A stretch of 64,000 nucleotides of DNA, from the NCBI RefSeq assembly GCF_022869865.1, contig NZ_CP094984.1, positions 124,001 through 188,000 on the forward strand. Reading direction: 5' to 3'. The number at the start of each line of letters is the position of its first letter. Positions within the stretch are counted from its first letter, which is position 1. Of this stretch, positions 1 to 64,000 are shown piece by piece. The notes beneath the pieces are model-generated. The model did no database searches. It was not told where the DNA came from and worked only from the letters and a program-made list of their open reading frames with translations. A program made the translations under genes and the position numbers. This DNA is from Arthrobacter zhangbolii (GTDB lineage Bacteria; Actinomycetota; Actinomycetes; Actinomycetales; Micrococcaceae).

Positions 1-396
1 GCCGGCAACGTAGCGGGACACGTCGGGTCCGCTGTCCTCTGCGGCAAGGCTGAAGAGCGTAGCCGCCACGTCCTCGCTCCTGGGAGCCGGGAGCACGGGA
101 ACCGGCACAATATCCCGCAGTACTGCTTCAAACGCGGCTTCCAGCCGGGACCGGATGGCGATCAGCTGCGGATCCCACTCAGCCGCATCCTCCACGCCCT
201 CCAGTCCGCTGTAGTGCAGTTCGTACAGGCAGAAGAGGGTCAGCTGCAGGTCCTCGTCGCGCAGGAGGTCCGTGCCGGCGGCCAGTGACTCCTCAACGGC
301 AGCAACCAGGGACGGATACCCCTCGTTCCGGGTGGTACTGGTGAGCAGGTCGAGCAGGGTGGCGCTGACGCGCCCTCGGGGGGCGGGAATCTTCAT
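1..396 (-). CDS. iron-containing redox enzyme family protein (partial, C-terminal part beyond the window)
   Basis: The reading frame starts at an ATG at 396 on the minus strand and stays open for 132 codons to the left edge, so the C-terminal part is missing. The N-terminus begins MKIPAPRG and a central stretch reads LYELHYSGLEGV. This resembles the actinobacterial proteins annotated as iron-containing redox enzyme, which have a heme-oxygenase/TENA-like helical fold. The metal-binding residues would lie mostly in the missing part, so activity cannot be judged. The family call is from memory of the N-terminal pattern; the frame itself is secure. Confidence 0.6.
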   Translation of the reverse strand, partial: MKIPAPRGRVSATLLDLLTSTTRNEGYPSLVAAVEESLAAGTDLLRDEDLQLTLFCLYELHYSGLEGVEDAAEWDPQLIAIRSRLEAAFEAVLRDIVPVPVLPAPRSEDVAATLFSLAAEDSGPDVSRYVAG

Positions 397-577
397 TGCT
401 TTCCTTACGTCTCCGGCACTTTTGGCGCGGGTGGTGGTCCTTGGACATGGAAAAGAATCCAGCTGTCAGCATACTTGGTATCCCGGTTCCGGCGCTTCGG
501 GACGGACGGGTCCGCCATTGACCTTTGCCTCCGGGTTAGGTGCAATGGAGGCAGGAAACGCAAGGAAAGGAGCCGAC

Positions 578-1159
578 ATGCCCGAGGCTGGCCCGACCCT
601 CGTCCTGCCGCTGCTGCTGCTCGCCGGTGTGCTGGCAGCCGGCGCTGCCGGTCTGGACCGGGCGCTGCGCAAACGGGACGGTGAGAGCCTGTTCTGGACC
701 GGCTTTATTGCCTTTCTTGGCGTTCTCCTGACTGCTGCCTGGGGTGTCAGCACCGGGCCCGGCGGCACCGCAGCCATCGGTATGCTGCTGGTGGCCGGCA
801 GTACCGCGGCCGCCGCGTGGCTGGCCGGCCGGCACCGGGCACGCGTCCGCCGCCTGGAAAGGAAACAGCGGCAGGCCGCCCTGGCTGCGGTCTCCGGCCG
901 GCACCGCGAGATCCTGACCCGCTGGAGCGCCTATGAACTCGATCCATGGCTCGCGGCCGAGCATCCGCAGCTGCAGGATGTCCGCTCGCCGGAAACCCGG
1001 GACTTCATCCGGGCGCTGAAGGAAGCTGAACGCCTGCGCCCGGAGGTTGCTGCCGGGGCGGATGCGGATGATTCCGCCGCCTATGCCGAAGCGGTTGACC
1101 GCCTGGAGGAGTCACTGAGCCGGGCCGAACAGGCCGCCCGCGGCGGAAGGGCAGCCTGA
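578..1159 (+). CDS. small membrane protein of unknown function with a cytoplasmic helical tail
   Basis: The protein has 193 residues. An open frame runs further upstream, but the ATG at 578 follows an AGGAAAGGAG ribosome-binding site and begins directly with a hydrophobic helix, so it is preferred. Three membrane segments lie at about residues 5-25, 42-58 and 65-85. They are followed by a basic stretch (RHRARVRRLERKQR) and a charged helical C-terminal half that probably forms a coiled coil in the cytoplasm. No enzyme motif is visible. The neighbouring genes give no functional hint. I do not recognise the family. Confidence 0.75.
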   Translation: MPEAGPTLVLPLLLLAGVLAAGAAGLDRALRKRDGESLFWTGFIAFLGVLLTAAWGVSTGPGGTAAIGMLLVAGSTAAAAWLAGRHRARVRRLERKQRQAALAAVSGRHREILTRWSAYELDPWLAAEHPQLQDVRSPETRDFIRALKEAERLRPEVAAGADADDSAAYAEAVDRLEESLSRAEQAARGGRAA

Positions 1160-1267
1160 GGGCGCCCGTGCGTGTGCTGCCGGGGTAAACCCCGGGGTAA
1201 ACCACGGCGCGGCAGGGCAGCCCTGTGCGGGGTGGACCGAGGCGTGATTGCATGGCAGTCTCGGCCT

Positions 1268-1567
1268 ATGACATCCAAAGACATCAGTGTCTCGCGCAAT
1301 GACGGGCTGGACCGGTACGAACTGCGGCTGGACGGGGAGCTTGTTGGTGTTGCCGACTATGAAAGGCAACCCGACGCCGTCGCCCTCACCCATACGGAAA
1401 TGGAGCCCGCCTACCGGCACCAGGGGTACTCCTCGAAGCTGGCCAGATATGCCGTGGAGGACATTGTCAGCGAAGGGAAACGGGTAAAGCCGTACTGCTC
1501 CTACATGGCCACCTACCTCGGCAAGCACCCGGAGTACAGCCACCACGTATCCTGGCCGCAGGAGTGA
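1268..1567 (+). CDS. GNAT-like N-acetyltransferase (short YjdJ/COG2388 type)
   Basis: The protein has 99 residues, the usual size of the short Gcn5-related group. It shows the order expected for that group: a beta hairpin (RYELRLDGELVGVADYE), an acetyl-CoA pyrophosphate-loop-like segment (EPAYRHQGYSSKLARYAVED), then PYCSYMATYLGKHPEY. The ATG at 1268 is chosen because the homologous part starts there. It has no good ribosome-binding site, but a CAGTCT hexamer ends six bases before it, which fits a leaderless start. The substrate is unknown; members of this group act on small molecules or protein N-termini. Confidence 0.78.
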   Translation: MTSKDISVSRNDGLDRYELRLDGELVGVADYERQPDAVALTHTEMEPAYRHQGYSSKLARYAVEDIVSEGKRVKPYCSYMATYLGKHPEYSHHVSWPQE

Positions 1568-1626
1568 CAGGGGCTCCGCTGCCGCCGGCCTCCCGGTTCC
1601 ACGGGCTGCCCCGTCCTTAAGTGGAG

Positions 1627-1673
1627 CTGGCTTCCCGCTCTGCATATGGGGGGAACGCAGAAGGGGAAGCCAG
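1627..1673. repeat. long imperfect inverted repeat upstream of the HTH gene
   Basis: A 10-base arm CTGGCTTCCC (1627-1636) is repeated inverted as GGGAAGCCAG (1664-1673). Extra inner pairing comes from CTGC and GCAG. The repeat lies just ahead of a consensus TATAAT box, covering where the -35 region should be. It may be an operator for the HTH protein encoded downstream. It could instead end transcription from the gene before it, but no T-run follows. Confidence 0.55.
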
Positions 1674-1682
1674 TTCGAACAG

Positions 1683-1688
1683 TATAAT
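1683..1688 (+). promoter_or_regulatory. consensus -10 box TATAAT
   Basis: A perfect TATAAT sits 38 bases ahead of the ATG at 1727. This is striking in DNA of this base composition. A ribosome-binding site GAGGGGG follows at about 1714. No clear -35 hexamer is seen at the expected distance, where the inverted repeat lies. Confidence 0.55.
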
Positions 1689-1726
1689 TCGATCTATCCG
1701 GGGAAATCCAATCGAGGGGGCGAAAA

Positions 1727-2458
1727 ATGGCTGTGCCTGCCAAGTCTTTCCAGAGTTGGCGGGCGGCGATCGCACCGGGTGAATCCAACGCCGACCTCTG
1801 CCGCCGGACGGGGATTAAAAGGTCCACGCTGGCCCAGCAGATTGTCCGGGGGAAAGTCGCTGAGATCACGGTGGTCCGCGTGGCCAGGGCCTATGGGCGA
1901 AACCCGGTTGAAGCGCTCTCGGATTTTGAGGAGTACTCGGACCTTTTGAGCGGTCCGTGGCGGCCGACAACCGCTGAACTGGTCAGCCAGGTTTCCTATG
2001 TCTGCATTCTGAAGATGATCCTGGCCCGGGCTACCCAGGGTGGCGTGGAAAGCGCATCCGGCGGGGAAATCGCTGAGTTCGGTCACCGTAATGCCATCCG
2101 GTCCTGGTTTGAAGCGGTGGATCCGGGGGACCTGCGCCAGCAGCTCAGCGCAAAGACGGGGGTAGCTCCCCAGAACATCTCCGCACAGCTGTCGGCCGGG
2201 CGGCTGGCACCGGAACTGGCGGTGGAAGCCGCACGTCTGGCGGACGTCTCGCTTCCGGGCGGGCTGGTAGCCATCGGTTTAGTCACCCCGGGTGAAGCGG
2301 GCTGGCCCGAAGGCGGGCAGGAAAGTGCCCTTGCCTCGCTCAGCGACTCCGAGCTTGTCCTGCTTGCCCGGGATCGCTTGGATGCATTGGGGAAAGCGAT
2401 GAGGAAACTCGAACACGACGATGAAAACGAACTAACGCTTCTGGAGCACTTGGGATGA
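1727..2458 (+). CDS. protein with two helix-turn-helix-like regions, possible regulator
   Basis: The protein has 243 residues. The N-terminal part (SNADLCRRTGIKRSTLAQQIVRG) reads as an XRE-like helix-turn-helix. A second similar region occurs later (DLRQQLSAKTGVAPQNISAQLSAG, about residues 130-153). The C-terminus is a charged helix (ELVLLARDRLDALGKAMRKLE) that could dimerise. The stop overlaps the start of the next gene as ATGA, so the two are co-translated. A consensus TATAAT and a long inverted repeat upstream suggest autoregulation, which is inference. I do not recognise a characterised homologue. Confidence 0.72.
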   Translation: MAVPAKSFQSWRAAIAPGESNADLCRRTGIKRSTLAQQIVRGKVAEITVVRVARAYGRNPVEALSDFEEYSDLLSGPWRPTTAELVSQVSYVCILKMILARATQGGVESASGGEIAEFGHRNAIRSWFEAVDPGDLRQQLSAKTGVAPQNISAQLSAGRLAPELAVEAARLADVSLPGGLVAIGLVTPGEAGWPEGGQESALASLSDSELVLLARDRLDALGKAMRKLEHDDENELTLLEHLG

Positions 2459-3192
2459 GTCTCGCTACCACCGTCCACCTCTCGGCTCTCGCCGTTTCGG
2501 GCCTGATTACCCTGACCCGACTTCCGCAGGCCATCAAGGGCCGGAATCCGCTGCTTTTCTGGGCGCTGCTTATGCTGACGGTGGCAATTGCCCTGGCCAA
2601 TTCCGCCATCTATCTTGCGGTGGACAATGTGCTGGGTGGCATCAACATTGCCAACCTCATAATCCGTTTCGCAATGTACGGATTCGTCCTTATTCTCGGA
2701 CTCAAGGCTTCTGTGGCTTTCCGCTCCCCCCTCGCAGGAAAGTGCATTGGCGGGTCTATTGGCCTTGCCGTGCTGGGGGTCCTTGCCGTGCTGATGGTTG
2801 TGCTTTTCGTCCTCGCCGACATGCCTTCGTCCTCACCGGGCCTGCGGGACTACGCCCAGCAATTGCCGGTCATCCTTTACACAGCGCTGGGCCGCGCCTA
2901 TCCCGCCTACGTGTCCGCCTGTTTGATAGGCCCGGCCTTTGCGACGGCGGCTCACCGGCGCCGTCCTGCCCTTATCCGCACAGCCTCCGCCCTGATCGCT
3001 CTGGGCCTGAGCGGTGCGGTTCTCTACGCGCTCCAGGACCACACACCGTGGGATGTGAGTCCGTGGGACCATCTGGTGCCTTATTCCGCACTGATTTCCT
3101 GCACCTTGGGGCTGGCGCTGCTCGGCGGCCGGCGGATGGCCTTGAATCGGGAGGAAAAGCAAACCCGCCTGACGCAAACCTATGTCAGATGA
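2455..3192 (+). CDS. seven-helix membrane protein partnered with an HTH protein
   Basis: The protein has 245 residues and about seven hydrophobic segments, including LLFWALLMLTVAIALANSAIY, IGLAVLGVLAVLMVVLFVLAD and LVPYSALISCTLGLALLGG. Its N-terminus (TVHLSALAVSGLITLTRLPQAIKGR) also looks membrane-embedded. The ATG overlaps the stop of the HTH gene by four bases. No transport or catalytic motif is visible. Similar regulator plus integral-membrane pairs are common in Arthrobacter genomes but have no assigned role that I know. Base composition is a little more AT-rich than the neighbours. Confidence 0.72.
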   Translation: MSLATTVHLSALAVSGLITLTRLPQAIKGRNPLLFWALLMLTVAIALANSAIYLAVDNVLGGINIANLIIRFAMYGFVLILGLKASVAFRSPLAGKCIGGSIGLAVLGVLAVLMVVLFVLADMPSSSPGLRDYAQQLPVILYTALGRAYPAYVSACLIGPAFATAAHRRRPALIRTASALIALGLSGAVLYALQDHTPWDVSPWDHLVPYSALISCTLGLALLGGRRMALNREEKQTRLTQTYVR

Positions 3193-3285
3193 CAATTAGG
3201 TAACCTTGTTCACATTTTCATGCGCATGTGCCAGAATAATGAATATGTAACATCCGCTGCCTGTGGGGGGTCAGCGTGAGGTTGC

Positions 3286-3318
3286 AACGAAGCCAGCGGC
3301 ATTGCCGCTGGCTTCGTT
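3286..3318. terminator. bidirectional intrinsic terminator
   Basis: A perfect 15-base stem AACGAAGCCAGCGGC (3286-3300) has a three-base ATT loop and the matching arm at 3304-3318. It separates the convergent ends of the membrane protein gene (3192) and ptsH (3344). The T-runs on both sides are short. Confidence 0.85.
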
Positions 3319-3343
3319 ATTTAAACCGGGTACTGGATGCCGC

Positions 3344-3622
3344 CTATTGTGCATCCAAATCGGTTTCCAGAATTTGCACCAGTGCGTCAAGCGCCTCTTC
3401 TGCGCCCGTATCGTCCGAGCGGAGCACCACCACGTCGCCGTGCGAGGCGCCCAGACTCATCAGCGAAAGCATGCTGGATGCATCCATCGCTTCCTCCGCC
3501 GGCGCACCGTCCATCGCTATGGTCACATCGACGGGCTGGGCCGCCGCAGCTTCAGCGAAAATCGAAGCCGGCCGGGCATGGAGCCCTACTCTGCTGGCCA
3601 CCGTGGCTTTGCGTTCTGCCAT
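3344..3622 (-). CDS. ptsH: phosphocarrier protein HPr
   Basis: HPr carries phosphate from enzyme I to the sugar-specific EIIA domains of the phosphotransferase system. At 92 residues the length is typical. The active site GLHARPAS places the phosphorylated histidine at residue 15 and the conserved arginine at 17. The second motif (SSMLSLMSLGA, about residues 49-59) holds the position of the regulatory serine. The gene is last in a fruK-fruA-ptsI-ptsH run and lies 39 bases after ptsI. The hairpin at 3286-3318 ends the transcript. Confidence 0.95.
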   Translation of the reverse strand: MAERKATVASRVGLHARPASIFAEAAAAQPVDVTIAMDGAPAEEAMDASSMLSLMSLGASHGDVVVLRSDDTGAEEALDALVQILETDLDAQ

Positions 3623-3661
3623 TTTGTTGTTCCTTCCGTGGTTGCTTCCGAACTCAGGCCC

Positions 3662-5389
3662 TTACAGGCCAAGCTGCTCAAGGATCGGCAGCCGGCTGCG
3701 CACTATGGTGCGTGCCTCGGCTGCCGTGTGGGCTGCAAGGGCCCGTGCGGCAAGCTCCTGTGCCTGCTCCAGGGAGACCGATGCCAGGACCGCCCCGACA
3801 CTGGAGAGCGCCCGCGGTGTCATTGAAAGCGTGTTTACTCCGATGCCGGTGAGGACGACGGCGAGGGCAGGGTCAGCGGCCGCCTCACCGCACACCCCCA
3901 CGGTTTTGGATTGGGCGGCCGCCGTGGCGGACCCCGTCTCTGCGGGGAGCGCCGCGGTTGCCCGGGCGGCGCCGGCCACGGTTGCCGAAATCAGCTGCAG
4001 GACAGCCGGCTGCCACGGATCATTCAGGGTCGCCAGGGATCCGAGCTGACGGTCCGCCGCCATGGTGTATTGCGTCAGGTCGTTGGTGCCCAGGGATGCG
4101 AAGCGAACCCGGGACAGCACTGCCTCGGCCATGATCGCTGCGGCGGGGACTTCGATCATGACTCCCGGCATCCCGAGCCCTGCGGCGGTACACAGGACGG
4201 CAAAATCCGCAGCCTCCTCCGCCGTGGACACCATGGGTGCCATGACCCATACATCGGCTTCGTGCGCACCGGAAGCCACTGCGATAGCTTCCAGTTGCCG
4301 GGCGAGGACGCCGGGACTGGTGCGGTCGGTCCGGAATCCCCGCACACCCAGCGCAGGGTTGGGTTCGGAGGCATCCGTCAGGAAGGGGAGGGGCTTGTCA
4401 GCGCCGGCGTCCAGGGTTCGGATAACCACCTTCCGCCCCGGGAAGGCCTCGAACACGGCGCCATAGGCGGCTACCTGTTCCTCCAGACTGGGCTCGGAGT
4501 CGCGTCCCAGGAAACAGAATTCAGTGCGGAGCAGCCCGATTCCCTCCGCACCTGCCTCCGCAGCCGCGCGGGCGTCCTTGCCGGACCCCACATTGGCCAG
4601 CAACGGAACGCGGTGCCCGTCGGAAGTGGATCCCGTGCCGTTGAAGACCGGCAACGCGGACCGGGACGCATACTTCTGCGCCGCTTCCCGTTCGGCGACA
4701 CCCGGTTCAACCACCACCGTTCCTGAAGCACCGTCCAGGTACAGCTCGGCCCCGTCCCCAACGTCGTTGGCTCCCGGTGCGCCGACGACGGCGGGCAGGC
4801 CCAGCGACCGCGCCAGGATGGCCGTGTGGGACTGCGGGCCACCCTCGCTGGTCACGAGTCCGATGACCTTGGCCGGGTCAAGGGTGGCCGTGTCAGCCGG
4901 CGCCAGCTCCACGGCGGTCAGGATGAACGGCACGTCGGAGGCGGGGATTCCCGGTGCCGGCAGCCCGTTGAGTTCCGCCACAATCCGGGCACGGACATCC
5001 AGTACGTCCTGGGTCCGTTCAGCCATGTACCCTCCGAGGCTCTGCAGCATGGCGGCCACTTCCATGCCGGCCTCCCAGATGGCCCGGTCCGGTGCCATAC
5101 CCGCATTGATGTGCTTCCCGGCCGCCTTCAGCAGCATCGGGTCCGTGGCCATCATCGCCGTGGCATCCAGGACAGCCCTGGCATCTCCGGAGGCAGTTTC
5201 AGCCCGGTGTTTGAGGTCCGCCCGGACGGTCTCCGCTGCGTCCTTCAAACGCGCCTTTTCACCGTCCACCGTGCTGTCGGCACTGAACTTTGCGTCGGCA
5301 TCGGGCTCGGGTACCGGAGGCGGCATCCTGCGGGAAGGGCCGAGGACCCGTCCGGCACTTACTCCGATTCCCTTGATGGTCCGCATCAT
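3662..5389 (-). CDS. ptsI: phosphoenolpyruvate-protein phosphotransferase (enzyme I)
   Basis: Enzyme I takes phosphate from phosphoenolpyruvate and passes it to HPr. The protein has 575 residues, the normal size. The phosphohistidine loop reads EGGPQSHTAILARSLGLPAVVG with the histidine at about 188. The PEP-binding barrel shows GIGLLRTEF and GVRGFR, and a conserved C-terminal cysteine lies in VGVCGEAAADP. Two ATG codons lie in tandem at 5389 and 5386, and either could be used. The gene follows fruA after a 27-base gap, so this bacterium keeps its general PTS proteins inside the fructose operon. Confidence 0.95.
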   Translation of the reverse strand: MMRTIKGIGVSAGRVLGPSRRMPPPVPEPDADAKFSADSTVDGEKARLKDAAETVRADLKHRAETASGDARAVLDATAMMATDPMLLKAAGKHINAGMAPDRAIWEAGMEVAAMLQSLGGYMAERTQDVLDVRARIVAELNGLPAPGIPASDVPFILTAVELAPADTATLDPAKVIGLVTSEGGPQSHTAILARSLGLPAVVGAPGANDVGDGAELYLDGASGTVVVEPGVAEREAAQKYASRSALPVFNGTGSTSDGHRVPLLANVGSGKDARAAAEAGAEGIGLLRTEFCFLGRDSEPSLEEQVAAYGAVFEAFPGRKVVIRTLDAGADKPLPFLTDASEPNPALGVRGFRTDRTSPGVLARQLEAIAVASGAHEADVWVMAPMVSTAEEAADFAVLCTAAGLGMPGVMIEVPAAAIMAEAVLSRVRFASLGTNDLTQYTMAADRQLGSLATLNDPWQPAVLQLISATVAGAARATAALPAETGSATAAAQSKTVGVCGEAAADPALAVVLTGIGVNTLSMTPRALSSVGAVLASVSLEQAQELAARALAAHTAAEARTIVRSRLPILEQLGL

Positions 5390-5416
5390 TAAAGCCTTCC
5401 TGTTTCCGACAGTGTC

Positions 5417-7639
5417 TTATGCAATGGCTGGTTCCTCTGCATTCTTCCGGGGGCCTACGAACCGTTTCAGGGCCACGTAGACAAACCCGGTGACGGCCGT
5501 GCCGGCCAGGATGGCCACAACGAACATCAGGATGTTGCCAATGGCGAAGAACACGAATATCCCGCCGTGGGGTGCCTGTGAGGTTACTCCGGTTGCCATG
5601 CAGATGGCACCGGCCACGGCACCTCCGAGCATTGTGGAGGGGATAACCCGGAAGAAATCGGCGGCCGCAAAGGGAATGGCGCCTTCGGAAATAAACGCCG
5701 CTCCGAGCAGCCAGGCGGCCTTGCCGTTCTCCCGCAGGGCCATGCTGAACTGGTTTTTGGCCAGGACGGTGGAGGCAAGGGCCATACCCAGTGGCGGCAC
5801 CATGCCCGCAGCCATGACAGCTGCCATGATCTCCCACGGGACCTGGTTCTCGAAGCTGCCTTCACCCAGTCCGGCCACCGCGAAGGCATAGGCAACCTTA
5901 TTGATGGGACCACCCAGGTCCGAGCCCATCATCAGACCCAGAATGATGCCCAGTCCGATGGCTGCGACGCCGGTCAGGCTGGTCAGCCAGTTGTTCAGCG
6001 CCAGGGTCAGTGCGGCTATCGGCCCGCCGAGGACCAGGATCATCAGGCCGGAGGCTATCAGCGAGGCCAGCAGGGGAATGATGACCACCGGCATCAGCCC
6101 CCGCAGCCACGAGGGAACGGTCCAATTGCCGATCCACCGGGCCATGTAACCGGCCAGCAGGCCGCCCACAATGCCGCCAATAAAGCCGGCGTCCATAAAC
6201 AGGGCCACTGATCCGGCAGTAAAGCCCGGGGCAATGCCCGGCCGGTCCGCCAGGGCATAGGCTATGTAGCCGGCCAGCGACGGGACCAGGAACGCCAGGG
6301 ACAGGTTGCCGATCTTCCAGAACACCGCACCGAGGTAGGCGATGAAGCCCTCCGGCGGCGGATTCAGAATCGAGGTGCCGTCCAGCATCCGGTCACCGTT
6401 GGCAACCTCGTCCACCTGCAGGGAGAGCTCGTAGCCGCCCAGCAGGAAGCCCAGCGCGATCAGCAGGCCGCCGCCGGCCACAAACGGAATCATGTAACTG
6501 ACGCCGGTCAGCAGTGCCCGCTTCAGTTGTCCGCCGAAGCTCTCCCCGCCTGACGCCGCCCCTTCGCGCTCGTCTCCGCCGCCGCCCCCGCCGGAGACCC
6601 GGCGGGCATTGGGGTTGTTGATGGATTCGATTGCTTCATCGATCATCACGCCCGGCTCGTCGATGCCGCGTTTTACCGGACCACTGATAACCGGTTTTCC
6701 GGCAAAGCGCCCCCGGTCCCGCACATCAACATCGGTGGCAAATATCACGGCGTCGGCATTGCGGATGATCTCCGGATCCAGCGGTGTGGATTTTGCCGAC
6801 CCCTGGGTTTCGACCTGCAGGTCGATTCCGCGCTCGGCGGCTGCGGCGGCCAGTGAATCCGCGGCCATATATGTGTGGGCAATGCCCGTGGGACAGGCGG
6901 TGACGGCCACGAGGTGCGGGGACTTCGAGGTATCCGACGCCGTGGCGCCCGTGCCGCCCTCTGATGCGGGGGCGTCAGCCCCGTGCCCGCCGTTCCCGGT
7001 TCCCGCCGCGCCGGCCCCCGCCGCCGTCGCACCCGCGCCGGTCCCGGAGCTGCCTGCGGTTCCGGAACTGCCGGTGGCGGAACTCCCTGCGGCGCCCGTG
7101 GAGCCTGCTGCCGTGGCGCCGGTGGCGGCCCCGCCTGCCGCTGCCGGGCCGGCGGCGCCGGAGCTGTCTGTTCCGGCCGGACCCGGACCGAGCCCCAGCG
7201 CGCCGTCGACCAGTTCAACAACGTCGCCGGGGGTGGCCGCCGAACGTAGGGACGCGGTGAAATCCTTGCGGATCAGCGACCGGGCCAGCTTGGCCAGCAG
7301 CTGCAGGTGTTCCTGGTCGGCGCCTTCCGGAGCAGCAATGAAAAAGACAATATCCGCCGGTCCGTCCTTCGCTCCCCAGTCCACCGGCGGGTCGATTCGT
7401 GCCATAGCCAGGGTTGCCTTGGTGACGGCCGCGGAGCGGCAGTGCGGAATGGCGATGCCGCCGGGAACACCGGTGGCTGTTTTTCCTTCGCGGGCCATCG
7501 CGTCGGCGTACAAATCGTCGTAACTCTGCGCGCGGCCGGCTGAAACGACGGCGCGGGCCAGGTGGGCAATCACCGAGCCTTTGTCTGCGCCAAGGTTTTG
7601 GTCAAGGGTAACCAGCTCCGGGGTGATCAGATCCGACAT
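5417..7639 (-). CDS. fruA: PTS fructose transporter subunit IIABC
   Basis: This 740-residue membrane protein imports fructose and phosphorylates it at carbon 1. EIIA is at residues 1-150 with active histidine 66 (GGIAIPHCRSA). EIIB begins at about 240 with phosphocysteine 249 (VTACPTGIAHTYMAADSL). EIIC occupies the rest, with many membrane helices. Between EIIA and EIIB lies an unusual linker of about 85 residues made almost only of Gly, Ala, Ser and Thr. The ATG at 7639 is chosen over a longer open frame because it follows AAGGAGG and overlaps the fruK stop (TGATG). Confidence 0.93.
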   Translation of the reverse strand: MSDLITPELVTLDQNLGADKGSVIAHLARAVVSAGRAQSYDDLYADAMAREGKTATGVPGGIAIPHCRSAAVTKATLAMARIDPPVDWGAKDGPADIVFFIAAPEGADQEHLQLLAKLARSLIRKDFTASLRSAATPGDVVELVDGALGLGPGPAGTDSSGAAGPAAAGGAATGATAAGSTGAAGSSATGSSGTAGSSGTGAGATAAGAGAAGTGNGGHGADAPASEGGTGATASDTSKSPHLVAVTACPTGIAHTYMAADSLAAAAAERGIDLQVETQGSAKSTPLDPEIIRNADAVIFATDVDVRDRGRFAGKPVISGPVKRGIDEPGVMIDEAIESINNPNARRVSGGGGGGDEREGAASGGESFGGQLKRALLTGVSYMIPFVAGGGLLIALGFLLGGYELSLQVDEVANGDRMLDGTSILNPPPEGFIAYLGAVFWKIGNLSLAFLVPSLAGYIAYALADRPGIAPGFTAGSVALFMDAGFIGGIVGGLLAGYMARWIGNWTVPSWLRGLMPVVIIPLLASLIASGLMILVLGGPIAALTLALNNWLTSLTGVAAIGLGIILGLMMGSDLGGPINKVAYAFAVAGLGEGSFENQVPWEIMAAVMAAGMVPPLGMALASTVLAKNQFSMALRENGKAAWLLGAAFISEGAIPFAAADFFRVIPSTMLGGAVAGAICMATGVTSQAPHGGIFVFFAIGNILMFVVAILAGTAVTGFVYVALKRFVGPRKNAEEPAIA

Positions 7640-8670
7640 CAGCGTTCCTCCTTCGAGGGCGAGGCAGTGCTTGTCCCGGAGGCGGCAGGGCCGCCGGGAC
7701 CGTTCAGGGCGGTGACGGTCACGGCCGCGGGGTCGGTGTCCGCGAGGGCAGGAAGCCGGGTTCCGGGCAGTGAGGCCGCTGCGGCACCGTGCGCCACGGC
7801 CTGCCGCAGGCAATCGGACGGGGAAAGTCCTGCGACTTCCGCCAGGAGGTACCCCGCCAATGCTGAGTCACCGGCCCCCACCGTTGACCGGGCCTGGACC
7901 GGAGGGCGGGAGGCGAGCCAGCTTCCCTCCGCGGTGACGAGCAGCGCCCCCTTCGCGCCCAGCGTTGCAAGGACGGCCCCGACGCCGCGCTCGAGCAGCA
8001 TGTGGGCAGCACGGACGGCCAGCAGCGGGTCTTCCTCGAGTGCCGCTTCCGATGAGAACCCGGTGGCTTCGGCGAGTTCCTCGGCATTGGGCTTCACCAG
8101 ATCCGGTCCCGCACCGTGCAGCAGTGCACCGGTCAGGGGCGGGCCGGAGGAATCCAGGGCAATCCGCGGGGCCTCCGGCCCCAGCCGGTCCCGTACTGCC
8201 GAGGCGGTCACTGCGTAGAAGTCCGGTGGCACGCCGGGCGGCAGAGAGCCGGCCAAAACCACCCAGGCAGGGCTGCCACTGCCGTCCTTCACAGCGCAGG
8301 CCCCCACCAGCAGGGCAATCAGGGCTTCCTGCTCCACCGGGTTCAGGGGAGGTCCGGGGGCGTTGACCTTGGTGGTGGTTCCGTCCGGTTCCGTGAGGGT
8401 GATGTTGCTCCTCAGCGGTGCCTCAATCGGCAGGTTGACGTACTCCACGCCGGTTTTCCGCAGGCCGCCCATGACCGGGTCCGCGTCCGCTCCCGGGAGA
8501 ACGGCGACCGCCCTTACCCCGGACACCGTCAGGGCACGCGCAACATTGACCCCTTTGCCGCCGGATTCCTCCTCTGAGGCGGAAGCCCGCTGTACGGCGC
8601 CCCTTACCAGTGCACCCGGAAGCCCGACGGTCCGGTCCAGGCTGGGATTGGCGGTGAGCGTGATGATCAT
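7639..8670 (-). CDS. fruK: 1-phosphofructokinase
   Basis: The enzyme uses ATP to turn fructose 1-phosphate into fructose 1,6-bisphosphate. The protein has 343 residues and belongs to the PfkB ribokinase-like family. It starts MIITLTANPSLDRTV and contains the substrate motif SGGKGVNVARAL. The second signature is QARSTVGAGDSALAGYL with the catalytic aspartate. The ATG at 8670 is chosen because PfkB proteins begin at this strand; the open frame upstream has no homology. It is the first gene of the fruK-fruA-ptsI-ptsH operon. No DeoR-type fruR regulator is beside it. Confidence 0.93.
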   Translation of the reverse strand: MIITLTANPSLDRTVGLPGALVRGAVQRASASEEESGGKGVNVARALTVSGVRAVAVLPGADADPVMGGLRKTGVEYVNLPIEAPLRSNITLTEPDGTTTKVNAPGPPLNPVEQEALIALLVGACAVKDGSGSPAWVVLAGSLPPGVPPDFYAVTASAVRDRLGPEAPRIALDSSGPPLTGALLHGAGPDLVKPNAEELAEATGFSSEAALEEDPLLAVRAAHMLLERGVGAVLATLGAKGALLVTAEGSWLASRPPVQARSTVGAGDSALAGYLLAEVAGLSPSDCLRQAVAHGAAAASLPGTRLPALADTDPAAVTVTALNGPGGPAASGTSTASPSKEER

Positions 8671-8918
8671 GAAGGGAATCCATCCTCGCCGGATATCCAC
8701 GGAACGGCCGGTGGAGCACACCGGACCGTCCGGCAGGGCGGTTTCCGGCGCTTATTCCGGTGGTTATGAGGGCTTCTGATCGGATCCATGCACACCCGCA
8801 ATCTGTGGCAAATACCACTGTTTATGCGCTGATGCGACTTTACTTTTGGTGCACCGCCCGTGGCAATGGTGGCGGGGCGGGGGTGCCCGTCGGGGGCTGC
8901 AAACGCGGGCGCCGGCGC

Positions 8919-8924
8919 TAGGCT
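8919..8924 (+). promoter_or_regulatory. -10 box TAGGCT of a probable leaderless promoter
   Basis: TAGGCT ends six bases before the ATG at 8931, so transcription would begin at or next to the start codon. No ribosome-binding site lies in between. The 8671-8930 gap also holds the fruK promoter on the other strand, which I could not pinpoint. Confidence 0.6.
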
Positions 8925-8930
8925 GGCCCG

Positions 8931-9587
8931 ATGGAAAACGTGACATGGTCCGCACCGGCGGACCGGCGCCGGGGGCGGGAGCTGGTTGTCCTGCTGCACG
9001 GCTATGGATCCGGGGAAGAGGCCATGGAACCGTTGTTCGCGGCGCTGCCGGAGTCAGCCGTGGGTGCTGCCGTCCGCGGCGGGCTGGAGGTGGGCGGCGG
9101 CAGCGGGTGGTTCCTGCTTGACCCGCTGCTTACTTCGGATTCCTCGGAGGTGCTGGAAGCTGCCCTGAAACTCCTTTCCCAGCTTGACCGCCTGCGCAGC
9201 GAATATGCCTTCAGCGGGGTGTCGCTGGCAGGTTTCTCGCAGGGAATGGCCATGGCCGGCACCCTGCTCAGGCTGCGGCCCCAGGAGTTCCGCGCCGTCG
9301 TCGGCCTGTCCGGTTTCATTGCCCCAAACCCGCTCCTGGCAGCCAGTGAACCGCTGCCGGTGCGGGTGCCTTTTTTCTGGGGGCGGGACCGGCAGGACTG
9401 GGTCATCAATGCCGATGCCGTAAACCATACGCAGGACTGGCTGGAGGAAAACACGGCACTGACTGCACGGACGTATCCAGGCATGGGACATTCCATCGGG
9501 GCACGGGAAATAGCCGATATCGGTATTTTCCTTCGCCGCTTTGCCGGTTCCGACACGCCGTCGGGAAAATCGCCACGCGCGCGGTAA
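8931..9587 (+). CDS. alpha/beta hydrolase, carboxylesterase/phospholipase type
   Basis: The protein has 218 residues and resembles the COG0400 (YpfH-like) serine esterases. Oxyanion-side motif LVVLLHGYGSGEE is at residues 18-30. The nucleophile elbow LAGFSQGMAMAG places the serine at 103. The catalytic histidine is in YPGMGHSIG near the C-terminus. No signal peptide is present, so it is cytoplasmic. The natural substrate is unknown; family members hydrolyse short acyl esters. A TAGGCT box six bases before the ATG suggests a leaderless transcript. Confidence 0.88.
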   Translation: MENVTWSAPADRRRGRELVVLLHGYGSGEEAMEPLFAALPESAVGAAVRGGLEVGGGSGWFLLDPLLTSDSSEVLEAALKLLSQLDRLRSEYAFSGVSLAGFSQGMAMAGTLLRLRPQEFRAVVGLSGFIAPNPLLAASEPLPVRVPFFWGRDRQDWVINADAVNHTQDWLEENTALTARTYPGMGHSIGAREIADIGIFLRRFAGSDTPSGKSPRAR

Positions 9588-9721
9588 CTAACACAGTTTC
9601 CCTTTTTAGGGAATTCCTGTCCGACTACTGACTAAGCATGCTGATCAAGTAGGCTGGAGGAAAGCGCTGCTCACAAGGCGGCGCTGGAAATCACTGTCAC
9701 TCACACAGCAAGGAGAATCAA

Positions 9722-9997
9722 ATGGGTATCATTGCGTTCCTTATTCTGGGTCTCATCGCAGGTGCAATTGCAAAGCTGATCCTTCCGGGTCGTCAGGGCG
9801 GCGGCTGGCTCGCCACTCTGGTCCTCGGTGTTATTGGCGCTCTGCTCGGTAGCTGGCTCGGCAGCCTGGTCATGGGAGACGGCGGCGAGCTCTTCAGCCT
9901 GACGTCGCTCTGGACCTGGGTCCTGGCCATCGTAGGCTCGATCATCGTTCTGCTGATCTACGGCTTCGTTACCCGCAAGAGCGGCAGCCGCGCCTAA
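9722..9997 (+). CDS. GlsB/YeaQ/YmgE family stress-response membrane protein
   Basis: The protein has 91 residues and three hydrophobic segments rich in glycine: IIAFLILGLIAGAIAKLILPG, GGWLATLVLGVIGALLGSWLG and WVLAIVGSIIVLLIYGFV. This is the classic transglycosylase-associated (YeaQ/YmgE) pattern. Members are small inner-membrane proteins often induced by stress, and their biochemical role is unclear. The ribosome-binding site AAGGAG lies just ahead of the ATG. A TAGGCT box at 9650-9655 could be the promoter, giving a leader of about 60 bases. A long hairpin at 10037-10077 follows the gene. Confidence 0.92.
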   Translation: MGIIAFLILGLIAGAIAKLILPGRQGGGWLATLVLGVIGALLGSWLGSLVMGDGGELFSLTSLWTWVLAIVGSIIVLLIYGFVTRKSGSRA

Positions 9998-10036
9998 GTA
10001 GTGCGTGAACGCCGCTGACGCGGCGTGCTGATTTGG

Positions 10037-10077
10037 AGGGCGGGGCCCGGCTGGAATATTCCACCGGATCCCGCCCT
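10037..10077 (+). terminator. intrinsic terminator after the YeaQ-like gene
   Basis: Outer arms AGGGCGGG (10037-10044) and CCCGCCCT (10070-10077) pair. Inner segments CCGG/CCGG and TGGA/TCCA extend the stem with small bulges. A TTAGCTTT tract follows. Confidence 0.75.
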
Positions 10078-10136
10078 TTAGCTTTAAACAGACGAAAGAT
10101 CCACGCCGGCACCGGATTTCCCCAAGGAGAGTTCTA

Positions 10137-10889
10137 GTGAAGCGACGCAAGTTCAATCCCGCAGCCAAACTGGCCGGCCGGGCCGCCTTCGGGCCGGACG
10201 GACAGCCCAAACCGCACGTGGTCCGGGGTATCGAACGCGCGATCGAAGTGCAGCGGCCCCTGGTGCTCGCCAATATCCGCCGGCTGCAGCGCAGGCATCC
10301 CTCAGCCGATGCCGCGGAGCTGATTAGCATCCTGGACCGGCACTACCTCAATACGGTGATGGGTGGTGGCGCAGCAGTTGGTGCCACCGCGGTTATACCG
10401 GCCGTAGGAACTGCCGCCGCCCTGGGCCTCTCGGCCGCGGCAACGGTCGGGTTCCTCGAGGCCACCGCACTGTATGCCCAGTCAGTGGCTGAGCTGCACG
10501 GCGTGCGGCTGGCGGACCCGGAACGTTCCCGCACGATGGTGATGGCCATCATGCTGGGCGAGGAGGGCACTTCCATGATGCAGTCGCTTGCCGGGCGGGG
10601 CAGTGCCTCCACCTGGGGCAGCACCATCGGCAACATGCCCTCGGGTGTGCTCGGCTCCGTAGGCGCAGGCATCCGGAAGCAGTTCCTCAAGCGGGTGATG
10701 GCGCGCCAGGGTACTGCGCTGCTGGGACGTGCCCTGCCGCTTGGTGTGGGCGCCGTCGTCGGCGGCGTAGGCAACCGTGCCATGGGCAAGGGCGTTATCC
10801 GCGCCACCCGTGCAGCCTTCGGCGAACCGCCCGCAACCATTCCCGGGCAGCTCGCCGGCGAGCTGGACCGCCTGGACAAGCCCGCCTAG
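10137..10889 (+). CDS. conserved membrane-associated protein of unknown function (EcsC-like features)
   Basis: The protein has 250 residues and starts at GTG 10137 behind AAGGAGAG. The N-terminus is very basic (MKRRKFNPAAKLAGRAAFG). The middle contains Gly/Ala-rich hydrophobic stretches (GGGAAVGATAVIPAVGTAAALGLSAA) and the C-terminal part has another (ALLGRALPLGVGAVVGGVGNRAMG). The last pattern recalls EcsC-family proteins, but the match is only by eye. No catalytic motif is seen. The gene faces the DUF445 gene tail to tail across a hairpin pair. Confidence 0.65.
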   Translation: MKRRKFNPAAKLAGRAAFGPDGQPKPHVVRGIERAIEVQRPLVLANIRRLQRRHPSADAAELISILDRHYLNTVMGGGAAVGATAVIPAVGTAAALGLSAAATVGFLEATALYAQSVAELHGVRLADPERSRTMVMAIMLGEEGTSMMQSLAGRGSASTWGSTIGNMPSGVLGSVGAGIRKQFLKRVMARQGTALLGRALPLGVGAVVGGVGNRAMGKGVIRATRAAFGEPPATIPGQLAGELDRLDKPA

Positions 10890-10920
10890 CCAACCGGACG
10901 GTTGGCTCCGCCGGCGGAGC
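10888..10920. terminator. two abutting hairpins between convergent genes
   Basis: AGCCAACC pairs with GGTTGGCT (10888-10907, four-base loop). The following GCTCCGCCGGCGGAGC (10905-10920) is a perfect palindrome. The first arm includes part of the upstream stop codon. There is no T-run, so termination strength is uncertain. Confidence 0.55.
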
Positions 10921-10927
10921 GAGGCGG

Positions 10928-12187
10928 CTAGCCGAAAACGGCGGAGGCGACCGTGAAAATGGCCAGACCGGCCAGGGAACCCACCACGGTGCCGTTGATC
11001 CGGATGAACTGCAGGTCCTTGCCGACCTGCAGTTCAATCTTCTCCGAGGTTTCCTGCGCATCCCAGCGTTCCACCGTTTCGGTGATCACACCGGCGATGT
11101 CGCTGCGGTAGGTGCGGACCAGATAGCCGGCAGCGTCCGCAACGTAACCGTTCACCTTCGCCGCAAGCTCCGGATCATTGACCAGGCGCGTACCGAAGTC
11201 CTGCACAGCAGAGGTAAAGTTCCGGGTCAGTTCGCTCTCCGGGTCCTCCGCAGCAGTCATCAGTGCGTTCTTGATGGTGGTCCACGTCTGCGTCATCAGT
11301 TCGCGGACCCGGGGATCGTCGAGGACCTGCTCCTTCACGGCGTCGGCCTTGGCCATGGTTTTGGGGTCTTCCTGCAGGTCCCTGGCCACCCCGGTGAGGT
11401 AGTTATCCAGCGCCACACGGAGCTGGTGGTTCGGATTCTCCTGGACATCGAGCAGGAACCGCTCGGCCTGGACCTGCACCCGTTCGCCCACCAGGTCATC
11501 CAGGAACGAGGGGACCCACGACGGCGAACGTTCGGCTACCAGCCGGCTGATCACTTCGGGGTTCGCCAGCACCCAGTCGGCAAGGCTGTCCACGATCAGG
11601 TTCACCAGCTGGTGGTGGTGGCCCTCTTCAAAGACCCGCTGGGCCATCCGCCCGGCCGGCGGGCCCCACTGGGGATCCACCACATGCCGGCGGAACATCG
11701 ATTCGAGGACGTCGCGGACGGCGTCGTCATCCAGTACGCGCAGTGCACCGCGGATGGCGGCTGCGCCTTCGGTAGCCACCCGTTCGGCGCCCTCGGGCCG
11801 GGCCAGCCAGGTGCCTGCCTTCCGGGCCACCTGCATGGAGTCAAGTTTGGTCCGGATGATCTCCTCGGACAGGAAGTTCTGTTCCACGAACTGGCCCAGG
11901 GAGGCGCCGATCTGGTCCTTCTTTTCCGGGATGATGGCCGTATGCGGGATCTTGATGCCCATCGGATGCTTGAACAGCGCGGTCACGGCGAACCAGTCAG
12001 CAAGGGCGCCCACCATGCCGCCTTCGGCAGCGGCCCGGACGTACGCCAGCCACGGATACCGCTCCTGCAGGGCGAAGGCAAAAAGGAAAATCACCGCCAG
12101 GGCAATCAGCAACCCTGTCGCCAGCATTTTCATGCGGCGCAGGGCGAGGGCGCGCTCCTCGTCGGTGGGGGCTGCGACGGCGCTCAC
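10928..12187 (-). CDS. DUF445 domain-containing membrane protein
   Basis: The protein has 419 residues. A cytoplasmic start (MSAVAAPTDEERALALRRMK) is followed by a membrane segment (LLIALAVIFLFAFAL). Next comes the family hallmark AAAEGGMVGALADWFAVTALFKHPMGIKIPHTAIIP. A long helical region follows, and the C-terminus holds a second membrane helix (GTVVGSLAGLAIFTVASAVFG). DUF445 proteins are widespread in bacteria with no settled function; an envelope role is usually assumed. It is divergent from the GH15 gene, across a 184-base gap in which I see no clear signal. Confidence 0.88.
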   Translation of the reverse strand: MSAVAAPTDEERALALRRMKMLATGLLIALAVIFLFAFALQERYPWLAYVRAAAEGGMVGALADWFAVTALFKHPMGIKIPHTAIIPEKKDQIGASLGQFVEQNFLSEEIIRTKLDSMQVARKAGTWLARPEGAERVATEGAAAIRGALRVLDDDAVRDVLESMFRRHVVDPQWGPPAGRMAQRVFEEGHHHQLVNLIVDSLADWVLANPEVISRLVAERSPSWVPSFLDDLVGERVQVQAERFLLDVQENPNHQLRVALDNYLTGVARDLQEDPKTMAKADAVKEQVLDDPRVRELMTQTWTTIKNALMTAAEDPESELTRNFTSAVQDFGTRLVNDPELAAKVNGYVADAAGYLVRTYRSDIAGVITETVERWDAQETSEKIELQVGKDLQFIRINGTVVGSLAGLAIFTVASAVFG

Positions 12188-12371
12188 GCGCGGGCCTCCT
12201 TCACGGACAGTGCCATTGTTGACGCGAGTTTCAATACCACTCCCTAATCCAGTGAGGGGTCCGCGGCCGGCAGCTGAACACCGGAACGGCCCTGACCCAA
12301 TCTAATCAGTGATTGGCTCGGGTGCGCTACGAGCACGGGATCCGGCCGGAGCGGTGTGGTTGAGTAGTGCC

Positions 12372-14246
12372 ATGGCATCCCCGGTAGAGTTTTCTGCGGC
12401 GTTCCCCCTCCCGGATACCGTCACGGCGGCCACCGTGCCGCCCCAGCTGCCCTGCCCCATCGAGGACTACGCGCTTGTCTCCGATTTGCACACCGGCGCA
12501 CTGATCTCGCGTACCGGCAGCATGGACTGGCTGTGCCTGCCCCGGTTCGATTCGCCGTCCGTTTTCGGTGCGCTGCTGGGTACCAGCGAACACGGCCGCT
12601 GGCTGCTTGCCCCCAGCGATCCGGCGGCCACCGTGACGCACCGCGGCTACCTCGAGTCCACCTTCGTGCTGCGCACGCACTGGCAGGCACCCGGCGGGGC
12701 GGTGCGGGTTACCGACTACATGCCGGTGGGGGACCGGCGGGCTTCACTGGTACGCCGAATCGAAGGCATCAGCGGCACGGTTGCCATGCGGCAGGAGCTG
12801 AAAATCCGTTTCGGCTACGGAACCGTGATGCCCTGGGTCTTCCGCGGTACAGACAGCGGCGGGGAACATCTCTCAGCCATCGCCGGTCCCGGTGCATTGG
12901 TGCTGCGGAGCAAGCACCTGCCCGTGGCCAGCAACCACAGCCACATCGGAGAATTCGAGGTCTCCGCGGGCGAGTGCCTGGACCTGGAACTGACCTGGTA
13001 CCCCTCGCACCGGCCGGTTCCGCCGCCGCAGGACCTGGACGCGGCGTTGAAGCGCACATCGGCTTACTGGCAGGAGTGGGGGCACCGGCGTCTGGAATCC
13101 AGCGGCTACGAGCAGGCGGTCCGCCGCTCACTGCTGGTGCTGCGGGCCCTGACGCATGAGGACACCGGCGGCATTGTTGCAGCCCCCACCACCTCACTGC
13201 CTGAAGAAGCAGGCGGCGAACGCAACTGGGACTACCGCTACTGCTGGCTCCGCGATGCCGCCCTGACCCTGGTGGCCATGATGACGCACGGTTATCAGGA
13301 AGAGGCGCTGCAGTGGCGCAGCTGGCTGCTGCGCGCAGTGGCGGGAGATCCCGAGGACCTGCAGATTCTCTATGCGGTGGACGGCGGCCGGGAATTGCCC
13401 GAACAGGTCCTTCCGCAGTTCCCCGGCTACGGGGGTGCGGCGCCGGTGCGGCTGGGCAATGGTGCCGTGGGACAGTACCAGGCGGACGTGGTGGGCCACG
13501 TTATGGTGGCGCTGGCCCGGCTGCGGGACCGGGGGGTGCCCGAGGACCACTTCTCCTGGCCCCTGCAGCGCGCGCTGCTGAACTACCTCGAAAAACATTT
13601 GGAGGAACCGGACCATGGGATCTGGGAGATGCGGGGGGAGCCCCGGCACTTCACGCACTCGCGGGTGATGATGTGGGCGGCGTTTGACCGGGCAGCGGAT
13701 GCGGCCAGGGAACACGGGCTCGAGGGCCCGGTGGAAGTGTGGGAGGGGCTGCGGGACGGACTGCGGCGCGAAATCCTGGAACGCGGCTTCGACCGGGAGC
13801 TGAACTCCTTCACCCAGTACTACGGCGGCACCGGGGTGGATGCCTCCCTGCTGCAGCTGCCGCAGGTAGGTTTCATCGGCTACAACGACGAGCGGATGCT
13901 GGGCACGGTGGCGCAGTTGGAGAAGCAGCTGCGCCACCCCTCGGGCCTGCTGCTGCGCTATGCCACCGAAACCGGTGAGGACGGGCTGCCCGCCGGGGAG
14001 AACCCGTTCCTGGCCTGCAGCTTCTGGCTGGTGGAGCAGTACGCGTACACCGGGCGGCTGCCGGAAGCCCGCCGGCTGATGGACCAGCTGGTGGGATACT
14101 CCAATGAACTGGGACTGCTCAGCGAAGAATATGATGCATCCAACGGACATATGGCAGGGAACTTCCCGCAGGCGTTTTCGCACCTGGCCCTGGTCCGGGC
14201 CGCGGACGCGCTGGCCGGCGCTGAGGCGCGGCCGCCGTCCGGGTAA
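12372..14246 (+). CDS. glycoside hydrolase family 15 protein (glucoamylase/trehalase-like)
   Basis: The protein has 624 residues. It has the bacterial GH15 plan: an N-terminal beta domain (CPIEDYALVSDLHTGALISRTGSMDWLCLPRFDSPSVF) then an alpha6/alpha6 barrel. The hallmark TSLPEEAGGERNWDYRYCWLRDAALTL and the late acidic motif GLLSEEYD hold the expected catalytic glutamates. No signal peptide is seen, so it probably acts on cytoplasmic alpha-glucosides. In actinobacteria this group includes trehalases and glucoamylases, and I cannot tell which this is. The ATG at 12372 lacks a good ribosome-binding site; an in-frame start further upstream is possible. Confidence 0.9.
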   Translation: MASPVEFSAAFPLPDTVTAATVPPQLPCPIEDYALVSDLHTGALISRTGSMDWLCLPRFDSPSVFGALLGTSEHGRWLLAPSDPAATVTHRGYLESTFVLRTHWQAPGGAVRVTDYMPVGDRRASLVRRIEGISGTVAMRQELKIRFGYGTVMPWVFRGTDSGGEHLSAIAGPGALVLRSKHLPVASNHSHIGEFEVSAGECLDLELTWYPSHRPVPPPQDLDAALKRTSAYWQEWGHRRLESSGYEQAVRRSLLVLRALTHEDTGGIVAAPTTSLPEEAGGERNWDYRYCWLRDAALTLVAMMTHGYQEEALQWRSWLLRAVAGDPEDLQILYAVDGGRELPEQVLPQFPGYGGAAPVRLGNGAVGQYQADVVGHVMVALARLRDRGVPEDHFSWPLQRALLNYLEKHLEEPDHGIWEMRGEPRHFTHSRVMMWAAFDRAADAAREHGLEGPVEVWEGLRDGLRREILERGFDRELNSFTQYYGGTGVDASLLQLPQVGFIGYNDERMLGTVAQLEKQLRHPSGLLLRYATETGEDGLPAGENPFLACSFWLVEQYAYTGRLPEARRLMDQLVGYSNELGLLSEEYDASNGHMAGNFPQAFSHLALVRAADALAGAEARPPSG

Positions 14247-14276
14247 CCGGAAGCATTCACCGACCAAAGGAAACCG

Positions 14277-14672
14277 ATGAACCGCAAGAGCCTCTCGGCT
14301 GTGGCGATGGCTGCCCTGCTGACTACCAGCGCCGTAAACCACTTCCGTAACCCCCGTTTCTACAATGCCGTGGTGCCCCGGAGCATCAGCACCGACACCG
14401 ACGGCAAATACGGTGTGATGACCCGGCGGCAGTGGACCCATGTCAGCGGTGTCCTGGAGTTCGCGGCGGCGGCCGCCCTGCTGCTGCCGGCAACCCGGCG
14501 CACGGCGGCCACCGGTACGGCTGCCATGTATGTTGCTTTTATCGCCGGCCATATCAGTGCCCTGCAGCGGTCCTTCGGACCGCGCGGCGGGGATCGGGAG
14601 AAGCTGATTCACAGCCTGCGCCTGCCGTTGCAGCTTCCGCTGATCCTCTGGGCCTGGAGCCTGCGGAAGTAA
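14277..14672 (+). CDS. DoxX-like integral membrane protein
   Basis: The protein has 131 residues and about four hydrophobic segments. The motif TSAVNHFRNPRFYNAVVPRSI followed by WTHVSGVLEFAAAAALLLPATRR is typical of the short DoxX-related family. Function is not established; relatives have been linked to redox or quinone handling in membranes. AGGAAACCG precedes the ATG. The stop codon directly abuts the next start (TAAATG), and the gene follows GH15 after 30 bases, so the three genes probably form one transcript. Confidence 0.8.
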   Translation: MNRKSLSAVAMAALLTTSAVNHFRNPRFYNAVVPRSISTDTDGKYGVMTRRQWTHVSGVLEFAAAAALLLPATRRTAATGTAAMYVAFIAGHISALQRSFGPRGGDREKLIHSLRLPLQLPLILWAWSLRK

Positions 14673-15191
14673 ATGTCCACTAAGCTCCTGCTCCTCGCTG
14701 ACACGCATCTGCCCAAGCGGGCCAAGGCCCTTCCGGAGGAAGTCTGGTCAGAAATAGACGCCGCGGACATTGTGGTCCATGCCGGTGACTGGGTAAGCGA
14801 GGAGCTGCTCGACCAGTTGGCGGAACGCTCACGGAAGCTGGTGGCCTGCTACGGCAACAACGACGGCGCCGGCCTGCGCGCCCGCCTGCCCCTGGTGGGG
14901 CGGGCCCTGGTTGAGGAGGTGCGGCTGGCCGTCGTGCATGAAACCGGGCCGGCGCCCGGGCGGGAAGAACGCATGGATAAGCAGTTTCCGGACACCGACC
15001 TGCTGGTTTTTGGACACAGCCACATCCCCTGGGATTCAGTCACGCCGGCCGGTATGCGCCTGCTGAATCCCGGCTCGCCCACGGACCGCCGCCGGCAGCC
15101 GTTCTGCACCTACCTGCGACTGGAAATCAGCGGAAGCGCCCTCACGCCCGAGCTGCGGCGGCTTCCGCTGCGGGAGGTCCGGCGGCGCTAG
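14673..15191 (+). CDS. metallophosphoesterase, YfcE/MJ0936 type
   Basis: The protein has 172 residues. All metal-binding motifs of the calcineurin-like phosphoesterases are present in order: LADTHL, HAGDW, CYGNNDG, VVHETG, FGHSHIPWD, and the closing LLNPGSPTDRR. Members of this group cleave phosphodiesters with two bound metals and their natural substrate is usually unknown. The N-terminus starts directly at the first beta strand. The gene begins on the base after the preceding stop. A strong terminator follows at 15250-15290. Confidence 0.9.
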   Translation: MSTKLLLLADTHLPKRAKALPEEVWSEIDAADIVVHAGDWVSEELLDQLAERSRKLVACYGNNDGAGLRARLPLVGRALVEEVRLAVVHETGPAPGREERMDKQFPDTDLLVFGHSHIPWDSVTPAGMRLLNPGSPTDRRRQPFCTYLRLEISGSALTPELRRLPLREVRRR

Positions 15192-15249
15192 CCGGCTAGG
15201 CAGAGAGCGGCACGCACCCTCCGGCTCCGGCCACGGGCGGGGACAACAA

Positions 15250-15290
15250 AAAACGCCGGGCCTGCCCCGTGGGGGCAGGCCCGGCGTTTT
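15250..15290. terminator. strong bidirectional intrinsic terminator
   Basis: A perfect 19-base stem (15250-15268 with 15272-15290) carries A-run and T-run ends, so it works in both directions. It separates the phosphoesterase gene from the convergent dehydrogenase gene. Confidence 0.93.
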
Positions 15291-15327
15291 GGCCGTGCAT
15301 GCGAAGCAGCAGCTAAGCGGCCGGCAT

Positions 15328-16515
15328 TCAGTCGCGGACGCCCGGCTGGAAGACCACCTTGATGCAGCCGTCTTCCTTCTTCTGGAACTTTTCGTAGAGC
15401 TCGGGGGCATCTTCCAGGGACGCCTGGTGGGTGACCAGGTTGGTGACGCCCAGTGGATCCGCGGAATCCTCCACCAGCGGCATCAGGTCATCGGTCCAGC
15501 GCTTGACGTTGCACTGGCCCATCCGCAGGTTCAGCTGCTTGTCGAACATGTTCATCAGCGGCATGGGGCTGGCCGTGCCGCCGTACACACCGCTGAGGGA
15601 GACGGTGCCGCCGCGGCGGACCGCGTCAAGGGCTCCGTGCAGGGCGGAGAGACGGTCCGTTCCCGCGGTTTCCATGGCCTTCTGCGCAAGCTTGTCCGGC
15701 AGCAGGCCGACGGCGGTCTGGGCGGCCTTGCCGGCCGGGGAGCCGTGGGCTTCCATGCCGACGGCGTCCACTACGGAGTCCGGGCCGCGGCCGTCGGTCA
15801 GGCTGCGCAGCTCATCGGCGACTTCCTTGTGCAGGTCCAGGGTCTCCACGCCGTACTGGGAGGCGAGCTTCCGCCGTTCCTCGACCGGATCCACGCCGAT
15901 GACGCGGTAGCCCAGATGCGTGCCGATGCGGGCCGCGAACTGGCCCACCGGACCCAGGCCGTAAACGGCCAGGGTGCCACCGTCGGGCACGTTGGCGTAC
16001 TGGACGCCCTGCCAGGCGGTGGGCAGGATGTCGGAGAGGAAGAGGTAGCGCTGGTCCGGGAGTTCGGAGCCCACCTTGATGGGGTTGTAGTCGGCCAGCG
16101 GCACCCGCAGGAACTCGGCCTGTCCGCCGGGAACGGAGCCGTACAGCTCGGAGAAGCCGAAGAGCGCGGCGCCCATTCCCTTCTCGCGGACCTGGGTGAC
16201 CTCACACTGGGTCTGCAGGCCCTGGCGGCACATGTAGCAGTCGCCGCAGGCAATCTGGAAGGGGATGACCACACGGTCACCCTTCTTCAGGTTGGTGACG
16301 GCGGAGCCAACCTCTTCCACGATGCCCATGGTCTCGTGGCCGAGAATGTCGCCCGGCTTCATGTAGGGCATCAGCACCCCGTAGAGGTGGAGGTCCGAAC
16401 CGCAGACTGCGGTGGAGGTGACGCGGATGATGGCGTCAGTCGGTTCCTGAATCACCGGATCCGGAACCTGCTCGACGCTGACGGAGTTTTTTCCCTGCCA
16501 AGTAACTGCTTTCAC
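15328..16515 (-). CDS. zinc-dependent alcohol dehydrogenase, formaldehyde dehydrogenase-like
   Basis: The protein has 395 residues and belongs to the medium-chain dehydrogenases. Catalytic zinc ligands are in TAVCGSDLHLYG and GHETMGIVEEVG. The structural zinc region is only partly conserved (ACGDCYMCRQGLQTQCE). The NAD-binding fold is at VYGLGPVGQFAARIG. The long insertion near GSPAGKAAQTAVG matches the glutathione-independent formaldehyde dehydrogenase-like branch. The GTG at 16515 is chosen because AGGAGG precedes it and the protein then starts VKAVTW, as relatives do. The substrate is uncertain. Confidence 0.88.
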   Translation of the reverse strand: MKAVTWQGKNSVSVEQVPDPVIQEPTDAIIRVTSTAVCGSDLHLYGVLMPYMKPGDILGHETMGIVEEVGSAVTNLKKGDRVVIPFQIACGDCYMCRQGLQTQCEVTQVREKGMGAALFGFSELYGSVPGGQAEFLRVPLADYNPIKVGSELPDQRYLFLSDILPTAWQGVQYANVPDGGTLAVYGLGPVGQFAARIGTHLGYRVIGVDPVEERRKLASQYGVETLDLHKEVADELRSLTDGRGPDSVVDAVGMEAHGSPAGKAAQTAVGLLPDKLAQKAMETAGTDRLSALHGALDAVRRGGTVSLSGVYGGTASPMPLMNMFDKQLNLRMGQCNVKRWTDDLMPLVEDSADPLGVTNLVTHQASLEDAPELYEKFQKKEDGCIKVVFQPGVRD

Positions 16516-16672
16516 GTGCGATCCTCCTGCTGGTTGCATGCTGAGTACGTTGAAAGAACTAAGGCCCATTCTGCCAATTGATAAGCGTACTGACAAAACG
16601 GCTGCGTTTCGGAACTACTCAACAGGGCCTGCCACAGGTCTGCCGCGGTGTCTGGATCGACCGGGAAGGCCG

Positions 16673-17152
16673 CTAGGAACCGGGGCTGTGTCCGGCAGCA
16701 CGCCCGGCGCCGGGCTGAATGCGCGGTGCGGCGAGCACGCTCCGGTCCCGGGCCAGGATCATTTCAAGTGCACGGGCATTGTCCAGGGGGTCGCGCTGCA
16801 GCGCGCGGCCGTCCTGCGGGTTAGTCTCCTGCGGGTTACGCTCCTGCGGCCTGCTGTCCAGGGAGTCGGTTCCGACGGGCGCCGGACCGTCCTCCGTTCC
16901 GCCCGGCCTTCTGGTGATTTCCACCGGTCCGTCGATTTCACGGACGGCTGCGGCGAGAACGGTGAAGGCGTCGGATTCAACCCGGACCGCGCGGGTGAGG
17001 TTGACGCAGATGCTGGCCCCCAGCGTGGCTGTGTGCCGGAGGATCCGGAGCAGGGTCTCGCAGTTGGAGCCCGTGAGCGATCCCCGTACTTCCACCGATG
17101 CGGTGGCATCTCTGGTATCCACGCGTACCAGTACGCGAAGCGGCTCTTCCAT
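16673..17152 (-). CDS. STAS-like small protein with a repetitive polar tail
   Basis: The protein has 159 residues. The N-terminal half (VDTRDATASVEVRGSLTGSNCETLLRILRHTATLGASICVNLT) alternates beta strands and helices like a STAS domain, the fold of anti-sigma-factor antagonists. The C-terminal half is unlike that family. It contains repeats of the type RNPQETNPQDG and ends in a basic, Gly/Pro-rich stretch. The phosphorylatable serine of true antagonists is not obvious. The ATG at 17152 has GGAGA upstream. No sigma-control genes are adjacent, so the function is unknown. Confidence 0.6.
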   Translation of the reverse strand: MEEPLRVLVRVDTRDATASVEVRGSLTGSNCETLLRILRHTATLGASICVNLTRAVRVESDAFTVLAAAVREIDGPVEITRRPGGTEDGPAPVGTDSLDSRPQERNPQETNPQDGRALQRDPLDNARALEMILARDRSVLAAPRIQPGAGRAAGHSPGS

Positions 17153-17292
17153 GTCATCTCCACGGAGACGCGGGTCCCGGCCACTGCTTAACCGGGTCTG
17201 CCACCGTACCAACGCGCCATGCGGCCTGTCAGCAGGTGCCCGGTCTTTGGCCTGCCCCGCAGGGCGGATCGGTTATCGGGAAACACCTTCCA

Positions 17293-18435
17293 TTAGAAGA
17301 CGGGTTCCTGTTCCAGGTTCCCGACGACGGCGGCGGTGGCTTCCGCGATCGCTTCCTCCTCGTCCGTGGGCACCACCAGGGCGGGGATCGCTGAATCCTC
17401 CGTGCTGATCCGCCTGGCCTGCTTTCCCGTTACCAGGTTGGCTTCGGAATCGAGCCGGATACCCAGCGGGCCGAGCTGGTCCAGCACAAGCTGCCGGAAT
17501 TTCCAGCCGTTCTCGCCAATTCCGGCCGTGAACACCACCGCCTGGGCGCCTCCCACGGCCACGTGGTACGCGCCGATGTATTTCGCGAGCCGGTAGGCGG
17601 CGACGTCCAGCGCCAGCCGGGAGCGCTCATCGCCCTGCTCCGCAGCTGTCTCGATGCTGCGCATGTCGGACTCTCCGGCCAGCGCGCGCAGGCCGGATTC
17701 GCGGTTCAGCAGGTCATCGAGGGTGTCCGCGTCGTAGCCCTGCCGGGCCAGGAAGATGAGGATTGAGGGATCCACATCGCCGCTGCGGGTGCCCATCACC
17801 AGTCCTTCAAGCGGGGTGAATCCCATGGAGGTATCAATGCTCTTTCCGTTCCGGATAGCCGCTACGGAAGCGCCGTTGCCCAGGTGCGCAATCACGGCGT
17901 TGAACCTGGCGGGATCGATGCCAAGGAACCGGGCGGCCGTCGGGGCTACGTAGCCGTAGCTGGTGCCGTGGAATCCGTAGCGGCGGATGCCGTAGCGGCG
18001 GTAAAGGGTGTTCGGCAGGGCGTAGTGCCAGGCCCGTTCGGGCAGGGTGCGGTGGAATGCGGTGTCGAAGACCGCCACCTGCGGGATTTTCGGCCACTTG
18101 TCATGCACTGCCCGGATGCCCATGGCGCTGGCGGGGTTGTGCAGGGGCGCCAGCGGGCTCAGCCGTTCAATGGAGCGGACAATTTCATTGTTGATCAGCA
18201 CGGGCTCGCTGAAGCGCTCGCCGCCGTGGACCACGCGGTGTCCCACGGCGTCGATGCTTCGCCCGTCCAGTTCCTCCCGGAGCCGGCCGGCCAGTTCTTC
18301 GAGGGCAGCCGCATGATCCGGAACCACATCCCCGATCCGGTCAATGATGCCCTTTGTCAGCAGCTCTTCCGTGTCCGTTTCCCGCACCTGGTACTTCAGT
18401 GACGATGAACCGGAATTGATTACCAGAACCAGCAT
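17293..18435 (-). CDS. ackA: acetate kinase
   Basis: The enzyme interconverts acetate plus ATP with acetyl phosphate plus ADP. The protein has 380 residues. The N-terminal signature MLVLVINSGSSSLKYQV, the HRVVHGGERF motif with catalytic residues, and the nucleotide-binding HLGNGASVAAIRNGKSIDTSMGFTPLEG are all intact. The start codon overlaps the pta stop (TGATG), the usual coupling of these two genes. With pta it forms the reversible overflow path between acetyl-CoA and acetate. Confidence 0.96.
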   Translation of the reverse strand: MLVLVINSGSSSLKYQVRETDTEELLTKGIIDRIGDVVPDHAAALEELAGRLREELDGRSIDAVGHRVVHGGERFSEPVLINNEIVRSIERLSPLAPLHNPASAMGIRAVHDKWPKIPQVAVFDTAFHRTLPERAWHYALPNTLYRRYGIRRYGFHGTSYGYVAPTAARFLGIDPARFNAVIAHLGNGASVAAIRNGKSIDTSMGFTPLEGLVMGTRSGDVDPSILIFLARQGYDADTLDDLLNRESGLRALAGESDMRSIETAAEQGDERSRLALDVAAYRLAKYIGAYHVAVGGAQAVVFTAGIGENGWKFRQLVLDQLGPLGIRLDSEANLVTGKQARRISTEDSAIPALVVPTDEEEAIAEATAAVVGNLEQEPVF

Positions 18436-20507
18436 CAGTCCTCCTGCGCCTGGACCGCGGTGATGGCCACGGTGTTGACGATGTCTTCAACGGTGCAGCC
18501 GCGGCTGAGGTCGTTGACGGGTTTGCGCAGTCCCTGCAGGATCGGCCCCACCGCCACGGCTCCCGCGGACTGCTGGACTGCCTTATAGGTGTTGTTGCCG
18601 GTGTTCAGGTCCGGGAAGATGAACACCGTGGCCTGGCCGGCCACCGAGGAGCCCGGCACCTTAGAGGCCGCCACGGAGGCGTCCACGGCGGCGTCGTACT
18701 GGATGGGCCCTTCCACCGGCAGGTCCGGGCGGGCGGCGCGGACAAGCTCCGTGGCCTGGCGCACGCGCTCCACGGAGCCGCCTTTGCCGGAGGATCCGGT
18801 GGAGTAGGACAGCATGGCCACGCGGGGCGTGACGCCGAACTGTGCGGCGGTGGCGGCGGATGCCAAGGCGATGTCCGCCAGCTGCTCCGCATCCGGGTCC
18901 GGATTCACCGCGCAGTCCCCGTACACCAGTACGCGGTCAGAGAGCAGCATCAGGAACACGGAGGACACGATCTTCACGCCCTCCCGTGTGCGGATGAACT
19001 CCAGGGCGGGGCGGATGGTGTTGGCCGTGGTGTGGGCCGCCCCGGAGACCATGCCGTCCATCCGGCCGAGCTGGACCATCATGGTTCCGAAGTATGCCCC
19101 GTGCAGCATACGTTCCGCGGCGTCCTCCAGTGTGACGCCCTTGTGTTTGCGCAAGGAGGCGTACTCCCGGGCAAATTCATCCCGCAGGGCACTGGTGGCG
19201 GGATTGATGACGCTGATATTGGACAGGTCAATGCCCTCGCTGGCGGCCAGCTCCCGGATCTGCGCCTCCGGCCCCAGGACGGTCAGGGCGCATACGTCCC
19301 GGCGGCTGAGGATTTCCGCGGCCTGCAGGATCCGCACGTCCAGCCCTTCGGGCAGGACAATCCGCTGCCGGCTGGCGCGGGCACGCATGATCAGCTCATT
19401 CAGGAAGCGCAGCGGGGTGGTCGTGGCGGGGCGGGGGAGGGCGAGCCGCTCAAGCAGCTCAGCCTCATCCACATGCCTGGACCAGGCGCCCAGTGCCGCC
19501 GCGACCTTCCGCCGATTGCCGCTGGAGATTTCGCCGCGGACCTGGCTGACCCGGCGGGCCGTGGTGTAGGTGTCCGCGCCGACGTCGAAGACCGGGAAGG
19601 GCGCGGAGGCCAGCAGCCCCAGGATGGCTGGTTCCACCGGCAGGCCGCCGGTGAGGATCATGCCGCTGGCCACCGGGAAGTCGGAGGAGATGGAGGAGGC
19701 GAGGGTGGCCACCATAACGTCGGCACGGTCCGCCGGGACAATGACCAGCGTGCCGTCCGTCAGCTGGGGAAGGAAGTTGCTCACGGTCATGGCGGCGACC
19801 TTCACTGCGGAGACGTCGCGTTCAAGGGAGGGGCTGCCGGCCACCTGTCGCGCCTGCAGGGCCTTCTGCACCTCGGCTACGGACGGCTGGGAGATCTCGC
19901 TTTGTTCGGGCAGGACGTAGACCGGCCGTCCGCTGTTGCCCGGCCGCATGGCAGCACTGATGTCATCAAGCTCCGACGGCGCGGCCCGGTTGACCATCAT
20001 GGCCAGCAGGTCGCATTTTGCCTCGGCGAGCTGGCGGCGGGAAACATCCACGGCGTCCGCGGTTTCCGCCGCGGTCATTTCCTGGGCATTTACGACGGCG
20101 AGCACCACGGTCCCCAGGTCATTGGCCAACCTGGCGTTGAGATCGAACTCCAGTGCAACGTCGTGCCCGGAAAGGTCCGTTCCCTCCACAATGACCACAT
20201 CGCAGTGGGCGGCAATCTCGCTGTAAACCGCAAGGCAGCGGGCGTCCACTTCGCCCCGCTCACCTGCCACCAGCAGCGCGCGCAGCTGCGCGCGGGTCAA
20301 ACCGCCGCGGCAGGTGGCCGGGCCAAGATTGAATCGGCGCTGCATCAGTTCCACCATCGGGTCTGCGGCGGGATTATCACCTTCAACAATCGGCCGGAAG
20401 AAGCCCACCCGGTCGGCATGGCGGCCCAGCATGTCCGCCAGCCCCAGGCTGATCAGGGACTTGCCGGAACCCGGCGTCATGGCACTGACATAGATTCCAC
20501 GGGCCAT
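18435..20507 (-). CDS. pta: phosphate acetyltransferase, long form
   Basis: The enzyme interconverts acetyl-CoA plus phosphate with acetyl phosphate plus CoA. The 690-residue length is the long type. An N-terminal P-loop domain (YVSAMTPGSGKSLISLGLADML) and a DRTGG-type middle region precede the catalytic domain (FLNELIMRARASRQRIVLPEG; later SYSTGSSGKGGSVERVRQA). The ATG at 20507 is chosen because homology begins at MARGIYVSAM. The open frame extends 12 codons upstream to a GTG, and neither start has a strong ribosome-binding site. The gene is translationally coupled to ackA. Confidence 0.94.
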   Translation of the reverse strand: MARGIYVSAMTPGSGKSLISLGLADMLGRHADRVGFFRPIVEGDNPAADPMVELMQRRFNLGPATCRGGLTRAQLRALLVAGERGEVDARCLAVYSEIAAHCDVVIVEGTDLSGHDVALEFDLNARLANDLGTVVLAVVNAQEMTAAETADAVDVSRRQLAEAKCDLLAMMVNRAAPSELDDISAAMRPGNSGRPVYVLPEQSEISQPSVAEVQKALQARQVAGSPSLERDVSAVKVAAMTVSNFLPQLTDGTLVIVPADRADVMVATLASSISSDFPVASGMILTGGLPVEPAILGLLASAPFPVFDVGADTYTTARRVSQVRGEISSGNRRKVAAALGAWSRHVDEAELLERLALPRPATTTPLRFLNELIMRARASRQRIVLPEGLDVRILQAAEILSRRDVCALTVLGPEAQIRELAASEGIDLSNISVINPATSALRDEFAREYASLRKHKGVTLEDAAERMLHGAYFGTMMVQLGRMDGMVSGAAHTTANTIRPALEFIRTREGVKIVSSVFLMLLSDRVLVYGDCAVNPDPDAEQLADIALASAATAAQFGVTPRVAMLSYSTGSSGKGGSVERVRQATELVRAARPDLPVEGPIQYDAAVDASVAASKVPGSSVAGQATVFIFPDLNTGNNTYKAVQQSAGAVAVGPILQGLRKPVNDLSRGCTVEDIVNTVAITAVQAQED

Positions 20508-20751
20508 AGCTGCGTTTCCGTTCGTTGCCGGGAGGGCACGCACCCGGGCGCCTGAGGCGACCCGTGGCGTGCATCACATCAATAGTCGCAAAAGCATCCC
20601 GGACTTGCCAGCGGACACCGTGGAGGGACCCTGCCGGCCGGCTCTTCGTGGACTCTCCCGTCTCAGCATGTGAGACTGACATAAGTGCCGCAGAGCGCCG
20701 AGCCTACGATTAAATGGTTAGATTTCCTCAAAACCCAAGGCGAGGACCCCC

Positions 20752-22269
20752 GTGAGTCTCTTCCGTACCAAACCCATTGAGAACTCCCTGGCGGATGCCG
20801 ATGAGCCGGGGCGCCGGCTAAAGCGTTCGCTCACCACGTGGGACCTGATGATCATGGGTGTCGCGGTCGCCGTCGGCGCCGGCATCTTCTCGGTGGGGGC
20901 TAAGGCCGCCGCCGAGTTTTCCGGACCCGCCGTGACGGTCTCCTTCATCCTGGCCGCCATCACCTGCGCGCTCGCCATCATGTGTTACGCCGAGTTCGCC
21001 ACGGCCATTCCCGTGGCCGGTTCCGCCTATGTGTTCAGCTACGCGACCATGGGCGAGCTGGTGGCGTGGATCATCGGCTGGAACCTGATCCTTGAACTGT
21101 TCACCGCCGCGGCGGTGATCGCCAAGTACTGGGGCATCTACCTCAGCGAAGTGTTTGCGCTGATAGGGCTGGACGTTCCCGCGACCCTGCACTTCGGGCC
21201 GATTGACCTGACCTGGGGTCCGTTCCTGATTGTTACCGTGTTCACCATCCTGCTGGTCATGGGCACCAAGCTTTCCGCCCAGGTGGGCAACGTTTTCACC
21301 ATCATCAAGGTGGGTGTGGTGCTGTTTGTGATCGTGGCCGGGTTCTTCTACGTGAAGGCGGAGAACTACACCCCGTTCATCCCGGACTCCGTTCCTACCT
21401 CCGGCAGCGGCAGCGAGGGTGTGCTGCAGCAGTCCCTGTTCTCCTTCGTCACCGGAGCTGCCCCGGCCCAGTACGGACTCCTGGGAGTGTTTGCCGGTGC
21501 CGCCGTCGTCTTCTTTGCCTTTATCGGCTTCGACGTTGTTGCCACCTCGGCCGAAGAGGTCAAGGATCCGGGTAAAACCCTCCCGCGGGGCATCTTCGCA
21601 GGCCTGGCCGTGGTGACCCTGCTGTACATCGGCGTGTCCCTCGCCCTGACCGGCATGGTCTCCTACACCGACCTGGCGTCGGTGGAGTCCCCGAACCTCG
21701 CCACCGCCTTCTCCCTGGTGGGCAACAACGGGGCGGCTGCGGTGATTGCCGTCGGTTCCCTGATTGGACTCACCACCGTGATCATGGTGCTGCTGATGGG
21801 CCTGGCCCGCGTGGTGCTGGCCATGAGCCGCGACGGACTGCTGCCGCGTGCCCTGTCCCGGACCAGTGACAAGCACGCCACGCCTGCCCGCCTGCAGATC
21901 CTGTGCGGCGCATTGGTAGCCCTGGTGGCGGGGTTCACGCAGGTGGACGTGCTGGAGGAAATGATCAACATCGGCACCCTGTCCGCCTTTGTGGTGGTCA
22001 GCCTGGGCATCCTGGTGCTGCGGAAGAAGCGCCCGGACCTCCGTCCGGCATTCCGGGTGCCGTTCGGGCCGGTAATCCCGGTGCTTTCCGCGCTGCTCTG
22101 CCTGTACCTCATGACCAACCTGGCCGTGGAAACCTGGATCTACTTTGCCGGCTGGCTGCTGATTGGCTTCCTGCTGTACTTCGCCTACGGCCAGCGCCAC
22201 TCACGGTTGAATGAGAAGTTCAGCAGTGTTGCCGCTGCCGAATCCGCCACGGACACCTCCGGGGCCTGA
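20752..22269 (+). CDS. APC-superfamily amino acid permease
   Basis: The protein has 505 residues and about twelve membrane helices. The first helix region (LTTWDLMIMGVAVAVGAGIFSVGAKAAAEFSGPAVTVSF) has the Gly-rich substrate/ion site of the family. EFATAIPVAGSAYVFSYATMGE and FFAFIGFDVVATSAEEVKDPGKTLP are further hallmarks of the cationic-amino-acid (CAT/YfnA) branch. The substrate cannot be fixed from sequence. The GTG at 20752 follows AAGGCGAGG. It starts a plus-strand run reaching the catalase. The 244-base gap before it shows no clear signal beyond a possible promoter. Confidence 0.9.
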   Translation: MSLFRTKPIENSLADADEPGRRLKRSLTTWDLMIMGVAVAVGAGIFSVGAKAAAEFSGPAVTVSFILAAITCALAIMCYAEFATAIPVAGSAYVFSYATMGELVAWIIGWNLILELFTAAAVIAKYWGIYLSEVFALIGLDVPATLHFGPIDLTWGPFLIVTVFTILLVMGTKLSAQVGNVFTIIKVGVVLFVIVAGFFYVKAENYTPFIPDSVPTSGSGSEGVLQQSLFSFVTGAAPAQYGLLGVFAGAAVVFFAFIGFDVVATSAEEVKDPGKTLPRGIFAGLAVVTLLYIGVSLALTGMVSYTDLASVESPNLATAFSLVGNNGAAAVIAVGSLIGLTTVIMVLLMGLARVVLAMSRDGLLPRALSRTSDKHATPARLQILCGALVALVAGFTQVDVLEEMINIGTLSAFVVVSLGILVLRKKRPDLRPAFRVPFGPVIPVLSALLCLYLMTNLAVETWIYFAGWLLIGFLLYFAYGQRHSRLNEKFSSVAAAESATDTSGA

Positions 22270-22313
22270 GCCCTGCGCATGCGCCGGACCGGCTCCGGTG
22301 GCAGACTGGGCGC

Positions 22314-22664
22314 ATGCTTGTTGCCTTTTCCGTTGCCCCGTCCGGTGCCGGCCCGCTCACGCGGCCCGGCGGACCTGCCCAAGATGCCTCGGTGCATGAC
22401 GCCGTCGCCGCAGCCGTAAGGATTGTCCGGGATTCCGGCCTGCCCAATTCCACCGACGCCATGTTCACCACGGTGGAGGGGGAGTGGGATGAGGTCATGG
22501 ACGTGATCCGGCGGGCCACGGAAGCAGTGGGACAGTACGGCAGCCGGGTCTCCCTGGTGCTGAAGGCGGACATCCGGCCGGGCCATACGGGCGAATTGGC
22601 CGGCAAGGTCCAGCGGCTGGAAAACGCCCTCACAAAACTGGATGACCGGAGCGGGCACGCCTAA
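22314..22664 (+). CDS. thiamine-binding (MTH1187/YkoF-like) protein
   Basis: The protein has 116 residues. It has the ferredoxin-like pattern of the MTH1187 family: LVAFSVAPSG, then VHDAVAAAVRIVRDSGLPNSTDAMFTTVEGEWDEVMDVIRRATEAV, and SRVSLVLKADIRPGHTGEL. Members bind thiamine or related molecules in the cytoplasm, and their role is poorly defined. No TPP riboswitch was seen nearby. No ribosome-binding site is evident; a CAGACT hexamer lies six bases before the ATG, so the mRNA may be leaderless. Confidence 0.85.
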   Translation: MLVAFSVAPSGAGPLTRPGGPAQDASVHDAVAAAVRIVRDSGLPNSTDAMFTTVEGEWDEVMDVIRRATEAVGQYGSRVSLVLKADIRPGHTGELAGKVQRLENALTKLDDRSGHA

Positions 22665-22695
22665 CGCCGGATACGGCAGAGCGGGAGCGGCAGTG

Positions 22696-23340
22696 ATGCA
22701 GGACTGGGAACAGGTGCAGGACTACCTGGACGGCCAAGTGGTCCAACCGGACGCCGCCCTCACCGGGATTGTCACTGCAACGGCGGACGCCGGGCTTCCG
22801 GCCATTGAAGTATCTGCCGCCCAGGGCAAGTTCCTGATGCTGCTGGCCGGTATCCGGGGTGCCCGGCGGATCCTTGAGATCGGCACCCTCGGCGGTTTCA
22901 GTACGGCCTGGCTCGCCCGGGCACTGCCGCCCGACGGCGAGCTGGTCACCTGTGAATACGAACCCCGGCATGCCGAGGTTGCCCGCGCCAACCTGGAACG
23001 GGCCGGGCTCGGCGGCCTGGTCACCATCCGCGTGGGCGAGGCCCTTCACACGCTGCCCACGCTCGCCGGGCCGTTTGACCTGGTTTTCATCGATGCGGAC
23101 AAGGTGAACAATCCCGTCTACCTTGACTGGGCGGTGCGGCTCTCCCGACCCGGCAGCCTCATAGTGGTGGACAACGTGGTTCGCGGCGGCAGCGTGCTGG
23201 ATCCCGACGGCGACGCCGCGGTGCAGGGGACACGGGAAGTCCTGCATCTGCTCGGCTCGGACCCGCGCCTGCAGGCGACCGCACTGCAGACGGTCGGGTC
23301 CAAGGGCTGGGACGGCTTCGCGCTGGCGGTAGTGCAGTGA
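22696..23340 (+). CDS. O-methyltransferase (class I, SAM-dependent)
   Basis: The protein has 214 residues. The SAM-binding motif RRILEIGTLGGFSTAWLARALP, then LVTCEYEPRHAEVARANL and DLVFIDADKVNNPVYLDWA match the family-3 methyltransferases related to catechol O-methyltransferases. The metal-binding aspartates are in FIDADK and VVDNVVRGG. The methyl acceptor is unknown. The ATG at 22696 has GGGAG upstream; a start at 22642 would overlap the previous gene and adds residues without family similarity. Confidence 0.9.
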   Translation: MQDWEQVQDYLDGQVVQPDAALTGIVTATADAGLPAIEVSAAQGKFLMLLAGIRGARRILEIGTLGGFSTAWLARALPPDGELVTCEYEPRHAEVARANLERAGLGGLVTIRVGEALHTLPTLAGPFDLVFIDADKVNNPVYLDWAVRLSRPGSLIVVDNVVRGGSVLDPDGDAAVQGTREVLHLLGSDPRLQATALQTVGSKGWDGFALAVVQ

Positions 23341-23443
23341 CGAAATCTGCCATGACACGGGATCCGCGGCGGTCAGCGAGCCGGAGCTACTGCTCTGCCC
23401 GCGGCCCCGGAAGCCCGCTGCGGGTGCTGGCAGCCCCGGCGCT

Positions 23444-23449
23444 TAAGCT
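23444..23449 (+). promoter_or_regulatory. -10 box TAAGCT of a probable leaderless promoter
   Basis: TAAGCT ends six bases before the ATG at 23456. GGAGG also falls in that six-base space, so both leaderless and led translation are conceivable. Confidence 0.5.
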
Positions 23450-23455
23450 GGAGGC

Positions 23456-23974
23456 ATGAGCTTTAGCATCCGGCGTGCCACGCCAGACGACGCCGCGGAC
23501 TTCGTCTCCGTACATCTGCAGTCCTGGCGCGAAAGCTATGCACACGTCCTCGGCGAGGAGGTCTTCCGGCGCCGGGAAGCGGACCGCAGCGCCGCCGTCG
23601 AACACCGGCGCGCAGCTCTGGCCGAGCAGGCCTCGGATCCCGCCATCCGGACCTGGCTGGCCCATGCCGGGGACGGCAGGCTTCTCGGCTTTGCCTCCGC
23701 CGGCCCGGCCCGGGACGAAGACATCCGTGCTGTCCTGCCGCTGGAGCTGTGGTCCATCTACATCCTGGCCGAGGCGTACGGCAGCGGAGTGGGCCAGGCC
23801 CTGCTGGAACACGCCGTGGCAGACGCACCGGCCTATGTCTGGGTGCTGGAAGACAATGTCCGGGCGCAGGCGTTCTACCGCCGGAACGGCTTTGTGCCGG
23901 ACGGAACCGTCAAGGACCTGCCCCAGGTCTGGGCCGGGACCGGCATGGTGGAAATCCGCATGGTGAGAAACTGA
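23456..23974 (+). CDS. GNAT family N-acetyltransferase
   Basis: The protein has 172 residues. It begins FSIRRATPDDAADFVSVHLQSWRESYAHV, a common start for this family. The acetyl-CoA site is at LWSIYILAEAYGSGVGQALLEHAVAD, and VWVLEDNVRAQAFYRRNGFVPDG is the typical closing motif. The substrate is unknown. The stop overlaps the start of the next gene (TGATG), suggesting coupled translation with the spermidine synthase-like protein. Confidence 0.92.
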   Translation: MSFSIRRATPDDAADFVSVHLQSWRESYAHVLGEEVFRRREADRSAAVEHRRAALAEQASDPAIRTWLAHAGDGRLLGFASAGPARDEDIRAVLPLELWSIYILAEAYGSGVGQALLEHAVADAPAYVWVLEDNVRAQAFYRRNGFVPDGTVKDLPQVWAGTGMVEIRMVRN

Positions 23975-24831
23975 TGGGGCGCAAGCGGCCCGGTAAGGAC
24001 CCCGTGGAAACGTCCGCGCCGGGTGCGGGGCCGGTGGCTGGAACCTACCCCATCGACACCGGAACCTGTGAGCTGGTGCCGGACTCCTTCGCCTCCGACA
24101 GCTGGATCCTCATGGTCAACGGGGTGCACAGCTCGCACATTGACCTGGCAGACCCGCGGCACCTGGATTTCGAGTACATGCGCTGGATTGCGGCCCTGGT
24201 GGAATCCCGCTGGCGCCCGGATGCCTCCCTGCGTGCACTGCACCTGGGCGGTGCGGCATGTTCCCTGGCGCGGTATTTTGCCGCCGTGTATCCGGGTGCG
24301 CGGCAGGTCGCCGTCGAACTCGACGGGCGCCTGGCCGAGCTGGTCCGCGGCTGGTTTGATCTGCCCCGGGCGCCGCTGCTGCGGCTCCGGGTCGGTGAGG
24401 CCCGGGCCGTCACGGAGACCCTGCATGACGGAAGCCGGGACCTGGTAATCCGGGATGTGTTCGCCGGCGCGAAGACGCCGGTGCCGCTGACGACGGCGGA
24501 ATTCACTGCGCATGCCCGGCGGGTGCTGGCGCCGGACGGGGTCTACGTAGTGAATTGCGGGGACACTCCGGACCTGCGCGGTGCGCGTGCGGAGGCGGCC
24601 ACCATCTGTGCCGCCTTCCGGTACACCGCAGCCATAGCCGATCCGGCCATGCTGAAGGGCCGCCGCTACGGCAACATCATCCTGGCCGGCAGCGATGCAC
24701 CGTTTGCCGAGGATCCCGGCCTGCCTCGTGCACTGCTCGGCGGCGGCGTGCCGGCGCATCTCTGGGATGACGCGAAACTGCGCAGCTTCGCCGCCGATGC
24801 CCGGATCCTGCATGATCCGGTGAGTAGCTAA
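23974..24831 (+). CDS. spermidine synthase-like methyltransferase-fold protein
   Basis: The protein has 285 residues. A beta-rich N-terminal part (CELVPDSFASDSWILMVNGVHSSHIDLADPRHLDFEYMRW) precedes a Rossmann fold with LHLGGAACSLARYFAAVYPGARQVAVELDGRLAELVRGWF. This is the layout of spermidine-synthase-like proteins in actinobacteria. The residues that bind the polyamine in true synthases are not clearly present, so the real substrate is uncertain. It overlaps the acetyltransferase gene by one base. An AT-rich palindrome just downstream belongs to the catalase. Confidence 0.83.
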   Translation: MGRKRPGKDPVETSAPGAGPVAGTYPIDTGTCELVPDSFASDSWILMVNGVHSSHIDLADPRHLDFEYMRWIAALVESRWRPDASLRALHLGGAACSLARYFAAVYPGARQVAVELDGRLAELVRGWFDLPRAPLLRLRVGEARAVTETLHDGSRDLVIRDVFAGAKTPVPLTTAEFTAHARRVLAPDGVYVVNCGDTPDLRGARAEAATICAAFRYTAAIADPAMLKGRRYGNIILAGSDAPFAEDPGLPRALLGGGVPAHLWDDAKLRSFAADARILHDPVSS

Positions 24832-24855
24832 CCTCACCTCAAGTGTCAGCCTGCT

Positions 24856-24868
24856 TACTAATTTAGTA
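24856..24868. promoter_or_regulatory. AT-rich palindrome TACTAATTTAGTA upstream of the catalase gene
   Basis: Two six-base arms, TACTAA and TTAGTA, surround a single T. The palindrome lies 57 bases before the catalase ATG in otherwise GC-rich DNA. Its size and symmetry suit a dimeric regulator such as a MarR/OhrR-type protein, but no regulator gene is adjacent. Identity of the binder is unknown. Confidence 0.5.
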
Positions 24869-24924
24869 GGGTGGAAAGACGCTGCCGTCTCCCGGCAGCC
24901 GGTCTGAACCACGATGGAGGCTAC

Positions 24925-27138
24925 ATGTCTGACAAGAGCACATCCGATCCCGACCTGCCCATTCCGGGCGCACCGGCGGCCTCGGCCCCGTCCCTGGCCG
25001 AGCCGATCGAACCCCGCGAGCCGTTGCCGCCCAAGCCGGACCAGGATGGACCGGAGACCGTGTCCCCCACCGGAGTTCCCACCGGCGCGCCGAAGTCCTC
25101 CAACGCCCAGAGCGGACGGTACCTGACCACCGCCCAGGGGGCACGGCTGCGGGATACCGACCATTCCCTCAAGGCCGGTCCTCGCGGGCCGGTACTCCTG
25201 CAGGACCACCACCTGCGCGAAAAGATCACCCACTTTGACCATGAACGCATCCCGGAGCGTGTAGTCCACGCCCGCGGTGCCGCAGCTCACGGCGTATTTG
25301 TGGCCAACGGCGCCGCAGAAGGGGTGACCCGCGCCGGTTTCCTGGCCAGGGGAACGGAAACACCGGTGTTTGTCCGCTTCTCCACGGTGTTGGGATCCCG
25401 CGGCTCCGCCGACACGGTCCGGGACACCCGGGGCTTCAGCACCAAGTTCTACACGGACGAGGGCAACTATGACCTGGTTGCCAACAACATTCCGGTCTTC
25501 TTCATCCAGGACGCCATCAAGTTCCCTGACGTGATCCACGCGGGCAAACCGCACCCGGACCGTGAAATCCCCCAGGCGCAAAGCGCCCATGACACTTTCT
25601 GGGACTTCGTCTCGCTCCACACCGAAGCGCAGCACCACACCATGTGGAATATGTCCGACCGCGGCATCCCGCGTTCCTACCGCACCATGGAAGGCTTCGG
25701 CGTCCATACCTTCCGCCTGGTCAACGCCAAGGGGGAAACCACCCTGGTGAAGTTCCACTGGAAGCCGCGTCAGGGCGTGCACTCCCTGGTCTGGGAGGAA
25801 GCACAGATCATCAACGGCATGGATCCTGATTTCCACCGCCGGGACCTGGCCGATGCCATCGAAGCAGGCGCCTTCCCGCAGTGGGATCTGGGCATCCAGG
25901 TGTTCCCGGACACCGAGGATGAAATGTTCGAGGGCATCGACCTGCTGGACCCGACGAAGCTGGTGCCCGAGGAACTGGCTCCGGTGCAGATCATCGGCAC
26001 CATGACGCTCAACGCCAACCCCACCAACTTCTTCGCGGAAACCGAGCAGGTGGCCTTCCACCCCGGCCACCTCGTGCCCGGCATCGACGTCACCAATGAT
26101 CCGCTGCTGCAGGGCCGGCTGTTCTCCTACATCGACACCCAGCTCACCCGGCTGGGCGGACCGAACTTCAGCCAGATCCCCATCAACCGCCCGCACGCCC
26201 CGGTGAACGACATGCTCCGCGACGGCTTCCACCAGGATGCCGACCATGCGGGTGTGGCCCCGTACCAGCCCAATTCCCTGGACGGCGGCTGCCCCTTTAT
26301 GGCCGGCGCCGACATGGGTGCCTTCATTGACGTTCCAGCCGAAGTGCCGGCGTCCCGGAAGGTGCGGGAAAACCCGGCCAGCTTTGATGACCACTACAGC
26401 CAGGCACGGATGTTTTTCCGCTCGCTGACCCCGGTGGAGCAGGACCACGTGGTTCAGGCCTACACCTTTGAACTGGGCAAGTGCTACGAGGAGAACATCC
26501 GGCTGCGCCAGCTCCAGTCGCTCGCCAATATCGACGCACGGCTGGCCGCAGAGGTCGCCATGGGACTGGGCCTCGAAGCACCGGAACCGGAGCTTGCCGT
26601 GGAAGACACCGCACCCAGCCCTGCCCTGAGCCAGATCGGCGGCTCCTGGCCGGTGGCCGGCCGGATAGTCGGTGTGGTGGCGGATGACACCACCGACCTC
26701 GGTGCGCTTTCCGAGGTGCTTGCCACCCTGCAGGCGGAAGGAGTGGTTCCGCTGGTAGTGGCTCCCCACGGCGGGAAGCTGGGCGGAGAGATTACCGTCC
26801 AGCGGACCTACCTGACGGCCCGTTCCACTGAGTTCGACGCCGTGGTGGTGGCGGCCTCGGGTGCTCCGGCGACCGACGCCGTCGGCAGCCTGGACGCGAA
26901 GGCCGGCAACCCGGAGGGTCATCCCTCCCTCGACCCGAGGGTGACGCTGATGCTGGGCGAAGCCTTCCGCCATGCAAAGGCCATCGGCGCCTGGGGCGAC
27001 GGCAGTTCCGTCCTGATGGCAGCAGGCATCCCCACTGACGCCCCCGGTGTTGTGACGGGGGAAGCTGCTGAGGTGACTGCCGGACTGACCGGCCTGCTGG
27101 CCGGCCACCGGGTCTGGGAGCGCACCGTCGCCGCCTAG
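24925..27138 (+). CDS. katE: large-subunit (HPII-type) catalase
   Basis: The enzyme breaks down hydrogen peroxide using heme. The 737-residue length is typical of clade II catalases. A proline-rich lead is followed by the distal histidine 115 in ERVVHARGAAAHGVF and the asparagine in YDLVANNIPVFFIQDAIKFPD. The proximal heme tyrosine is in GRLFSYIDTQLTRLGG. The C-terminal 150 residues (RIVGVVADDTTDLGALSEVLATLQ) form the extra DJ-1/PfpI-like flavodoxin domain. The ATG at 24925 has GGAGG upstream. The terminator after the gene is split by an IS element. Confidence 0.95.
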   Translation: MSDKSTSDPDLPIPGAPAASAPSLAEPIEPREPLPPKPDQDGPETVSPTGVPTGAPKSSNAQSGRYLTTAQGARLRDTDHSLKAGPRGPVLLQDHHLREKITHFDHERIPERVVHARGAAAHGVFVANGAAEGVTRAGFLARGTETPVFVRFSTVLGSRGSADTVRDTRGFSTKFYTDEGNYDLVANNIPVFFIQDAIKFPDVIHAGKPHPDREIPQAQSAHDTFWDFVSLHTEAQHHTMWNMSDRGIPRSYRTMEGFGVHTFRLVNAKGETTLVKFHWKPRQGVHSLVWEEAQIINGMDPDFHRRDLADAIEAGAFPQWDLGIQVFPDTEDEMFEGIDLLDPTKLVPEELAPVQIIGTMTLNANPTNFFAETEQVAFHPGHLVPGIDVTNDPLLQGRLFSYIDTQLTRLGGPNFSQIPINRPHAPVNDMLRDGFHQDADHAGVAPYQPNSLDGGCPFMAGADMGAFIDVPAEVPASRKVRENPASFDDHYSQARMFFRSLTPVEQDHVVQAYTFELGKCYEENIRLRQLQSLANIDARLAAEVAMGLGLEAPEPELAVEDTAPSPALSQIGGSWPVAGRIVGVVADDTTDLGALSEVLATLQAEGVVPLVVAPHGGKLGGEITVQRTYLTARSTEFDAVVVAASGAPATDAVGSLDAKAGNPEGHPSLDPRVTLMLGEAFRHAKAIGAWGDGSSVLMAAGIPTDAPGVVTGEAAEVTAGLTGLLAGHRVWERTVAA

Positions 27139-27229
27139 CCTGCGGGCCTGCGTTTCCGTACGGGAAATAGAAGAGGGGATCCCCGGCTCATGAACTGGTC
27201 CCCGAAAGTTGGACTGGCCAAATAAAAGT

Positions 27230-28036
27230 CTAGGCCGCGAGGGCCTGAGCACGGTATTGCACCGGGCTCAGGCCCTCGAGCTTTGTCGAGATACGTTCAG
27301 TGTTGTACCAGCGGATGTACTCATCCAGCTGGGCCCTCAGGGCATCGGTGTTCAGGAACCGGACCCGGTGGAAGAGTTCCTCCTTGAGGTGTCCGAAGAA
27401 GTTCTCCATCACCGCGTTGTCGTAGCAGTTGCCCTTGCGGGACATCGATTGGACCGCTCCGGCGTTCTTCAGCAGCGTCCGCCACGAGACGTGCTGATAC
27501 TGGAATCCCTGATCCGAATGCACGAGCGGCTGCGCCCCGGGCTCGAGACCGGTGAGGGCTTCACGCAGCGAGGAGTTAGTGAGCTCCAGATTCGGGGATA
27601 ACCCGATCGAGTACGAGATGATCTGCCGGTTGAAGAGGTCCATCACCGGGGAGAGGTAGAGCTTGCGGTCACCGACGCTGAACTCGGTCACGTCGGTCAC
27701 CCACTTCTGGTTCGGTGCAGCAGCTTCGAACTCCCGGTTCAGCAGATTCGGTGCCACCACGCCCTGTTCACCGCGGTAGGAGACGTAACGCTTCCTTCGC
27801 CGTACTTTGCAGACCAGCCGCAGCGAACGCATCAGCTTCAACACGGTCTTTTTCGCCACCGTCCACCCGTGCTTGAGCAGCTCAGTATGAATGCGGCGGT
27901 GCCCGTACCGGCCGTGGTTCTTCTCGAAGATCTCCCTCACGGCAGCCTTAATCTCAGCTTGCGGGTCTGGGCGCTGGAAGCGGGCCTGATGATAGAAAAA
28001 CGTCGAACGGGCCAGGCCCGCGACGTCCAGGAGCAC
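27230..28036 (-). CDS. IS3-family transposase OrfB (DDE integrase)
   Basis: The part counted from the first possible GTG start has 268 residues, but the protein is most likely made as the C-terminal part of an OrfAB fusion. The catalytic domain shows WVTDVTEF (first Asp), LVHSDQGFQYQ (second Asp) and SRKGNCYDNAVMENFFGHLKEE (Glu). An HTH_21-type region (HGRYGHRRIHTELLKHG) precedes it. The frame is open upstream of 28036 and is reached from orfA by a -1 shift at GGGAAAA (28114-28120), with no stop between. The C-terminus is LEGLSPVQYRAQALAA. Confidence 0.95.
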   Translation of the reverse strand: MLLDVAGLARSTFFYHQARFQRPDPQAEIKAAVREIFEKNHGRYGHRRIHTELLKHGWTVAKKTVLKLMRSLRLVCKVRRRKRYVSYRGEQGVVAPNLLNREFEAAAPNQKWVTDVTEFSVGDRKLYLSPVMDLFNRQIISYSIGLSPNLELTNSSLREALTGLEPGAQPLVHSDQGFQYQHVSWRTLLKNAGAVQSMSRKGNCYDNAVMENFFGHLKEELFHRVRFLNTDALRAQLDEYIRWYNTERISTKLEGLSPVQYRAQALAA

Positions 28037-28080
28037 GTCCAGCCGGTGTTCGGCCTTGAGAGCGATGACAGCGCGGACCT

Positions 28081-28569
28081 TTACGGCCGTTCCTCGTCCC
28101 TCAAGGCCTGCACTTTTCCCAGGAACGCGACCTCTGCCCGCAGACGCTCGTTCTCGCGGCGCAATCGTTGTATCTCTGACTCTGGCTGCGTCGATGCCTC
28201 AGGATTTGTCTTCGGGCGGCCCTTGGGCTTCGCGCGCAGTCCGTCTTCGCCTTCCGCCCGGTACTGACGTGCCCACTTCTCGATCAGCTGCGGAGAGGAC
28301 AGCTGGAGCTCTTTAGCCAGGGCGACTTTGCTCTCTCCAGCTTGAAATCGGCGCACGGCATCGAGTTTGAACTCGAAGGAGAACAAGCGTTTGGTTGGCT
28401 TGGCCACTAGCGTCGAACCTCCGCGAACTCTCCACCGGTCGTATAGCCGGCGGATTGCTTTCACGCGCACCCCGAGCCTTGTTGCTACGGAGTTGGGACC
28501 CCAACCGGTCTCGAACAACGCTACCGCGGCCTTGCGTTGTTCCTCGGATAACGAACTGCTCTTCTGCAA
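28081..28569 (-). CDS. IS3-family transposase OrfA (DNA-binding subunit)
   Basis: The protein has 162 residues. It holds two helix-turn-helix regions (GPNSVATRLGVRVKAIRRLYDRW and SKVALAKELQLSSPQLIEKWARQY), then a leucine-zipper-like helix (EIQRLRRENERLRAEVAFLGKVQAL). The start is TTG at 28569 with GGGGAG about six bases ahead. That ribosome-binding site lies inside a 17-bp hairpin arm. The slippery heptamer G-GGA-AAA near the end is in the correct reading phase for -1 frameshifting into orfB. Confidence 0.9.
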   Translation of the reverse strand: MQKSSSLSEEQRKAAVALFETGWGPNSVATRLGVRVKAIRRLYDRWRVRGGSTLVAKPTKRLFSFEFKLDAVRRFQAGESKVALAKELQLSSPQLIEKWARQYRAEGEDGLRAKPKGRPKTNPEASTQPESEIQRLRRENERLRAEVAFLGKVQALRDEERP

Positions 28570-28570
28570 A

Positions 28571-28625
28571 AACTGCTCCCCGAAAGTCAGAACTGATTTC
28601 TCAGTCCAACTTTCGGGGAGCAGTT
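28571..28625 (-). repeat. internal hairpin at the orfA-proximal IS end
   Basis: The arms 28571-28587 and 28609-28625 are perfect 17-base reverse complements around a 21-base loop. The outer arm is the terminal repeat itself; the inner arm is an inverted partial copy of it. The inner arm contains the GGGGAG ribosome-binding site of orfA. A transcript entering from outside would fold both arms together and hide that site. Confidence 0.8.
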
Positions 28626-28690
28626 CATCACGCCGGGGATCCCCTCTTTGGCTATGGTCCGTGTCTAACGGCGGACCCGGATCAGGTCAC

Positions 28691-30121
28691 TCAGACGCCG
28701 AGCAGCTCCGTGATCGGGCCTACGCCGAAGTACAGTGCGAAAGCTGCGGCGACCACGTACATCAGGGGATGCACTTCGCGGCCGCGGCCCTGGAAGAGGC
28801 GGATCACGGTGAAGGAGATAAACCCGGCCCCCAGGCCGTTGGCGATCGAGTAGGTGAACGGCATCAGCGCGAAGGTCAGGAAGGACGGCAGGGCCAGCCC
28901 GATGTCGTTCCAATCGATCTTGCCCACCTGCGAAACCATCAGGTAGCCCACAACCACCAGGGCGGGGGCCACGGCCTCAAACGGAACCAGGTAGATCAGC
29001 GGGGTGAGGAACATGGCCACGAGGAAGAGCAGGCCGGTCACCACGGAGGCCAGGCCGGTCCGCGCGCCTTCGCCGATACCGGCACCGGATTCCACGAAGA
29101 TCTGGTTGGAGGAAACACCGGCGCCGCCGCCTGCCACCGCACCCGCGGCATCAACCAAGAGTACACGCTCCACGTTGGGGATGTTGCCGTCCTTGTCGAT
29201 GGATCCGGCGCCGGCGGCCAGGCCCACCATGGTGCCCATGGCGTCGAAGAAGATGCTGAGCAGGATCACGAAGACCAGCAGCGAGGCGGCGATGCCGCCC
29301 AGGGTCTGGAAGGATCCGACCAGGCTGACATCGCCGATCAGGGAAAGATCGGGGGCTCCCCATTCGGGTGCGCTGGGTGTTACCAGCGACCAGCCGGTCG
29401 CAACGCCGGCGCCCTGGCTGCCCGGGCTGGCCAGCCACTCGACGAGTACGGCGAAAACAGTGGAGGCCAGGATGCCGATCAGGATGGCGCCGCGGACCTT
29501 GCGTGCCATCAGCACAATGGTCAGCAGCAGGCCGAAGACGAACACCAGGGTAGGCCAGCCGAGCAGTTCCCCTCCGTTGCCCAGGCCCAACGGAACCGTG
29601 GTGCCGGCCTCGTCCAGGTTGCGCCGGACAAAACCGGCGTTGACCAGTCCCACGAGTGTTACGAAAAGACCAATGCCCACCACAATCGCGGTTTTCAGGC
29701 TGGGCGGCACGGCACGGAATACGGCTGTCCGGAAGCCGGTCAGCACCAGGATGACCATGGCGAGGCCTGCAATGACCACCAGCCCCATCACATCCGGCCA
29801 GGTCAGGCCGTCATTGGAAGCCACAGTCACGGCCACGAAGGCATTTACGCCCAGGCCGGTGGCGATAGCGAAGGGGTGCTTGGCCCAAATGCCCATAATC
29901 AGGGTGAGGATGCCCGCAACGAGGGCCGTTCCGGCGGCAATGGCCGGCCCGGGCATGGTGTTGCCCATGGAGTCTTCGCCGCCAAGGATCAGCGGGTTCA
30001 GTACCACTATGTAACTCATCGCGAAGAAGGTGGCCAGGCCGCCGCGCACTTCGGTGGCAACGGATGAACCCCGTTTCGTGATCTCGAAGTAGCGGTCCAG
30101 CTTTGAACCTTTTTTGAGCAT
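28691..30121 (-). CDS. NCS2-family purine permease (AzgA/PbuG-like)
   Basis: The protein has 476 residues and about twelve to fourteen membrane helices. The start KLDRYFEITKRGSSVATEVRGGLATFFAMSYIVVLNPLIL is the hallmark of the AzgA-like branch that imports adenine, guanine or hypoxanthine. Further conserved parts are GLGVNAFVA, VSSNQIFVESGAGIGEGARTGLASVVTG and FIVAMF-like helices near the middle. The exact purine is not determinable. It converges on katE; the terminator it probably shared is split by the IS. Confidence 0.93.
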   Translation of the reverse strand: MLKKGSKLDRYFEITKRGSSVATEVRGGLATFFAMSYIVVLNPLILGGEDSMGNTMPGPAIAAGTALVAGILTLIMGIWAKHPFAIATGLGVNAFVAVTVASNDGLTWPDVMGLVVIAGLAMVILVLTGFRTAVFRAVPPSLKTAIVVGIGLFVTLVGLVNAGFVRRNLDEAGTTVPLGLGNGGELLGWPTLVFVFGLLLTIVLMARKVRGAILIGILASTVFAVLVEWLASPGSQGAGVATGWSLVTPSAPEWGAPDLSLIGDVSLVGSFQTLGGIAASLLVFVILLSIFFDAMGTMVGLAAGAGSIDKDGNIPNVERVLLVDAAGAVAGGGAGVSSNQIFVESGAGIGEGARTGLASVVTGLLFLVAMFLTPLIYLVPFEAVAPALVVVGYLMVSQVGKIDWNDIGLALPSFLTFALMPFTYSIANGLGAGFISFTVIRLFQGRGREVHPLMYVVAAAFALYFGVGPITELLGV

Positions 30122-30215
30122 GACGCGTCCTCTGAACTGACGGTGGGATGAAGTGAGGGAAATCCTGCACTTTGATCTTATCGCGGCCCCGGAGGCGTCC
30201 CCGGCCGGGGGCGGC

Positions 30216-30221
30216 TAGGCT
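30216..30221 (+). promoter_or_regulatory. -10 box TAGGCT of a probable leaderless promoter
   Basis: TAGGCT ends six bases before the GTG at 30228, and no ribosome-binding site lies between. The arrangement matches other genes in this window. Confidence 0.6.
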
Positions 30222-30227
30222 GAAACA

Positions 30228-30824
30228 GTGAGGAACTTCGTACGTAACAGACCGTCCCTGTCCGGTTTCACCGCGCTCGCCGCCTTCCTGTTCGCCGTAT
30301 TCGCAGGGCTGCTGCTGTCCGCGCCGCCGGCGGCAGCGCACGATGAGCTGACGGGCTCGGTTCCCGCCGACGGTGCGGTGCTGGACTCCGCACCCGAGGC
30401 GGTGGAGCTGACCTTCTCCAACACTCCGGCCGCAATTGGCTCCGAGGTCAGGGTACTGGCCGAAGACGGCACCGACTGGGCGGACGGTGATGTGCGGATC
30501 CTGGACAACACTGCCACCCAGCGGCTGCGCGACGGCGCGCCGGCGGGCACGTACACCGTGCAGTGGCGGGTAGTGTCCTCGGATGCCCATCCGATTGAGG
30601 GGACCTTCGGCTTCACCGCCGCGGGAGGCGAAGCTGAGACGGCCCCTGCTGCAGGCCCGTCCGTGCAGCCGTCCGAGCCGGGCGATTCCTCGCAGACGCC
30701 GGTGCTGAACCAGGGGGAGGACACCGGTCTCTCCTGGCAGGTAATCGTCCCCGCCGTCGTCGTGCTTATCGCCGTCGCCGTTTTGATTGCACTGATTGTC
30801 CGGCGGCGGTTGCGCGAGGGCTGA
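30228..30824 (+). CDS. copC: CopC/YobA-like copper-binding protein with membrane anchor
   Basis: The protein has 198 residues. A signal peptide (FTALAAFLFAVFAGLLLSAPPAAA) ends before HDELTG, so the mature protein starts with the copper-ligand histidine. The CopC beta sandwich shows SVPADGAVLDSAPEAVELTFSNTP and the second ligand region SSDAHPIEGTFGFTA. A Pro/Ser/Glu linker and a C-terminal helix (VIVPAVVVLIAVAVLIALIV) plus RRRLREG anchor it outside the membrane. No CopD neighbour is present. Its 3-prime end overlaps the convergent oxidoreductase gene by 59 bases. Confidence 0.92.
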   Translation: MRNFVRNRPSLSGFTALAAFLFAVFAGLLLSAPPAAAHDELTGSVPADGAVLDSAPEAVELTFSNTPAAIGSEVRVLAEDGTDWADGDVRILDNTATQRLRDGAPAGTYTVQWRVVSSDAHPIEGTFGFTAAGGEAETAPAAGPSVQPSEPGDSSQTPVLNQGEDTGLSWQVIVPAVVVLIAVAVLIALIVRRRLREG

Positions 30825-31428
30825 CTTTCGGCCCGTCCGTAGGCAGAATCACACCCGCGATGGCTTCGCCGGCGGCTTTCGCCTGGCGCAGGAGTTCACT
30901 GACCGTGGGCAGCATGGTCCCGCCCACGCCCACAAAATAGACGCCGGCCTCCCGCAGGGCGGTTACCGTTTCGGGCCAGGTGGCCACCCCGGCGGCTTTG
31001 GTCATCTTCCGCAGATCGGAGCGGGAGCAGCTGGTGAGGACAATGGTGTCGGCCAGCAGCACCCCCCGTCCCGTACGCACCGCCCACCTCCCCGTGCCGG
31101 CCACGGGGGAGGGGCGTAGCCCTGAGGGTGCAGCCCGGCGCAGATCCCTCGCCGGGGAGTCGCCGCGGATATCCAGCTGGTGGCTGGCAGCGTAGCCCTG
31201 CAGAATCCGGCGCAGCTGGTCCCGCTTGGTGTAGGGTTCCGGCTCCGCCGCCGCTCCCCGGATGGCCTCCGCATCCGGAACCGGCCCGTGCACCACAATG
31301 GAGTCCACGCCCTGCCTGCTCAGTTCGGCCGCTACGGCCATCCCGCTGAGTCCGCAGCCAATCACCACCGTCCGGGTCCGTTCGGGAATCGGCGTTTGAC
31401 GCCCCGCGCCGTTGCGATCAGGGTTCAT
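30766..31428 (-). CDS. FAD/NAD(P)-binding Rossmann protein, probably a minimal oxidoreductase
   Basis: The protein has 220 residues. It shows a dinucleotide-binding motif TVVIGCGLSGMAVAAELSRQGVDSIVVHG and a late FAD-like motif (VYFVGVGGTMLPTVSELLRQAKAAGEAIAGVI). The middle is much shorter than in typical flavoprotein monooxygenases, so it may be reduced or specialised. The ATG at 31428 is preceded by AAGGA. A longer frame upstream lacks homology. The gene ends within the convergent copC gene. The substrate and partner are unknown. Confidence 0.72.
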   Translation of the reverse strand: MNPDRNGAGRQTPIPERTRTVVIGCGLSGMAVAAELSRQGVDSIVVHGPVPDAEAIRGAAAEPEPYTKRDQLRRILQGYAASHQLDIRGDSPARDLRRAAPSGLRPSPVAGTGRWAVRTGRGVLLADTIVLTSCSRSDLRKMTKAAGVATWPETVTALREAGVYFVGVGGTMLPTVSELLRQAKAAGEAIAGVILPTDGPKVSPRATAAGQSVQSKRRRR

Positions 31429-31603
31429 GCCGGTGTTGTCCTTCCGTCGGGTCCGGAACCTCCCCACAGGCCGCTGGCTCTGGGAGCGAACCATATAGCG
31501 GACCTCGTCGCAGCGGTAGCGTGTTCTGTTGCCGCAGCGCGGTACGCTACTGCTAAGGACAGCCGGACGCTGATTGCCGGTTGGGTACCGGAAGGAGCAG
31601 CAC

Positions 31604-32608
31604 GTGACTGATTCGACCTGGGGAACCGGACCCGGCGCAGACGGGCCCGCGGGCATCGTGGTGGGCATCGACGGATCCGATCAGAGCATGTGCGCCCTTT
31701 TCTGGGCCGCCCGTGAAGCCCGGCGCAGGCAGTGCCCCCTTCACGTGGTGACGGCATACACGGTGCCGATCTTTGCCGCCTCTTCCATGGACGCCGGATA
31801 CACCACGGTGGATGACGAGATGATCCGCGACGGCGCCCGGCAGGTGCTGGATGACGCCGTGGCGCGGATCAGCCATTACAACCTGGAAATCGTTCCCCGC
31901 GTGGAAACCGGCGACGCCGCCGCGGTCCTGCTGGAATTGTCCGAGGACGCGGACCTGATGGTGGTGGGTTCACGCGGACGCGGCGGATTTGTCGGCCGGC
32001 TGCTGGGTTCCGTGTCCAGCGCACTGCCCGCCCACGCAAAGTGCCCCACCGTCATTGTTCCCCTGCGCACCGCCGGGCGCCTGCCGGATTCGGGGGTGAA
32101 GCCGCCGGCCAACTCACCGGATCCTGATGCCGTGCACCAGGCCGTGGTGGTGGGAGTGGACGGCTCCGAGCAGGGCCGTGCGGCCTCGCTGGTCGCGGCG
32201 GAACAGGCCCTGCGCATGAACCTCCCGCTGCGCATCCTGTGCTCACTTCCGCCCTTCAGCGGCTCGCTGGCCTGGGTGCCCGCACCGCTGGACATCGAGG
32301 CCCTGCATGCGGAACTGCGCGAACAGCTCGACGCCGGCCGGGACTGGCTGCAGAGCCACTTCCCGTCACTGGAAATGACCGTGGAGCTGGTGGATGGGGC
32401 GCCGCCGGAGATTCTGGTGGAGCGGACCGCGAAGGTGGAACTGCTGGTGCTGGGTACCCGGGGCCGCGGCGGCTTCGCCGGAATGCTCCTGGGCTCCACC
32501 AGCCAGAGCGTGCTGCACCATGCCAAGGGACCGGTGATGGTGGTGCCTGATCATGAGGACCCGCGGCTGCTGGACCGGCGGGACTTCGGCCCCATGGTGA
32601 TGGAGTAA
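31604..32608 (+). CDS. universal stress protein with two UspA domains
   Basis: The protein has 334 residues and two tandem UspA domains. Both keep the ATP-binding loop: GSRGRGGFVGRLLGSVSSALPAHAKCPTVIVP in the first and GTRGRGGFAGMLLGSTSQSVLHHAKGPVMVVP in the second. Each begins with a V-GxDGS strand (IVVGIDGSDQS and VVVGVDGSEQG). Such tandem proteins are common in actinobacteria and respond to starvation or oxygen limitation. The GTG at 31604 follows AAGGAGCAG. The gene is divergent from the oxidoreductase. Confidence 0.93.
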   Translation: MTDSTWGTGPGADGPAGIVVGIDGSDQSMCALFWAAREARRRQCPLHVVTAYTVPIFAASSMDAGYTTVDDEMIRDGARQVLDDAVARISHYNLEIVPRVETGDAAAVLLELSEDADLMVVGSRGRGGFVGRLLGSVSSALPAHAKCPTVIVPLRTAGRLPDSGVKPPANSPDPDAVHQAVVVGVDGSEQGRAASLVAAEQALRMNLPLRILCSLPPFSGSLAWVPAPLDIEALHAELREQLDAGRDWLQSHFPSLEMTVELVDGAPPEILVERTAKVELLVLGTRGRGGFAGMLLGSTSQSVLHHAKGPVMVVPDHEDPRLLDRRDFGPMVME

Positions 32609-32618
32609 CCCGCGGCCC

Positions 32619-33548
32619 CTAGGCGTGCTGCTGCCCTTCGTGGACCGCGTGGCTGGCGGGCTCCAGTTGGAAGGTGCAGTGGTCGGTATCGAAATGGCTG
32701 CTGAGGCACCGGGTCAGCCCGTCCAGCACCCGGTCCATGCCTTCCGGGGTGAGGTGCTCCTCGTCCACCACCACATGCGCGGAGAACACCGGGACCCCTG
32801 AGGTAATGGTCCAAATGTGGATGTCATGTGCATCCGCTACGCCGTCGACCGAGACGATATGGTCCCGGATCAGCGCAATATCCACGCCGGCCGGGGTAGC
32901 CTCAAGCAGCACGTCGATGACTTCCTTCAGCAGCGACCATGCCCGGGGCAGGATCATCAGGGCAATCAGGATGGAGGCCCAGGTGTCCGCCTGCTGGTAG
33001 CCGGTGAGCATAATAACGACGGCGGAAACCACCACTGCCGCCGAGCCCAGCAGGTCCCCGAGCACTTCCAGATAGGCCCCGCGTACGTTCAGGGACTCCT
33101 TGCGGCCCGAATGCAGCACCAGCAGGGAGGCCAGGTTGGCCAGCCCGCCCACGATCGCCGCGATGAGCATCAGCCCGGTGTGGACCTCCGTCTGGGACCC
33201 CAGCCGGCGCAGGGCCTCGATGAAGATGACCGACGCGATGACGATGAGCAGCACCGCATTGGCCAGCGCTGCCAGGACCTCGGCGCGCTGGTAGCCGTAC
33301 GTCCGCCGGGCTGTGGGCGGGCGCGCCGCAATCCACGCAGCCACCAGGGCAATGGAGACACCGGCAGCGTCCGAGAGCATGTGCCCGGCGTCGGCAAGCA
33401 GCGCCAGTGAACCGGACAGCAGCGCGCCGGCCACCTGGATCAGCACCACGGACATGGTGATGATGAAAACAATCAGCAGGCGGCGGCGGTGCTTCCCGGT
33501 GGCGGTGACGGGGCTGAGGCCGTGGCTGTGGCCGGAATGGTCACTCAT
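32619..33548 (-). CDS. cation diffusion facilitator metal exporter (CzcD/ZitB-like)
   Basis: The protein has 309 residues and six membrane helices. A His-containing N-terminus (SDHSGHSHGLSP) precedes the metal site LLADAGHMLSDAAGVSIAL. The second site reads VRGAYLEVLGDLLGSAAVV, where many zinc exporters have a histidine in place of this glutamate. The C-terminal cytoplasmic domain (ALIRDHIVSVDGVADAHDIHIWTI) is intact. It probably exports zinc or a similar divalent metal. TAGCCT ends six bases before the ATG, so it is likely leaderless. Confidence 0.92.
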   Translation of the reverse strand: MSDHSGHSHGLSPVTATGKHRRRLLIVFIITMSVVLIQVAGALLSGSLALLADAGHMLSDAAGVSIALVAAWIAARPPTARRTYGYQRAEVLAALANAVLLIVIASVIFIEALRRLGSQTEVHTGLMLIAAIVGGLANLASLLVLHSGRKESLNVRGAYLEVLGDLLGSAAVVVSAVVIMLTGYQQADTWASILIALMILPRAWSLLKEVIDVLLEATPAGVDIALIRDHIVSVDGVADAHDIHIWTITSGVPVFSAHVVVDEEHLTPEGMDRVLDGLTRCLSSHFDTDHCTFQLEPASHAVHEGQQHA

Positions 33549-33554
33549 GGTTTA

Positions 33555-33560
33555 AGGCTA
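33555..33560 (-). promoter_or_regulatory. -10 box TAGCCT of a probable leaderless promoter
   Basis: Read on the minus strand, TAGCCT is followed by TAAACC and then the ATG at 33548. The six-base gap leaves no room for a ribosome-binding site. Confidence 0.6.
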
Positions 33561-33917
33561 GCCCCAACCGAGTTCGTGCAGCCGCTCGTCATCGATGCCG
33601 AAGTGATGGGCCACCTCATGGATGACGGTGATGCGGACTTCATCCACTACTTCTTCCCGGCTTTCGCACATGCGCAGCAGGGGTCCGCGGAACACCACGA
33701 TGCGGTCCGGCAGCGAGCCGGCATCCCACCAGGAGTCCCGTTCGGTCAGAGGTGTGCCTTCGTACACGCCCAGCAGCTCGGTGTCCGGATCCTCGTGCGG
33801 GCCCGGTACGTACTCATCCTCAATGAAGATGGCCACGTTGTTCATGGCGCGGGAGAGATCTGCGGGAATGGTGTCGATGGCGGCTTCCACGCAGGCCTCG
33901 AACTCGTCGGCACTCAT
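33558..33917 (-). CDS. zincin-like metallopeptidase family protein (PF06262 type)
   Basis: The protein has 119 residues, typical for this small family. It shows the HExxH zinc motif in TVIHEVAHHFGIDDERLHELGW, and PDRIVVFRGPLLRM ahead of it. Members are small predicted metalloproteases of unknown substrate, common in actinobacteria. The ATG at 33917 is chosen; an in-frame GTG at 33929 sits too close to the GGAGG sequence to use it. It lies just upstream of the CDF gene on the same strand. Confidence 0.88.
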   Translation of the reverse strand: MSADEFEACVEAAIDTIPADLSRAMNNVAIFIEDEYVPGPHEDPDTELLGVYEGTPLTERDSWWDAGSLPDRIVVFRGPLLRMCESREEVVDEVRITVIHEVAHHFGIDDERLHELGWG

Positions 33918-33967
33918 CTGAATTGGCACCCCTCCACTGTAGTGGCGTGTGCCTCACCGGAGGCGTT

Positions 33968-33996
33968 TTGTTTATTCCGGAAATAGGCCCTATAGT
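33968..33996 (+). promoter_or_regulatory. promoter of the tRNA cluster
   Basis: TTGTTT (33968-33973) and TATAGT (33991-33996) are separated by 17 bases, a good sigma-70-type pair. Transcription would start at about 34003, some 60 bases ahead of tRNA-Glu. Confidence 0.75.
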
Positions 33997-34062
33997 TTTA
34001 GAGTCCACAACGGAGCGAAACGACTGGTTCACCGGCCGCTTCAATCCATGTGTGTTCTGTTG

Positions 34063-34135
34063 GCCCCCATCGTCTAGCGGCCTAGGACACCGCCCTTTCA
34101 CGGCGGCGGCACGGGTTCGAATCCCGTTGGGGGTA
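34063..34135 (+). tRNA. tRNA-Glu (anticodon TTC)
   Basis: The 73-nt gene folds into a cloverleaf. The acceptor GCCCCCA pairs with TGGGGGT, with a G-U first pair. The anticodon loop is CTTTCAC and the T-arm has GGTTCGAATCC. The 3-prime CCA is not encoded (discriminator A, then CTCA). Confidence 0.96.
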
Positions 34136-34194
34136 CTCAGGAGTGGTAATTCAACCGGATTTCATCTGGTAGAGTTGACACTCGTGAAATGCAA

Positions 34195-34268
34195 GGCCCT
34201 GTAGCGCAGTTGGTTAGCGCGCCGCCCTGTCACGGCGGAGGTCGCGGGTTCAAGTCCCGTCAGGGTCG
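34195..34268 (+). tRNA. tRNA-Asp (anticodon GTC)
   Basis: The 74-nt gene has acceptor GGCCCTG pairing with CAGGGTC and the discriminator base G usual for aspartate tRNA. The anticodon loop is CTGTCAC and the T-arm GGGTTCAAGTCCC. CCA is not encoded. Confidence 0.96.
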
Positions 34269-34324
34269 CTCGGATTTTCTGAAGCGATTTGGAAGATCTC
34301 GGTGATCATCGGTTGATGATGCCA

Positions 34325-34400
34325 GGCTCTGTAGCTCAGTTGGTAGAGCGTTCGACTGAAAATCGAAAGGTCACCGGATCGACGCCGGTCGGAGCCACCA
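34325..34400 (+). tRNA. tRNA-Phe (anticodon GAA)
   Basis: The 76-nt gene includes an encoded CCA, unlike the two tRNA genes before it. The acceptor GGCTCTG pairs with CGGAGCC, with one G-C, U-G type mismatch tolerated. The anticodon loop is CTGAAAA. Confidence 0.96.
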
Positions 34401-34403
34401 GCT

Positions 34404-34444
34404 AAAACCCCGTAGCTGTCTCGGAAGAGGCAGGACGGGGTTTT
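34404..34444 (+). terminator. intrinsic terminator of the tRNA cluster
   Basis: AAAACCCCGT (34404-34413) pairs with ACGGGGTTTT (34435-34444), with further pairing inside (CTGTCT with AGGCAG). The run TTTTTCTTTG follows. Confidence 0.9.
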
Positions 34445-34536
34445 TCTTTGTGTCCGGGCAGATGGCAGGCCCACCCGCCGCCCTGGGTCAGCGCAGCCGC
34501 CCACCCGCCGCCCTGCACAACCCGGGGCCGCCGGGA

Positions 34537-34542
34537 TACGCT
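34537..34542 (+). promoter_or_regulatory. -10 box TACGCT of a probable leaderless promoter
   Basis: TACGCT ends six bases before the ATG at 34549. This would drive the Asp23/AmaP operon. Confidence 0.6.
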
Positions 34543-34548
34543 GAACCC

Positions 34549-35061
34549 ATGGATGAGCTCCGGAACACACCAGCGCCCGTTGCCCCCGCGCACGCCGCCC
34601 CCGTCACCACACCCGCCTCCGCGGCTGCCGTGCCGCCGTCGGACACAGCCGGCCTCCCGGACGCCACCGGAATCGGCGGCCGTACGGCGATCAGTGAACA
34701 GGCCGTGGCCAAGGTCGCTGCGATAGCCGCCCGCTCCGTTTCCGGCGTGTATGCCCTCGGCAATACCACCGGACGCGCGCTGGGAGCCGTGCGGGACGCC
34801 GTCGGCGGCTCCAGTGCCACCCAGGGCGTGCATGTGGAGGTGGGTGAACGTGAAGTTGCCGTGGATATCAGCCTGGTGGCGGTCTATGGCACCGCCCTCA
34901 CCACGGTGGCCAACAACGTCCGCGCTGCGGTCTACGGAGCGGTGGAGCAGCTGGTGGGCCTGCGCGTGGTGGAAGTGAATGTGGAAATCAATGACGTCCA
35001 CCTGCCTGCCGAATCTGCTGACCCCGGCACCAAGCCTGTGACGGGCGCCAAAGCGGTATAG
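34549..35061 (+). CDS. Asp23/Gls24 family envelope stress response protein
   Basis: The protein has 170 residues. After a Pro/Ala-rich lead, the Asp23 domain runs GRTAISEQAVAKVAAIAARSVSGVYALG, then VHVEVGEREVAVDISLVAVYGTALTTVANNVRAAVYGAVEQLVGLRVVEVNVEINDV. In Staphylococcus, Asp23 is held at the membrane by AmaP and its loss triggers a cell-wall stress response. Here an AmaP-like protein ends the same operon. The ATG at 34549 is preferred over a longer frame because of the TACGCT box and the family start. Confidence 0.92.
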   Translation: MDELRNTPAPVAPAHAAPVTTPASAAAVPPSDTAGLPDATGIGGRTAISEQAVAKVAAIAARSVSGVYALGNTTGRALGAVRDAVGGSSATQGVHVEVGEREVAVDISLVAVYGTALTTVANNVRAAVYGAVEQLVGLRVVEVNVEINDVHLPAESADPGTKPVTGAKAV

Positions 35062-35121
35062 GGTCGAAAGCAGGTTCCTCGCAGGAGGCGCGGGTCGCGA
35101 GCGGATTATGAGGCAGGGGAA

Positions 35122-35313
35122 ATGAAACCAACAGTGGTGGGAATGGCAACCGGGGCCGTACTGGCCTTCGCCGCGCTGATCTTCGATTTCTGGGGCTTTA
35201 TGCTGACTGCCCTGTTCATAGCGGTGGGTGCGCTGCTGGGACGTGCAGCGGAAGGCAAAATCGACTTCCGCAGCGTCACTGATGCGCTCACGGGCCGCCG
35301 CTCCTCTTCGTGA
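35122..35313 (+). CDS. DUF2273-type small membrane protein
   Basis: The protein has 63 residues with two hydrophobic segments (VGMATGAVLAFAALIFDFWGF and LTALFIAVGALLGRAAEGK). DUF2273 proteins are regularly found between Asp23-like and AmaP-like genes, as here. GGCAGGGGAA precedes the ATG. The stop overlaps the next GTG start (GTGA). Confidence 0.88.
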   Translation: MKPTVVGMATGAVLAFAALIFDFWGFMLTALFIAVGALLGRAAEGKIDFRSVTDALTGRRSSS

Positions 35314-35696
35314 GCACCGCCGTGATGACCGCAGCCGAGACCGGCGCGGTGCTATCCGGGCATAACCGGATCAGCACCCAGGCGCTGACCAGCACCGCCC
35401 AGGCAGCCGCCTCCGAATATTTCGGCGTCCCCGCGCAGCAGGTCCGCGTGCGCTGGGCTGATGACCGGGGGCTGCTGGCCCTGGCCGTGTCCCTGCCCAT
35501 TGCCCTGCCCCCGCTCCAGGTCCTGCAACAGCACCCCGGCATGCTGCACCGTGCCGGAGGCACCGTGTGGGAACGGGCACATGCGGCCAAGCCCGTGTTG
35601 CTGCAGCGGATCTCCGAGCTCACCGGGTCCATGCTGTCCCGGGTTGATGTGCGCATCACCGGTGCGCTCCTGTCCGAAGGGCGGCGGGTGCAGTGA
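35310..35696 (+). CDS. Asp23/Gls24-related protein, divergent second copy
   Basis: The protein has 128 residues. It lacks the strong Asp23 core but keeps a similar order: an N-terminal helix-rich part (NRISTQALTSTAQAAASEYFGVPAQQVRVRW), then a strand (LLALAVSLPIAL) and a helix with VLLQRISELTGSMLSRVDVRITGAL. The position in the operon supports the relation. It starts with GTG overlapping the previous stop and its own stop overlaps the next GTG. Its precise role is unknown. Confidence 0.75.
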   Translation: MSTAVMTAAETGAVLSGHNRISTQALTSTAQAAASEYFGVPAQQVRVRWADDRGLLALAVSLPIALPPLQVLQQHPGMLHRAGGTVWERAHAAKPVLLQRISELTGSMLSRVDVRITGALLSEGRRVQ

Positions 35697-36280
35697 AGCG
35701 GGCGGACAGGGAACTGACCGGCAGGATCCTGCGGCGCGAAACCCATTCGGCGCGGACACCCGCGGCCGTGGCTGCCGCCGTCCTCGGCATCCTCTTTTGT
35801 GGCTACGTGCTGCTTGAATCCGTGCTCCAGGCACTCGGCCAGCCGGCCTGGCTGATTGATCCGCCCACCTTCGGGCACTGGCTGGCGGGTCTGCCCGCCG
35901 GCACCGATCCGCTCATTCTGGGACTCTCCGGAGCACTTATCCTCTTCGCCGGCCTCCTGTTCTTCCTGCAGGCGGTGCTGCCCGGCCGCCGCGCCCGCTA
36001 TGCCCTGCCGAACCCGCGCGCCGCCGTCGTAGTGGACGCCGAGGTGCTGGCCGCATCGCTGGCCCGGTGCGCGCGGCTGCAGGCGGGTGTGACCCCCCAG
36101 CAGGTGCTGGTGACCGTGGGACGGACAGCCGTTGATGTCCAGATCCGGCCAACCTCCGGCATCCCGGTGGATGATGAAGCCATCCGCGCGGCGGTGGAGG
36201 ATGAATTGCTGCTCACCAAACTCGATCCGCAGCCGGCCGTCCGGGTACGCATTGCCCCGGTGGGGGTGATCGGCCAGTGA
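35693..36280 (+). CDS. DUF6286-like membrane protein of the Asp23 operon
   Basis: The protein has 195 residues. Two membrane helices (PAAVAAAVLGILFCGYVLLESVL and LILGLSGALILFAGLLFFLQAVLPG) are followed by a C-terminal cytoplasmic domain of alternating strands and helices (AAVVVDAEVLAASLARCARLQAGVTPQQVLVTVGRTAVDVQI). This resembles the membrane-tethered domain of AmaP-type proteins. It starts with a GTG overlapping the previous stop. The family name is given from memory and is less certain than the topology. Confidence 0.75.
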   Translation: MKRADRELTGRILRRETHSARTPAAVAAAVLGILFCGYVLLESVLQALGQPAWLIDPPTFGHWLAGLPAGTDPLILGLSGALILFAGLLFFLQAVLPGRRARYALPNPRAAVVVDAEVLAASLARCARLQAGVTPQQVLVTVGRTAVDVQIRPTSGIPVDDEAIRAAVEDELLLTKLDPQPAVRVRIAPVGVIGQ

Positions 36281-36888
36281 ATGCGACACCGCGTGCCCTG
36301 AACCGGCTCCTGCTGGGACTGCTCGGGCTGATCATGCTCGGGGTTGGAGCCGGCCTGCTGCTGATTTCCGCCTGGCCGGCTGCGGCGCGGGCCTGGCAGG
36401 CCTATGCTCCGGATGCCATGGCATCCATTGGCTCCGTGCTGGGCAGGACCGCCATTCCGGGGCTCGGCGGCAGCTGGGTGTGGGTGGGGCTGGCGCTGCT
36501 CAGTTTCGTCGGGATTGTGCTGATGATCCTGTGGATTGCGGCCCAGGGCGGCGGGCGCACGTCAACACTGATTTCGGAGTACAACGACGACGGCGCTCCC
36601 GGCACCGTGGCCCTCAGCGGCAACGTGGCGGAACAGGCGCTGCGCAGTGCACTGCAGGAGGACCCGGATGTGGCCGGTGCAGCAGTCAGTACCTATTCCA
36701 TGAAGGGCCGCACCGCCCTGCGCGTCCGGATCACTCCGCGGCAGGGCGCAGCTCCGCATCTTATTGCCGCCGATGCCACTGCCCTGGTGGAAACACTGGA
36801 CACTGCCCTGGGCTGCCAGACCCCGGTCCTGCTGAGCCTGGAGTCCGGCCGCCGGCTGCGGTTCAGCCGCGAGGACCGGGTCCGCTAA
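36277..36888 (+). CDS. amaP: AmaP-like alkaline shock response membrane anchor protein
   Basis: The protein has 203 residues and two membrane helices (LLLGLLGLIMLGVGAGLLLISAW and WVWVGLALLSFVGIVLMILWIAAQ). A cytoplasmic C-terminal domain follows (VALSGNVAEQALRSALQEDPDVAGAAVSTYSMKGRTALRVRITP) that in the family binds Asp23. It is last in a five-gene set in which the last four genes overlap by GTGA. The gene symbol is by analogy with Staphylococcus; similarity is mostly in layout. Confidence 0.78.
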   Translation: MNATPRALNRLLLGLLGLIMLGVGAGLLLISAWPAAARAWQAYAPDAMASIGSVLGRTAIPGLGGSWVWVGLALLSFVGIVLMILWIAAQGGGRTSTLISEYNDDGAPGTVALSGNVAEQALRSALQEDPDVAGAAVSTYSMKGRTALRVRITPRQGAAPHLIAADATALVETLDTALGCQTPVLLSLESGRRLRFSREDRVR

Positions 36889-36901
36889 ACGCGGTGCCCG
36901 C

Positions 36902-37756
36902 CTAGGATGCCCGGGCGAGCTGGCGGATGGGGATCCACCGGGACGCCAGCCGGCGGTAGGCGGCAGCTGCCCCGCCCATGTCCCCTTCGGCCAGGGATTC
37001 AATGCCCAGCCGCACGTCGGACGGGGAATCGTCGGGGAAGACCAGGTCCGCCACCGGGCCGTAGTCCAGTTCCACGACCGCCTCCGGATCGAAGACCTCC
37101 AGCCACTCGGTCAGTGCTGCCAGTTCATCCAGCAGGTCCAGCTCCGGGGCGGCCAGGGCCAGGGCAGCAGAGGCAGCTCGTGCCCGTTCGATGGCCTGCG
37201 GCACGGGGGCGGACAGCCTGACCGTCTGGACCCGCCCGTCATCCTCTACCACTTCGGTGTGATCATCCTCGTGCAGCAGGACAAACCAGCCGAAGGGAAC
37301 ACCCCAAGTGGCGGAGCGGGTGTGCAGCTTCGCCAGCGAGTCTGCGAAGGAATCCGGGTCCAGCCGTGCTGCGTGGGCCTCGCGGGCGACCTCGGGAACC
37401 AAGACGTCCACCAGCGGGCCGCGGATGGATTCGCCCAGGGATTCGGCGGCCAGGGAGGCGCGGACCGCGAGCTGGTTGGGGCAGTACAGCCGGTTGGTGA
37501 TGCCTTCCTCGGCCGGGAAGTGCAGCACCCGGACCAGATCGGTGGCATTGTGCGGGAACGGGTCCGAGACCACCCGCACCAGCCGCCGGACAGCGTCGGT
37601 GCGCTCCAGGATCTCGGTTTCGTGCCGGCCCCGGGCGCGCTGTTCCATGATGGCCAGCTGCGCGGCGTCGTCGAACGCATCCAGCGGCTCGTAGACCCGC
37701 AGGTAGGAGACGAACGGGAACGTCCGGTACAGGGAGTGCTGCGGCGGCCGCGCCAC
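36902..37756 (-). CDS. conserved actinobacterial protein of unknown function
   Basis: The protein has 284 residues, soluble and acidic. It begins LYRTFPFVSYLRVYEPLDAFDDAAQLAI and has a middle part WGVPFGWFVLLHEDDHTEVVEDDGRVQTVRLSAPVPQAIERAR. The C-terminal helix pair (GDMGGAAAAYRRLASRWIPIRQLA) resembles a TPR-like hairpin. No active-site motif is visible. The GTG at 37756 lies right after the exonuclease gene's stop, so both share a transcript. I cannot name a family with confidence. Confidence 0.75.
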   Translation of the reverse strand: MARPPQHSLYRTFPFVSYLRVYEPLDAFDDAAQLAIMEQRARGRHETEILERTDAVRRLVRVVSDPFPHNATDLVRVLHFPAEEGITNRLYCPNQLAVRASLAAESLGESIRGPLVDVLVPEVAREAHAARLDPDSFADSLAKLHTRSATWGVPFGWFVLLHEDDHTEVVEDDGRVQTVRLSAPVPQAIERARAASAALALAAPELDLLDELAALTEWLEVFDPEAVVELDYGPVADLVFPDDSPSDVRLGIESLAEGDMGGAAAAYRRLASRWIPIRQLARAS

Positions 37757-37758
37757 GG

Positions 37759-38562
37759 CTAGTCCAGTTCCACAATCACGGGAGCGTGGTCCGAGGCGCC
37801 CTTGCCCTTGCGTTCTTCCCGGTCAATCACGGCGCCGGTGACGCGCTTGGCCAGGGCGGGGGAGCCCAGGACAAAGTCGATGCGCATGCCCTGGCGCTTC
37901 GGGAAGCGCAGCTGGGTGTAATCCCAGTATGTGTATACGCCGGGCCCCGGGTTGAAGGGGCGGACGACGTCGGTGAAGCCGGCGTCCAGGAACTCGTTGA
38001 AGGCCTGCCGCTCGGGTTCGGTGATGTGCGTGGCGTTCTGGGCGCGGAACCAGTCGATGTCCCACACGTCGTCATCCTGCGGGGCAATGTTCCAGTCACC
38101 CATAAGCGCCAGGTTCAGGGAAGGATCCGCAGTGATCCATTCGGCTGCATGGTTTTTGAGGGTTTTCAGCCACTGCAGCTTGTAGGGCATGTGGGGATCA
38201 TCCACGGCACGGCCGTTGGGAACGTACAGGCTCCACACCCGTACCCCGCCGCAGGTGGCGCCGATGGCACGCGCCTCGGCCACCGTGGTTTCCTCGGTCT
38301 TGCCGAAGTGCGGCTGGTCCGGGAAGGTGCGTTCGACGTCGTCGAGCCCCACCCGGGACGCGATCGCCACACCGTTCCACTGGCTCAGCCCGAAGTGGGC
38401 CACCTCGTAGCCGTTCTTCTCGAACAGTTCCCAGGGGAAGTTCTCGTCCTTGGCCTTGGTTTCCTGGATGGCCAGGACATCGACGTCGGAGCGCTGCAGC
38501 CACGCCTCGATGCGGTCGGCACGGGCGCGGATGGAGTTCACATTCCAAGTAGCTATCTTCAC
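37759..38562 (-). CDS. xth: exodeoxyribonuclease III
   Basis: The enzyme acts at abasic sites and as a 3-prime exonuclease in base excision repair. The protein has 267 residues. The start VKIATWNVNSIRARADRIEAWL, the metal-binding IQETKAKDENFP, the MGDWNIAPQDDD segment and the closing GASDHAPVIVELD are all present. The GTG at 38562 is chosen because homology starts there. A TAACGT box ends seven bases before it, so the message may be leaderless. Confidence 0.95.
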   Translation of the reverse strand: MKIATWNVNSIRARADRIEAWLQRSDVDVLAIQETKAKDENFPWELFEKNGYEVAHFGLSQWNGVAIASRVGLDDVERTFPDQPHFGKTEETTVAEARAIGATCGGVRVWSLYVPNGRAVDDPHMPYKLQWLKTLKNHAAEWITADPSLNLALMGDWNIAPQDDDVWDIDWFRAQNATHITEPERQAFNEFLDAGFTDVVRPFNPGPGVYTYWDYTQLRFPKRQGMRIDFVLGSPALAKRVTGAVIDREERKGKGASDHAPVIVELD

Positions 38563-38679
38563 AACTGCTACGTTACCGAATCCGGCCAGCTCCCACACTG
38601 TGGCCGTGGCCGGCCGGGCCGTTCCGCCTGCCGCCCCGCCGCCGGGCAGCGGAGAGCTGCCCGGCCGGGTGCAACGGTG

Positions 38680-39501
38680 CTATTTCCACCAGGTGTCGCT
38701 CAGCATTACCGGTACGGTGCGCTTGTGCCGGGTCATCAGGAACCGAGCTTCGATCTTCTCGGCGTCCTCAGCCGGAACATCTTCGCCTTCGAGGTAGCTG
38801 TCGATGGTGTCGTAGCTCAGGCCCAGCTCGGTCTCATCCGTCTGGCCGGGCTTACCGTCCAGCAGGTCAGCGGTGGGTGCCTTCTTCACCAGCCGTTCCG
38901 GTGCGCCCAGCTCGGTGAGCAGGGCCCGGTTCTGCCGTTTGTTCAGGCCGGAGAGGGGCAGGACGTCCGCGCCGCCGTCGCCGAACTTGGTGAAGAATCC
39001 GGTGACGGATTCCGCGCCGTGATCGGTGCCGATAACGAGCAGGTTGTGCTGGCCCGCGACTGCATACTGGGCGGTCATGCGGACCCGGGCCTTGATGTTG
39101 CCCTTGTTGAAGTCGGTGATCTTCTCGCCGGTCATCTTCACGTATTCGTCTTCAAAGCCGTCCACGGCCGGACCCACGTTGTAGACCAGGGACTCGGACG
39201 GGTTGATGAACGCCAGGGCTGCCTGGGCGTCCTCTTCGTCATGCTGGACCTTGTAGGGAAGGCGCAGGGCTATGAACCTGGCCTCGGTGCCCTCGGCCGT
39301 CAGTTCGTCCACGGCCAGCTGGGCGAGCTTCCCGGCCAGGGTGGAATCCAGGCCTCCGCTGATGCCCAGGACATAGCCCTTGGTATGTGAGGCCCGCAGG
39401 TACTCCTTGAGGAAGTCCACCCGGCGCCGGATTTCCCCGGCGGCGTCAATGGAGGGCTGAACTCCCAATTCGGCAATGATTTCCTTTTGTAGTTCACGCA
39501 T
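38680..39501 (-). CDS. nadE: ammonia-dependent NAD+ synthetase
   Basis: The enzyme makes NAD+ from deamido-NAD+, ATP and ammonia. The protein has 273 residues, the short form without a glutaminase domain. The PP-loop [15 protein letters not shown] (serine-glycine-glycine at 48-50) and the motif [28 protein letters not shown] are intact. Start ATG 39501 fits family length; a longer frame upstream is a shadow. TAGGCT lies seven bases before the ATG, suggesting a leaderless transcript. Confidence 0.95.
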
Positions 39502-39624
39502 GGACCTCAGCCTATATGCCACTCTTCTCCGGCGCCCGGGAAAATGACGGGATTGAGGTGCGGCACCTGCCCGGCGGGCGGCGTCGCAAAGCGGCTTAAA
39601 TCGGGAGCCGCAGGGGCTGCCGGA

Positions 39625-39630
39625 TAGGAT
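39625..39630 (+). promoter_or_regulatory. -10 box TAGGAT of a probable leaderless promoter
   Basis: TAGGAT ends six bases before the pyrE ATG at 39637. It faces the nadE promoter on the other strand across about 120 bases. Confidence 0.6.
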
Positions 39631-39636
39631 TAAGGC

Positions 39637-40206
39637 ATGACTTCGCCCGCGATCGCCCCGGCCCGTACCCGCCTGCTCGACCTGATCATGGAACTGGCGG
39701 TGGTCCGTGGAAAAGTGGTGCTGTCCTCCGGTGCCGAAGCGGATTACTACATTGACCTGCGCCGCGTCACGCTGCAGCACGAGGCGTCCCCGCTGGTCGG
39801 CGACGTGATGCTGAACCTGCTCGATGAAGCGGGCATCGAGTTCACCAACGCCGGCGGCCTGACCATGGGGGCTGATCCCGTGGGCACGGCGGTCATGAAC
39901 GCTGCTGCGCGCGCCGGCCGCGCCGTGGACGCCTTCGTGGTGCGCAAGGCACAGAAGTCCTACGGCATGGGCCGGCAGGTGGAAGGCCCCGACGTCGCCG
40001 GACGCAACGTGGTGGTCCTGGAAGACACGTCCACCACCGGCGGGTCCGCACTGACCGCCGTTGAGGGCGTGCGCCGGGCCGGCGGCAATGTGGTGGCCGT
40101 GGCAGTGATCGTGGACCGGGACACCGGAGCCAAGGAACGCATCGAGGCTGAAGCCGGAGTGCCTTACCTGTTCGCGTTCGGCAAGGATGAACTCGGACTC
40201 GACTAG
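39637..40206 (+). CDS. pyrE: orotate phosphoribosyltransferase
   Basis: The enzyme joins orotate to PRPP in pyrimidine synthesis. The protein has 189 residues. The PRPP loop [27 protein letters not shown] and the lysine-rich loop [18 protein letters not shown] are typical. The C-terminus is [11 protein letters not shown]. The last 20 bases overlap the start of the next gene in another frame. No PyrR-type attenuator is seen, and other pyr genes are not in the window. Confidence 0.95.
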
Positions 40207-41245
40207 CGCCGCACCGTTCGGCGCAGACCTTCCTGTTCCGGAACCCGCCCGGGAGGCAGCGGAAACCCTCCGCAAGGCTGCCGAGCTGCACCGGGTCTCG
40301 CGCCGCCGCTTTCTGGCCGGTTCCCTCGCCGGGCTTCTCCTCAGCGCCGATCTGGGCATCACGCACCGGATTCAGCGGTACCGCGAGGAACTGGAGATCC
40401 TCCGGGTCGCCGATGAAGACGCCGAGCGGAGCTTCCCGCGCGCCATGTGGTTCCTGTTCCCGGGATACAAAACCAGCTGGGAAGAAGCGCACTGGATCCT
40501 CGGATCGCTCCGCCCCGCCCTGACCACCCGCGGCCAGCTCGCGGGCATCGGCTACTCCAACCTCGGGCTGAAACCCGGAGACATCCTGGAGGCGGTCCAC
40601 GCCTACATCCGGAAACACCGGCTCGAACGCATCTACTTCTACGGGCACAGCTTCGGCGGCATGCTGGCCGTGCAGGTGGCTGCCGGGCTGCGGGAACGCG
40701 GGATCGCCGTCGAACTGATCATTCTGGATTCCAGCCCGGCCGGAAAGAACGATGTGCGGGACCGGGCAATGTTTGAGGGCACCGTATTCCTGTACGACGC
40801 CGGCTACCGGATTCCCATGGGCATGCGCGGCGGATACGAGCTGGGGGAGCGGGTGATGCACAAGAACGAACGCTCCTGGCGCACCATCGGGGAACAGACG
40901 CTGGCTCAGCTTTCCCCGCTGGCGCCCTCCACCACGCTCATCCAGTCCCAGGCGTCCTATATTTACCACTTCACCGCTCCGCGGTTCGGCGGATCCCTCG
41001 GGGACACCAAGGTGGCGTTCATTGGCAACCCCGAAGACAAAACAGTGAACTACTACTCCACCAGATCCGCGTGGAAGGCAGCCCTGGGCGCGAACCTGGT
41101 ATCCGACTCCACGGTCACGGAGGGGGCCAGCCCCGCCCACGCCAGCCCGCAGTGGAGTCCGGGGGTGTATCAGGATGCGCTGGCGGAAGTGTTCCGCATC
41201 GTTGACCCGCCCGAGCCGACGGATGGCCCGGAGCCGCTGGAATAG
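40187..41245 (+). CDS. alpha/beta hydrolase-fold protein with a twin-arginine-type signal
   Basis: The protein has 352 residues. Residues 38-53 ([16 protein letters not shown]) fit a twin-arginine signal or anchor, preceded by a 37-residue charged lead. The hydrolase core has [15 protein letters not shown] and the elbow [11 protein letters not shown] with serine 155. The ATG lies inside pyrE, giving a 20-base overlap. This suggests translational coupling, although a start further downstream cannot be excluded. The substrate is unknown, and the link to pyrimidine synthesis may be only positional. Confidence 0.75.
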
Positions 41246-41274
41246 CCGGCCCCGGGTGCTCCCGGATGTCCGGC

Positions 41275-42066
41275 CTAGACGGTATTGATCAGATCGGCTA
41301 CCGAATTCATGATCTGCGTGGGACGGAACGGGTACCGGTTCACATCCTCGCGCTGGGTAATGCCGCTGAGCACCAGCACGGTGTGCAGCCCGGCTTCGAT
41401 GCCGGCGACGATGTCCGTGTCCATCCGGTCACCGATCATGGCGGTGGTCTCGGAATGCGCGTCGATCTTGCGCATCGCGGAGCGGAACATCATCGGGTTC
41501 GGCTTGCCCACAATGTAGGGCTCCATGTTGGTGGCCGCAGTGATCAAGGCCGCGATGGCGCCGGTGGCCGGCAGCACACCCTCCTGCGAGGGGCCGGTAA
41601 CGTCAGGGTTGGTGGCAATAAACCGGGCGCCGCCCAGGATCAGCCGGATGGCCTTGGTGATGGTGCCGAAGGAGTACGTGCGGGTTTCACCGAGCACCAC
41701 ATAGTCCGGGTTGGTGTCCGTAAGGATCATGCCCGCCTCATGGAGCGCCGTCGTCAGCCCGGCCTCACCCACCACGAAGCAGCGGCCGGGCGCGCCGGCG
41801 TTCTTGACCTGGTCCTTGAGGAACTCGGCGGTGGCCAGGGCGGAGGTCCACAGGTTCTCCTCCGGCACCTCCAGGCCCGAGGCCCGCAACCGGGCGGCCA
41901 GGTCCCGCGGGGTGTAAATGGAGTTGTTGGTCAGCACCAGGAACCGCTTGGAGGTTGCCACCCAGCGGTCAATGAGCTCCGCGGCTCCGGGAATCGGATG
42001 GTTCTCATGGACCAGCACGCCGTCCATGTCCGTCAGCCAGCACTCAATGTTCTCGTTTTCGCCCAC
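41275..42066 (-). CDS. HAD-IIA family hydrolase (NagD-like)
   Basis: The protein has 263 residues. HAD motifs are present: LTDMDGVLVHENHPIPGA (nucleophile Asp), VLTNNS, and MIGDRMDTDIVAGIEAGLHTVLVLSG. The C2 cap domain between motifs I and III matches the NagD group, which dephosphorylates nucleotides and sugar phosphates. The exact substrate is unknown. The start is GTG 42066, with GGGAG just upstream. Confidence 0.93.
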   Translation of the reverse strand: MGENENIECWLTDMDGVLVHENHPIPGAAELIDRWVATSKRFLVLTNNSIYTPRDLAARLRASGLEVPEENLWTSALATAEFLKDQVKNAGAPGRCFVVGEAGLTTALHEAGMILTDTNPDYVVLGETRTYSFGTITKAIRLILGGARFIATNPDVTGPSQEGVLPATGAIAALITAATNMEPYIVGKPNPMMFRSAMRKIDAHSETTAMIGDRMDTDIVAGIEAGLHTVLVLSGITQREDVNRYPFRPTQIMNSVADLINTV

Positions 42067-42169
42067 GGTCTCCCATTTCTCGCATACATCGTTGTTGCCT
42101 TGCTTACCTGCCGCCGCGCCAGGGACCGGAGTCAGAGGGGACGCGGCGGACCCTGCCAGTCTTTCACCT

Positions 42170-42175
42170 TAGGCT
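42170..42175 (+). promoter_or_regulatory. -10 box TAGGCT of a probable leaderless promoter
   Basis: TAGGCT ends six bases before the GTG at 42182. The GGAAGG in the gap is too close to the start to serve as a ribosome-binding site, which supports a leaderless reading. Confidence 0.65.
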
Positions 42176-42181
42176 GGAAGG

Positions 42182-42853
42182 GTGATAGACAGCCCCGAAG
42201 AACTCCCCGTTGACGCCGCAGACCCGGCCGCCGTTCCCCTGCACCAAGTGGGCGTGGGCCCCTGGGAAGGTCCGCTGCCCGATGGCGGTCACTGGGACCC
42301 GGAACTGCTGGCCAACGGCGATGCCCGCAACGTGGTGGATGAGTACCGGTACTGGAAGCATGATGCGATCGTGGCGGACCTGGACACCCGCCGGCATCCG
42401 TTCCATGTAGCCATTGAAAACTGGCAGCACGACTTCAACATCGGCACCGTGGTCCGCACCGCCAACGCGTTCATGGCCAAGGAAGTGCACATCATCGGAC
42501 GACGCCGGTGGAACCGCCGCGGCGCCATGGTCACCGACCGCTATCAGCACATCCGCAACCACCCGACGGTGGAGGACTTCGTCGAGTGGGCGCGCAGCGA
42601 GGGCCTGAGCATCATCGGGATCGACAACTTCCCCGATTCCGTGCCGCTGGAAACCTACGAACTGCCGGAAAACTGCGTGCTGGTCTTCGGCCAGGAGGGC
42701 CCGGGCCTCAGCCCGGAAGTCCACGCTGCGGCGGATGCGACGCTGTCCATTGCCCAGTTCGGTTCCACCCGCTCCATCAATGCCGGGTCCGCCGCCGCCA
42801 TTGCCATGCACGGCTGGATCCGCCGCCATGTCTTCGGCCAGAAGGTGAACTAG
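42182..42853 (+). CDS. TrmH/SpoU-family RNA 2-prime-O-methyltransferase
   Basis: The protein has 223 residues. The SPOUT motifs are clear: NIGTVVRTANAFMAKEVHIIGRRRWNRRGAMVTDRY, CVLVFGQEGPGLSPE and STRSINAGSAAAIAMHGWIRRH, which form the knotted SAM site. Relatives methylate tRNA or rRNA ribose; the target nucleoside is not known here. The N-terminal extension of about 60 residues is family-typical in actinobacteria. The gene uses a GTG start with a probable leaderless promoter. Confidence 0.92.
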   Translation: MIDSPEELPVDAADPAAVPLHQVGVGPWEGPLPDGGHWDPELLANGDARNVVDEYRYWKHDAIVADLDTRRHPFHVAIENWQHDFNIGTVVRTANAFMAKEVHIIGRRRWNRRGAMVTDRYQHIRNHPTVEDFVEWARSEGLSIIGIDNFPDSVPLETYELPENCVLVFGQEGPGLSPEVHAAADATLSIAQFGSTRSINAGSAAAIAMHGWIRRHVFGQKVN

Positions 42854-42987
42854 GGGACGGGCACCGGTTCCGTCCGCCGCGGCACGTTATCCGGTGACAT
42901 CACCTGCTGCCGGCAGGATACTTATGGCTAGGATGTAGGAAGCCAACGAGGGCGCCAGGCCCTGCCACAATCGACCTTGGAGTCAGC

Positions 42988-44006
<1,019 letters not shown>

Positions 44007-44007
<1 letters not shown>

Positions 44008-44435
44008 TGTCAGACGAATTCCGCAAGAACCTGCTCGGCCCGGACGCCACCTACCTGCCCGAGGAAACCGACGTCGTCGCCCGCCTGGAGGCAGGCGACG
44101 AAGCCGTGGACCTCGCCGCGAAATTCCCCACCTCCTCGCAGGTGTGGGCCACGCTGGCGGACGAGGCGTTCGAAGAGGGCCAGAATGTTGAGTCCTACGC
44201 CTACGCCCGCGTCGGCTACCACCGCGGACTGGATGCCCTGCGCCGCGCCGGCTGGCGCGGTGTCGGTCCCATCCCGTGGTCGCATGTCCCCAACCGCGGC
44301 TTCCTGCGCTCGCTGTACGCGCTGGGCCGTGCGGCGGCCGCCATCGGTGAAGCTGACGAAGTGGACCGGATCCGGAAGTTCCTGGATGACTCTGATCCGC
44401 AGGCCAAGGCTGCCATCGAGGGCCAGCTCGCCTAA
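44007..44435 (+). CDS. DUF3151 domain-containing protein
   Basis: The protein has 142 residues. The sequence RKNLLGPDATYLPEE, FPTSSQVWATLADEAFEEGQNVESYAYARVGYHRGLDALRRAGWRGVGPIPWSHVPNRGFLRSLYALGRAA is the full DUF3151 pattern. The family is restricted to actinobacteria and usually sits beside class II aldolase, as here, but its function is unknown. The start shares one base with the fba stop. A strong terminator follows. Confidence 0.93.
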
Positions 44436-44450
44436 CTGTATTCCGTGAGA

Positions 44451-44486
44451 GCCGGCGGTCCCCATACCGGGGGCCGCCGGTTTTTT
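44451..44486 (+). terminator. intrinsic terminator after DUF3151
   Basis: CCGGCGGTCCCC and GGGGCCGCCGG (from about 44452 to 44480) pair with one bulged T. A TTTTTTG run follows directly. Confidence 0.92.
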
Positions 44487-44521
44487 GTTGTGCAGGGCCG
44501 ATTGTCCTGCCCAAGCCGGCC

Positions 44522-44567
44522 CCGAACGCCTACCCTGAAGTCCGCCGAACGCCTACCCTGAAGTCCG
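44522..44567 (+). repeat. perfect 23-bp tandem duplication carrying a -10-like box
   Basis: Bases 44522-44544 and 44545-44567 are identical. Each copy contains TACCCT (44531-44536 and 44554-44559), a TANNNT -10-like hexamer. The duplication lies just ahead of the GyrI-like gene, whose ATG is at 44587, and would double its promoter. Confidence 0.85.
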
Positions 44568-44586
44568 AAGGGGAAGGGGAACTGCC

Positions 44587-45204
44587 ATGGACACGTTCGA
44601 ATTCCGCAGGAGCTACCCGGAGCTCTACGCGCCCGGCCGCAGGGATTTCACCCTGGTAGAGGTTCCGCCGCTGCAGTACCTGGCCGTGGACGGACACGGG
44701 AATCCGAACACCTCGCCCGAGTATGCCCGCGCCCTGGAGTGCCTGTATCCGGTGGCCTATACGCTGAAGTTCCGGTCCAAGCGGGAACTGCAACAGGATT
44801 TCACCGTGGGCCCGTTGGAAGGGCTTTGGCGGGCGGAGAACCCGGAGGCGTTTGTCAGTGGGGATAAGGACTCCTGGGACTGGACCATGCTGATCCCGCA
44901 GCCGGAATGGATCACGGCGGAGATGGTCGAGCAGGCAGGCGCCGAGGTGGCGGCGAAAAAGAAACTGCCGGAAGCGGCCCGGGTGCGGCTGCTGCCGTTG
45001 CATGAAGGATTGTCGGCGCAGATCCTGTTTATCGGTCCTTACGACGACGAGGCGCCGGTCCTCGCCCGGCTGCACGACACCTGGATGCCCGAACGGAACC
45101 TGGCCTTCAACGGCGACCATCACGAGATCTACCTGAACGACCCCCGGCGCACCGCTCCGGAGAAGCTCCGCACCGTGCTGCGACAACCGGTCCGGCCCGT
45201 CTGA
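44587..45204 (+). CDS. GyrI-like small-molecule-binding domain protein
   Basis: The protein has 205 residues. It matches the stand-alone GyrI-like/SOUL-related group: a start FEFRRSYPELYAPGRRDFTLVEVPPLQYLAVDGHGNPNTSPEYARALECLYPVAYTLKF, then PEWITAEMVEQAGAEVAAKK and MPERNLAFNGDHHEIYLNDPRRTAPEKLRTVLRQPV. Relatives bind lipophilic cations or drugs and are often induced by them. The promoter region is a 23-bp tandem duplication. AAGGGGA lies ahead of the ATG. Confidence 0.88.
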   Translation: MDTFEFRRSYPELYAPGRRDFTLVEVPPLQYLAVDGHGNPNTSPEYARALECLYPVAYTLKFRSKRELQQDFTVGPLEGLWRAENPEAFVSGDKDSWDWTMLIPQPEWITAEMVEQAGAEVAAKKKLPEAARVRLLPLHEGLSAQILFIGPYDDEAPVLARLHDTWMPERNLAFNGDHHEIYLNDPRRTAPEKLRTVLRQPVRPV

Positions 45205-45226
45205 GCGTTCCCGGCGCCGGTGTAAT

Positions 45227-45820
45227 TCAGGGAAGGATGGTGGTGGTGACCGCGACAATCTGCGGGGTGGCCGGCACGGAGCTGAAACCGAACTTCACCG
45301 GAGGATCAACCGGCCGCAGCGGACCCAGATCCGCCCCGTCCCACGCGGCGTCCACACCGGTAAGGGAACGGATGGACCGGACACCGTAGAACTCGCGCCG
45401 TCCGCCGCCCGCAGACCCTGCCGTCTGCACACCGGGCACCAGCAGGGCCGCCATCGGACTGATGATCCGCAGCCACCAGGGGGCGACGGCGAGCGGCGCC
45501 GGCACGTGCTCCAGCAGCCGGCCCAAAACCGTTACCGGCCCCAGCCGCACGTCCAGCCGCAGCGGCCCGGCGGCCACCCGCAGGGTGCCCGGCGCCAGCT
45601 CCGCGTGCACCGGTGCCACCACGGTCCGGTCAAAACGGTAGGTAGCGTTCACGTAATCCGCCACGGTGTCGGAGGGGGCCAGCAGTGTGCGAAGGCCGGC
45701 GTCGTCCTCCACCATCACATCGGTGAACGCGCCCAGCGGGGAATCCTGCCAGTGCCCCACCACAAAACGGGTGCCGGAAGCGGTGCCCAGTCCGGCGATA
45801 TAGCCGCGGAATCGGTCCAT
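45227..45820 (-). CDS. conserved protein of unknown function
   Basis: The protein has 197 residues. It starts MDRFRGYIAGLGTASGTRFVVGHWQDSPLGAFTDVMVEDDAGLRTLLAPSD and looks beta-rich without membrane helices, apart from a weakly hydrophobic stretch (WWLRIISPMAALLVPG). No catalytic motif is visible. A longer frame to 45904 exists, but the ATG at 45820 has a TACCGT box seven bases ahead and begins the compact domain. It is divergent from purA. I do not recognise the family. Confidence 0.68.
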   Translation of the reverse strand: MDRFRGYIAGLGTASGTRFVVGHWQDSPLGAFTDVMVEDDAGLRTLLAPSDTVADYVNATYRFDRTVVAPVHAELAPGTLRVAAGPLRLDVRLGPVTVLGRLLEHVPAPLAVAPWWLRIISPMAALLVPGVQTAGSAGGGRREFYGVRSIRSLTGVDAAWDGADLGPLRPVDPPVKFGFSSVPATPQIVAVTTTILP

Positions 45821-45877
45821 GACGCCCACGGTACCTGCGGGAGAGCGTATTTTCGGGTGAGCGAAAGCATGATCGGC

Positions 45878-46018
45878 TAAACTTGGCAGGTAAGAGCCCC
45901 GCAACTTGCGCTGAGGTAGGCCGTTACGGCAGCACCGGCAAGTTCAGGGGCGTTCTCATGCACGGTAGCGGATCTGCAACCAAGCAGGTTCCCGCCGTAA
46001 CTAATGGGGGAGGATCCC
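45878..46018 (+). promoter_or_regulatory. purA promoter and structured leader
   Basis: A TAAACT -10 box (45878-45883) predicts a leader of about 130 bases. AACTTGC (45903-45909) pairs with GCAAGTT (45938-45944) around an inner CCGT/ACGG hairpin. A 35-codon ORF starts at ATG 45958 in another frame and runs past the purA start. Neither matches a known purine riboswitch. The ribosome-binding site GGGGGAGG lies at 46006-46013. Confidence 0.5.
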
Positions 46019-47308
46019 ATGCCAGCTATAGTCATCGTCGGCGCCCAGTGGGGCGACGAAGGTAAAGGTAAGGCCACCGACCTGCTCGGCGGCCGCGTCG
46101 ACTACGTCGTCAAGCCCAACGGCGGCAACAATGCCGGCCACACCGTCGTCGTCGGCGGTGAAAAATACGAACTTAAGCTGCTGCCTGCGGGCATCCTCAG
46201 CCCCAATGCCATTCCCGTGATCGGCAACGGCTGCGTGGTGAACCTCGAAGCTCTCTTCACCGAGATCGACGGCCTGGAATCCCGCGGTGCGGACACCTCC
46301 AAGCTGCGCATCTCCGCCAACGCCCACCTGGTGGCACCGTTCCACCAGGTCATGGACAAGGTCACCGAACGGTTCCTGGGCAAGCGTGCCATCGGCACCA
46401 CCGGGCGCGGTATCGGCCCGGCCTACATGGACAAGGTGGCCCGCCTGGGCATCCGCGTGCAGGACATCTTTGACGAGTCCATCCTGCGCCAGAAGGTCGA
46501 AGGCTCCCTGAAGCAGAAGAACCAGCTGCTGCTGAAGGTCTACAACCGCCGCGACGTCGACGCCGAAGAGATGGTGCAGTACTTCCTCTCCTACGCGGAC
46601 CGGCTGCGGCCCATGGTCATCGACTCCACGTACGAGCTGAACACCGCCCTGGACGAGGGCAAGGTCATCCTGATGGAGGGCGGCCAGGCCACCTTCCTGG
46701 ACGTGGACCACGGCACCTACCCGTTTGTGACCTCCTCCAACCCGACCGCCGGCGGCGCGTCCGTGGGCTCGGGCATCGGCCCCACCCGGATCACCCGTTC
46801 CGTGGGCATCATCAAGGCGTACACCACCCGTGTGGGCGCCGGACCGTTCCCCACCGAGCTGTTCGATGACATGGGCCTGTACCTGCAGAAGACCGGCGGC
46901 GAATTCGGTGTCAACACCGGCCGTCCGCGCCGCTGCGGCTGGTACGACGCCGTGCTGGCCCGCCACGCGTCCCGCGTCAACGGTTTCACGGACTACTTCG
47001 TCACCAAGCTGGACGTGCTCACCGGCATCGAAAAGATCCCGGTATGCGTGGCCTACGACGTCGACGGCGTGCGCTTCGACGAGATGCCGATGACGCAGAC
47101 CGACTTCCACCACGCGAAGCCGATCTTCGAATACTTCGACGGCTGGACCGAGGACATCACCGGCGCCAAGACCCTGGAGGACCTGCCGGAGAACGCCCGC
47201 AACTATGTGCTGGCCCTGGAGAAGATGTCCGGCACCCGGTTCTCAGCGATCGGCGTGGGCCCGGACCGGGACCAGACCATTGTGGTGCGGGACCTGATCA
47301 ACGACTAG
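46019..47308 (+). CDS. purA: adenylosuccinate synthetase
   Basis: The enzyme joins IMP and aspartate with GTP in AMP synthesis. The protein has 429 residues. It starts [22 protein letters not shown] with the P-loop, followed by [27 protein letters not shown]. The motif [22 protein letters not shown] and [19 protein letters not shown] are intact. The ATG at 46019 is preferred over 46004 because it lies six bases after GGAGG and fits the family start. Confidence 0.96.
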
Positions 47309-47324
47309 GTCCGCACGCTCCGTT

Positions 47325-47354
47325 CGAAAGCCCCGCAAAGCTGCGGGGCTTTCG
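47325..47354. terminator. bidirectional intrinsic terminator
   Basis: CGAAAGCCCCGCA (47325-47337) pairs perfectly with TGCGGGGCTTTCG (47342-47354) around a four-base loop. It serves purA and the convergent VOC gene. Confidence 0.88.
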
Positions 47355-47372
47355 CCGTTAACGGGCGGACGG

Positions 47373-47756
47373 TTACCCCAGTGCCGCTTCCTCGGCGGAA
47401 CGGCTGAGCACGCAGAATTCGTTGCCCTCCGGATCGGCCAGCACCACCCAGTCCACCTCGGACCCCTGCCCGACATCGGCACGGACCGCACCGAGTGAGA
47501 GCAGCCGGTCCACTTCCTGGGCCTGCGTGCTGCCCTCGGAGGCACGCAGGTCCAGGTGCAGCCGGTTCTTGACGGTCTTGCCCTCGGGTACGGGAATGAT
47601 GTCGATGTCCGGTCCCACCCCGTCCGTTCCAACCAGGGAAATGACGTCGGCGTCGTTGGTTTCCTCGATCCGGTAGCCGAGCGCCTGGGTCCAAAACCCC
47701 GCCAGCCGCCGGGGATCGGCTGCGTCGAGGGCTATGGATGAGATGACACTGCTCAT
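47373..47756 (-). CDS. VOC (glyoxalase-like) family protein
   Basis: The protein has 127 residues. It shows the paired beta-alpha-beta-beta-beta modules of the family: SIALDAADPRRLAGFWTQALGYRIEE, then KNRLHLDLRAS and VVLADPEGNEFCVLS with the usual metal-ligand positions His and Glu. Such single-domain proteins may bind antibiotics or small ligands or act as dioxygenases, and the ligand is unknown. AGGAG precedes the ATG. Its start lies close to the divergent AAA ATPase gene. Confidence 0.88.
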   Translation of the reverse strand: MSSVISSIALDAADPRRLAGFWTQALGYRIEETNDADVISLVGTDGVGPDIDIIPVPEGKTVKNRLHLDLRASEGSTQAQEVDRLLSLGAVRADVGQGSEVDWVVLADPEGNEFCVLSRSAEEAALG

Positions 47757-47889
47757 GGAGGGGCTCCTGACTTCGCATGATGGGTGGCCCGAAGCTAACA
47801 GCACGCAGGAGGCACCGTCAATGGAAACGCCGCTCGCGTCGGACGGGCGCATCCGGGCCATGGCAGCCGCTGGGCTAGAGTTTTGGACC

Positions 47890-49191
47890 ATGGACGGAAT
47901 CAGTGAAGAACTCATTGCCAGCCTGCGGCGTGCCGTCACGGCAGCCCCGGAGGACACGGCGCTGCGGCTGCATCTGGCCCAGCTGCTGCTGGACGGCAAC
48001 CGGGCCGTGGAAGCACTGGGACAGATCAACACCGTCCTGGGCTCCGAGCCCGCAAGTGCCTCCGCCCTGGCATTGCTCAACCGGGCCGCTGCCGCACTGA
48101 GTTCCACCGTGCCCGACGTCGCTGCCTCCGACGGCGCTGCTTCCGACGTCGCTCCCGCCCCCGAAACGCCCGCCCCCGACGCGGGAAGCGATGACCGGCC
48201 GGATTTCGACTGGGAACGGGCAGAATCCGACATCGATTCCACCCTGCCCCCGCCCTTCGTGGAACCCGGGCGGATCAGCATGGGCGAGGACGGCGAGCCG
48301 GTCGCCATTACCGAACCCGAGGTGCCGGCCCTGACACTGGCCGACGTCGGCGGTCTGGAGCCGGTCAAGCAGCGGCTCAACGAATCCTTCCTGGTGCCCA
48401 TGCGGCACGCCGACGTGGCCAAGACGTTTAGGAAATCCCTGCGCGGCGGACTGCTGCTGTACGGGCCGCCCGGATGCGGCAAAACGTTCCTTGCCCGCGC
48501 CGTTGCCGGCGAGCTCGGCGCCGCGTTTATGTCCGTGTCCATTACGGACGTGGTTGACCCGCTGATCGGGCAGACGGAGAAGAACCTCAAAGCCATCTTC
48601 GACTCAGCACGTGCACACCGGCCGACCGTCCTGTTTATTGACGAGGTGGACGCCATCGGGCTCAAGCGCAGTTCCATGGTGGGAAGCTCGGTCTGGCTGC
48701 GCCAGATGGTCAACCAGCTGCTGCTGGAACTGGACTCCATGTCCGGAGACAATGACGGCCTCTACGTGCTGGCCGCCACCAACCATCCCTGGGACCTGGA
48801 CGAGGCGCTGATGCGCCCCGGCCGGCTGGACCGCGCGGTATTGGTGATTCCGCCGGATCCGGCGGCGCGCCGGGCCATCCTGAACCACAACCTCAAGGAC
48901 CGGCCGCTTGCCGGGATCAACCTGGAGGAAATAGTGGGCCGCACGGACGGTTTCTCCGGCGCCGACCTTGCCCACCTGTGCACCACCGCCGCGGAGAAAG
49001 CGATGATGCGCTCCATCGAGGCAAACGAAATCCGGCCCGTCACCATGGAGCACATCAACCTCGCCTTTGCCGAGGTGCGGCCCTCCACCCTGCCGTGGCT
49101 CGAATCGGCGGTCAACGTAGTGAAGTTCAGCAACCGGCATGGCAGGTATAACGACCTCGCCGAGTACCTGCGGGCGAGGCAGATGCTGTGA
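47890..49191 (+). CDS. AAA ATPase with an N-terminal TPR-like region
   Basis: The protein has 433 residues. An N-terminal helical repeat (ISEELIASLRRAVTAAPEDTALRLHLAQLLLDGNRAVEALGQIN) and an acidic, Ala/Pro-rich linker precede a classical AAA domain: Walker A GPPGCGKT at about 191-198, Walker B VLFIDEVDAIG at about 246-256, arginine finger MRPGRLDR near 308. The C-terminus RPSTLPWLESAVNVVKFSN recalls Vps4-type ATPases. TAGAGT lies eight bases before the chosen ATG. It overlaps the next gene (GTGA), so the two likely act together, perhaps in remodelling membrane proteins. Confidence 0.88.
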   Translation: MDGISEELIASLRRAVTAAPEDTALRLHLAQLLLDGNRAVEALGQINTVLGSEPASASALALLNRAAAALSSTVPDVAASDGAASDVAPAPETPAPDAGSDDRPDFDWERAESDIDSTLPPPFVEPGRISMGEDGEPVAITEPEVPALTLADVGGLEPVKQRLNESFLVPMRHADVAKTFRKSLRGGLLLYGPPGCGKTFLARAVAGELGAAFMSVSITDVVDPLIGQTEKNLKAIFDSARAHRPTVLFIDEVDAIGLKRSSMVGSSVWLRQMVNQLLLELDSMSGDNDGLYVLAATNHPWDLDEALMRPGRLDRAVLVIPPDPAARRAILNHNLKDRPLAGINLEEIVGRTDGFSGADLAHLCTTAAEKAMMRSIEANEIRPVTMEHINLAFAEVRPSTLPWLESAVNVVKFSNRHGRYNDLAEYLRARQML

Positions 49192-50663
49192 GCACCGGCG
49201 CTGACCTGGACCGGATAGGCGCCCGGTGGCAGGTCCTGACCGCAGCGGCCCGCCACCGGGATGCGCTGGAACTGATTCAGGCACACCTGGACGCCCACCG
49301 TGCGGAGCCGTATGTCTGGACGCTGCTGAGCCAGACGCTGAACAACCTGGGGGAGGGGACGGACGGTGAGTCCGCAGCCCGTGAGGCATTGGAACTGGAG
49401 CCGCTCAGCACCTCGGCACTGATCAACCTCTCCCGCGGACTGGCGCTGCAGGGCAGGTTCACCGAAGCCGAAACGGCCGCCGCGCAGGCCCGGGACCTGG
49501 ACGACCAGCAGGCCGGAACACACGCGTGGCTGGCGCTGGTGCACCACGAGCAGGGCCGCTATGTGGAGGCGCTGGAAGGCGTGCAGGAAGCCCTCCGCCT
49601 GCAGCCCTCAGGGGATAATTTCGCCTTGCTCGCCGAGATCCGGATCAGCATGGGCCAGCATGATCAGGCCCGCCGGGCGCTCGCGGACGGGCTGGCCGCG
49701 GACCCGCAGAACCGGCAGCTGCTGCTGCTCAGCGGACGCGTGTCCCACGGTGAAGAGGTGGTGGGGGACCAGGTTGAGCTGCTGAGCGGAATGCTGGCGG
49801 CGTCCCCGACGGACCGCGGGCCCCTGGACCAGCTGAAGCAGGAAGTCCTGGCCCGGGGGCGGCATCTGGCCCTGCTGCCCTGGCTGCAGGGAGTTCTCTT
49901 TTGTTTCCTGGCGCCGCTGATCACCCAGGTCCCGGCGGGCGGTGCCGCTGCGCTCGCGCTCTGGCTGGGATTGGCGGTGATCCTCCGGGCACGGTTCCTG
50001 CTTCGGCGCCTGTCCCGCGCCGTTCCGGCCGGGTTCCTCCGGGACGTGCTGCGGGAATCCCCGGACGCCCGAAAGGGCGTGGCGGCCCTGATCGCTGCGG
50101 AGGCATGGGTGCTCGCAGCCGGCTTTGGTGCCGGTCTCGCTGCCGCCGGCGACGGCCTTCGATGGTCCCTGGTTCTGCTGATGGGTGGAACGGTACTCGT
50201 GCTGGCTGCCCGGTATCTGCTGCACCGGGCCGCCTACCGGGCTTTGGAGGGTTTCACCGAAGAAGCGGCGCCCGAGTACGCGGCCGCCCGGGACCGGTAT
50301 GCCGGAGACCGATCGGGCCGGGCCCTCTGGGCTGGTGTGCTGGGCGCCCTGCTTGGCCTGCTGGCCCTGCTGCAGCAGACCTACACTGTGTTTGCCGGTG
50401 CCGCGAGTGCCTTCGCCGGGGCCTTCGTCCTGGCCGAAGCGGTGCATTTCAGTGTCGTGAAACTCTCGCTGCGCCGCCACCTGAACAGCCGCCACCTAAA
50501 CCACCGGACTCCGCCGGAAGGTCATCCCGGTGATACGGACCGGCCGGGCAGGCTCGGAAAACCGCCGCCCCGTGTCCTGCTGCTGGGGGTGGCGGTGCTG
50601 CTTGTTCCGGCACTGATGCTGGCGGCCGGCACCTGGCTGCTGGCAGCGGGAAGCGTTCCGTAG
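49188..50663 (+). CDS. TPR-containing polytopic membrane protein, partner of the AAA ATPase
   Basis: The protein has 491 residues. The first 230 form TPR repeats (NLGEGTDGESAAREALELEPLSTSALINLSRGLALQGRFTEAETAAAQARDLD and AWLALVHHEQGRYVEALEGVQEALRLQPSGD). The rest has about seven membrane helices, e.g. LPWLQGVLFCFLAPLITQVP and WAGVLGALLGLLALLQQTYTVF. It starts at a GTG overlapping the ATPase stop by four bases. I know no characterised homologue; TPRs on both proteins suggest they bind each other or a shared client. Confidence 0.82.
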   Translation: MSTGADLDRIGARWQVLTAAARHRDALELIQAHLDAHRAEPYVWTLLSQTLNNLGEGTDGESAAREALELEPLSTSALINLSRGLALQGRFTEAETAAAQARDLDDQQAGTHAWLALVHHEQGRYVEALEGVQEALRLQPSGDNFALLAEIRISMGQHDQARRALADGLAADPQNRQLLLLSGRVSHGEEVVGDQVELLSGMLAASPTDRGPLDQLKQEVLARGRHLALLPWLQGVLFCFLAPLITQVPAGGAAALALWLGLAVILRARFLLRRLSRAVPAGFLRDVLRESPDARKGVAALIAAEAWVLAAGFGAGLAAAGDGLRWSLVLLMGGTVLVLAARYLLHRAAYRALEGFTEEAAPEYAAARDRYAGDRSGRALWAGVLGALLGLLALLQQTYTVFAGAASAFAGAFVLAEAVHFSVVKLSLRRHLNSRHLNHRTPPEGHPGDTDRPGRLGKPPPRVLLLGVAVLLVPALMLAAGTWLLAAGSVP

Positions 50664-50673
50664 GCCCGCGGGC

Positions 50674-51669
50674 CTACCAGCGGTTCCGGGCTTCCTCGAT
50701 CCAGCCGGTCAGCCCGTCCAGTGAATACTCCGTCCCGTCCGGCGTCCGGGCGGTGCCCGCCCAGGTGCCAAAGGCCTGCCAGACCTGCGCCTTGATCACG
50801 ACGGCGTTGGTTGCCGAGGTGCGCCGGTGGAAGGGCGTCAGCACCGCATCGATCCAGGGGCCGCGCACCCGCCAGGTCGACGCCGGATCGGTGAGGTCGT
50901 ATTCGAACTCCAGTTCGCCGTCGTAATGGTGCAGCCGGCCGTCCACAATGAGCGCGTTTTCCGTCGCCGGGGTGCCGGCGGTCCATTTGCCGCCGAACTG
51001 CAGTCCCAGCCGTGTGCCGTCCACCGTGCCCGAACCCACGCCCCAGTTCCACCGGCGGGAGTACGGCCAGCGTCCGCGGCCGCGGTCCAGCACGGCAAAG
51101 GAATCCTCGCCGCCCACCGTGTATTCCCGGCCGTCCACCGTGACGCTGCCGCAGACGCGGCGTGCCACGTCCTTCAGGGTGTACTGGTAGCGGCGCTCGG
51201 ACCACGGGACCACCACACCAAGCACATCTCCGTCAGCAGCAGCGAACAGGTCCGCGGAAATCCGTGCGGAGGAGGCGTGCAGATGCGTGCCGCCGTCGGC
51301 GTCGTGGAAGCGGAGGGTGGCTCCGCCAAAGGAACCGAACGCGGTCAGCGGCGGAAGCGCATCAGGGACGGAGACATCCGCGAAGGAGGGCAGCAGCTTC
51401 AACGGTTCGGCACTGGTTTCCTTCCCGCTTGCGCGCTCCAGCACATAAAACTGCAGGGTCGAGGCGTAGTCCAGGTGTGCGATGGTCATGCCCAGCACCA
51501 GGTCCGGCGTCACAATGCCCCAGTATTCCCAGCGTTTGGTCCGCCAGCCGCCGGCTGCCCCGGAGGGAACCACCGGGCGGTGCAGCGCACTGCGGGCAAA
51601 GCCCACCGCAGCGGGATTCAGGGCTCCGGCAGGGGAGCCGAGATCAACGGGAGCAGTGATTTCATCCAT
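50674..51669 (-). CDS. DUF2804 domain-containing protein
   Basis: The protein has 331 residues. The motifs GALNPAAVGFARSALHRP, KRWEYWGIVTPDLVLGMTIAHLDYA and ARRVCGSVTVDGREYTVGGEDSFAVLDRGRGRWPYSRRWNWGVGSG are the family signature. DUF2804 proteins are lipocalin-like beta proteins of unknown role in many bacteria. The ATG at 51669 has TACACT eight bases upstream, so it may be leaderless. An open frame further upstream has no family residues. The gene ends ten bases from the convergent membrane protein gene. Confidence 0.88.
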   Translation of the reverse strand: MDEITAPVDLGSPAGALNPAAVGFARSALHRPVVPSGAAGGWRTKRWEYWGIVTPDLVLGMTIAHLDYASTLQFYVLERASGKETSAEPLKLLPSFADVSVPDALPPLTAFGSFGGATLRFHDADGGTHLHASSARISADLFAAADGDVLGVVVPWSERRYQYTLKDVARRVCGSVTVDGREYTVGGEDSFAVLDRGRGRWPYSRRWNWGVGSGTVDGTRLGLQFGGKWTAGTPATENALIVDGRLHHYDGELEFEYDLTDPASTWRVRGPWIDAVLTPFHRRTSATNAVVIKAQVWQAFGTWAGTARTPDGTEYSLDGLTGWIEEARNRW

Positions 51670-51779
51670 GCGCCCCAAGTGTAGGGGAGCGTAGGGTGGG
51701 AACCGTGCCGGATTGCACCTCAGCGATGGCGTCGCTGCTGCCACGGGTGTCCCTGTCCGGCAGGAAAAGGAGAAAGCAC

Positions 51780-52898
51780 ATGGGTATCACCGCCACCGCC
51801 GCCGTCCTGCGCGGCACCAACCAGCCGTTCGAACTCACCGAGGTAACCCTGGACGATCCCCGGCCGGACGAGGTGCTGGTCCGTGTAGTTGCCAGCGGAG
51901 TCTGCGGAACGGATCTGGGTGTGCAGGCCGGTCACATTCCCTTCCCGCTGCCCGGCGTCCTGGGCCATGAAGGTGCCGGCGTGGTGGAAGCAGTCGGTGC
52001 CGCGGTGACCTCCGTCAAGCCCGGGGACCACGTACTGCTCACCTTCACCAGCTGCGGCATCTGCCGCAACTGCCGCAGCGGGCACCCGGCGTACTGTGTG
52101 GAATTCCTGCCGCGGAACCTGCTGGGAGGAGAACGCGCAGACGGCAGTTCCACCCTCACGGAGAACGGAGCGGAACTGCACGGGCATTTCTTCGCGCAGT
52201 CCTCCTTCGCCAACCTGGTACTGGCGGACGAGCGGGGTGTCACCAAGGTCGATCCCACGGCGGACCTGTCCCTGCTGGCACCGCTGGGCTGCGGTATTCA
52301 GACCGGTGCCGGTGCGGTGCTGAACGTGCTTAAGCCCGAACCGGGCTCCGTCCTGGCCGTGTTCGGCGCCGGCCCCGTGGGCCTGGCCGCAGTGATGGCC
52401 GCTGCCCTGTCACCGGCCACCCGGATTGTGGTGATGGACCTCGTGGATTCCCGGCTCGAACTGGCAAAGGAACTCGGGGCCACCGATGTGGTGAATTCGG
52501 GTACTGCCGATGCCGTGGAAGCCCTGATGGAACTGACCGGCGGTGAAGGGGTGACCCATGCCCTGGAAACCACCGGCAGCGTCCGGGTGGCCGAGACAGC
52601 GGCGTCGGTACTGGCACCGTTGGGCAAACTTGGCCTGATCGGTGCCCCCGCAGCCGGAAGCACCATGAGCCTGGACGTGAACTTCATGCTCAACGGCCGG
52701 CAGGTGCTCGGTATCACCGAGGGCGATTCCAACCCGCAGCTATTCCTGCCGGCACTGGTGGACCTGGTGCAGCAGGGGCGGTTCCCGCTGGAGAAGATGA
52801 TCACCGGGTTCTCCTTCAGGGACATCAATGACGCCGCCGCGGCTGCCAAGAGCGGCAGCGTCCTGAAACCTGTGCTTCACTTCGATGACCTCGGCTAG
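51780..52898 (+). CDS. NAD(P)-dependent zinc alcohol dehydrogenase
   Basis: The protein has 372 residues, in the aryl/benzyl alcohol dehydrogenase branch. Catalytic zinc: SGVCGTDLGVQAGHIPFPLPGVLGHEGAGVVEAVG. Structural zinc cysteines: CGICRNCRSGHPAYC. NAD fold: VFGAGPVGLAAVMAAAL. The ATG at 51780 has AAAAGGAG upstream. An in-frame GTG at 51705 follows a TAGGGT box by seven bases, so a longer leaderless product with 25 extra residues is possible. Substrate unknown. Confidence 0.9.
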   Translation: MGITATAAVLRGTNQPFELTEVTLDDPRPDEVLVRVVASGVCGTDLGVQAGHIPFPLPGVLGHEGAGVVEAVGAAVTSVKPGDHVLLTFTSCGICRNCRSGHPAYCVEFLPRNLLGGERADGSSTLTENGAELHGHFFAQSSFANLVLADERGVTKVDPTADLSLLAPLGCGIQTGAGAVLNVLKPEPGSVLAVFGAGPVGLAAVMAAALSPATRIVVMDLVDSRLELAKELGATDVVNSGTADAVEALMELTGGEGVTHALETTGSVRVAETAASVLAPLGKLGLIGAPAAGSTMSLDVNFMLNGRQVLGITEGDSNPQLFLPALVDLVQQGRFPLEKMITGFSFRDINDAAAAAKSGSVLKPVLHFDDLG

Positions 52899-52937
52899 GC
52901 TGGGCAGCAAACGTGCTTTAGCAAAGGTGGTTCTCCG

Positions 52938-53744
52938 GTGAAAGTCAGCGTCGGCCAGTTCAGCCCCTCAGGGGACGTCCGGGAGAATCTGGACGTCATG
53001 CGCACCCTCGCCGGGAAAGCCCGGGCGGAGGGCTCGGACCTGATCATTTTTCCCGAGGAATCCATGTTCAGCATCGGGAAAGTCGAAGGTGTGCTGGCCG
53101 AAGCCGTCGCCGCGTCCTGGTCGACCTTTGTCCAGCAGCTCTCCCTGCTGGCAGCTGAGCTTGGCATCGCGGTGATTGCCGGCGGGTACGAGTCAAGCGA
53201 TGAGGAACGGCCCTACAACACCCTGGTCCTGATAGATGCCACCGGCCGGATCGCCGGCACATACCGCAAACTGCACCTGTATGACGCGTTCAGCTATGCC
53301 GAATCGGACCGGATCAAGCCCGGCGACGGCGGCGTCATGGTTATGCAGGTAGGGGACCTGCGGGTGGGGGTCATGACCTGCTATGACCTGCGCTTTCCGG
53401 AACTCGCCCGCGCGCTCGCGGACCTCGACGCGGACCTGCTGGCCGTCCCGGCCGCGTGGTTCAAGGGCGAACACAAGGTGGAGCATTGGGAAACCCTGCT
53501 CAAGGCCCGGGCAATTGAAAACACGCTCTGGGTTGCGGCGGCGGGAACATCAAGCCGGCATACGGTGGGACACTCCGCGATCCTGGACCCCATGGGAGTG
53601 CCGCAGGCCAGCTTGGCTGACGAACGGGAGGCAGTGGTGACAGCCGACGTCACCCGACGGCGGATTGACGATGTCCGCCAGTTCCTGCCGGTGCTGAAGA
53701 ACCGCCGTTTCGCCGAAAACCCGCGGATTGTCGAGGCCCACTAG
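52938..53744 (+). CDS. carbon-nitrogen hydrolase (nitrilase superfamily)
   Basis: The protein has 268 residues. The catalytic triad is intact: Glu in LIIFPEESMFS (about 40), Lys 111 in YRKLHLYDAFSYAES, Cys 148 in VGVMTCYDLRFPE. Sequence around these sites resembles Nit1/deaminated-glutathione amidase more than nitrilases acting on nitriles, but the substrate is not proven. Its GTG start at 52938 lies 40 bases after the dehydrogenase gene, so the two may be co-transcribed. Confidence 0.9.
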   Translation: MKVSVGQFSPSGDVRENLDVMRTLAGKARAEGSDLIIFPEESMFSIGKVEGVLAEAVAASWSTFVQQLSLLAAELGIAVIAGGYESSDEERPYNTLVLIDATGRIAGTYRKLHLYDAFSYAESDRIKPGDGGVMVMQVGDLRVGVMTCYDLRFPELARALADLDADLLAVPAAWFKGEHKVEHWETLLKARAIENTLWVAAAGTSSRHTVGHSAILDPMGVPQASLADEREAVVTADVTRRRIDDVRQFLPVLKNRRFAENPRIVEAH

Positions 53745-53783
53745 GCCCCGCAGTAGACAGGAAAAAGTTTTTTTCACCGGTGC

Positions 53784-53825
53784 GTAACCTTTTCGTACCC
53801 GCCGGCGATTACCTATTTGTAACGG
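53784..53825 (+). promoter_or_regulatory. candidate promoter region of the sigma factor gene
   Basis: GTAACC (53784-53789) is followed by GTACCC, ATTACC and GTAACG within 40 bases. GTAACC-like elements occur in many ECF sigma promoters, so one may be the autoregulatory -35 element. I could not fix the -10. The gap 53745-53938 holds nothing else I can name. Confidence 0.4.
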
Positions 53826-53938
53826 CCGCGCCGAGGCTTATCCCCCCAACGAGCATCGGTGCGGCCGTTGCACATGCGCTTACAGGCACGGGCACGGTAG
53901 CATTTGGACCACCCCGCACCCTACGAGAGTGATCCGCC

Positions 53939-54499
53939 GTGGCCGCCCCCATTACCGAGCAAACGCTCCGTGATGCGTGCGCCCGGAAACCGGTGGCCCT
54001 GCGGGAAATTTACGACGACTTCGCACCGGGCATCCTCGGCTATCTCCGGTCCAAGGGCTGCGAGGATCCGGAAGCGCTGACCCAGGAAGTCTTCCTGACC
54101 CTGTTTTCCAAGCTGGACACTCTCGACGGCGGCCTCCGCGGCGCCCGCACCTTCGCTTTCTCCGTGGCGCATGCGCGGATGGTGGATGACACCCGCCGGC
54201 GCGAGCGTGAACCGGGGATGGCTGCTTTTGACCCGGGTGAGGATACACGGGCCTCGGAATCCGCTGAGGACAGCGTCCTGGGCGGTGCTGCCGGTGTTGC
54301 CTACCTGTTGGAGGGACTGCCGCCCCAGCAGAAGGAAGTCCTCCTGCTGCGCGTGGTTGCTGATCTTTCCATCGACGAATCGGCGAAGATCATGGGACGA
54401 ACGCCGGGAGCGGTAAAGCAGCTTCAACGCCGGGCCCTGGGGACACTGAAGGAGCGACTGGAACGGAAGGAGGAGGCAGCGGATGAGCGGGCAAGCTGA
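53939..54499 (+). CDS. ECF-type RNA polymerase sigma factor
   Basis: The protein has 186 residues. Region 2 reads ALREIYDDFAPGILGYLRSKGCEDPEALTQEVFLTLFSKLDTL and continues to FAFSVAHARMVDDTRRREREP. Region 4 (LPPQQKEVLLLRVVADLSIDESAKIMGRTPGAVKQLQRRALGTLKERL) holds the DNA-binding HTH. The start is GTG 53939. It overlaps the next gene by 17 bases, the usual pairing of a sigma factor with its control protein. The signal it answers is unknown. Confidence 0.9.
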   Translation: MAAPITEQTLRDACARKPVALREIYDDFAPGILGYLRSKGCEDPEALTQEVFLTLFSKLDTLDGGLRGARTFAFSVAHARMVDDTRRREREPGMAAFDPGEDTRASESAEDSVLGGAAGVAYLLEGLPPQQKEVLLLRVVADLSIDESAKIMGRTPGAVKQLQRRALGTLKERLERKEEAADERAS

Positions 54500-55283
54500 C
54501 GACAAACTCTATGTCCGCGGCCTCCTGGCGGAAGCCGGGATCGAGGAATCCCCCGAGCTGGTTGCTGCCCTTCTGGCTCTGCGCAGCGAGTCGCACGGCA
54601 AAGCCCCCGAGACAACGGGGGAGCTGGGCGGACTGCTCGCCGGCACCCCGGTGCCGCTGGCACGCAAGTCCAAGCGCACCCGGGGAATCATCCTCAGCGC
54701 GGCCCTGGTAGGTGCCATGGCCGCCGGTGCCACCGGCGTGGCCGCGAACCCCGATTTCCTGATCCGGGCCGATCCGCTTCCCTCTGTCACGTTCACCCCG
54801 CAGGACGTCCCCACCGTGGAGAAGGCAGCGCAGGAGCCCGAAGCCGAGTCCGCCGCCGAGGCCCAGGTTCCGGCCGCCCCGCTGCCGGAACCAACCGTGC
54901 CGCCGGTGGCGGAGGACGCGCCGGCGGCCGAAGCCCCGGAGGAAGAGGTGACCGCGCCCGTCCCCGCACCCGCCGCAGCGCCTGAACCCGCACCGGCACC
55001 GGTGCCCGCCCCCGGGCGGCCCGGAGCTCCCGGCACAGGCCCGGGAAACGGCAAGGTCGCAGTCCCCGGCCCCCAAACCGGCCATATCCCGGGTCACAAC
55101 AGGGGATCGGGCGGCGGTCTTCGGGACACCATGGGTTCGGGCGTCCCCAACACCAAAAACCGGGCAGTGGTTCCGGAGAAGGGCCGTGGGCAGTCCTCAC
55201 AGGAGCACGGCCGAAACGACCAGTTCCACCCGGGCCAAGGCCAGTCCTACCCGGGCCACGGCGGGCCCGGACGGGACCGCTAG
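54483..55283 (+). CDS. membrane protein with Pro/Ala-rich exported tail, candidate anti-sigma factor
   Basis: The protein has 266 residues. A cytoplasmic part (YVRGLLAEAGIEESPELVAALLALRSE) precedes one membrane helix (GIILSAALVGAMAAGATGVAA, about 67-88). The outside part is first Glu/Pro/Ala-rich (PEPAPAPVPAPGRPGAPG) and then Gly/His/Asn-rich, ending PGHGGPGRDR. No zinc-finger HXXXCXXC motif is present, so if it restrains the sigma factor it is not a ZAS-type anti-sigma. It overlaps the sigma gene. The tail may reach the cell wall. Confidence 0.72.
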   Translation: MSGQADDKLYVRGLLAEAGIEESPELVAALLALRSESHGKAPETTGELGGLLAGTPVPLARKSKRTRGIILSAALVGAMAAGATGVAANPDFLIRADPLPSVTFTPQDVPTVEKAAQEPEAESAAEAQVPAAPLPEPTVPPVAEDAPAAEAPEEEVTAPVPAPAAAPEPAPAPVPAPGRPGAPGTGPGNGKVAVPGPQTGHIPGHNRGSGGGLRDTMGSGVPNTKNRAVVPEKGRGQSSQEHGRNDQFHPGQGQSYPGHGGPGRDR

Positions 55284-55786
55284 GCCGTCAGCTGGCGTTT
55301 GGACGAAATGACGCCGGTATTAAACCCGGCCAGGTTCAGTCCGCCGTGGAACCGGGCGTGTTCAATCTTCACGCAGCGGTCCATCACCACGTTCAGGCCC
55401 GCTGCTTCGGCCTCCCGCGCCACCTTCTCATGCCAGGACCCCAGCTGCAGCCATAGGGTTTTCGCACCCACCGCCACGGCTTCGGACAGCACACCGGGAA
55501 GATCCTCCGTGCGGCGGAAAACATCCACGATGTCCGGTGCCTCCGGCAGGTCCGCCAGCGAGGCATAAACCTGCCGGCCCAGGATCTGTGTCGCCGTCGG
55601 ATTCACGAAGTAGACGCGGTAGCGGGAGGAAGAGAGCAGATACGTGGCCACGAAGTAGGAGGCCCGGGACGGTTTGTCCGAGGCGCCGACAATGGCGATG
55701 GACTCAGCCGAACGCAGCAGCGCCAGCCGCTCCGGCGCCGTCGGCCCCGTCCAGGTGCCCGTGCGGGCAGAAGTTTCAGCGGACAT
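55280..55786 (-). CDS. CoA-binding (Rossmann) domain protein
   Basis: The protein has 168 residues. The Rossmann start IAIVGASDKPSRASYFVATYLLSSSRYRVYFVNPTATQILGRQVYASLADLPEAPDIVDVFR and KTLWLQLGSWHEKVAREAEAAGLNVVMDRCVKIEH are the CoA-binding-domain pattern of YccU-like proteins. The C-terminal part (RFHGGLNLAGFNTGVIS) is conserved too. Its role is unknown. The start overlaps the end of metY by 11 bases, so the two are co-expressed. Its stop shares CTAG with the convergent gene. Confidence 0.9.
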   Translation of the reverse strand: MSAETSARTGTWTGPTAPERLALLRSAESIAIVGASDKPSRASYFVATYLLSSSRYRVYFVNPTATQILGRQVYASLADLPEAPDIVDVFRRTEDLPGVLSEAVAVGAKTLWLQLGSWHEKVAREAEAAGLNVVMDRCVKIEHARFHGGLNLAGFNTGVISSKRQLTA

Positions 55787-57113
55787 GGGTGCTCTCCTCG
55801 AGAATCGGTGCTGCGGACGGGAGGTCCGGTTCTGCGGCGGCGGACAGGGCCTGGTCCAAATCCCAGAGGATGTCCGCCAGATCCTCCAGCCCCACGGAAA
55901 TCCGGATCAGGTCCTCCGGAACGCCCGCTCCGGCAAGCTGCTCGGGGGAGAGCTGCTGATGCGTGGTGGACCCCGGGTGGATCACCAGGGTGCGGGAATC
56001 TCCCACATTGGCCAGGTGCGATGCCAGCTGCAGGGACTCAATGAACTTTTGTCCTGCCGCCCGGCCGCCGGCCACACCGAAGCTGAACACGGATCCGGGG
56101 CCCTTGGGCAGGTATTTGCGGGCCCTCTCATAGTGCGGATGCGAGGGCAGGCCCGCGTAGCTGACCCAGGACACCCTCGGATCCGCCTCAAGCCACTGCG
56201 CCACTGCCCGGGCATTGGCCAGGTGCTCGTCCATCCGCGGTGCCAGGGTTTCCACACCCTGCAGGAGGGCAAACGCCGACGTCGCGCTGAGGCTGGGACC
56301 GATGTCCCGCAGCTGCTCCGAGCGCAGTTTGGTCAGGAACCCGTATTCACCGAAGTTCCCCCACCAGGAGATGTTGCCGTAGCTGGGCACCGGTTCGGTC
56401 ATGGCCGGGAACTTCCCGTTGCCCCAGTTGAATTTCCCGCTTTCGACGACGACGCCGCCCAGGGTGGTGCCGTGCCCGCCCAGGAATTTGGTGGCGGAGT
56501 GGATGACAATGTCCGCACCGTGCGCGAAGGGCTGCACCAGGTAGGGCGTGCTCAGTGTCGCGTCCAGAATCAGCGGCACACCGGCGTCGTGCGCCACCTT
56601 CGCCAGCCCTTCAATGTCGGTCACCTCACCGCTGGGGTTGGCCACCACCTCCGCGTAGACAGCCTTGGTGTTTTCCTGCACGGCGGCGGCATAGTCCGCC
56701 GGATCCGTGCCGGGGACAAAGGTGGTGTCGATGCCGAACCGGCGCAGTGTGACATCCAGCTGGGTGACGGTGCCGCCGTAGAGCTGTGCGGAGGCCACAA
56801 TGTGGTCTCCGGCGGAACAGAGCGCCGCGAAGGTGACAAACTCCGCGGACATGCCCGACGCCGTCGCCACCGCCCCGATCCCGCCCTCCAGGGAGGCGAT
56901 GCGTTCCTCGAACGCAGCCACCGTGGGGTTGCCGATCCGGGAGTAGATGTTGCCGTACTTCTGCAGCGAGAACAGGTTCGCGGCGTCGGCCGTGTCCTTG
57001 AAGACAAAGGAGGTGGATTGGTAGATGGGCACGGCGCGGGCGCCGTGCAGCGCATCGGGGGTACCGCCCGCGTGCAGGGCGCGGGTACGGAAACCGAACT
57101 GGTGGTCACTCAT
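55776..57113 (-). CDS. metY: O-acetylhomoserine (thiol)-lyase / sulfhydrylase
   Basis: The PLP enzyme makes homocysteine from O-acetylhomoserine and sulfide, the direct sulfhydrylation path to methionine. The protein has 445 residues. It starts FGFRTRALHAGGTPDALHGARAVPIYQSTSFVFKDT. The PLP lysine is in VIHSATKFLGGHGTTLGG. LVIHPGSTTHQQLS binds substrate carboxylate. The long form is typical of MetY. AGGAAGGAG precedes the start. No SAM riboswitch was seen directly upstream, in contrast to the transporter operon. Confidence 0.94.
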   Translation of the reverse strand: MSDHQFGFRTRALHAGGTPDALHGARAVPIYQSTSFVFKDTADAANLFSLQKYGNIYSRIGNPTVAAFEERIASLEGGIGAVATASGMSAEFVTFAALCSAGDHIVASAQLYGGTVTQLDVTLRRFGIDTTFVPGTDPADYAAAVQENTKAVYAEVVANPSGEVTDIEGLAKVAHDAGVPLILDATLSTPYLVQPFAHGADIVIHSATKFLGGHGTTLGGVVVESGKFNWGNGKFPAMTEPVPSYGNISWWGNFGEYGFLTKLRSEQLRDIGPSLSATSAFALLQGVETLAPRMDEHLANARAVAQWLEADPRVSWVSYAGLPSHPHYERARKYLPKGPGSVFSFGVAGGRAAGQKFIESLQLASHLANVGDSRTLVIHPGSTTHQQLSPEQLAGAGVPEDLIRISVGLEDLADILWDLDQALSAAAEPDLPSAAPILEESTHVR

Positions 57114-57256
57114 TGGCTGAGTGCTCCTTCCTGGGGTGGGGCCGGGGGAATCAGGCCTTGCGGCGTTGCGGTTTGGCCCCGGTATGGGTTTAGGTGGCGG
57201 TAGGCGGAGTGAGGTCAGAGACAGGACACGGACTGACGGCGTTCAGGGAGGCCGGC

Positions 57257-57517
57257 GTGGACGAGTACGTGATTGTGGTGGAGACGGGCTACAAGGAAGC
57301 TTCGGCAGCGCACCGGGTGTCCTTCACGGAGCCCATGCCGCGGCGGGAGGCCGAGACGATGTTCCTGGAGATCATGGACGGCCGGCATGAGGAGCTGCTG
57401 CCGTTCCGGACCAACCGGTTCATCCTGGAGGTTTCGCACACCGAATTTGTCCAGGTGCAGCAGAACATGGGCGGGTCCGTGGTGCTGGACCGGGTGACCC
57501 TTACGCGCAAGCATTAG
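57257..57517 (+). CDS. small protein of unknown function
   Basis: The protein has 86 residues, from GTG 57257 behind GGGAGG. It reads DEYVIVVETGYKEASAAHRVSFTEPMPRREAETMFLEIMDGRHEELLPFRTNRFILEVSHTEFVQVQQNMGGSVVLDRV. This is a compact alternating fold without membrane helices. It lies between metY and acs on the opposite strand, and its 3-prime end overlaps acs by 17 bases. I do not recognise a family. A longer start at 57194 is open but lacks a ribosome-binding site. Confidence 0.6.
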   Translation: MDEYVIVVETGYKEASAAHRVSFTEPMPRREAETMFLEIMDGRHEELLPFRTNRFILEVSHTEFVQVQQNMGGSVVLDRVTLTRKH

Positions 57518-59504
57518 CCTCCCTGTCTGCCCGCCGGGCGGCGCAGACCGCGGCAATCCGGGGGATGCAGGGTTCATTCTGCAGGCTGCTCGTATCCCCG
57601 AGCGGACGTCCCTCGAACAGCTGGGTGAGCAGCCGGCGCAGGATCTTTCCGGACCGGGTTTTGGGAACGTCCGGAACCACGACGACGGCGGATGGCCGGG
57701 CGATCGGGCCGATCTCCCGGGTGACGTGTGCCCGCAGTTCCTCGCGGACGCGGTCCGGGTCCGCCGCAGCGGTGAGCACCACGAACGCGGCGACGGCGTG
57801 CCCGGTCCGGGCATCGGCCACCGGGCAGACGCCGGCCTCCACCACCCAGGGGTGGGAGACCAGGGCTGATTCAATTTCGATGGTGGAGAGCCGGTGTCCG
57901 GAGACGTTCAGCACGTCATCCACCCGGCCCAGGATCCAGGTGTCGCCGTCGTCGTCATACCGCGCGCCGTCGCCGGCCAGGAACCATCCCTGCCGTGCAT
58001 ACTGCCGCCAGTAGGACTCCAGGTAGCGCTGCGGGTTGCCCCAGACGGTGCGGGCCATGCCCGGCCCGGACCGGTCCACCACAATGAAGCCCTGGGTGTC
58101 TGCCGGCACCGGATTCCCGGCGTCGTCCACAATCCGGGTGGAGACCCCGGGCAGTGCCCTGGCCGCGCAGCCGGGCTTGAAGGTGGTGTCCGTAGGGCGC
58201 GGGGAGAGGATGGTGGCGCCGGTCTCGGACTGCCACCAGGTATCCAGGACCGGCACTTCGCCGCGGCCGAACTGGTCGCGCAGCCAGCGCCACGCCTCGG
58301 GGTTCACTGCCTCGCCCACGGTGCCCAGCAGCCGGATCGAGGAGAGGTCATAGTCCTGCGGCACGCCGTCAGGGAACCAGCCCATCAGCGCCCGGACCAG
58401 GGTGGGGGCGGTGTAGTAGCTGGTGACCCGGTAGCGTTCGATGATTTCCAGGTGCCGGCCCGGGTGCGGGGTGTCCGGTGTGCCCTCGAAAATCACCTGC
58501 GTGGCACCGTTGGCCAGCGGCCCGTACATCTCATAAGTGTGTGCGGTGACCCAGGCCAGGTCCGCGGTGCACCAGTGCACGTCCGCAGCCCGCTGCCGGG
58601 GATCCGGGTTGGCAAAAAGGTATTCGTAACTCCAGGCCGCCTGCGTCAGGTAGCCGCCGGTGGTGTGGACCAGTCCCTTGGGCCGGCCGGTGGTTCCGGA
58701 GGTGTACATGATGAACAGCGGCGTTTCGGCGTCGAAGGACTGTGCCTGATGGGTCTCCGACGCCGTCTCCACGCTCTCGTGCCACCACACGTCACGCCCG
58801 GGCACCCAGCTGATCTCCGATCCGGTACGCCGGATGACCAGCACGTGCTCAATGTTGTTGGTCCCGGCCACGGCGGCGTCGGCATTGTCCTTCACCGGTA
58901 CGGCCGCGCCGCGGCGGAACTGTCCGTCCGTGGTGACCAGCAGCTTGGCGCCGGTGTCCTCCACCCGGAATTTCAGCGCTTCAGCGGAGAAACCGCCGAA
59001 TACCAGGGAATGCACGGCGCCGATCCGGGCGCAGGCCAGGGTGATGACGATGGTTTCCACCAGCACCGGCAGGTAGATCACCACCCGGTCCCCGGCCTCA
59101 ATCCCGAGGGACTGCAGGGCGTTGGCCGCCCGGCAGACCTCCTGCTGCAGCTGCGCGTAGGTGACGGTGCGGCGGTCTCCGGGTTCGCCCTCGAAGTGCA
59201 GGGCAACGGTGTCACCGCGTCCGGCGGCCACATGGCGGTCCACGCAGTTCACCGCGGCGTTCAACCGGCCGCCGGCAAACCATTCAATGGACGGGACGGT
59301 GTACTCGGCGTCCTCCTCGGGAACCTCCGGCCCGCTGATGCGCTCAGGTTTCCGGAAGGTATGTGCGCGCTGCCACGGCTGCTCCCACTGAAGCGTGCGG
59401 GCAGCCGCTTCCCAGAAGGCGATGCGTTCGGCTTCCGTGGCGGGCTCCGCAACGTCCTCCGTCACGCGCCGGTGTCCGGCTTCCAGATCCGTGACTACGC
59501 CCAT
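57501..59504 (-). CDS. acs: AMP-forming acetyl-CoA synthetase-like ligase
   Basis: The protein has 667 residues. It shows AMP-ligase motifs: YTSGTTGRPKGLVHTTGGYL, DTWWQSETG, GDGARYDDDGDTWILGRVDD and PKTRSGKILRR with the acetylatable lysine. The second tryptophan of WWQSETG limits acyl size in characterised Acs, so a small acid such as acetate is likely. It overlaps the transporter permease gene by ten bases and is last in a SAM-riboswitch-led operon. That setting leaves open a small sulfur-containing acid as substrate. The final residues after PLGDTSS are unusual for Acs. Confidence 0.9.
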   Translation of the reverse strand: MGVVTDLEAGHRRVTEDVAEPATEAERIAFWEAAARTLQWEQPWQRAHTFRKPERISGPEVPEEDAEYTVPSIEWFAGGRLNAAVNCVDRHVAAGRGDTVALHFEGEPGDRRTVTYAQLQQEVCRAANALQSLGIEAGDRVVIYLPVLVETIVITLACARIGAVHSLVFGGFSAEALKFRVEDTGAKLLVTTDGQFRRGAAVPVKDNADAAVAGTNNIEHVLVIRRTGSEISWVPGRDVWWHESVETASETHQAQSFDAETPLFIMYTSGTTGRPKGLVHTTGGYLTQAAWSYEYLFANPDPRQRAADVHWCTADLAWVTAHTYEMYGPLANGATQVIFEGTPDTPHPGRHLEIIERYRVTSYYTAPTLVRALMGWFPDGVPQDYDLSSIRLLGTVGEAVNPEAWRWLRDQFGRGEVPVLDTWWQSETGATILSPRPTDTTFKPGCAARALPGVSTRIVDDAGNPVPADTQGFIVVDRSGPGMARTVWGNPQRYLESYWRQYARQGWFLAGDGARYDDDGDTWILGRVDDVLNVSGHRLSTIEIESALVSHPWVVEAGVCPVADARTGHAVAAFVVLTAAADPDRVREELRAHVTREIGPIARPSAVVVVPDVPKTRSGKILRRLLTQLFEGRPLGDTSSLQNEPCIPRIAAVCAARRADREANACA

Positions 59505-60322
59505 TTCTTCACCGCCTGCTTTTCGGCGATACCCAGGACGGCGTCGGTGGTCTTGCCGATGACGGCCAGCAGGATGATGGCCAGGAACATGCGGTCCGTC
59601 CGGCCGTTGTTCTGGGAGTCCGTCAGCAGGAAGCCCAGCCCCATGGAGGAAGCAATCAGTTCCGCCGCCACCAGGAACAGCCAGGCCTGCGCCAGGGCGA
59701 GCCGCAGACCGGAGAACACGGCCGGAACCACGGCGGGCAGCTGAACGGTGGTCAGCAGCTTCACCCCGCGCAGGCCGAAGGCCCGGGCGGCCTCCACCAG
59801 GTTCCGGTCCACATGCCGCAGCGCCAGGGCCACGGTGGTGAAGACGGGGAAGAAGGCACCGATGGTGATCAGTGTGACCTTCGAATCCTCACCGATCTTC
59901 ATCCACAGGATCAGCAGCGGCACCCAGGCCAGTGAGGGCACCGCGCGCAGCGCACCGACGGCCGGCCCGAGCAGGGCATCGGCCAGCCGGGACAGCCCCA
60001 ACAGTGCGCCGAGGAGCAGTCCCAGGGCTGCCCCGAGCGCAAACCCGGTCAGTACCCGCTGAGTGGAAATGGCAATGTGGGTGCCCAGCTGGCCGCGCTC
60101 CACCAGATCCGCCGCGGCGCTGTAGACCGCTGCCGGTGAGGGCAGCTGGACGGGGCTGAACACCCCGGCGGCGGTAGTGAGCTGCCAGGCGGCCAGGATC
60201 AGGGCAGGGACCACCAGGCCCAGACCCAGCCGGGTGAACCGGTTCTCCAGCAGGGATCCCCGGGCCTTGGTCACAGGGGTGGTTTCGTTGGTCCGTGTTG
60301 CACGGGGAAGGACGCTGCTCAT
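59495..60322 (-). CDS. ABC transporter permease, SsuC/TauC-like
   Basis: The protein has 275 residues with about six membrane helices. The EAA loop reads VEAARAFGLRGVKLLTTVQLPAVVPAVFSGLRLALAQAWLFLVAAELIAS, typical of nitrate/sulfonate/taurine permeases. It overlaps the binding-protein gene stop by four bases and the acs start by ten. Context with an SsuA-like binding protein and a SAM riboswitch suggests transport of an organosulfur compound, which is inference. Confidence 0.92.
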   Translation of the reverse strand: MSSVLPRATRTNETTPVTKARGSLLENRFTRLGLGLVVPALILAAWQLTTAAGVFSPVQLPSPAAVYSAAADLVERGQLGTHIAISTQRVLTGFALGAALGLLLGALLGLSRLADALLGPAVGALRAVPSLAWVPLLILWMKIGEDSKVTLITIGAFFPVFTTVALALRHVDRNLVEAARAFGLRGVKLLTTVQLPAVVPAVFSGLRLALAQAWLFLVAAELIASSMGLGFLLTDSQNNGRTDRMFLAIILLAVIGKTTDAVLGIAEKQAVKKWA

Positions 60323-61404
60323 GACGAGGCTCCCAGCGAGTCCGGATCAGCGTTGCGGACGTAGCTGTCCTCCAGCAGGGAGTCCAGGGCCGCATCGATC
60401 TGATCCTGGCCGGCCACGTCTCCGGTTTCCACAAGCGTGGGTCCGATCTTCTCCAGGACCTTGCGCTGGGCTTCGCCCGGGGCGGGATCCGTATCCAGGT
60501 TGCTTCGCTCCAGGATGACCGTGCTGGCGACGGCGGGATCAAGTCCGGCGACGTCGGCCAGGATCTGCGCGGTCTCCTCCTGGTTATCGGCTGCCCAGGC
60601 CCGGGCCTTGGCATAGGCGTTGACCACGGCCTGGGCCTGTTCCGGTTCCTCGGCGAGGAAGGATTCATTGGCGGCAAGGAGTCCGTAGGTGTTGAAGTCC
60701 AGGTTGCGGTAGGCGAGTTTGGCGCCGTTCTGCTCGGCGCCGGCCATGATCGGATCCAGCCCGATCCAGGCGTCCACGGAACCGTTTTCCAGGGCGGTGC
60801 GGCCATCGGCGTGCTGCAGCTGTTCCACCGTCACGTCGGAGAGGCTGAGTCCGGCTTCCTCGAGGGCCTGGACCAGGAAGAAGTACGGGTCGGTGCCCTT
60901 GGTCGCAGCCACTGATTTTCCGGCCAGGTCTGCCACGGAGGTGATGTCCGAGTCCGGGCCCACTACCAGGGCTGCCCATTCCGGCTGGGAGAACACGTCA
61001 ATGACTTTGATCGGGGAGCCGTTGGCGCGGTTGAGCAGGGCAGCGGACCCTGCGGTGGATCCGATGTCGATGGCACCGGAGCGCAGGTTTTCGTTGGCCT
61101 TGTTGGAGCCGGCGGACTGGACCCATTCCACGGTGACCCCGTCCTCCGCCAGTGCCTCCTCCAGCCAGCCCTGGTCCTTGATGATCAGGCTGAGCGGGTT
61201 GTAGGTGGCGAAATCCAGGGTGAGGGTGCCGCCGTCGGCGTCCTTGACGGCGGCAGCGCCGGCAGTGTCCTCGCCGGCGACGCAGCCGGTGAGGGCCAAA
61301 CCGGCCACCGCGGCCAGACCGGCGAACGTACGTGCTGTGCGTCCGCGGACGGAGCGGGGGAAGGGCAGGAAGGCCGGTCGGGTACGGGGTGCAGGGGCAG
61401 TCAT
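60319..61404 (-). CDS. ABC transporter substrate-binding lipoprotein, SsuA/TauA-like
   Basis: The protein has 361 residues. A signal peptide with basic start (RSVRGRTARTFAGLAAVAGLALTGC) ends in the lipobox LTGC. The mature protein shows LTLDFATYNPLSLIIKDQGWLEEALAEDGVTVEWVQSAGSNKANENLRSGAIDIGSTAG, the SsuA/THI5-like fold that binds sulfonates and related ligands. AAAGGA precedes the ATG at 61404. A 166-base gap, unusual in such operons, separates it from the ATPase gene; I saw no hairpin in it. Confidence 0.92.
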   Translation of the reverse strand: MTAPAPRTRPAFLPFPRSVRGRTARTFAGLAAVAGLALTGCVAGEDTAGAAAVKDADGGTLTLDFATYNPLSLIIKDQGWLEEALAEDGVTVEWVQSAGSNKANENLRSGAIDIGSTAGSAALLNRANGSPIKVIDVFSQPEWAALVVGPDSDITSVADLAGKSVAATKGTDPYFFLVQALEEAGLSLSDVTVEQLQHADGRTALENGSVDAWIGLDPIMAGAEQNGAKLAYRNLDFNTYGLLAANESFLAEEPEQAQAVVNAYAKARAWAADNQEETAQILADVAGLDPAVASTVILERSNLDTDPAPGEAQRKVLEKIGPTLVETGDVAGQDQIDAALDSLLEDSYVRNADPDSLGASS

Positions 61405-61570
61405 GATGGTTCCTTTGAAAGGGTCAGGCTGGAAAAGGGGAAGCCGGGGCCAGGCGCAGGCGCCAGGGGCGCGGCCGGATCGGGGCAAAACAGGGGAAGC
61501 TCTCCCCGGAGCGGGAAGGGATGGGTCAGGCAGTGCCCGGAAAGGGGTGCCTGCGGAGTGAAAGGAAGGC

Positions 61571-62398
61571 CTAGTGGCGGTCGACGCCGAGCAAGGCCAA
61601 TAACTCGCCGCGCATTCGGGCCAGCTCCGCCGAGGCACGGTCACGCGGTCGGGAACCGGGAACGGTGACCACGTTGGTGATGGTGGCACCCGGTTGTCCG
61701 GGTTCCCTGCCCAGGACGATGATCCGGTCCGCGAGCTGCAGGGCCTCATCAACGTCGTGGGTCACCAGCAGCACCGTGGCCGGGGCTGCCTCGTGCACGG
61801 CGAGGAGCAGATCCTGCATCTTCAGCCGGGTCAGTGCATCGAGGGCGCCGAAAGGCTCGTCCAGGAGCAGCACACCCGGTTCGCGGGCCAGGGCGCGGGC
61901 CAGCGACGCGCGCTGGGCCATGCCGCCGGACACTGCCCGGGGCTGGTGCTTGGCAAACGCAGCCAGACCCACCAGGTCCAGCAGTTCGGCTACCTTGGCC
62001 TTTCCCCGGCTGGCGCTCGCGGACTTGGGCAGTCCGATGGCGATGTTCGCCTGCAGGGTCTGCCAGGGCAGCAGCCGCGGCTCCTGGAAGGCGAAGGCAC
62101 ACCGCTCATCGATGCCGCGGACCGGCCGGCCGTCAATCAGGACGTCACCTGCGGTGGGGCGGTCCAGGCCGGCGGCGGCACGCAGCAGCGTGGATTTTCC
62201 GCAGCCGCTGGAGCCCAGAATGGCCAGGACCTCTCCGGGTTTGACCTCAAAGGTGACGTCGCGGAGCACTACGTGTTCATTTGCTCCGGTGCCGAAACTG
62301 CGGCCCAGGGCGTCGAAGGTGACCGGCAGGGCGGGATCGGCCGGCGCTGCCGTACCGGTGCCGGACGCGGTCGTGGAAGGAGACAACACTGCTGTCAT
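61571..62398 (-). CDS. ABC transporter ATP-binding protein, SsuB-like
   Basis: The protein has 275 residues. Walker A GSSGCGKSTLLRAAAGL, Q-loop FQEPRLLPWQT, signature AVSGGMAQRASLARAL, Walker B VLLLDEPFGALDALT and VTHDVDEALQLADR are all intact. The ATG at 62398 has GGAG eight bases upstream; a GTG three codons earlier is less likely. It is the first gene after the SAM riboswitch, which ends 45 bases before the start, close enough for control of translation. Confidence 0.93.
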   Translation of the reverse strand: MTAVLSPSTTASGTGTAAPADPALPVTFDALGRSFGTGANEHVVLRDVTFEVKPGEVLAILGSSGCGKSTLLRAAAGLDRPTAGDVLIDGRPVRGIDERCAFAFQEPRLLPWQTLQANIAIGLPKSASASRGKAKVAELLDLVGLAAFAKHQPRAVSGGMAQRASLARALAREPGVLLLDEPFGALDALTRLKMQDLLLAVHEAAPATVLLVTHDVDEALQLADRIIVLGREPGQPGATITNVVTVPGSRPRDRASAELARMRGELLALLGVDRH

Positions 62399-62443
62399 AG
62401 AAAACACTCCATCGGTCCTGGCAGTAGCACCCTACGGAAGGTG

Positions 62444-62574
62444 TCCTGAGCCGGGGTAACGGCTTCCTGCGACACCAGCCTCGTTATTGCCGTACTTCAA
62501 GGAGGAAATACGGCAACCAGGGTTGCTGCGGCTTCATCGATCCAGGTCTCTCAGCCGCTCGGGATGGTCAAGGA
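62444..62574 (-). promoter_or_regulatory. SAM-I (S-box) riboswitch, actinobacterial variant
   Basis: Read on the minus strand, P1 arms TCCTTGA (62574-62568) and TCAGGA (62449-62444) enclose the element. Between them come CGAGCGGCTGAGAGACC, then GATGAAGCCGCAGCAACC, the hallmark order of S-box RNAs. P2 is GCGGCT/AGCCGC. P3 is the 8-bp stem TTGCCGTA/TACGGCAA (62487-62494 with 62509-62516). GGTGTCGCAGGAAG fills the place of the 3-prime core. TPP was considered because of GGCTGAGAG but the rest does not fit. The remaining gap 62575-62825 shows nothing else. Confidence 0.75.
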
Positions 62575-62825
62575 CTACTAAACGCCGGATTTACGGATCG
62601 GACAAGTCCCGGCCCTGCAGCCGATTCACAGAAGGAAATGTTCACGCGGACGCTCTTGGTGCCCGCCCCCGCCATGAACACCCCGGAGCATTGACCTGAC
62701 GCGCCACCGGCTCCAAGGTTGGAAGAGGCCAGCCGGAGCCCATTCCCGTTCTTCGCGGCCGGTCTCTTTGCGGAAATCAACGAGCCTTCGGTTAAACGAG
62801 CCTGGATCAACGAGCAGGAGCAGCC

Positions 62826-63443
62826 ATGGAACAAGCAGCGAACGCATCGGGAACGGTTCTATCCGCTGACGGCACAACCATCGCGTGGTCGCGGCAGGGC
62901 AGCGGACCGCCGCTGGCCATCGTGGGACCGCTGCTGGCACACCGGAGCAGCCGGGCCACGGCGGCTTTGGCGGACGCTCTTTCAAAAACCCACACCGTGT
63001 ATACCTATGACCGCAGGGGGATCGGGGAAAGCGGGATTGGCGAGGAATACACTGCGGAGTCCGACGTCGATGACCTCCTGGCCGTATTGCAGGTGGCAGG
63101 CGGGGCCACGGACCTCTACGGGTTTTACGACGGCGCCTTCCTGGCCTTGCGGGCGGCGGAGGAATCCACGGTGGTGAGCCGTGTAGTGGCGCTCGAGCCC
63201 ACCCTCTCCCCGGGCGACGGGGAGGATGAGCTGCTGGTGCTGCAAAGCGAGATTGAGGGACTGGGCGGGGTGAACGTTCCGGTGCTGATCCTGGCCGGCA
63301 GTGCCAGCGGCGGGGAAACCCAGGACCTTGCCCGGCGGGCCGCCGATGCGCTGGACGAAGGTGAATTCCGGCTGCTGGAGACGGACACGAGCGGGTTGCC
63401 CGATTCGGCGCTGACCGAGGCCATTGAGTCTTTCCTTCAGTGA
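62826..63443 (+). CDS. alpha/beta hydrolase-fold protein lacking the catalytic serine
   Basis: The protein has 205 residues. It follows the fold: TVLSADGTTIAWSRQGSGPPLAIVGPLLAHRS, then YTYDRRGIGESG. The nucleophile elbow, normally GxSxG, is GFYDG here, with tyrosine 101 in place of serine. The expected late histidine motif is also absent (RLLETDTSGLPDSALTEAI). The lid region is very short. It is probably not a classical hydrolase and may bind a ligand or protein. GGAGCAGCC lies before the ATG. Confidence 0.82.
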   Translation: MEQAANASGTVLSADGTTIAWSRQGSGPPLAIVGPLLAHRSSRATAALADALSKTHTVYTYDRRGIGESGIGEEYTAESDVDDLLAVLQVAGGATDLYGFYDGAFLALRAAEESTVVSRVVALEPTLSPGDGEDELLVLQSEIEGLGGVNVPVLILAGSASGGETQDLARRAADALDEGEFRLLETDTSGLPDSALTEAIESFLQ

Positions 63444-63496
63444 CGCACGCCCGGGTAAGCTGGAGCCCCCATCCCGGCTTCCCATAAGGACGGCAG

Positions 63497-63937
63497 ATGT
63501 CAGACTCCAACGGCACCGCTACCGCGCACGCCAATGATCCCGAGGTCATCCGCAGGCTGATGGCCACCCCCGGCCGCTGGGCCGTGGTGGGCCTGTCCAA
63601 CAACCCGATGCGCACCGCCGTCGGCGTTTCCCGCTACATCCAGGACCATCTGGGGATGGAAATCATTCCCGTAAGCCTGAAGGGAGACGACGTGCACGGC
63701 AACAAGGGCTACAAAAAGCTCAGCGAGATCCCGGGCAGCATTGACGTTGTGGACTGCTTCGTGAATTCGGAGCGTGTAGGCGACATTGTGGACCAGGCCA
63801 TCGAGGTGGGCGCGAAGGCGGTGTGGCTGCAGCTCGGCGTGGTGGATGAAGAGGCAGCGGCACGGGCCAGGGCCGCGGGACTCGACGTTGTGATGGACAC
63901 CTGCCCGGTGATCGAGGCCCCGCGGTTCGGACTCTGA
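63497..63937 (+). CDS. CoA-binding (Rossmann) domain protein, second copy
   Basis: The protein has 146 residues. It reads RWAVVGLSNNPMRTAVGVSRYIQDHLGMEIIPVSLKGDDVHGNKGYKKLSEIPGSIDVVDCFVNSE and KAVWLQLGVVDEEAAARARAAGLDVVMDTCPVIEAPR. It is clearly related to the protein encoded at 55280-55786, especially in the WLQLG and DVVMD segments. A TAAGCT box near 63456 and AAGGACGGCAG ahead of the ATG give a normal led transcript. Function unknown. Confidence 0.92.
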   Translation: MSDSNGTATAHANDPEVIRRLMATPGRWAVVGLSNNPMRTAVGVSRYIQDHLGMEIIPVSLKGDDVHGNKGYKKLSEIPGSIDVVDCFVNSERVGDIVDQAIEVGAKAVWLQLGVVDEEAAARARAAGLDVVMDTCPVIEAPRFGL

Positions 63938-63955
63938 GCCATCCTGCCGGCAGGC

Positions 63956-64000
63956 CTACAGCTTGGCGAACCGGGCCCGGATAATGCCGATGTACAGGCC
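63956..64000 (-). CDS. C-terminal end of an unidentified protein (partial)
   Basis: On the minus strand the last 14 codons read GLYIGIIRARFAKL and end in TAG at 63956. The hydrophobic start and basic end look like the final helix of a membrane protein. The rest lies beyond the window, so no family can be named. The reading frame is inferred from the position of the stop and the gene-dense setting. Confidence 0.4.
   Translation of the reverse strand, partial: GLYIGIIRARFAKL

Follow-up and report, generated by a model that had tools for sequence, protein, structure and literature searches.

Insertion into the loops of hairpins, most of them terminator-like, by a widespread group of IS150-like IS3 elements

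In the window, by which we mean the whole stretch of 64,000 nucleotides of Arthrobacter zhangbolii analysed here, an insertion sequence stands between a katE-type long catalase gene (24871-27138, + strand; PF00199, PF18011) and a convergent Xan_ur_permease gene (28691-30121, - strand; PF00860), with the two arms of an inverted repeat at its sides. Does the element choose such a place, and what would it then recognize? It is an IS150-like member of the IS3 family, 1,437 bp long (27191-28627), and it splits a perfect, terminator-like 17-bp hairpin: compared letter by letter, the left arm, AAGAGGGGATCCCCGGC (27171-27187), returns in reverse complement, with no mismatch, as the right arm (28632-28648). 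The target site duplication is TCA, with one copy in the hairpin loop (27188-27190) and the other at 28628-28630, followed by a C at 28631. When the element and one copy of the duplication are removed in silico, a 17-bp stem with the loop TCAC is left. The sequence-only reading of this DNA had claimed that the element sits exactly in the loop of a perfect hairpin, and the letters confirm it.

Both genes of the element are on the minus strand. OrfA (28081-28569) is a helix-turn-helix protein, and OrfB (27230-28036) is an integrase-core transposase (rve, HTH_21) that matches NF033516 with 319.5 bits (cut-off 160) as well as PF00665, PF13333 and PF13276. OrfB is read in the -1 frame with respect to OrfA (28569 minus 28036 is 533, or 2 mod 3), and a candidate slippery heptamer, GGGAAAA, is found in the orfA frame at 28114-28120 on the minus strand; it would support a -1 frameshift from OrfA into OrfB. 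The 26-bp ends, TGAACTGGTCCCC... and TGAACTGCTCCCC..., have one difference between them; the terminal inverted repeat on the OrfB side (IRL in this analysis) is at 27191-27216 on the + strand and that on the OrfA side (IRR) at 28602-28627 on the - strand. The element thus has the features of the IS3 family: an rve/IS3 transposase profile, the two-frame layout with a slippery heptamer, TG...CA ends, inverted repeats and a duplication of 3-4 bp. An Rfam scan of 26800-29000 gave no match, and a sigma-70 scan found no promoter-like site. Elsewhere in the window there are four unoccupied perfect hairpins (3286-3318, 11005-11036, 15250-15290 and 47325-47354; stems of 13-19 bp, loops of 3-6), which are candidate targets.

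The window holds one of five full copies that a DNA search found in the whole 3.46-Mb genome. Four are identical over 1437 bp, and are therefore recent moves, while the fifth has two differences. All five are in hairpin loops, each in a different hairpin (stem scores 17, 20, 16, 21 and 18), and in all five the insertion is at the centre of the palindrome, as for REP-targeting IS3 elements. The five targets do not form one repeat family: they have no common sequence, and what they share is a GC-rich composition with outer ends rich in A and T. By ORF reading, convergent genes flank three of the sites, and at the other two the genes on both sides run in the same direction. Copies of the same element in non-palindromic sites, or an empty site lacking the palindrome, had been named as the observations that would speak against loop targeting; both checks, the second in the sister species described next, went the other way.

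To a large degree the hairpins can also be found where the element is absent. A search with DNA from the katE end gave a match in each of the 28 sister genomes of the genus that were searched; tblastn located the katE end in 27 of the 28 loci, and in 11 of them the fetched DNA also contains the convergent permease gene. All 11 of these two-gene loci have an uninterrupted hairpin in the spacer, with a stem score of 14-21 (an example is AAACAAGAAGGGATCCGC-ggcc-GCGGATCCCTTCTTGTTT), and the remaining 16 have a hairpin scoring 8-23 within 230 bases downstream of katE. For the 70-kb copy, a hairpin of at least 9 is seen in 16 of 28 sister windows and in none of the other 12; in nine of the 16 the stem can be recognised as the GGGGTGCACC type of the occupied target. 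Such a hairpin is present in 11 of 28 sister windows for the 2.50-Mb copy, and in 8 of 560 control windows in the same sister loci of these two comparisons. Because empty hairpins are present in sister species, the hairpin is older than the insertion, at least at the katE and 70-kb sites.

Next, we studied the flanks of related elements. Relatives came from three sources: GTDB genomes, represented by the best 80 of 570 encoding stretches; 395 genomes of the bacterial family, 45 of which matched strongly, with no more than two places taken from each; and other searches. To place their ends we used inverted repeats, with the consensus of the window element as a guide, and duplications, blind to palindromes. 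The stem score is the number of matches minus twice the number of mismatches in an ungapped stem with a loop of up to 24, and the threshold is 9; the stem settings and this threshold were chosen after seeing the data, and hence several thresholds are given. An earlier stem search that allowed small loops only gave 74 of 110 at a score of at least 8, with a null of 1.7%, and under-counted the large-loop sites. Distinct flanks are counted as separate events, so that inherited insertions with diverged flanks would count more than once. Excluded were 46 rows in which the two ends could not be set or the flanks were short, many of them repeats of one locus or relics, and L281, which is without ends; L231 (the same site as L230, with wrong ends) and L256/L259 (a deletion derivative) were excluded by hand. 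Kept as misses were L263, whose 8-bp duplication is probably false, and L060, in a tandem of 32-bp REP-like units. The flanks of the deletion derivative are also terminator-like by eye.

Among the distinct relatives with a duplication, 80 of 111 have a hairpin-loop site (score of at least 9), and among all relatives, with or without a duplication, 89 of 129. At thresholds of 8, 10 and 12 the first count becomes 86, 73 and 54 of the 111. Joining the left flank of one copy to the right flank of another reaches the threshold in 1.6% of 5,000 swaps, and random positions in the same loci in 0.56% of 5,160, while the site in the window scores 17. The fraction of loop sites among copies with a duplication is 5/5 at 95-100% OrfB identity, 31/39 at 79-95%, 8/9 at 68-79%, 10/14 at 58-68% and 26/44 at 44-58%. 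The duplication is 3 bp in 83 of the 111 and 4 bp in 24. The hosts of the relatives span four phyla, and those with hairpin sites include Arthrobacter, Nocardiopsis, Corynebacterium, Rothia, Mycolicibacterium, Kluyvera, Bacillus, Planococcus and Empedobacter; in Kluyvera, all five sites are putative terminators with A/T-tracts.

The 111 copies leave out IS150 (9), ISKpn8 (1) and ISEnfa3 (1), which were fetched as named controls and whose ends, like those of all controls, were set by a generic rule. At a score of at least 9 we find 0/9 rows for IS150, 0/1 for ISKpn8 and 0/1 for ISEnfa3; their OrfB identity of 47-50% is inside the range of the relatives, and counting them would give 80/122. Other IS3 elements from the same bacterial family reach it in 0/23 copies with a duplication (0/40 in all), and 17 of these 23 have at least 14 of 20 matching end bases. 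The IS150-type control sites come from E. coli records and one plasmid; among the IS150 rows the end of L314 is probably wrong, and the hokB and hokE sites are each present in two strains. In Kluyvera-family genomes IS150 was found in 0 of 149 at the threshold used. Five of the E. coli copies of IS150 (L310-L312, L315 and L316) are found some 75 bp upstream of genes of the hok family, namely mokC, hokE twice and hokB twice, and around the insertion the two hokE copies show a stem of 7 bp and a loop of 20-21 nt.

In a tree of OrfB with 103 clusters, all hairpin-targeting clusters are separated from 22 clusters of other IS3 elements with a branch support of 100. The window element groups with IS150, apart from the 22 other IS3 rows, and is 47% identical to IS150 and to ISKpn8 in plasmid records; IS150 and ISKpn8 are nested inside the hairpin-targeting side, beside relatives of ISEcB1. 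On this tree the trait is not clean: by majority label, 25 of the 81 clusters on the hairpin-targeting side are without it, and the loop-targeting label needs 23 changes, at least 10 of them on starred branches. Of the relatives with a duplication, 31 of 111 score below 9. Some of these misses are bulged hairpins, and others, L105, L112 and L170 among them, are without a clear palindrome. All seven copies in Pseudomonas sp. KUIN-1 score only 3-6, and by eye six of the seven are in a REP-like CGTTCC..CACGCTC palindrome; no name for these REP-type copies was found among the matches listed (30 of 1,004 plasmid records).

What do the targets have in common? The 80 hairpin sites have a median stem of 14 bp and a median loop of 6, and 57 of the stems are perfect. 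In the 54 sites with an OrfB identity of at least 58%, none of 20 columns has a fixed base, the commonest base being found in 34 of the 54, and the sequences of the duplications vary widely; since no base is fixed, the dyad itself seems to be read. A T-tract is present beside the OrfB-side arm in 49 of the 80 sites, compared with 13 of 80 further out. Further, 63 of the 80 have a T or A tract on one side or on both and 17 have none, and most target hairpins therefore look like terminators. Some are instead REP-like. Several Arthrobacter copies sit within or next to a REP-like repeat that has GTGAGDGAGCGTC, a motif with 54 and 48 occurrences in two genomes, where its reversed control has none; in the genome of the window the motif occurs 0 times. 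The two genomes are G369 and G393, of the same bacterial family as the window; there the REP-like repeat, around GTGAGAGAGCGTC, often recurs 32 bp apart and in both orientations, and it is used as a target at L148, L150, L068 and L060, the last in a tandem of 32-bp units. We also considered an offset of the insertion toward the OrfB-side arm, which 38 of 80 insertions adjoin directly; paired within sites, however, the difference is weak (42 against 27, with 11 equal), and the idea was dropped. Open frames across the joined sites (63/80, 28/31 and 22/23 open) are uninformative.

Taking the target preference, its spread over hosts and the empty sites as they are read from the genomes, we consider it probable, at about 0.8, that a widespread IS150-like clade of IS3 elements mostly picks the loops of palindromes by their dyad or hairpin shape and not by a motif. 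In most cases the palindrome would be a hairpin like that of an intrinsic terminator, placed downstream of genes, and in some a REP-like repeat. The transposase may read an extruded cruciform or a transient hairpin, and the insertion would leave the 3-4-bp duplication in the loop and part the two arms. What is read could also be the duplex, if dimers of the helix-turn-helix protein OrfA bind the palindrome as a GC-rich dyad with no extrusion, the loop then being the centre of the dyad. The stems are GC-rich with C/T-rich outer ends, and the transposases of IS1397 and ISKpn1 are reported, in the available text of PMC1525189, to set REP specificity. We find this possible but doubtful, as the 20 columns in 54 sites are without any fixed base, the targets range from GC-rich stems of Actinobacteria to AT-rich terminators of Bacillus, and flank swaps, in which the base make-up of each side is kept, give a stem in so few cases. 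Recruitment of the transposase by terminating RNA polymerase or by the nascent RNA hairpin would agree with the tracts at 63 of 80 targets and with the convergent genes at three of the five own sites (by ORF reading). It is unlikely, however, given the 17 targets without tracts and the Arthrobacter copies in or beside the GTGAGDGAGCGTC repeat, which is not an obvious terminator.

Random insertion could also be followed by the loss of all copies except those in harmless terminators, an insertion into an intergenic 3' region probably doing the least harm. This we regard as very improbable: the insertions are at the loop itself and not just anywhere in the spacer, other IS3 elements of this bacterial family give 0/23, and the copies in the genome of the window are young (0-2 differences of 1437) and still in loops in five cases of five. 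A different proposal is that the element is an ordinary REP-targeting IS3 of the IS1397/ISPsy8 type, which uses terminators only through their resemblance to REPs. According to the available text of PMC1525189, ISPsy8 enters a REP hairpin on its axis of symmetry and duplicates 3 bp, and REP-like repeats are also used by the relatives studied here. Yet the five own targets have no common sequence, the Arthrobacter REP-like motif is missing from the window's genome and the Kluyvera sites are all putative A/T-tract terminators, which makes this proposal quite improbable. In place of it, the choice of a loop by shape would include the REP cases. The idea that the element is a terminator-loop-seeking relative of the REP-type IS3 elements is strongly supported by the five own copies and by the empty hairpins of the sister species. 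What stands of the original comparison with REP elements is the targeting of palindrome loops, but the trait is wider and not specific to REPs, though 31 of 111 relatives miss the threshold.

The element also carries hairpins of its own. Its orfA-side end forms a hairpin with an internal inverted copy (28570-28626, - strand), with a run of five T at 28568-28572. As inward-reading RNA the hairpin has a predicted energy of -46.7 kcal/mol (z -8.15, with 0 of 200 shuffles as good). The T-run is at the start of OrfA and faces the permease transcript, and GGGGAG (28576-28581), a possible ribosome-binding site, is in the 3' arm just before that start. A terminator scan gave 3 sites against 1.9 expected, and this hairpin is not among them. 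The hairpin is found in 113 of 129 related copies (53/55, 24/26 and 36/48 in falling identity tiers), and in 104 related copies at least four of the six bases after it are T. In the controls it is found in 0/9 for IS150, 0/1 for ISKpn8, 0/1 for ISEnfa3 and 0/40 for other IS3 elements. Among the copies with a duplication, 77 have both the end hairpin and a target hairpin, 19 the end hairpin alone, 3 the target alone and 12 neither, and both are absent in all 34 controls. On the tree, the changes that speak independently for this link are few, 4 to 0 of 10 pairs with p 0.125.

At the other end, an 18-bp hairpin with one mismatch (27238-27278, score 15) lies inside the 3' end of orfB and faces the katE transcript, with a weak T-tract (4 T in 6) after the + strand arm. 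Of the relatives, 104 of 129 have a hairpin near the OrfB-side end, but so do 9/9 IS150 copies, and such hairpins therefore do not track loop targeting. The orfA-side hairpin may be an intrinsic terminator that serves the gene on that side in place of the split one, and the hairpins borne by the element could together take over the role of the terminator that it parts. In RNA entering from the neighbouring gene the orfA-side hairpin would, in addition, shield the OrfA start. Antisense read-through between katE and the permease gene through the split terminator, which the sequence-only reading had suggested, looks less likely because the orfA-side hairpin faces the permease gene and the orfB-end hairpin faces katE, although the T-tract of the latter is weak. 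In IS10 and IS50, an RNA hairpin encoded by the end hides the transposase start in read-through transcripts. These elements are of other families, and the hairpin of the window element differs by its T-run and by a target that is itself terminator-like.

Several known systems resemble the window element in part. ISPsy8, IS1397 and ISKpn1 share with it the IS3 family and insertion in palindromes (PMC1525189). In the available text of that paper their reported targets are REPs, while the clade of the window element uses, besides REP-like repeats, single unrelated terminator-like hairpins; the window element also carries a terminator-like end hairpin of its own. The insertion of ISPsy8 in REP hairpins, as described in that text, fits a special case of loop targeting. 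IS150 of E. coli has the same organisation, an OrfB identity of 47-49% and a place in the same clade; in contrast, it is without the orfA-side hairpin (0/9) and its rows are in no hairpins at the threshold (0/9). ISEcB1, present in E. coli B and BL21 records, is 92% identical to a Kluyvera relative and has the orfA-side hairpin, but with about 52% OrfB identity to the window element it is a separate lineage. It stands in the yfbM/nuoN spacer, where an 11-bp stem with one mismatch scores 8, just under the threshold; further ISEcB1 records repeat the site of L230 and do not count as separate insertions. Another IS3 element, L235 in E. coli N1420, is in five places of that genome; the fetched copy is between convergent gloC and aspC with a stem score of 8, and elsewhere among 5,426 genomes only a 7% fragment in one other was found. 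Group IIC introns are mobile elements that have intrinsic terminators as targets. They differ in using RNA-based retrohoming beside the hairpin, with no DDE transposase cutting in the loop. Insertion of IS3 elements into REP loops is thus already known; general targeting of terminator loops by IS3 elements was not found among the matches listed in the literature searched, a scope that most subscription journals and the comments in ISfinder lie outside.

When IS3 elements insert in REP loops, this has so far been taken to mean that they recognize particular repeats. Should the rule be the loop of a terminator-like hairpin, the REP cases become a special case of it, and the clade would have a DDE transposase that may sense the shape of DNA. 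The sites, together with the terminator-like hairpin that the elements carry, suggest a way of landing that leaves host genes unbroken. Targeting of tRNA genes and of attTn7 are safe-landing strategies, and loop targeting, if true, would be comparable to them. For annotation, such elements mark and physically split the ends of transcripts, and they carry terminator-like hairpins of their own.

There are 18 copies longer than the standard form (1.6-3.9 kb), and 13 of them are in hairpin loops (11 of the 14 with a duplication). The genomes G337 and G352 each have two long copies of the same length at different sites, all four in loops; these pairs suggest that the long form transposes as a whole. 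The cargo is between orfB and the end of the element. It encodes a sulfate-permease/STAS protein in L096, a pyridine-nucleotide-disulphide (FAD) oxidoreductase with a TetR regulator in L065, and a GNAT acetyltransferase in L161, with the same protein in L135; the two cargo proteins tested from L063 and L140 had no Pfam match. We give even odds to the broader proposal that a multi-phylum DDE clade reads hairpin shape, supplies a terminator built from its own end and an inverted copy of it, silences OrfA, and in its cargo versions delivers genes, such as those for a transporter, an oxidoreductase with TetR, and GNAT, to the safe ends of host genes. Passenger genes are also seen in L137 and others, and by eye L075 and L152 contain apparent nested insertion sequences.
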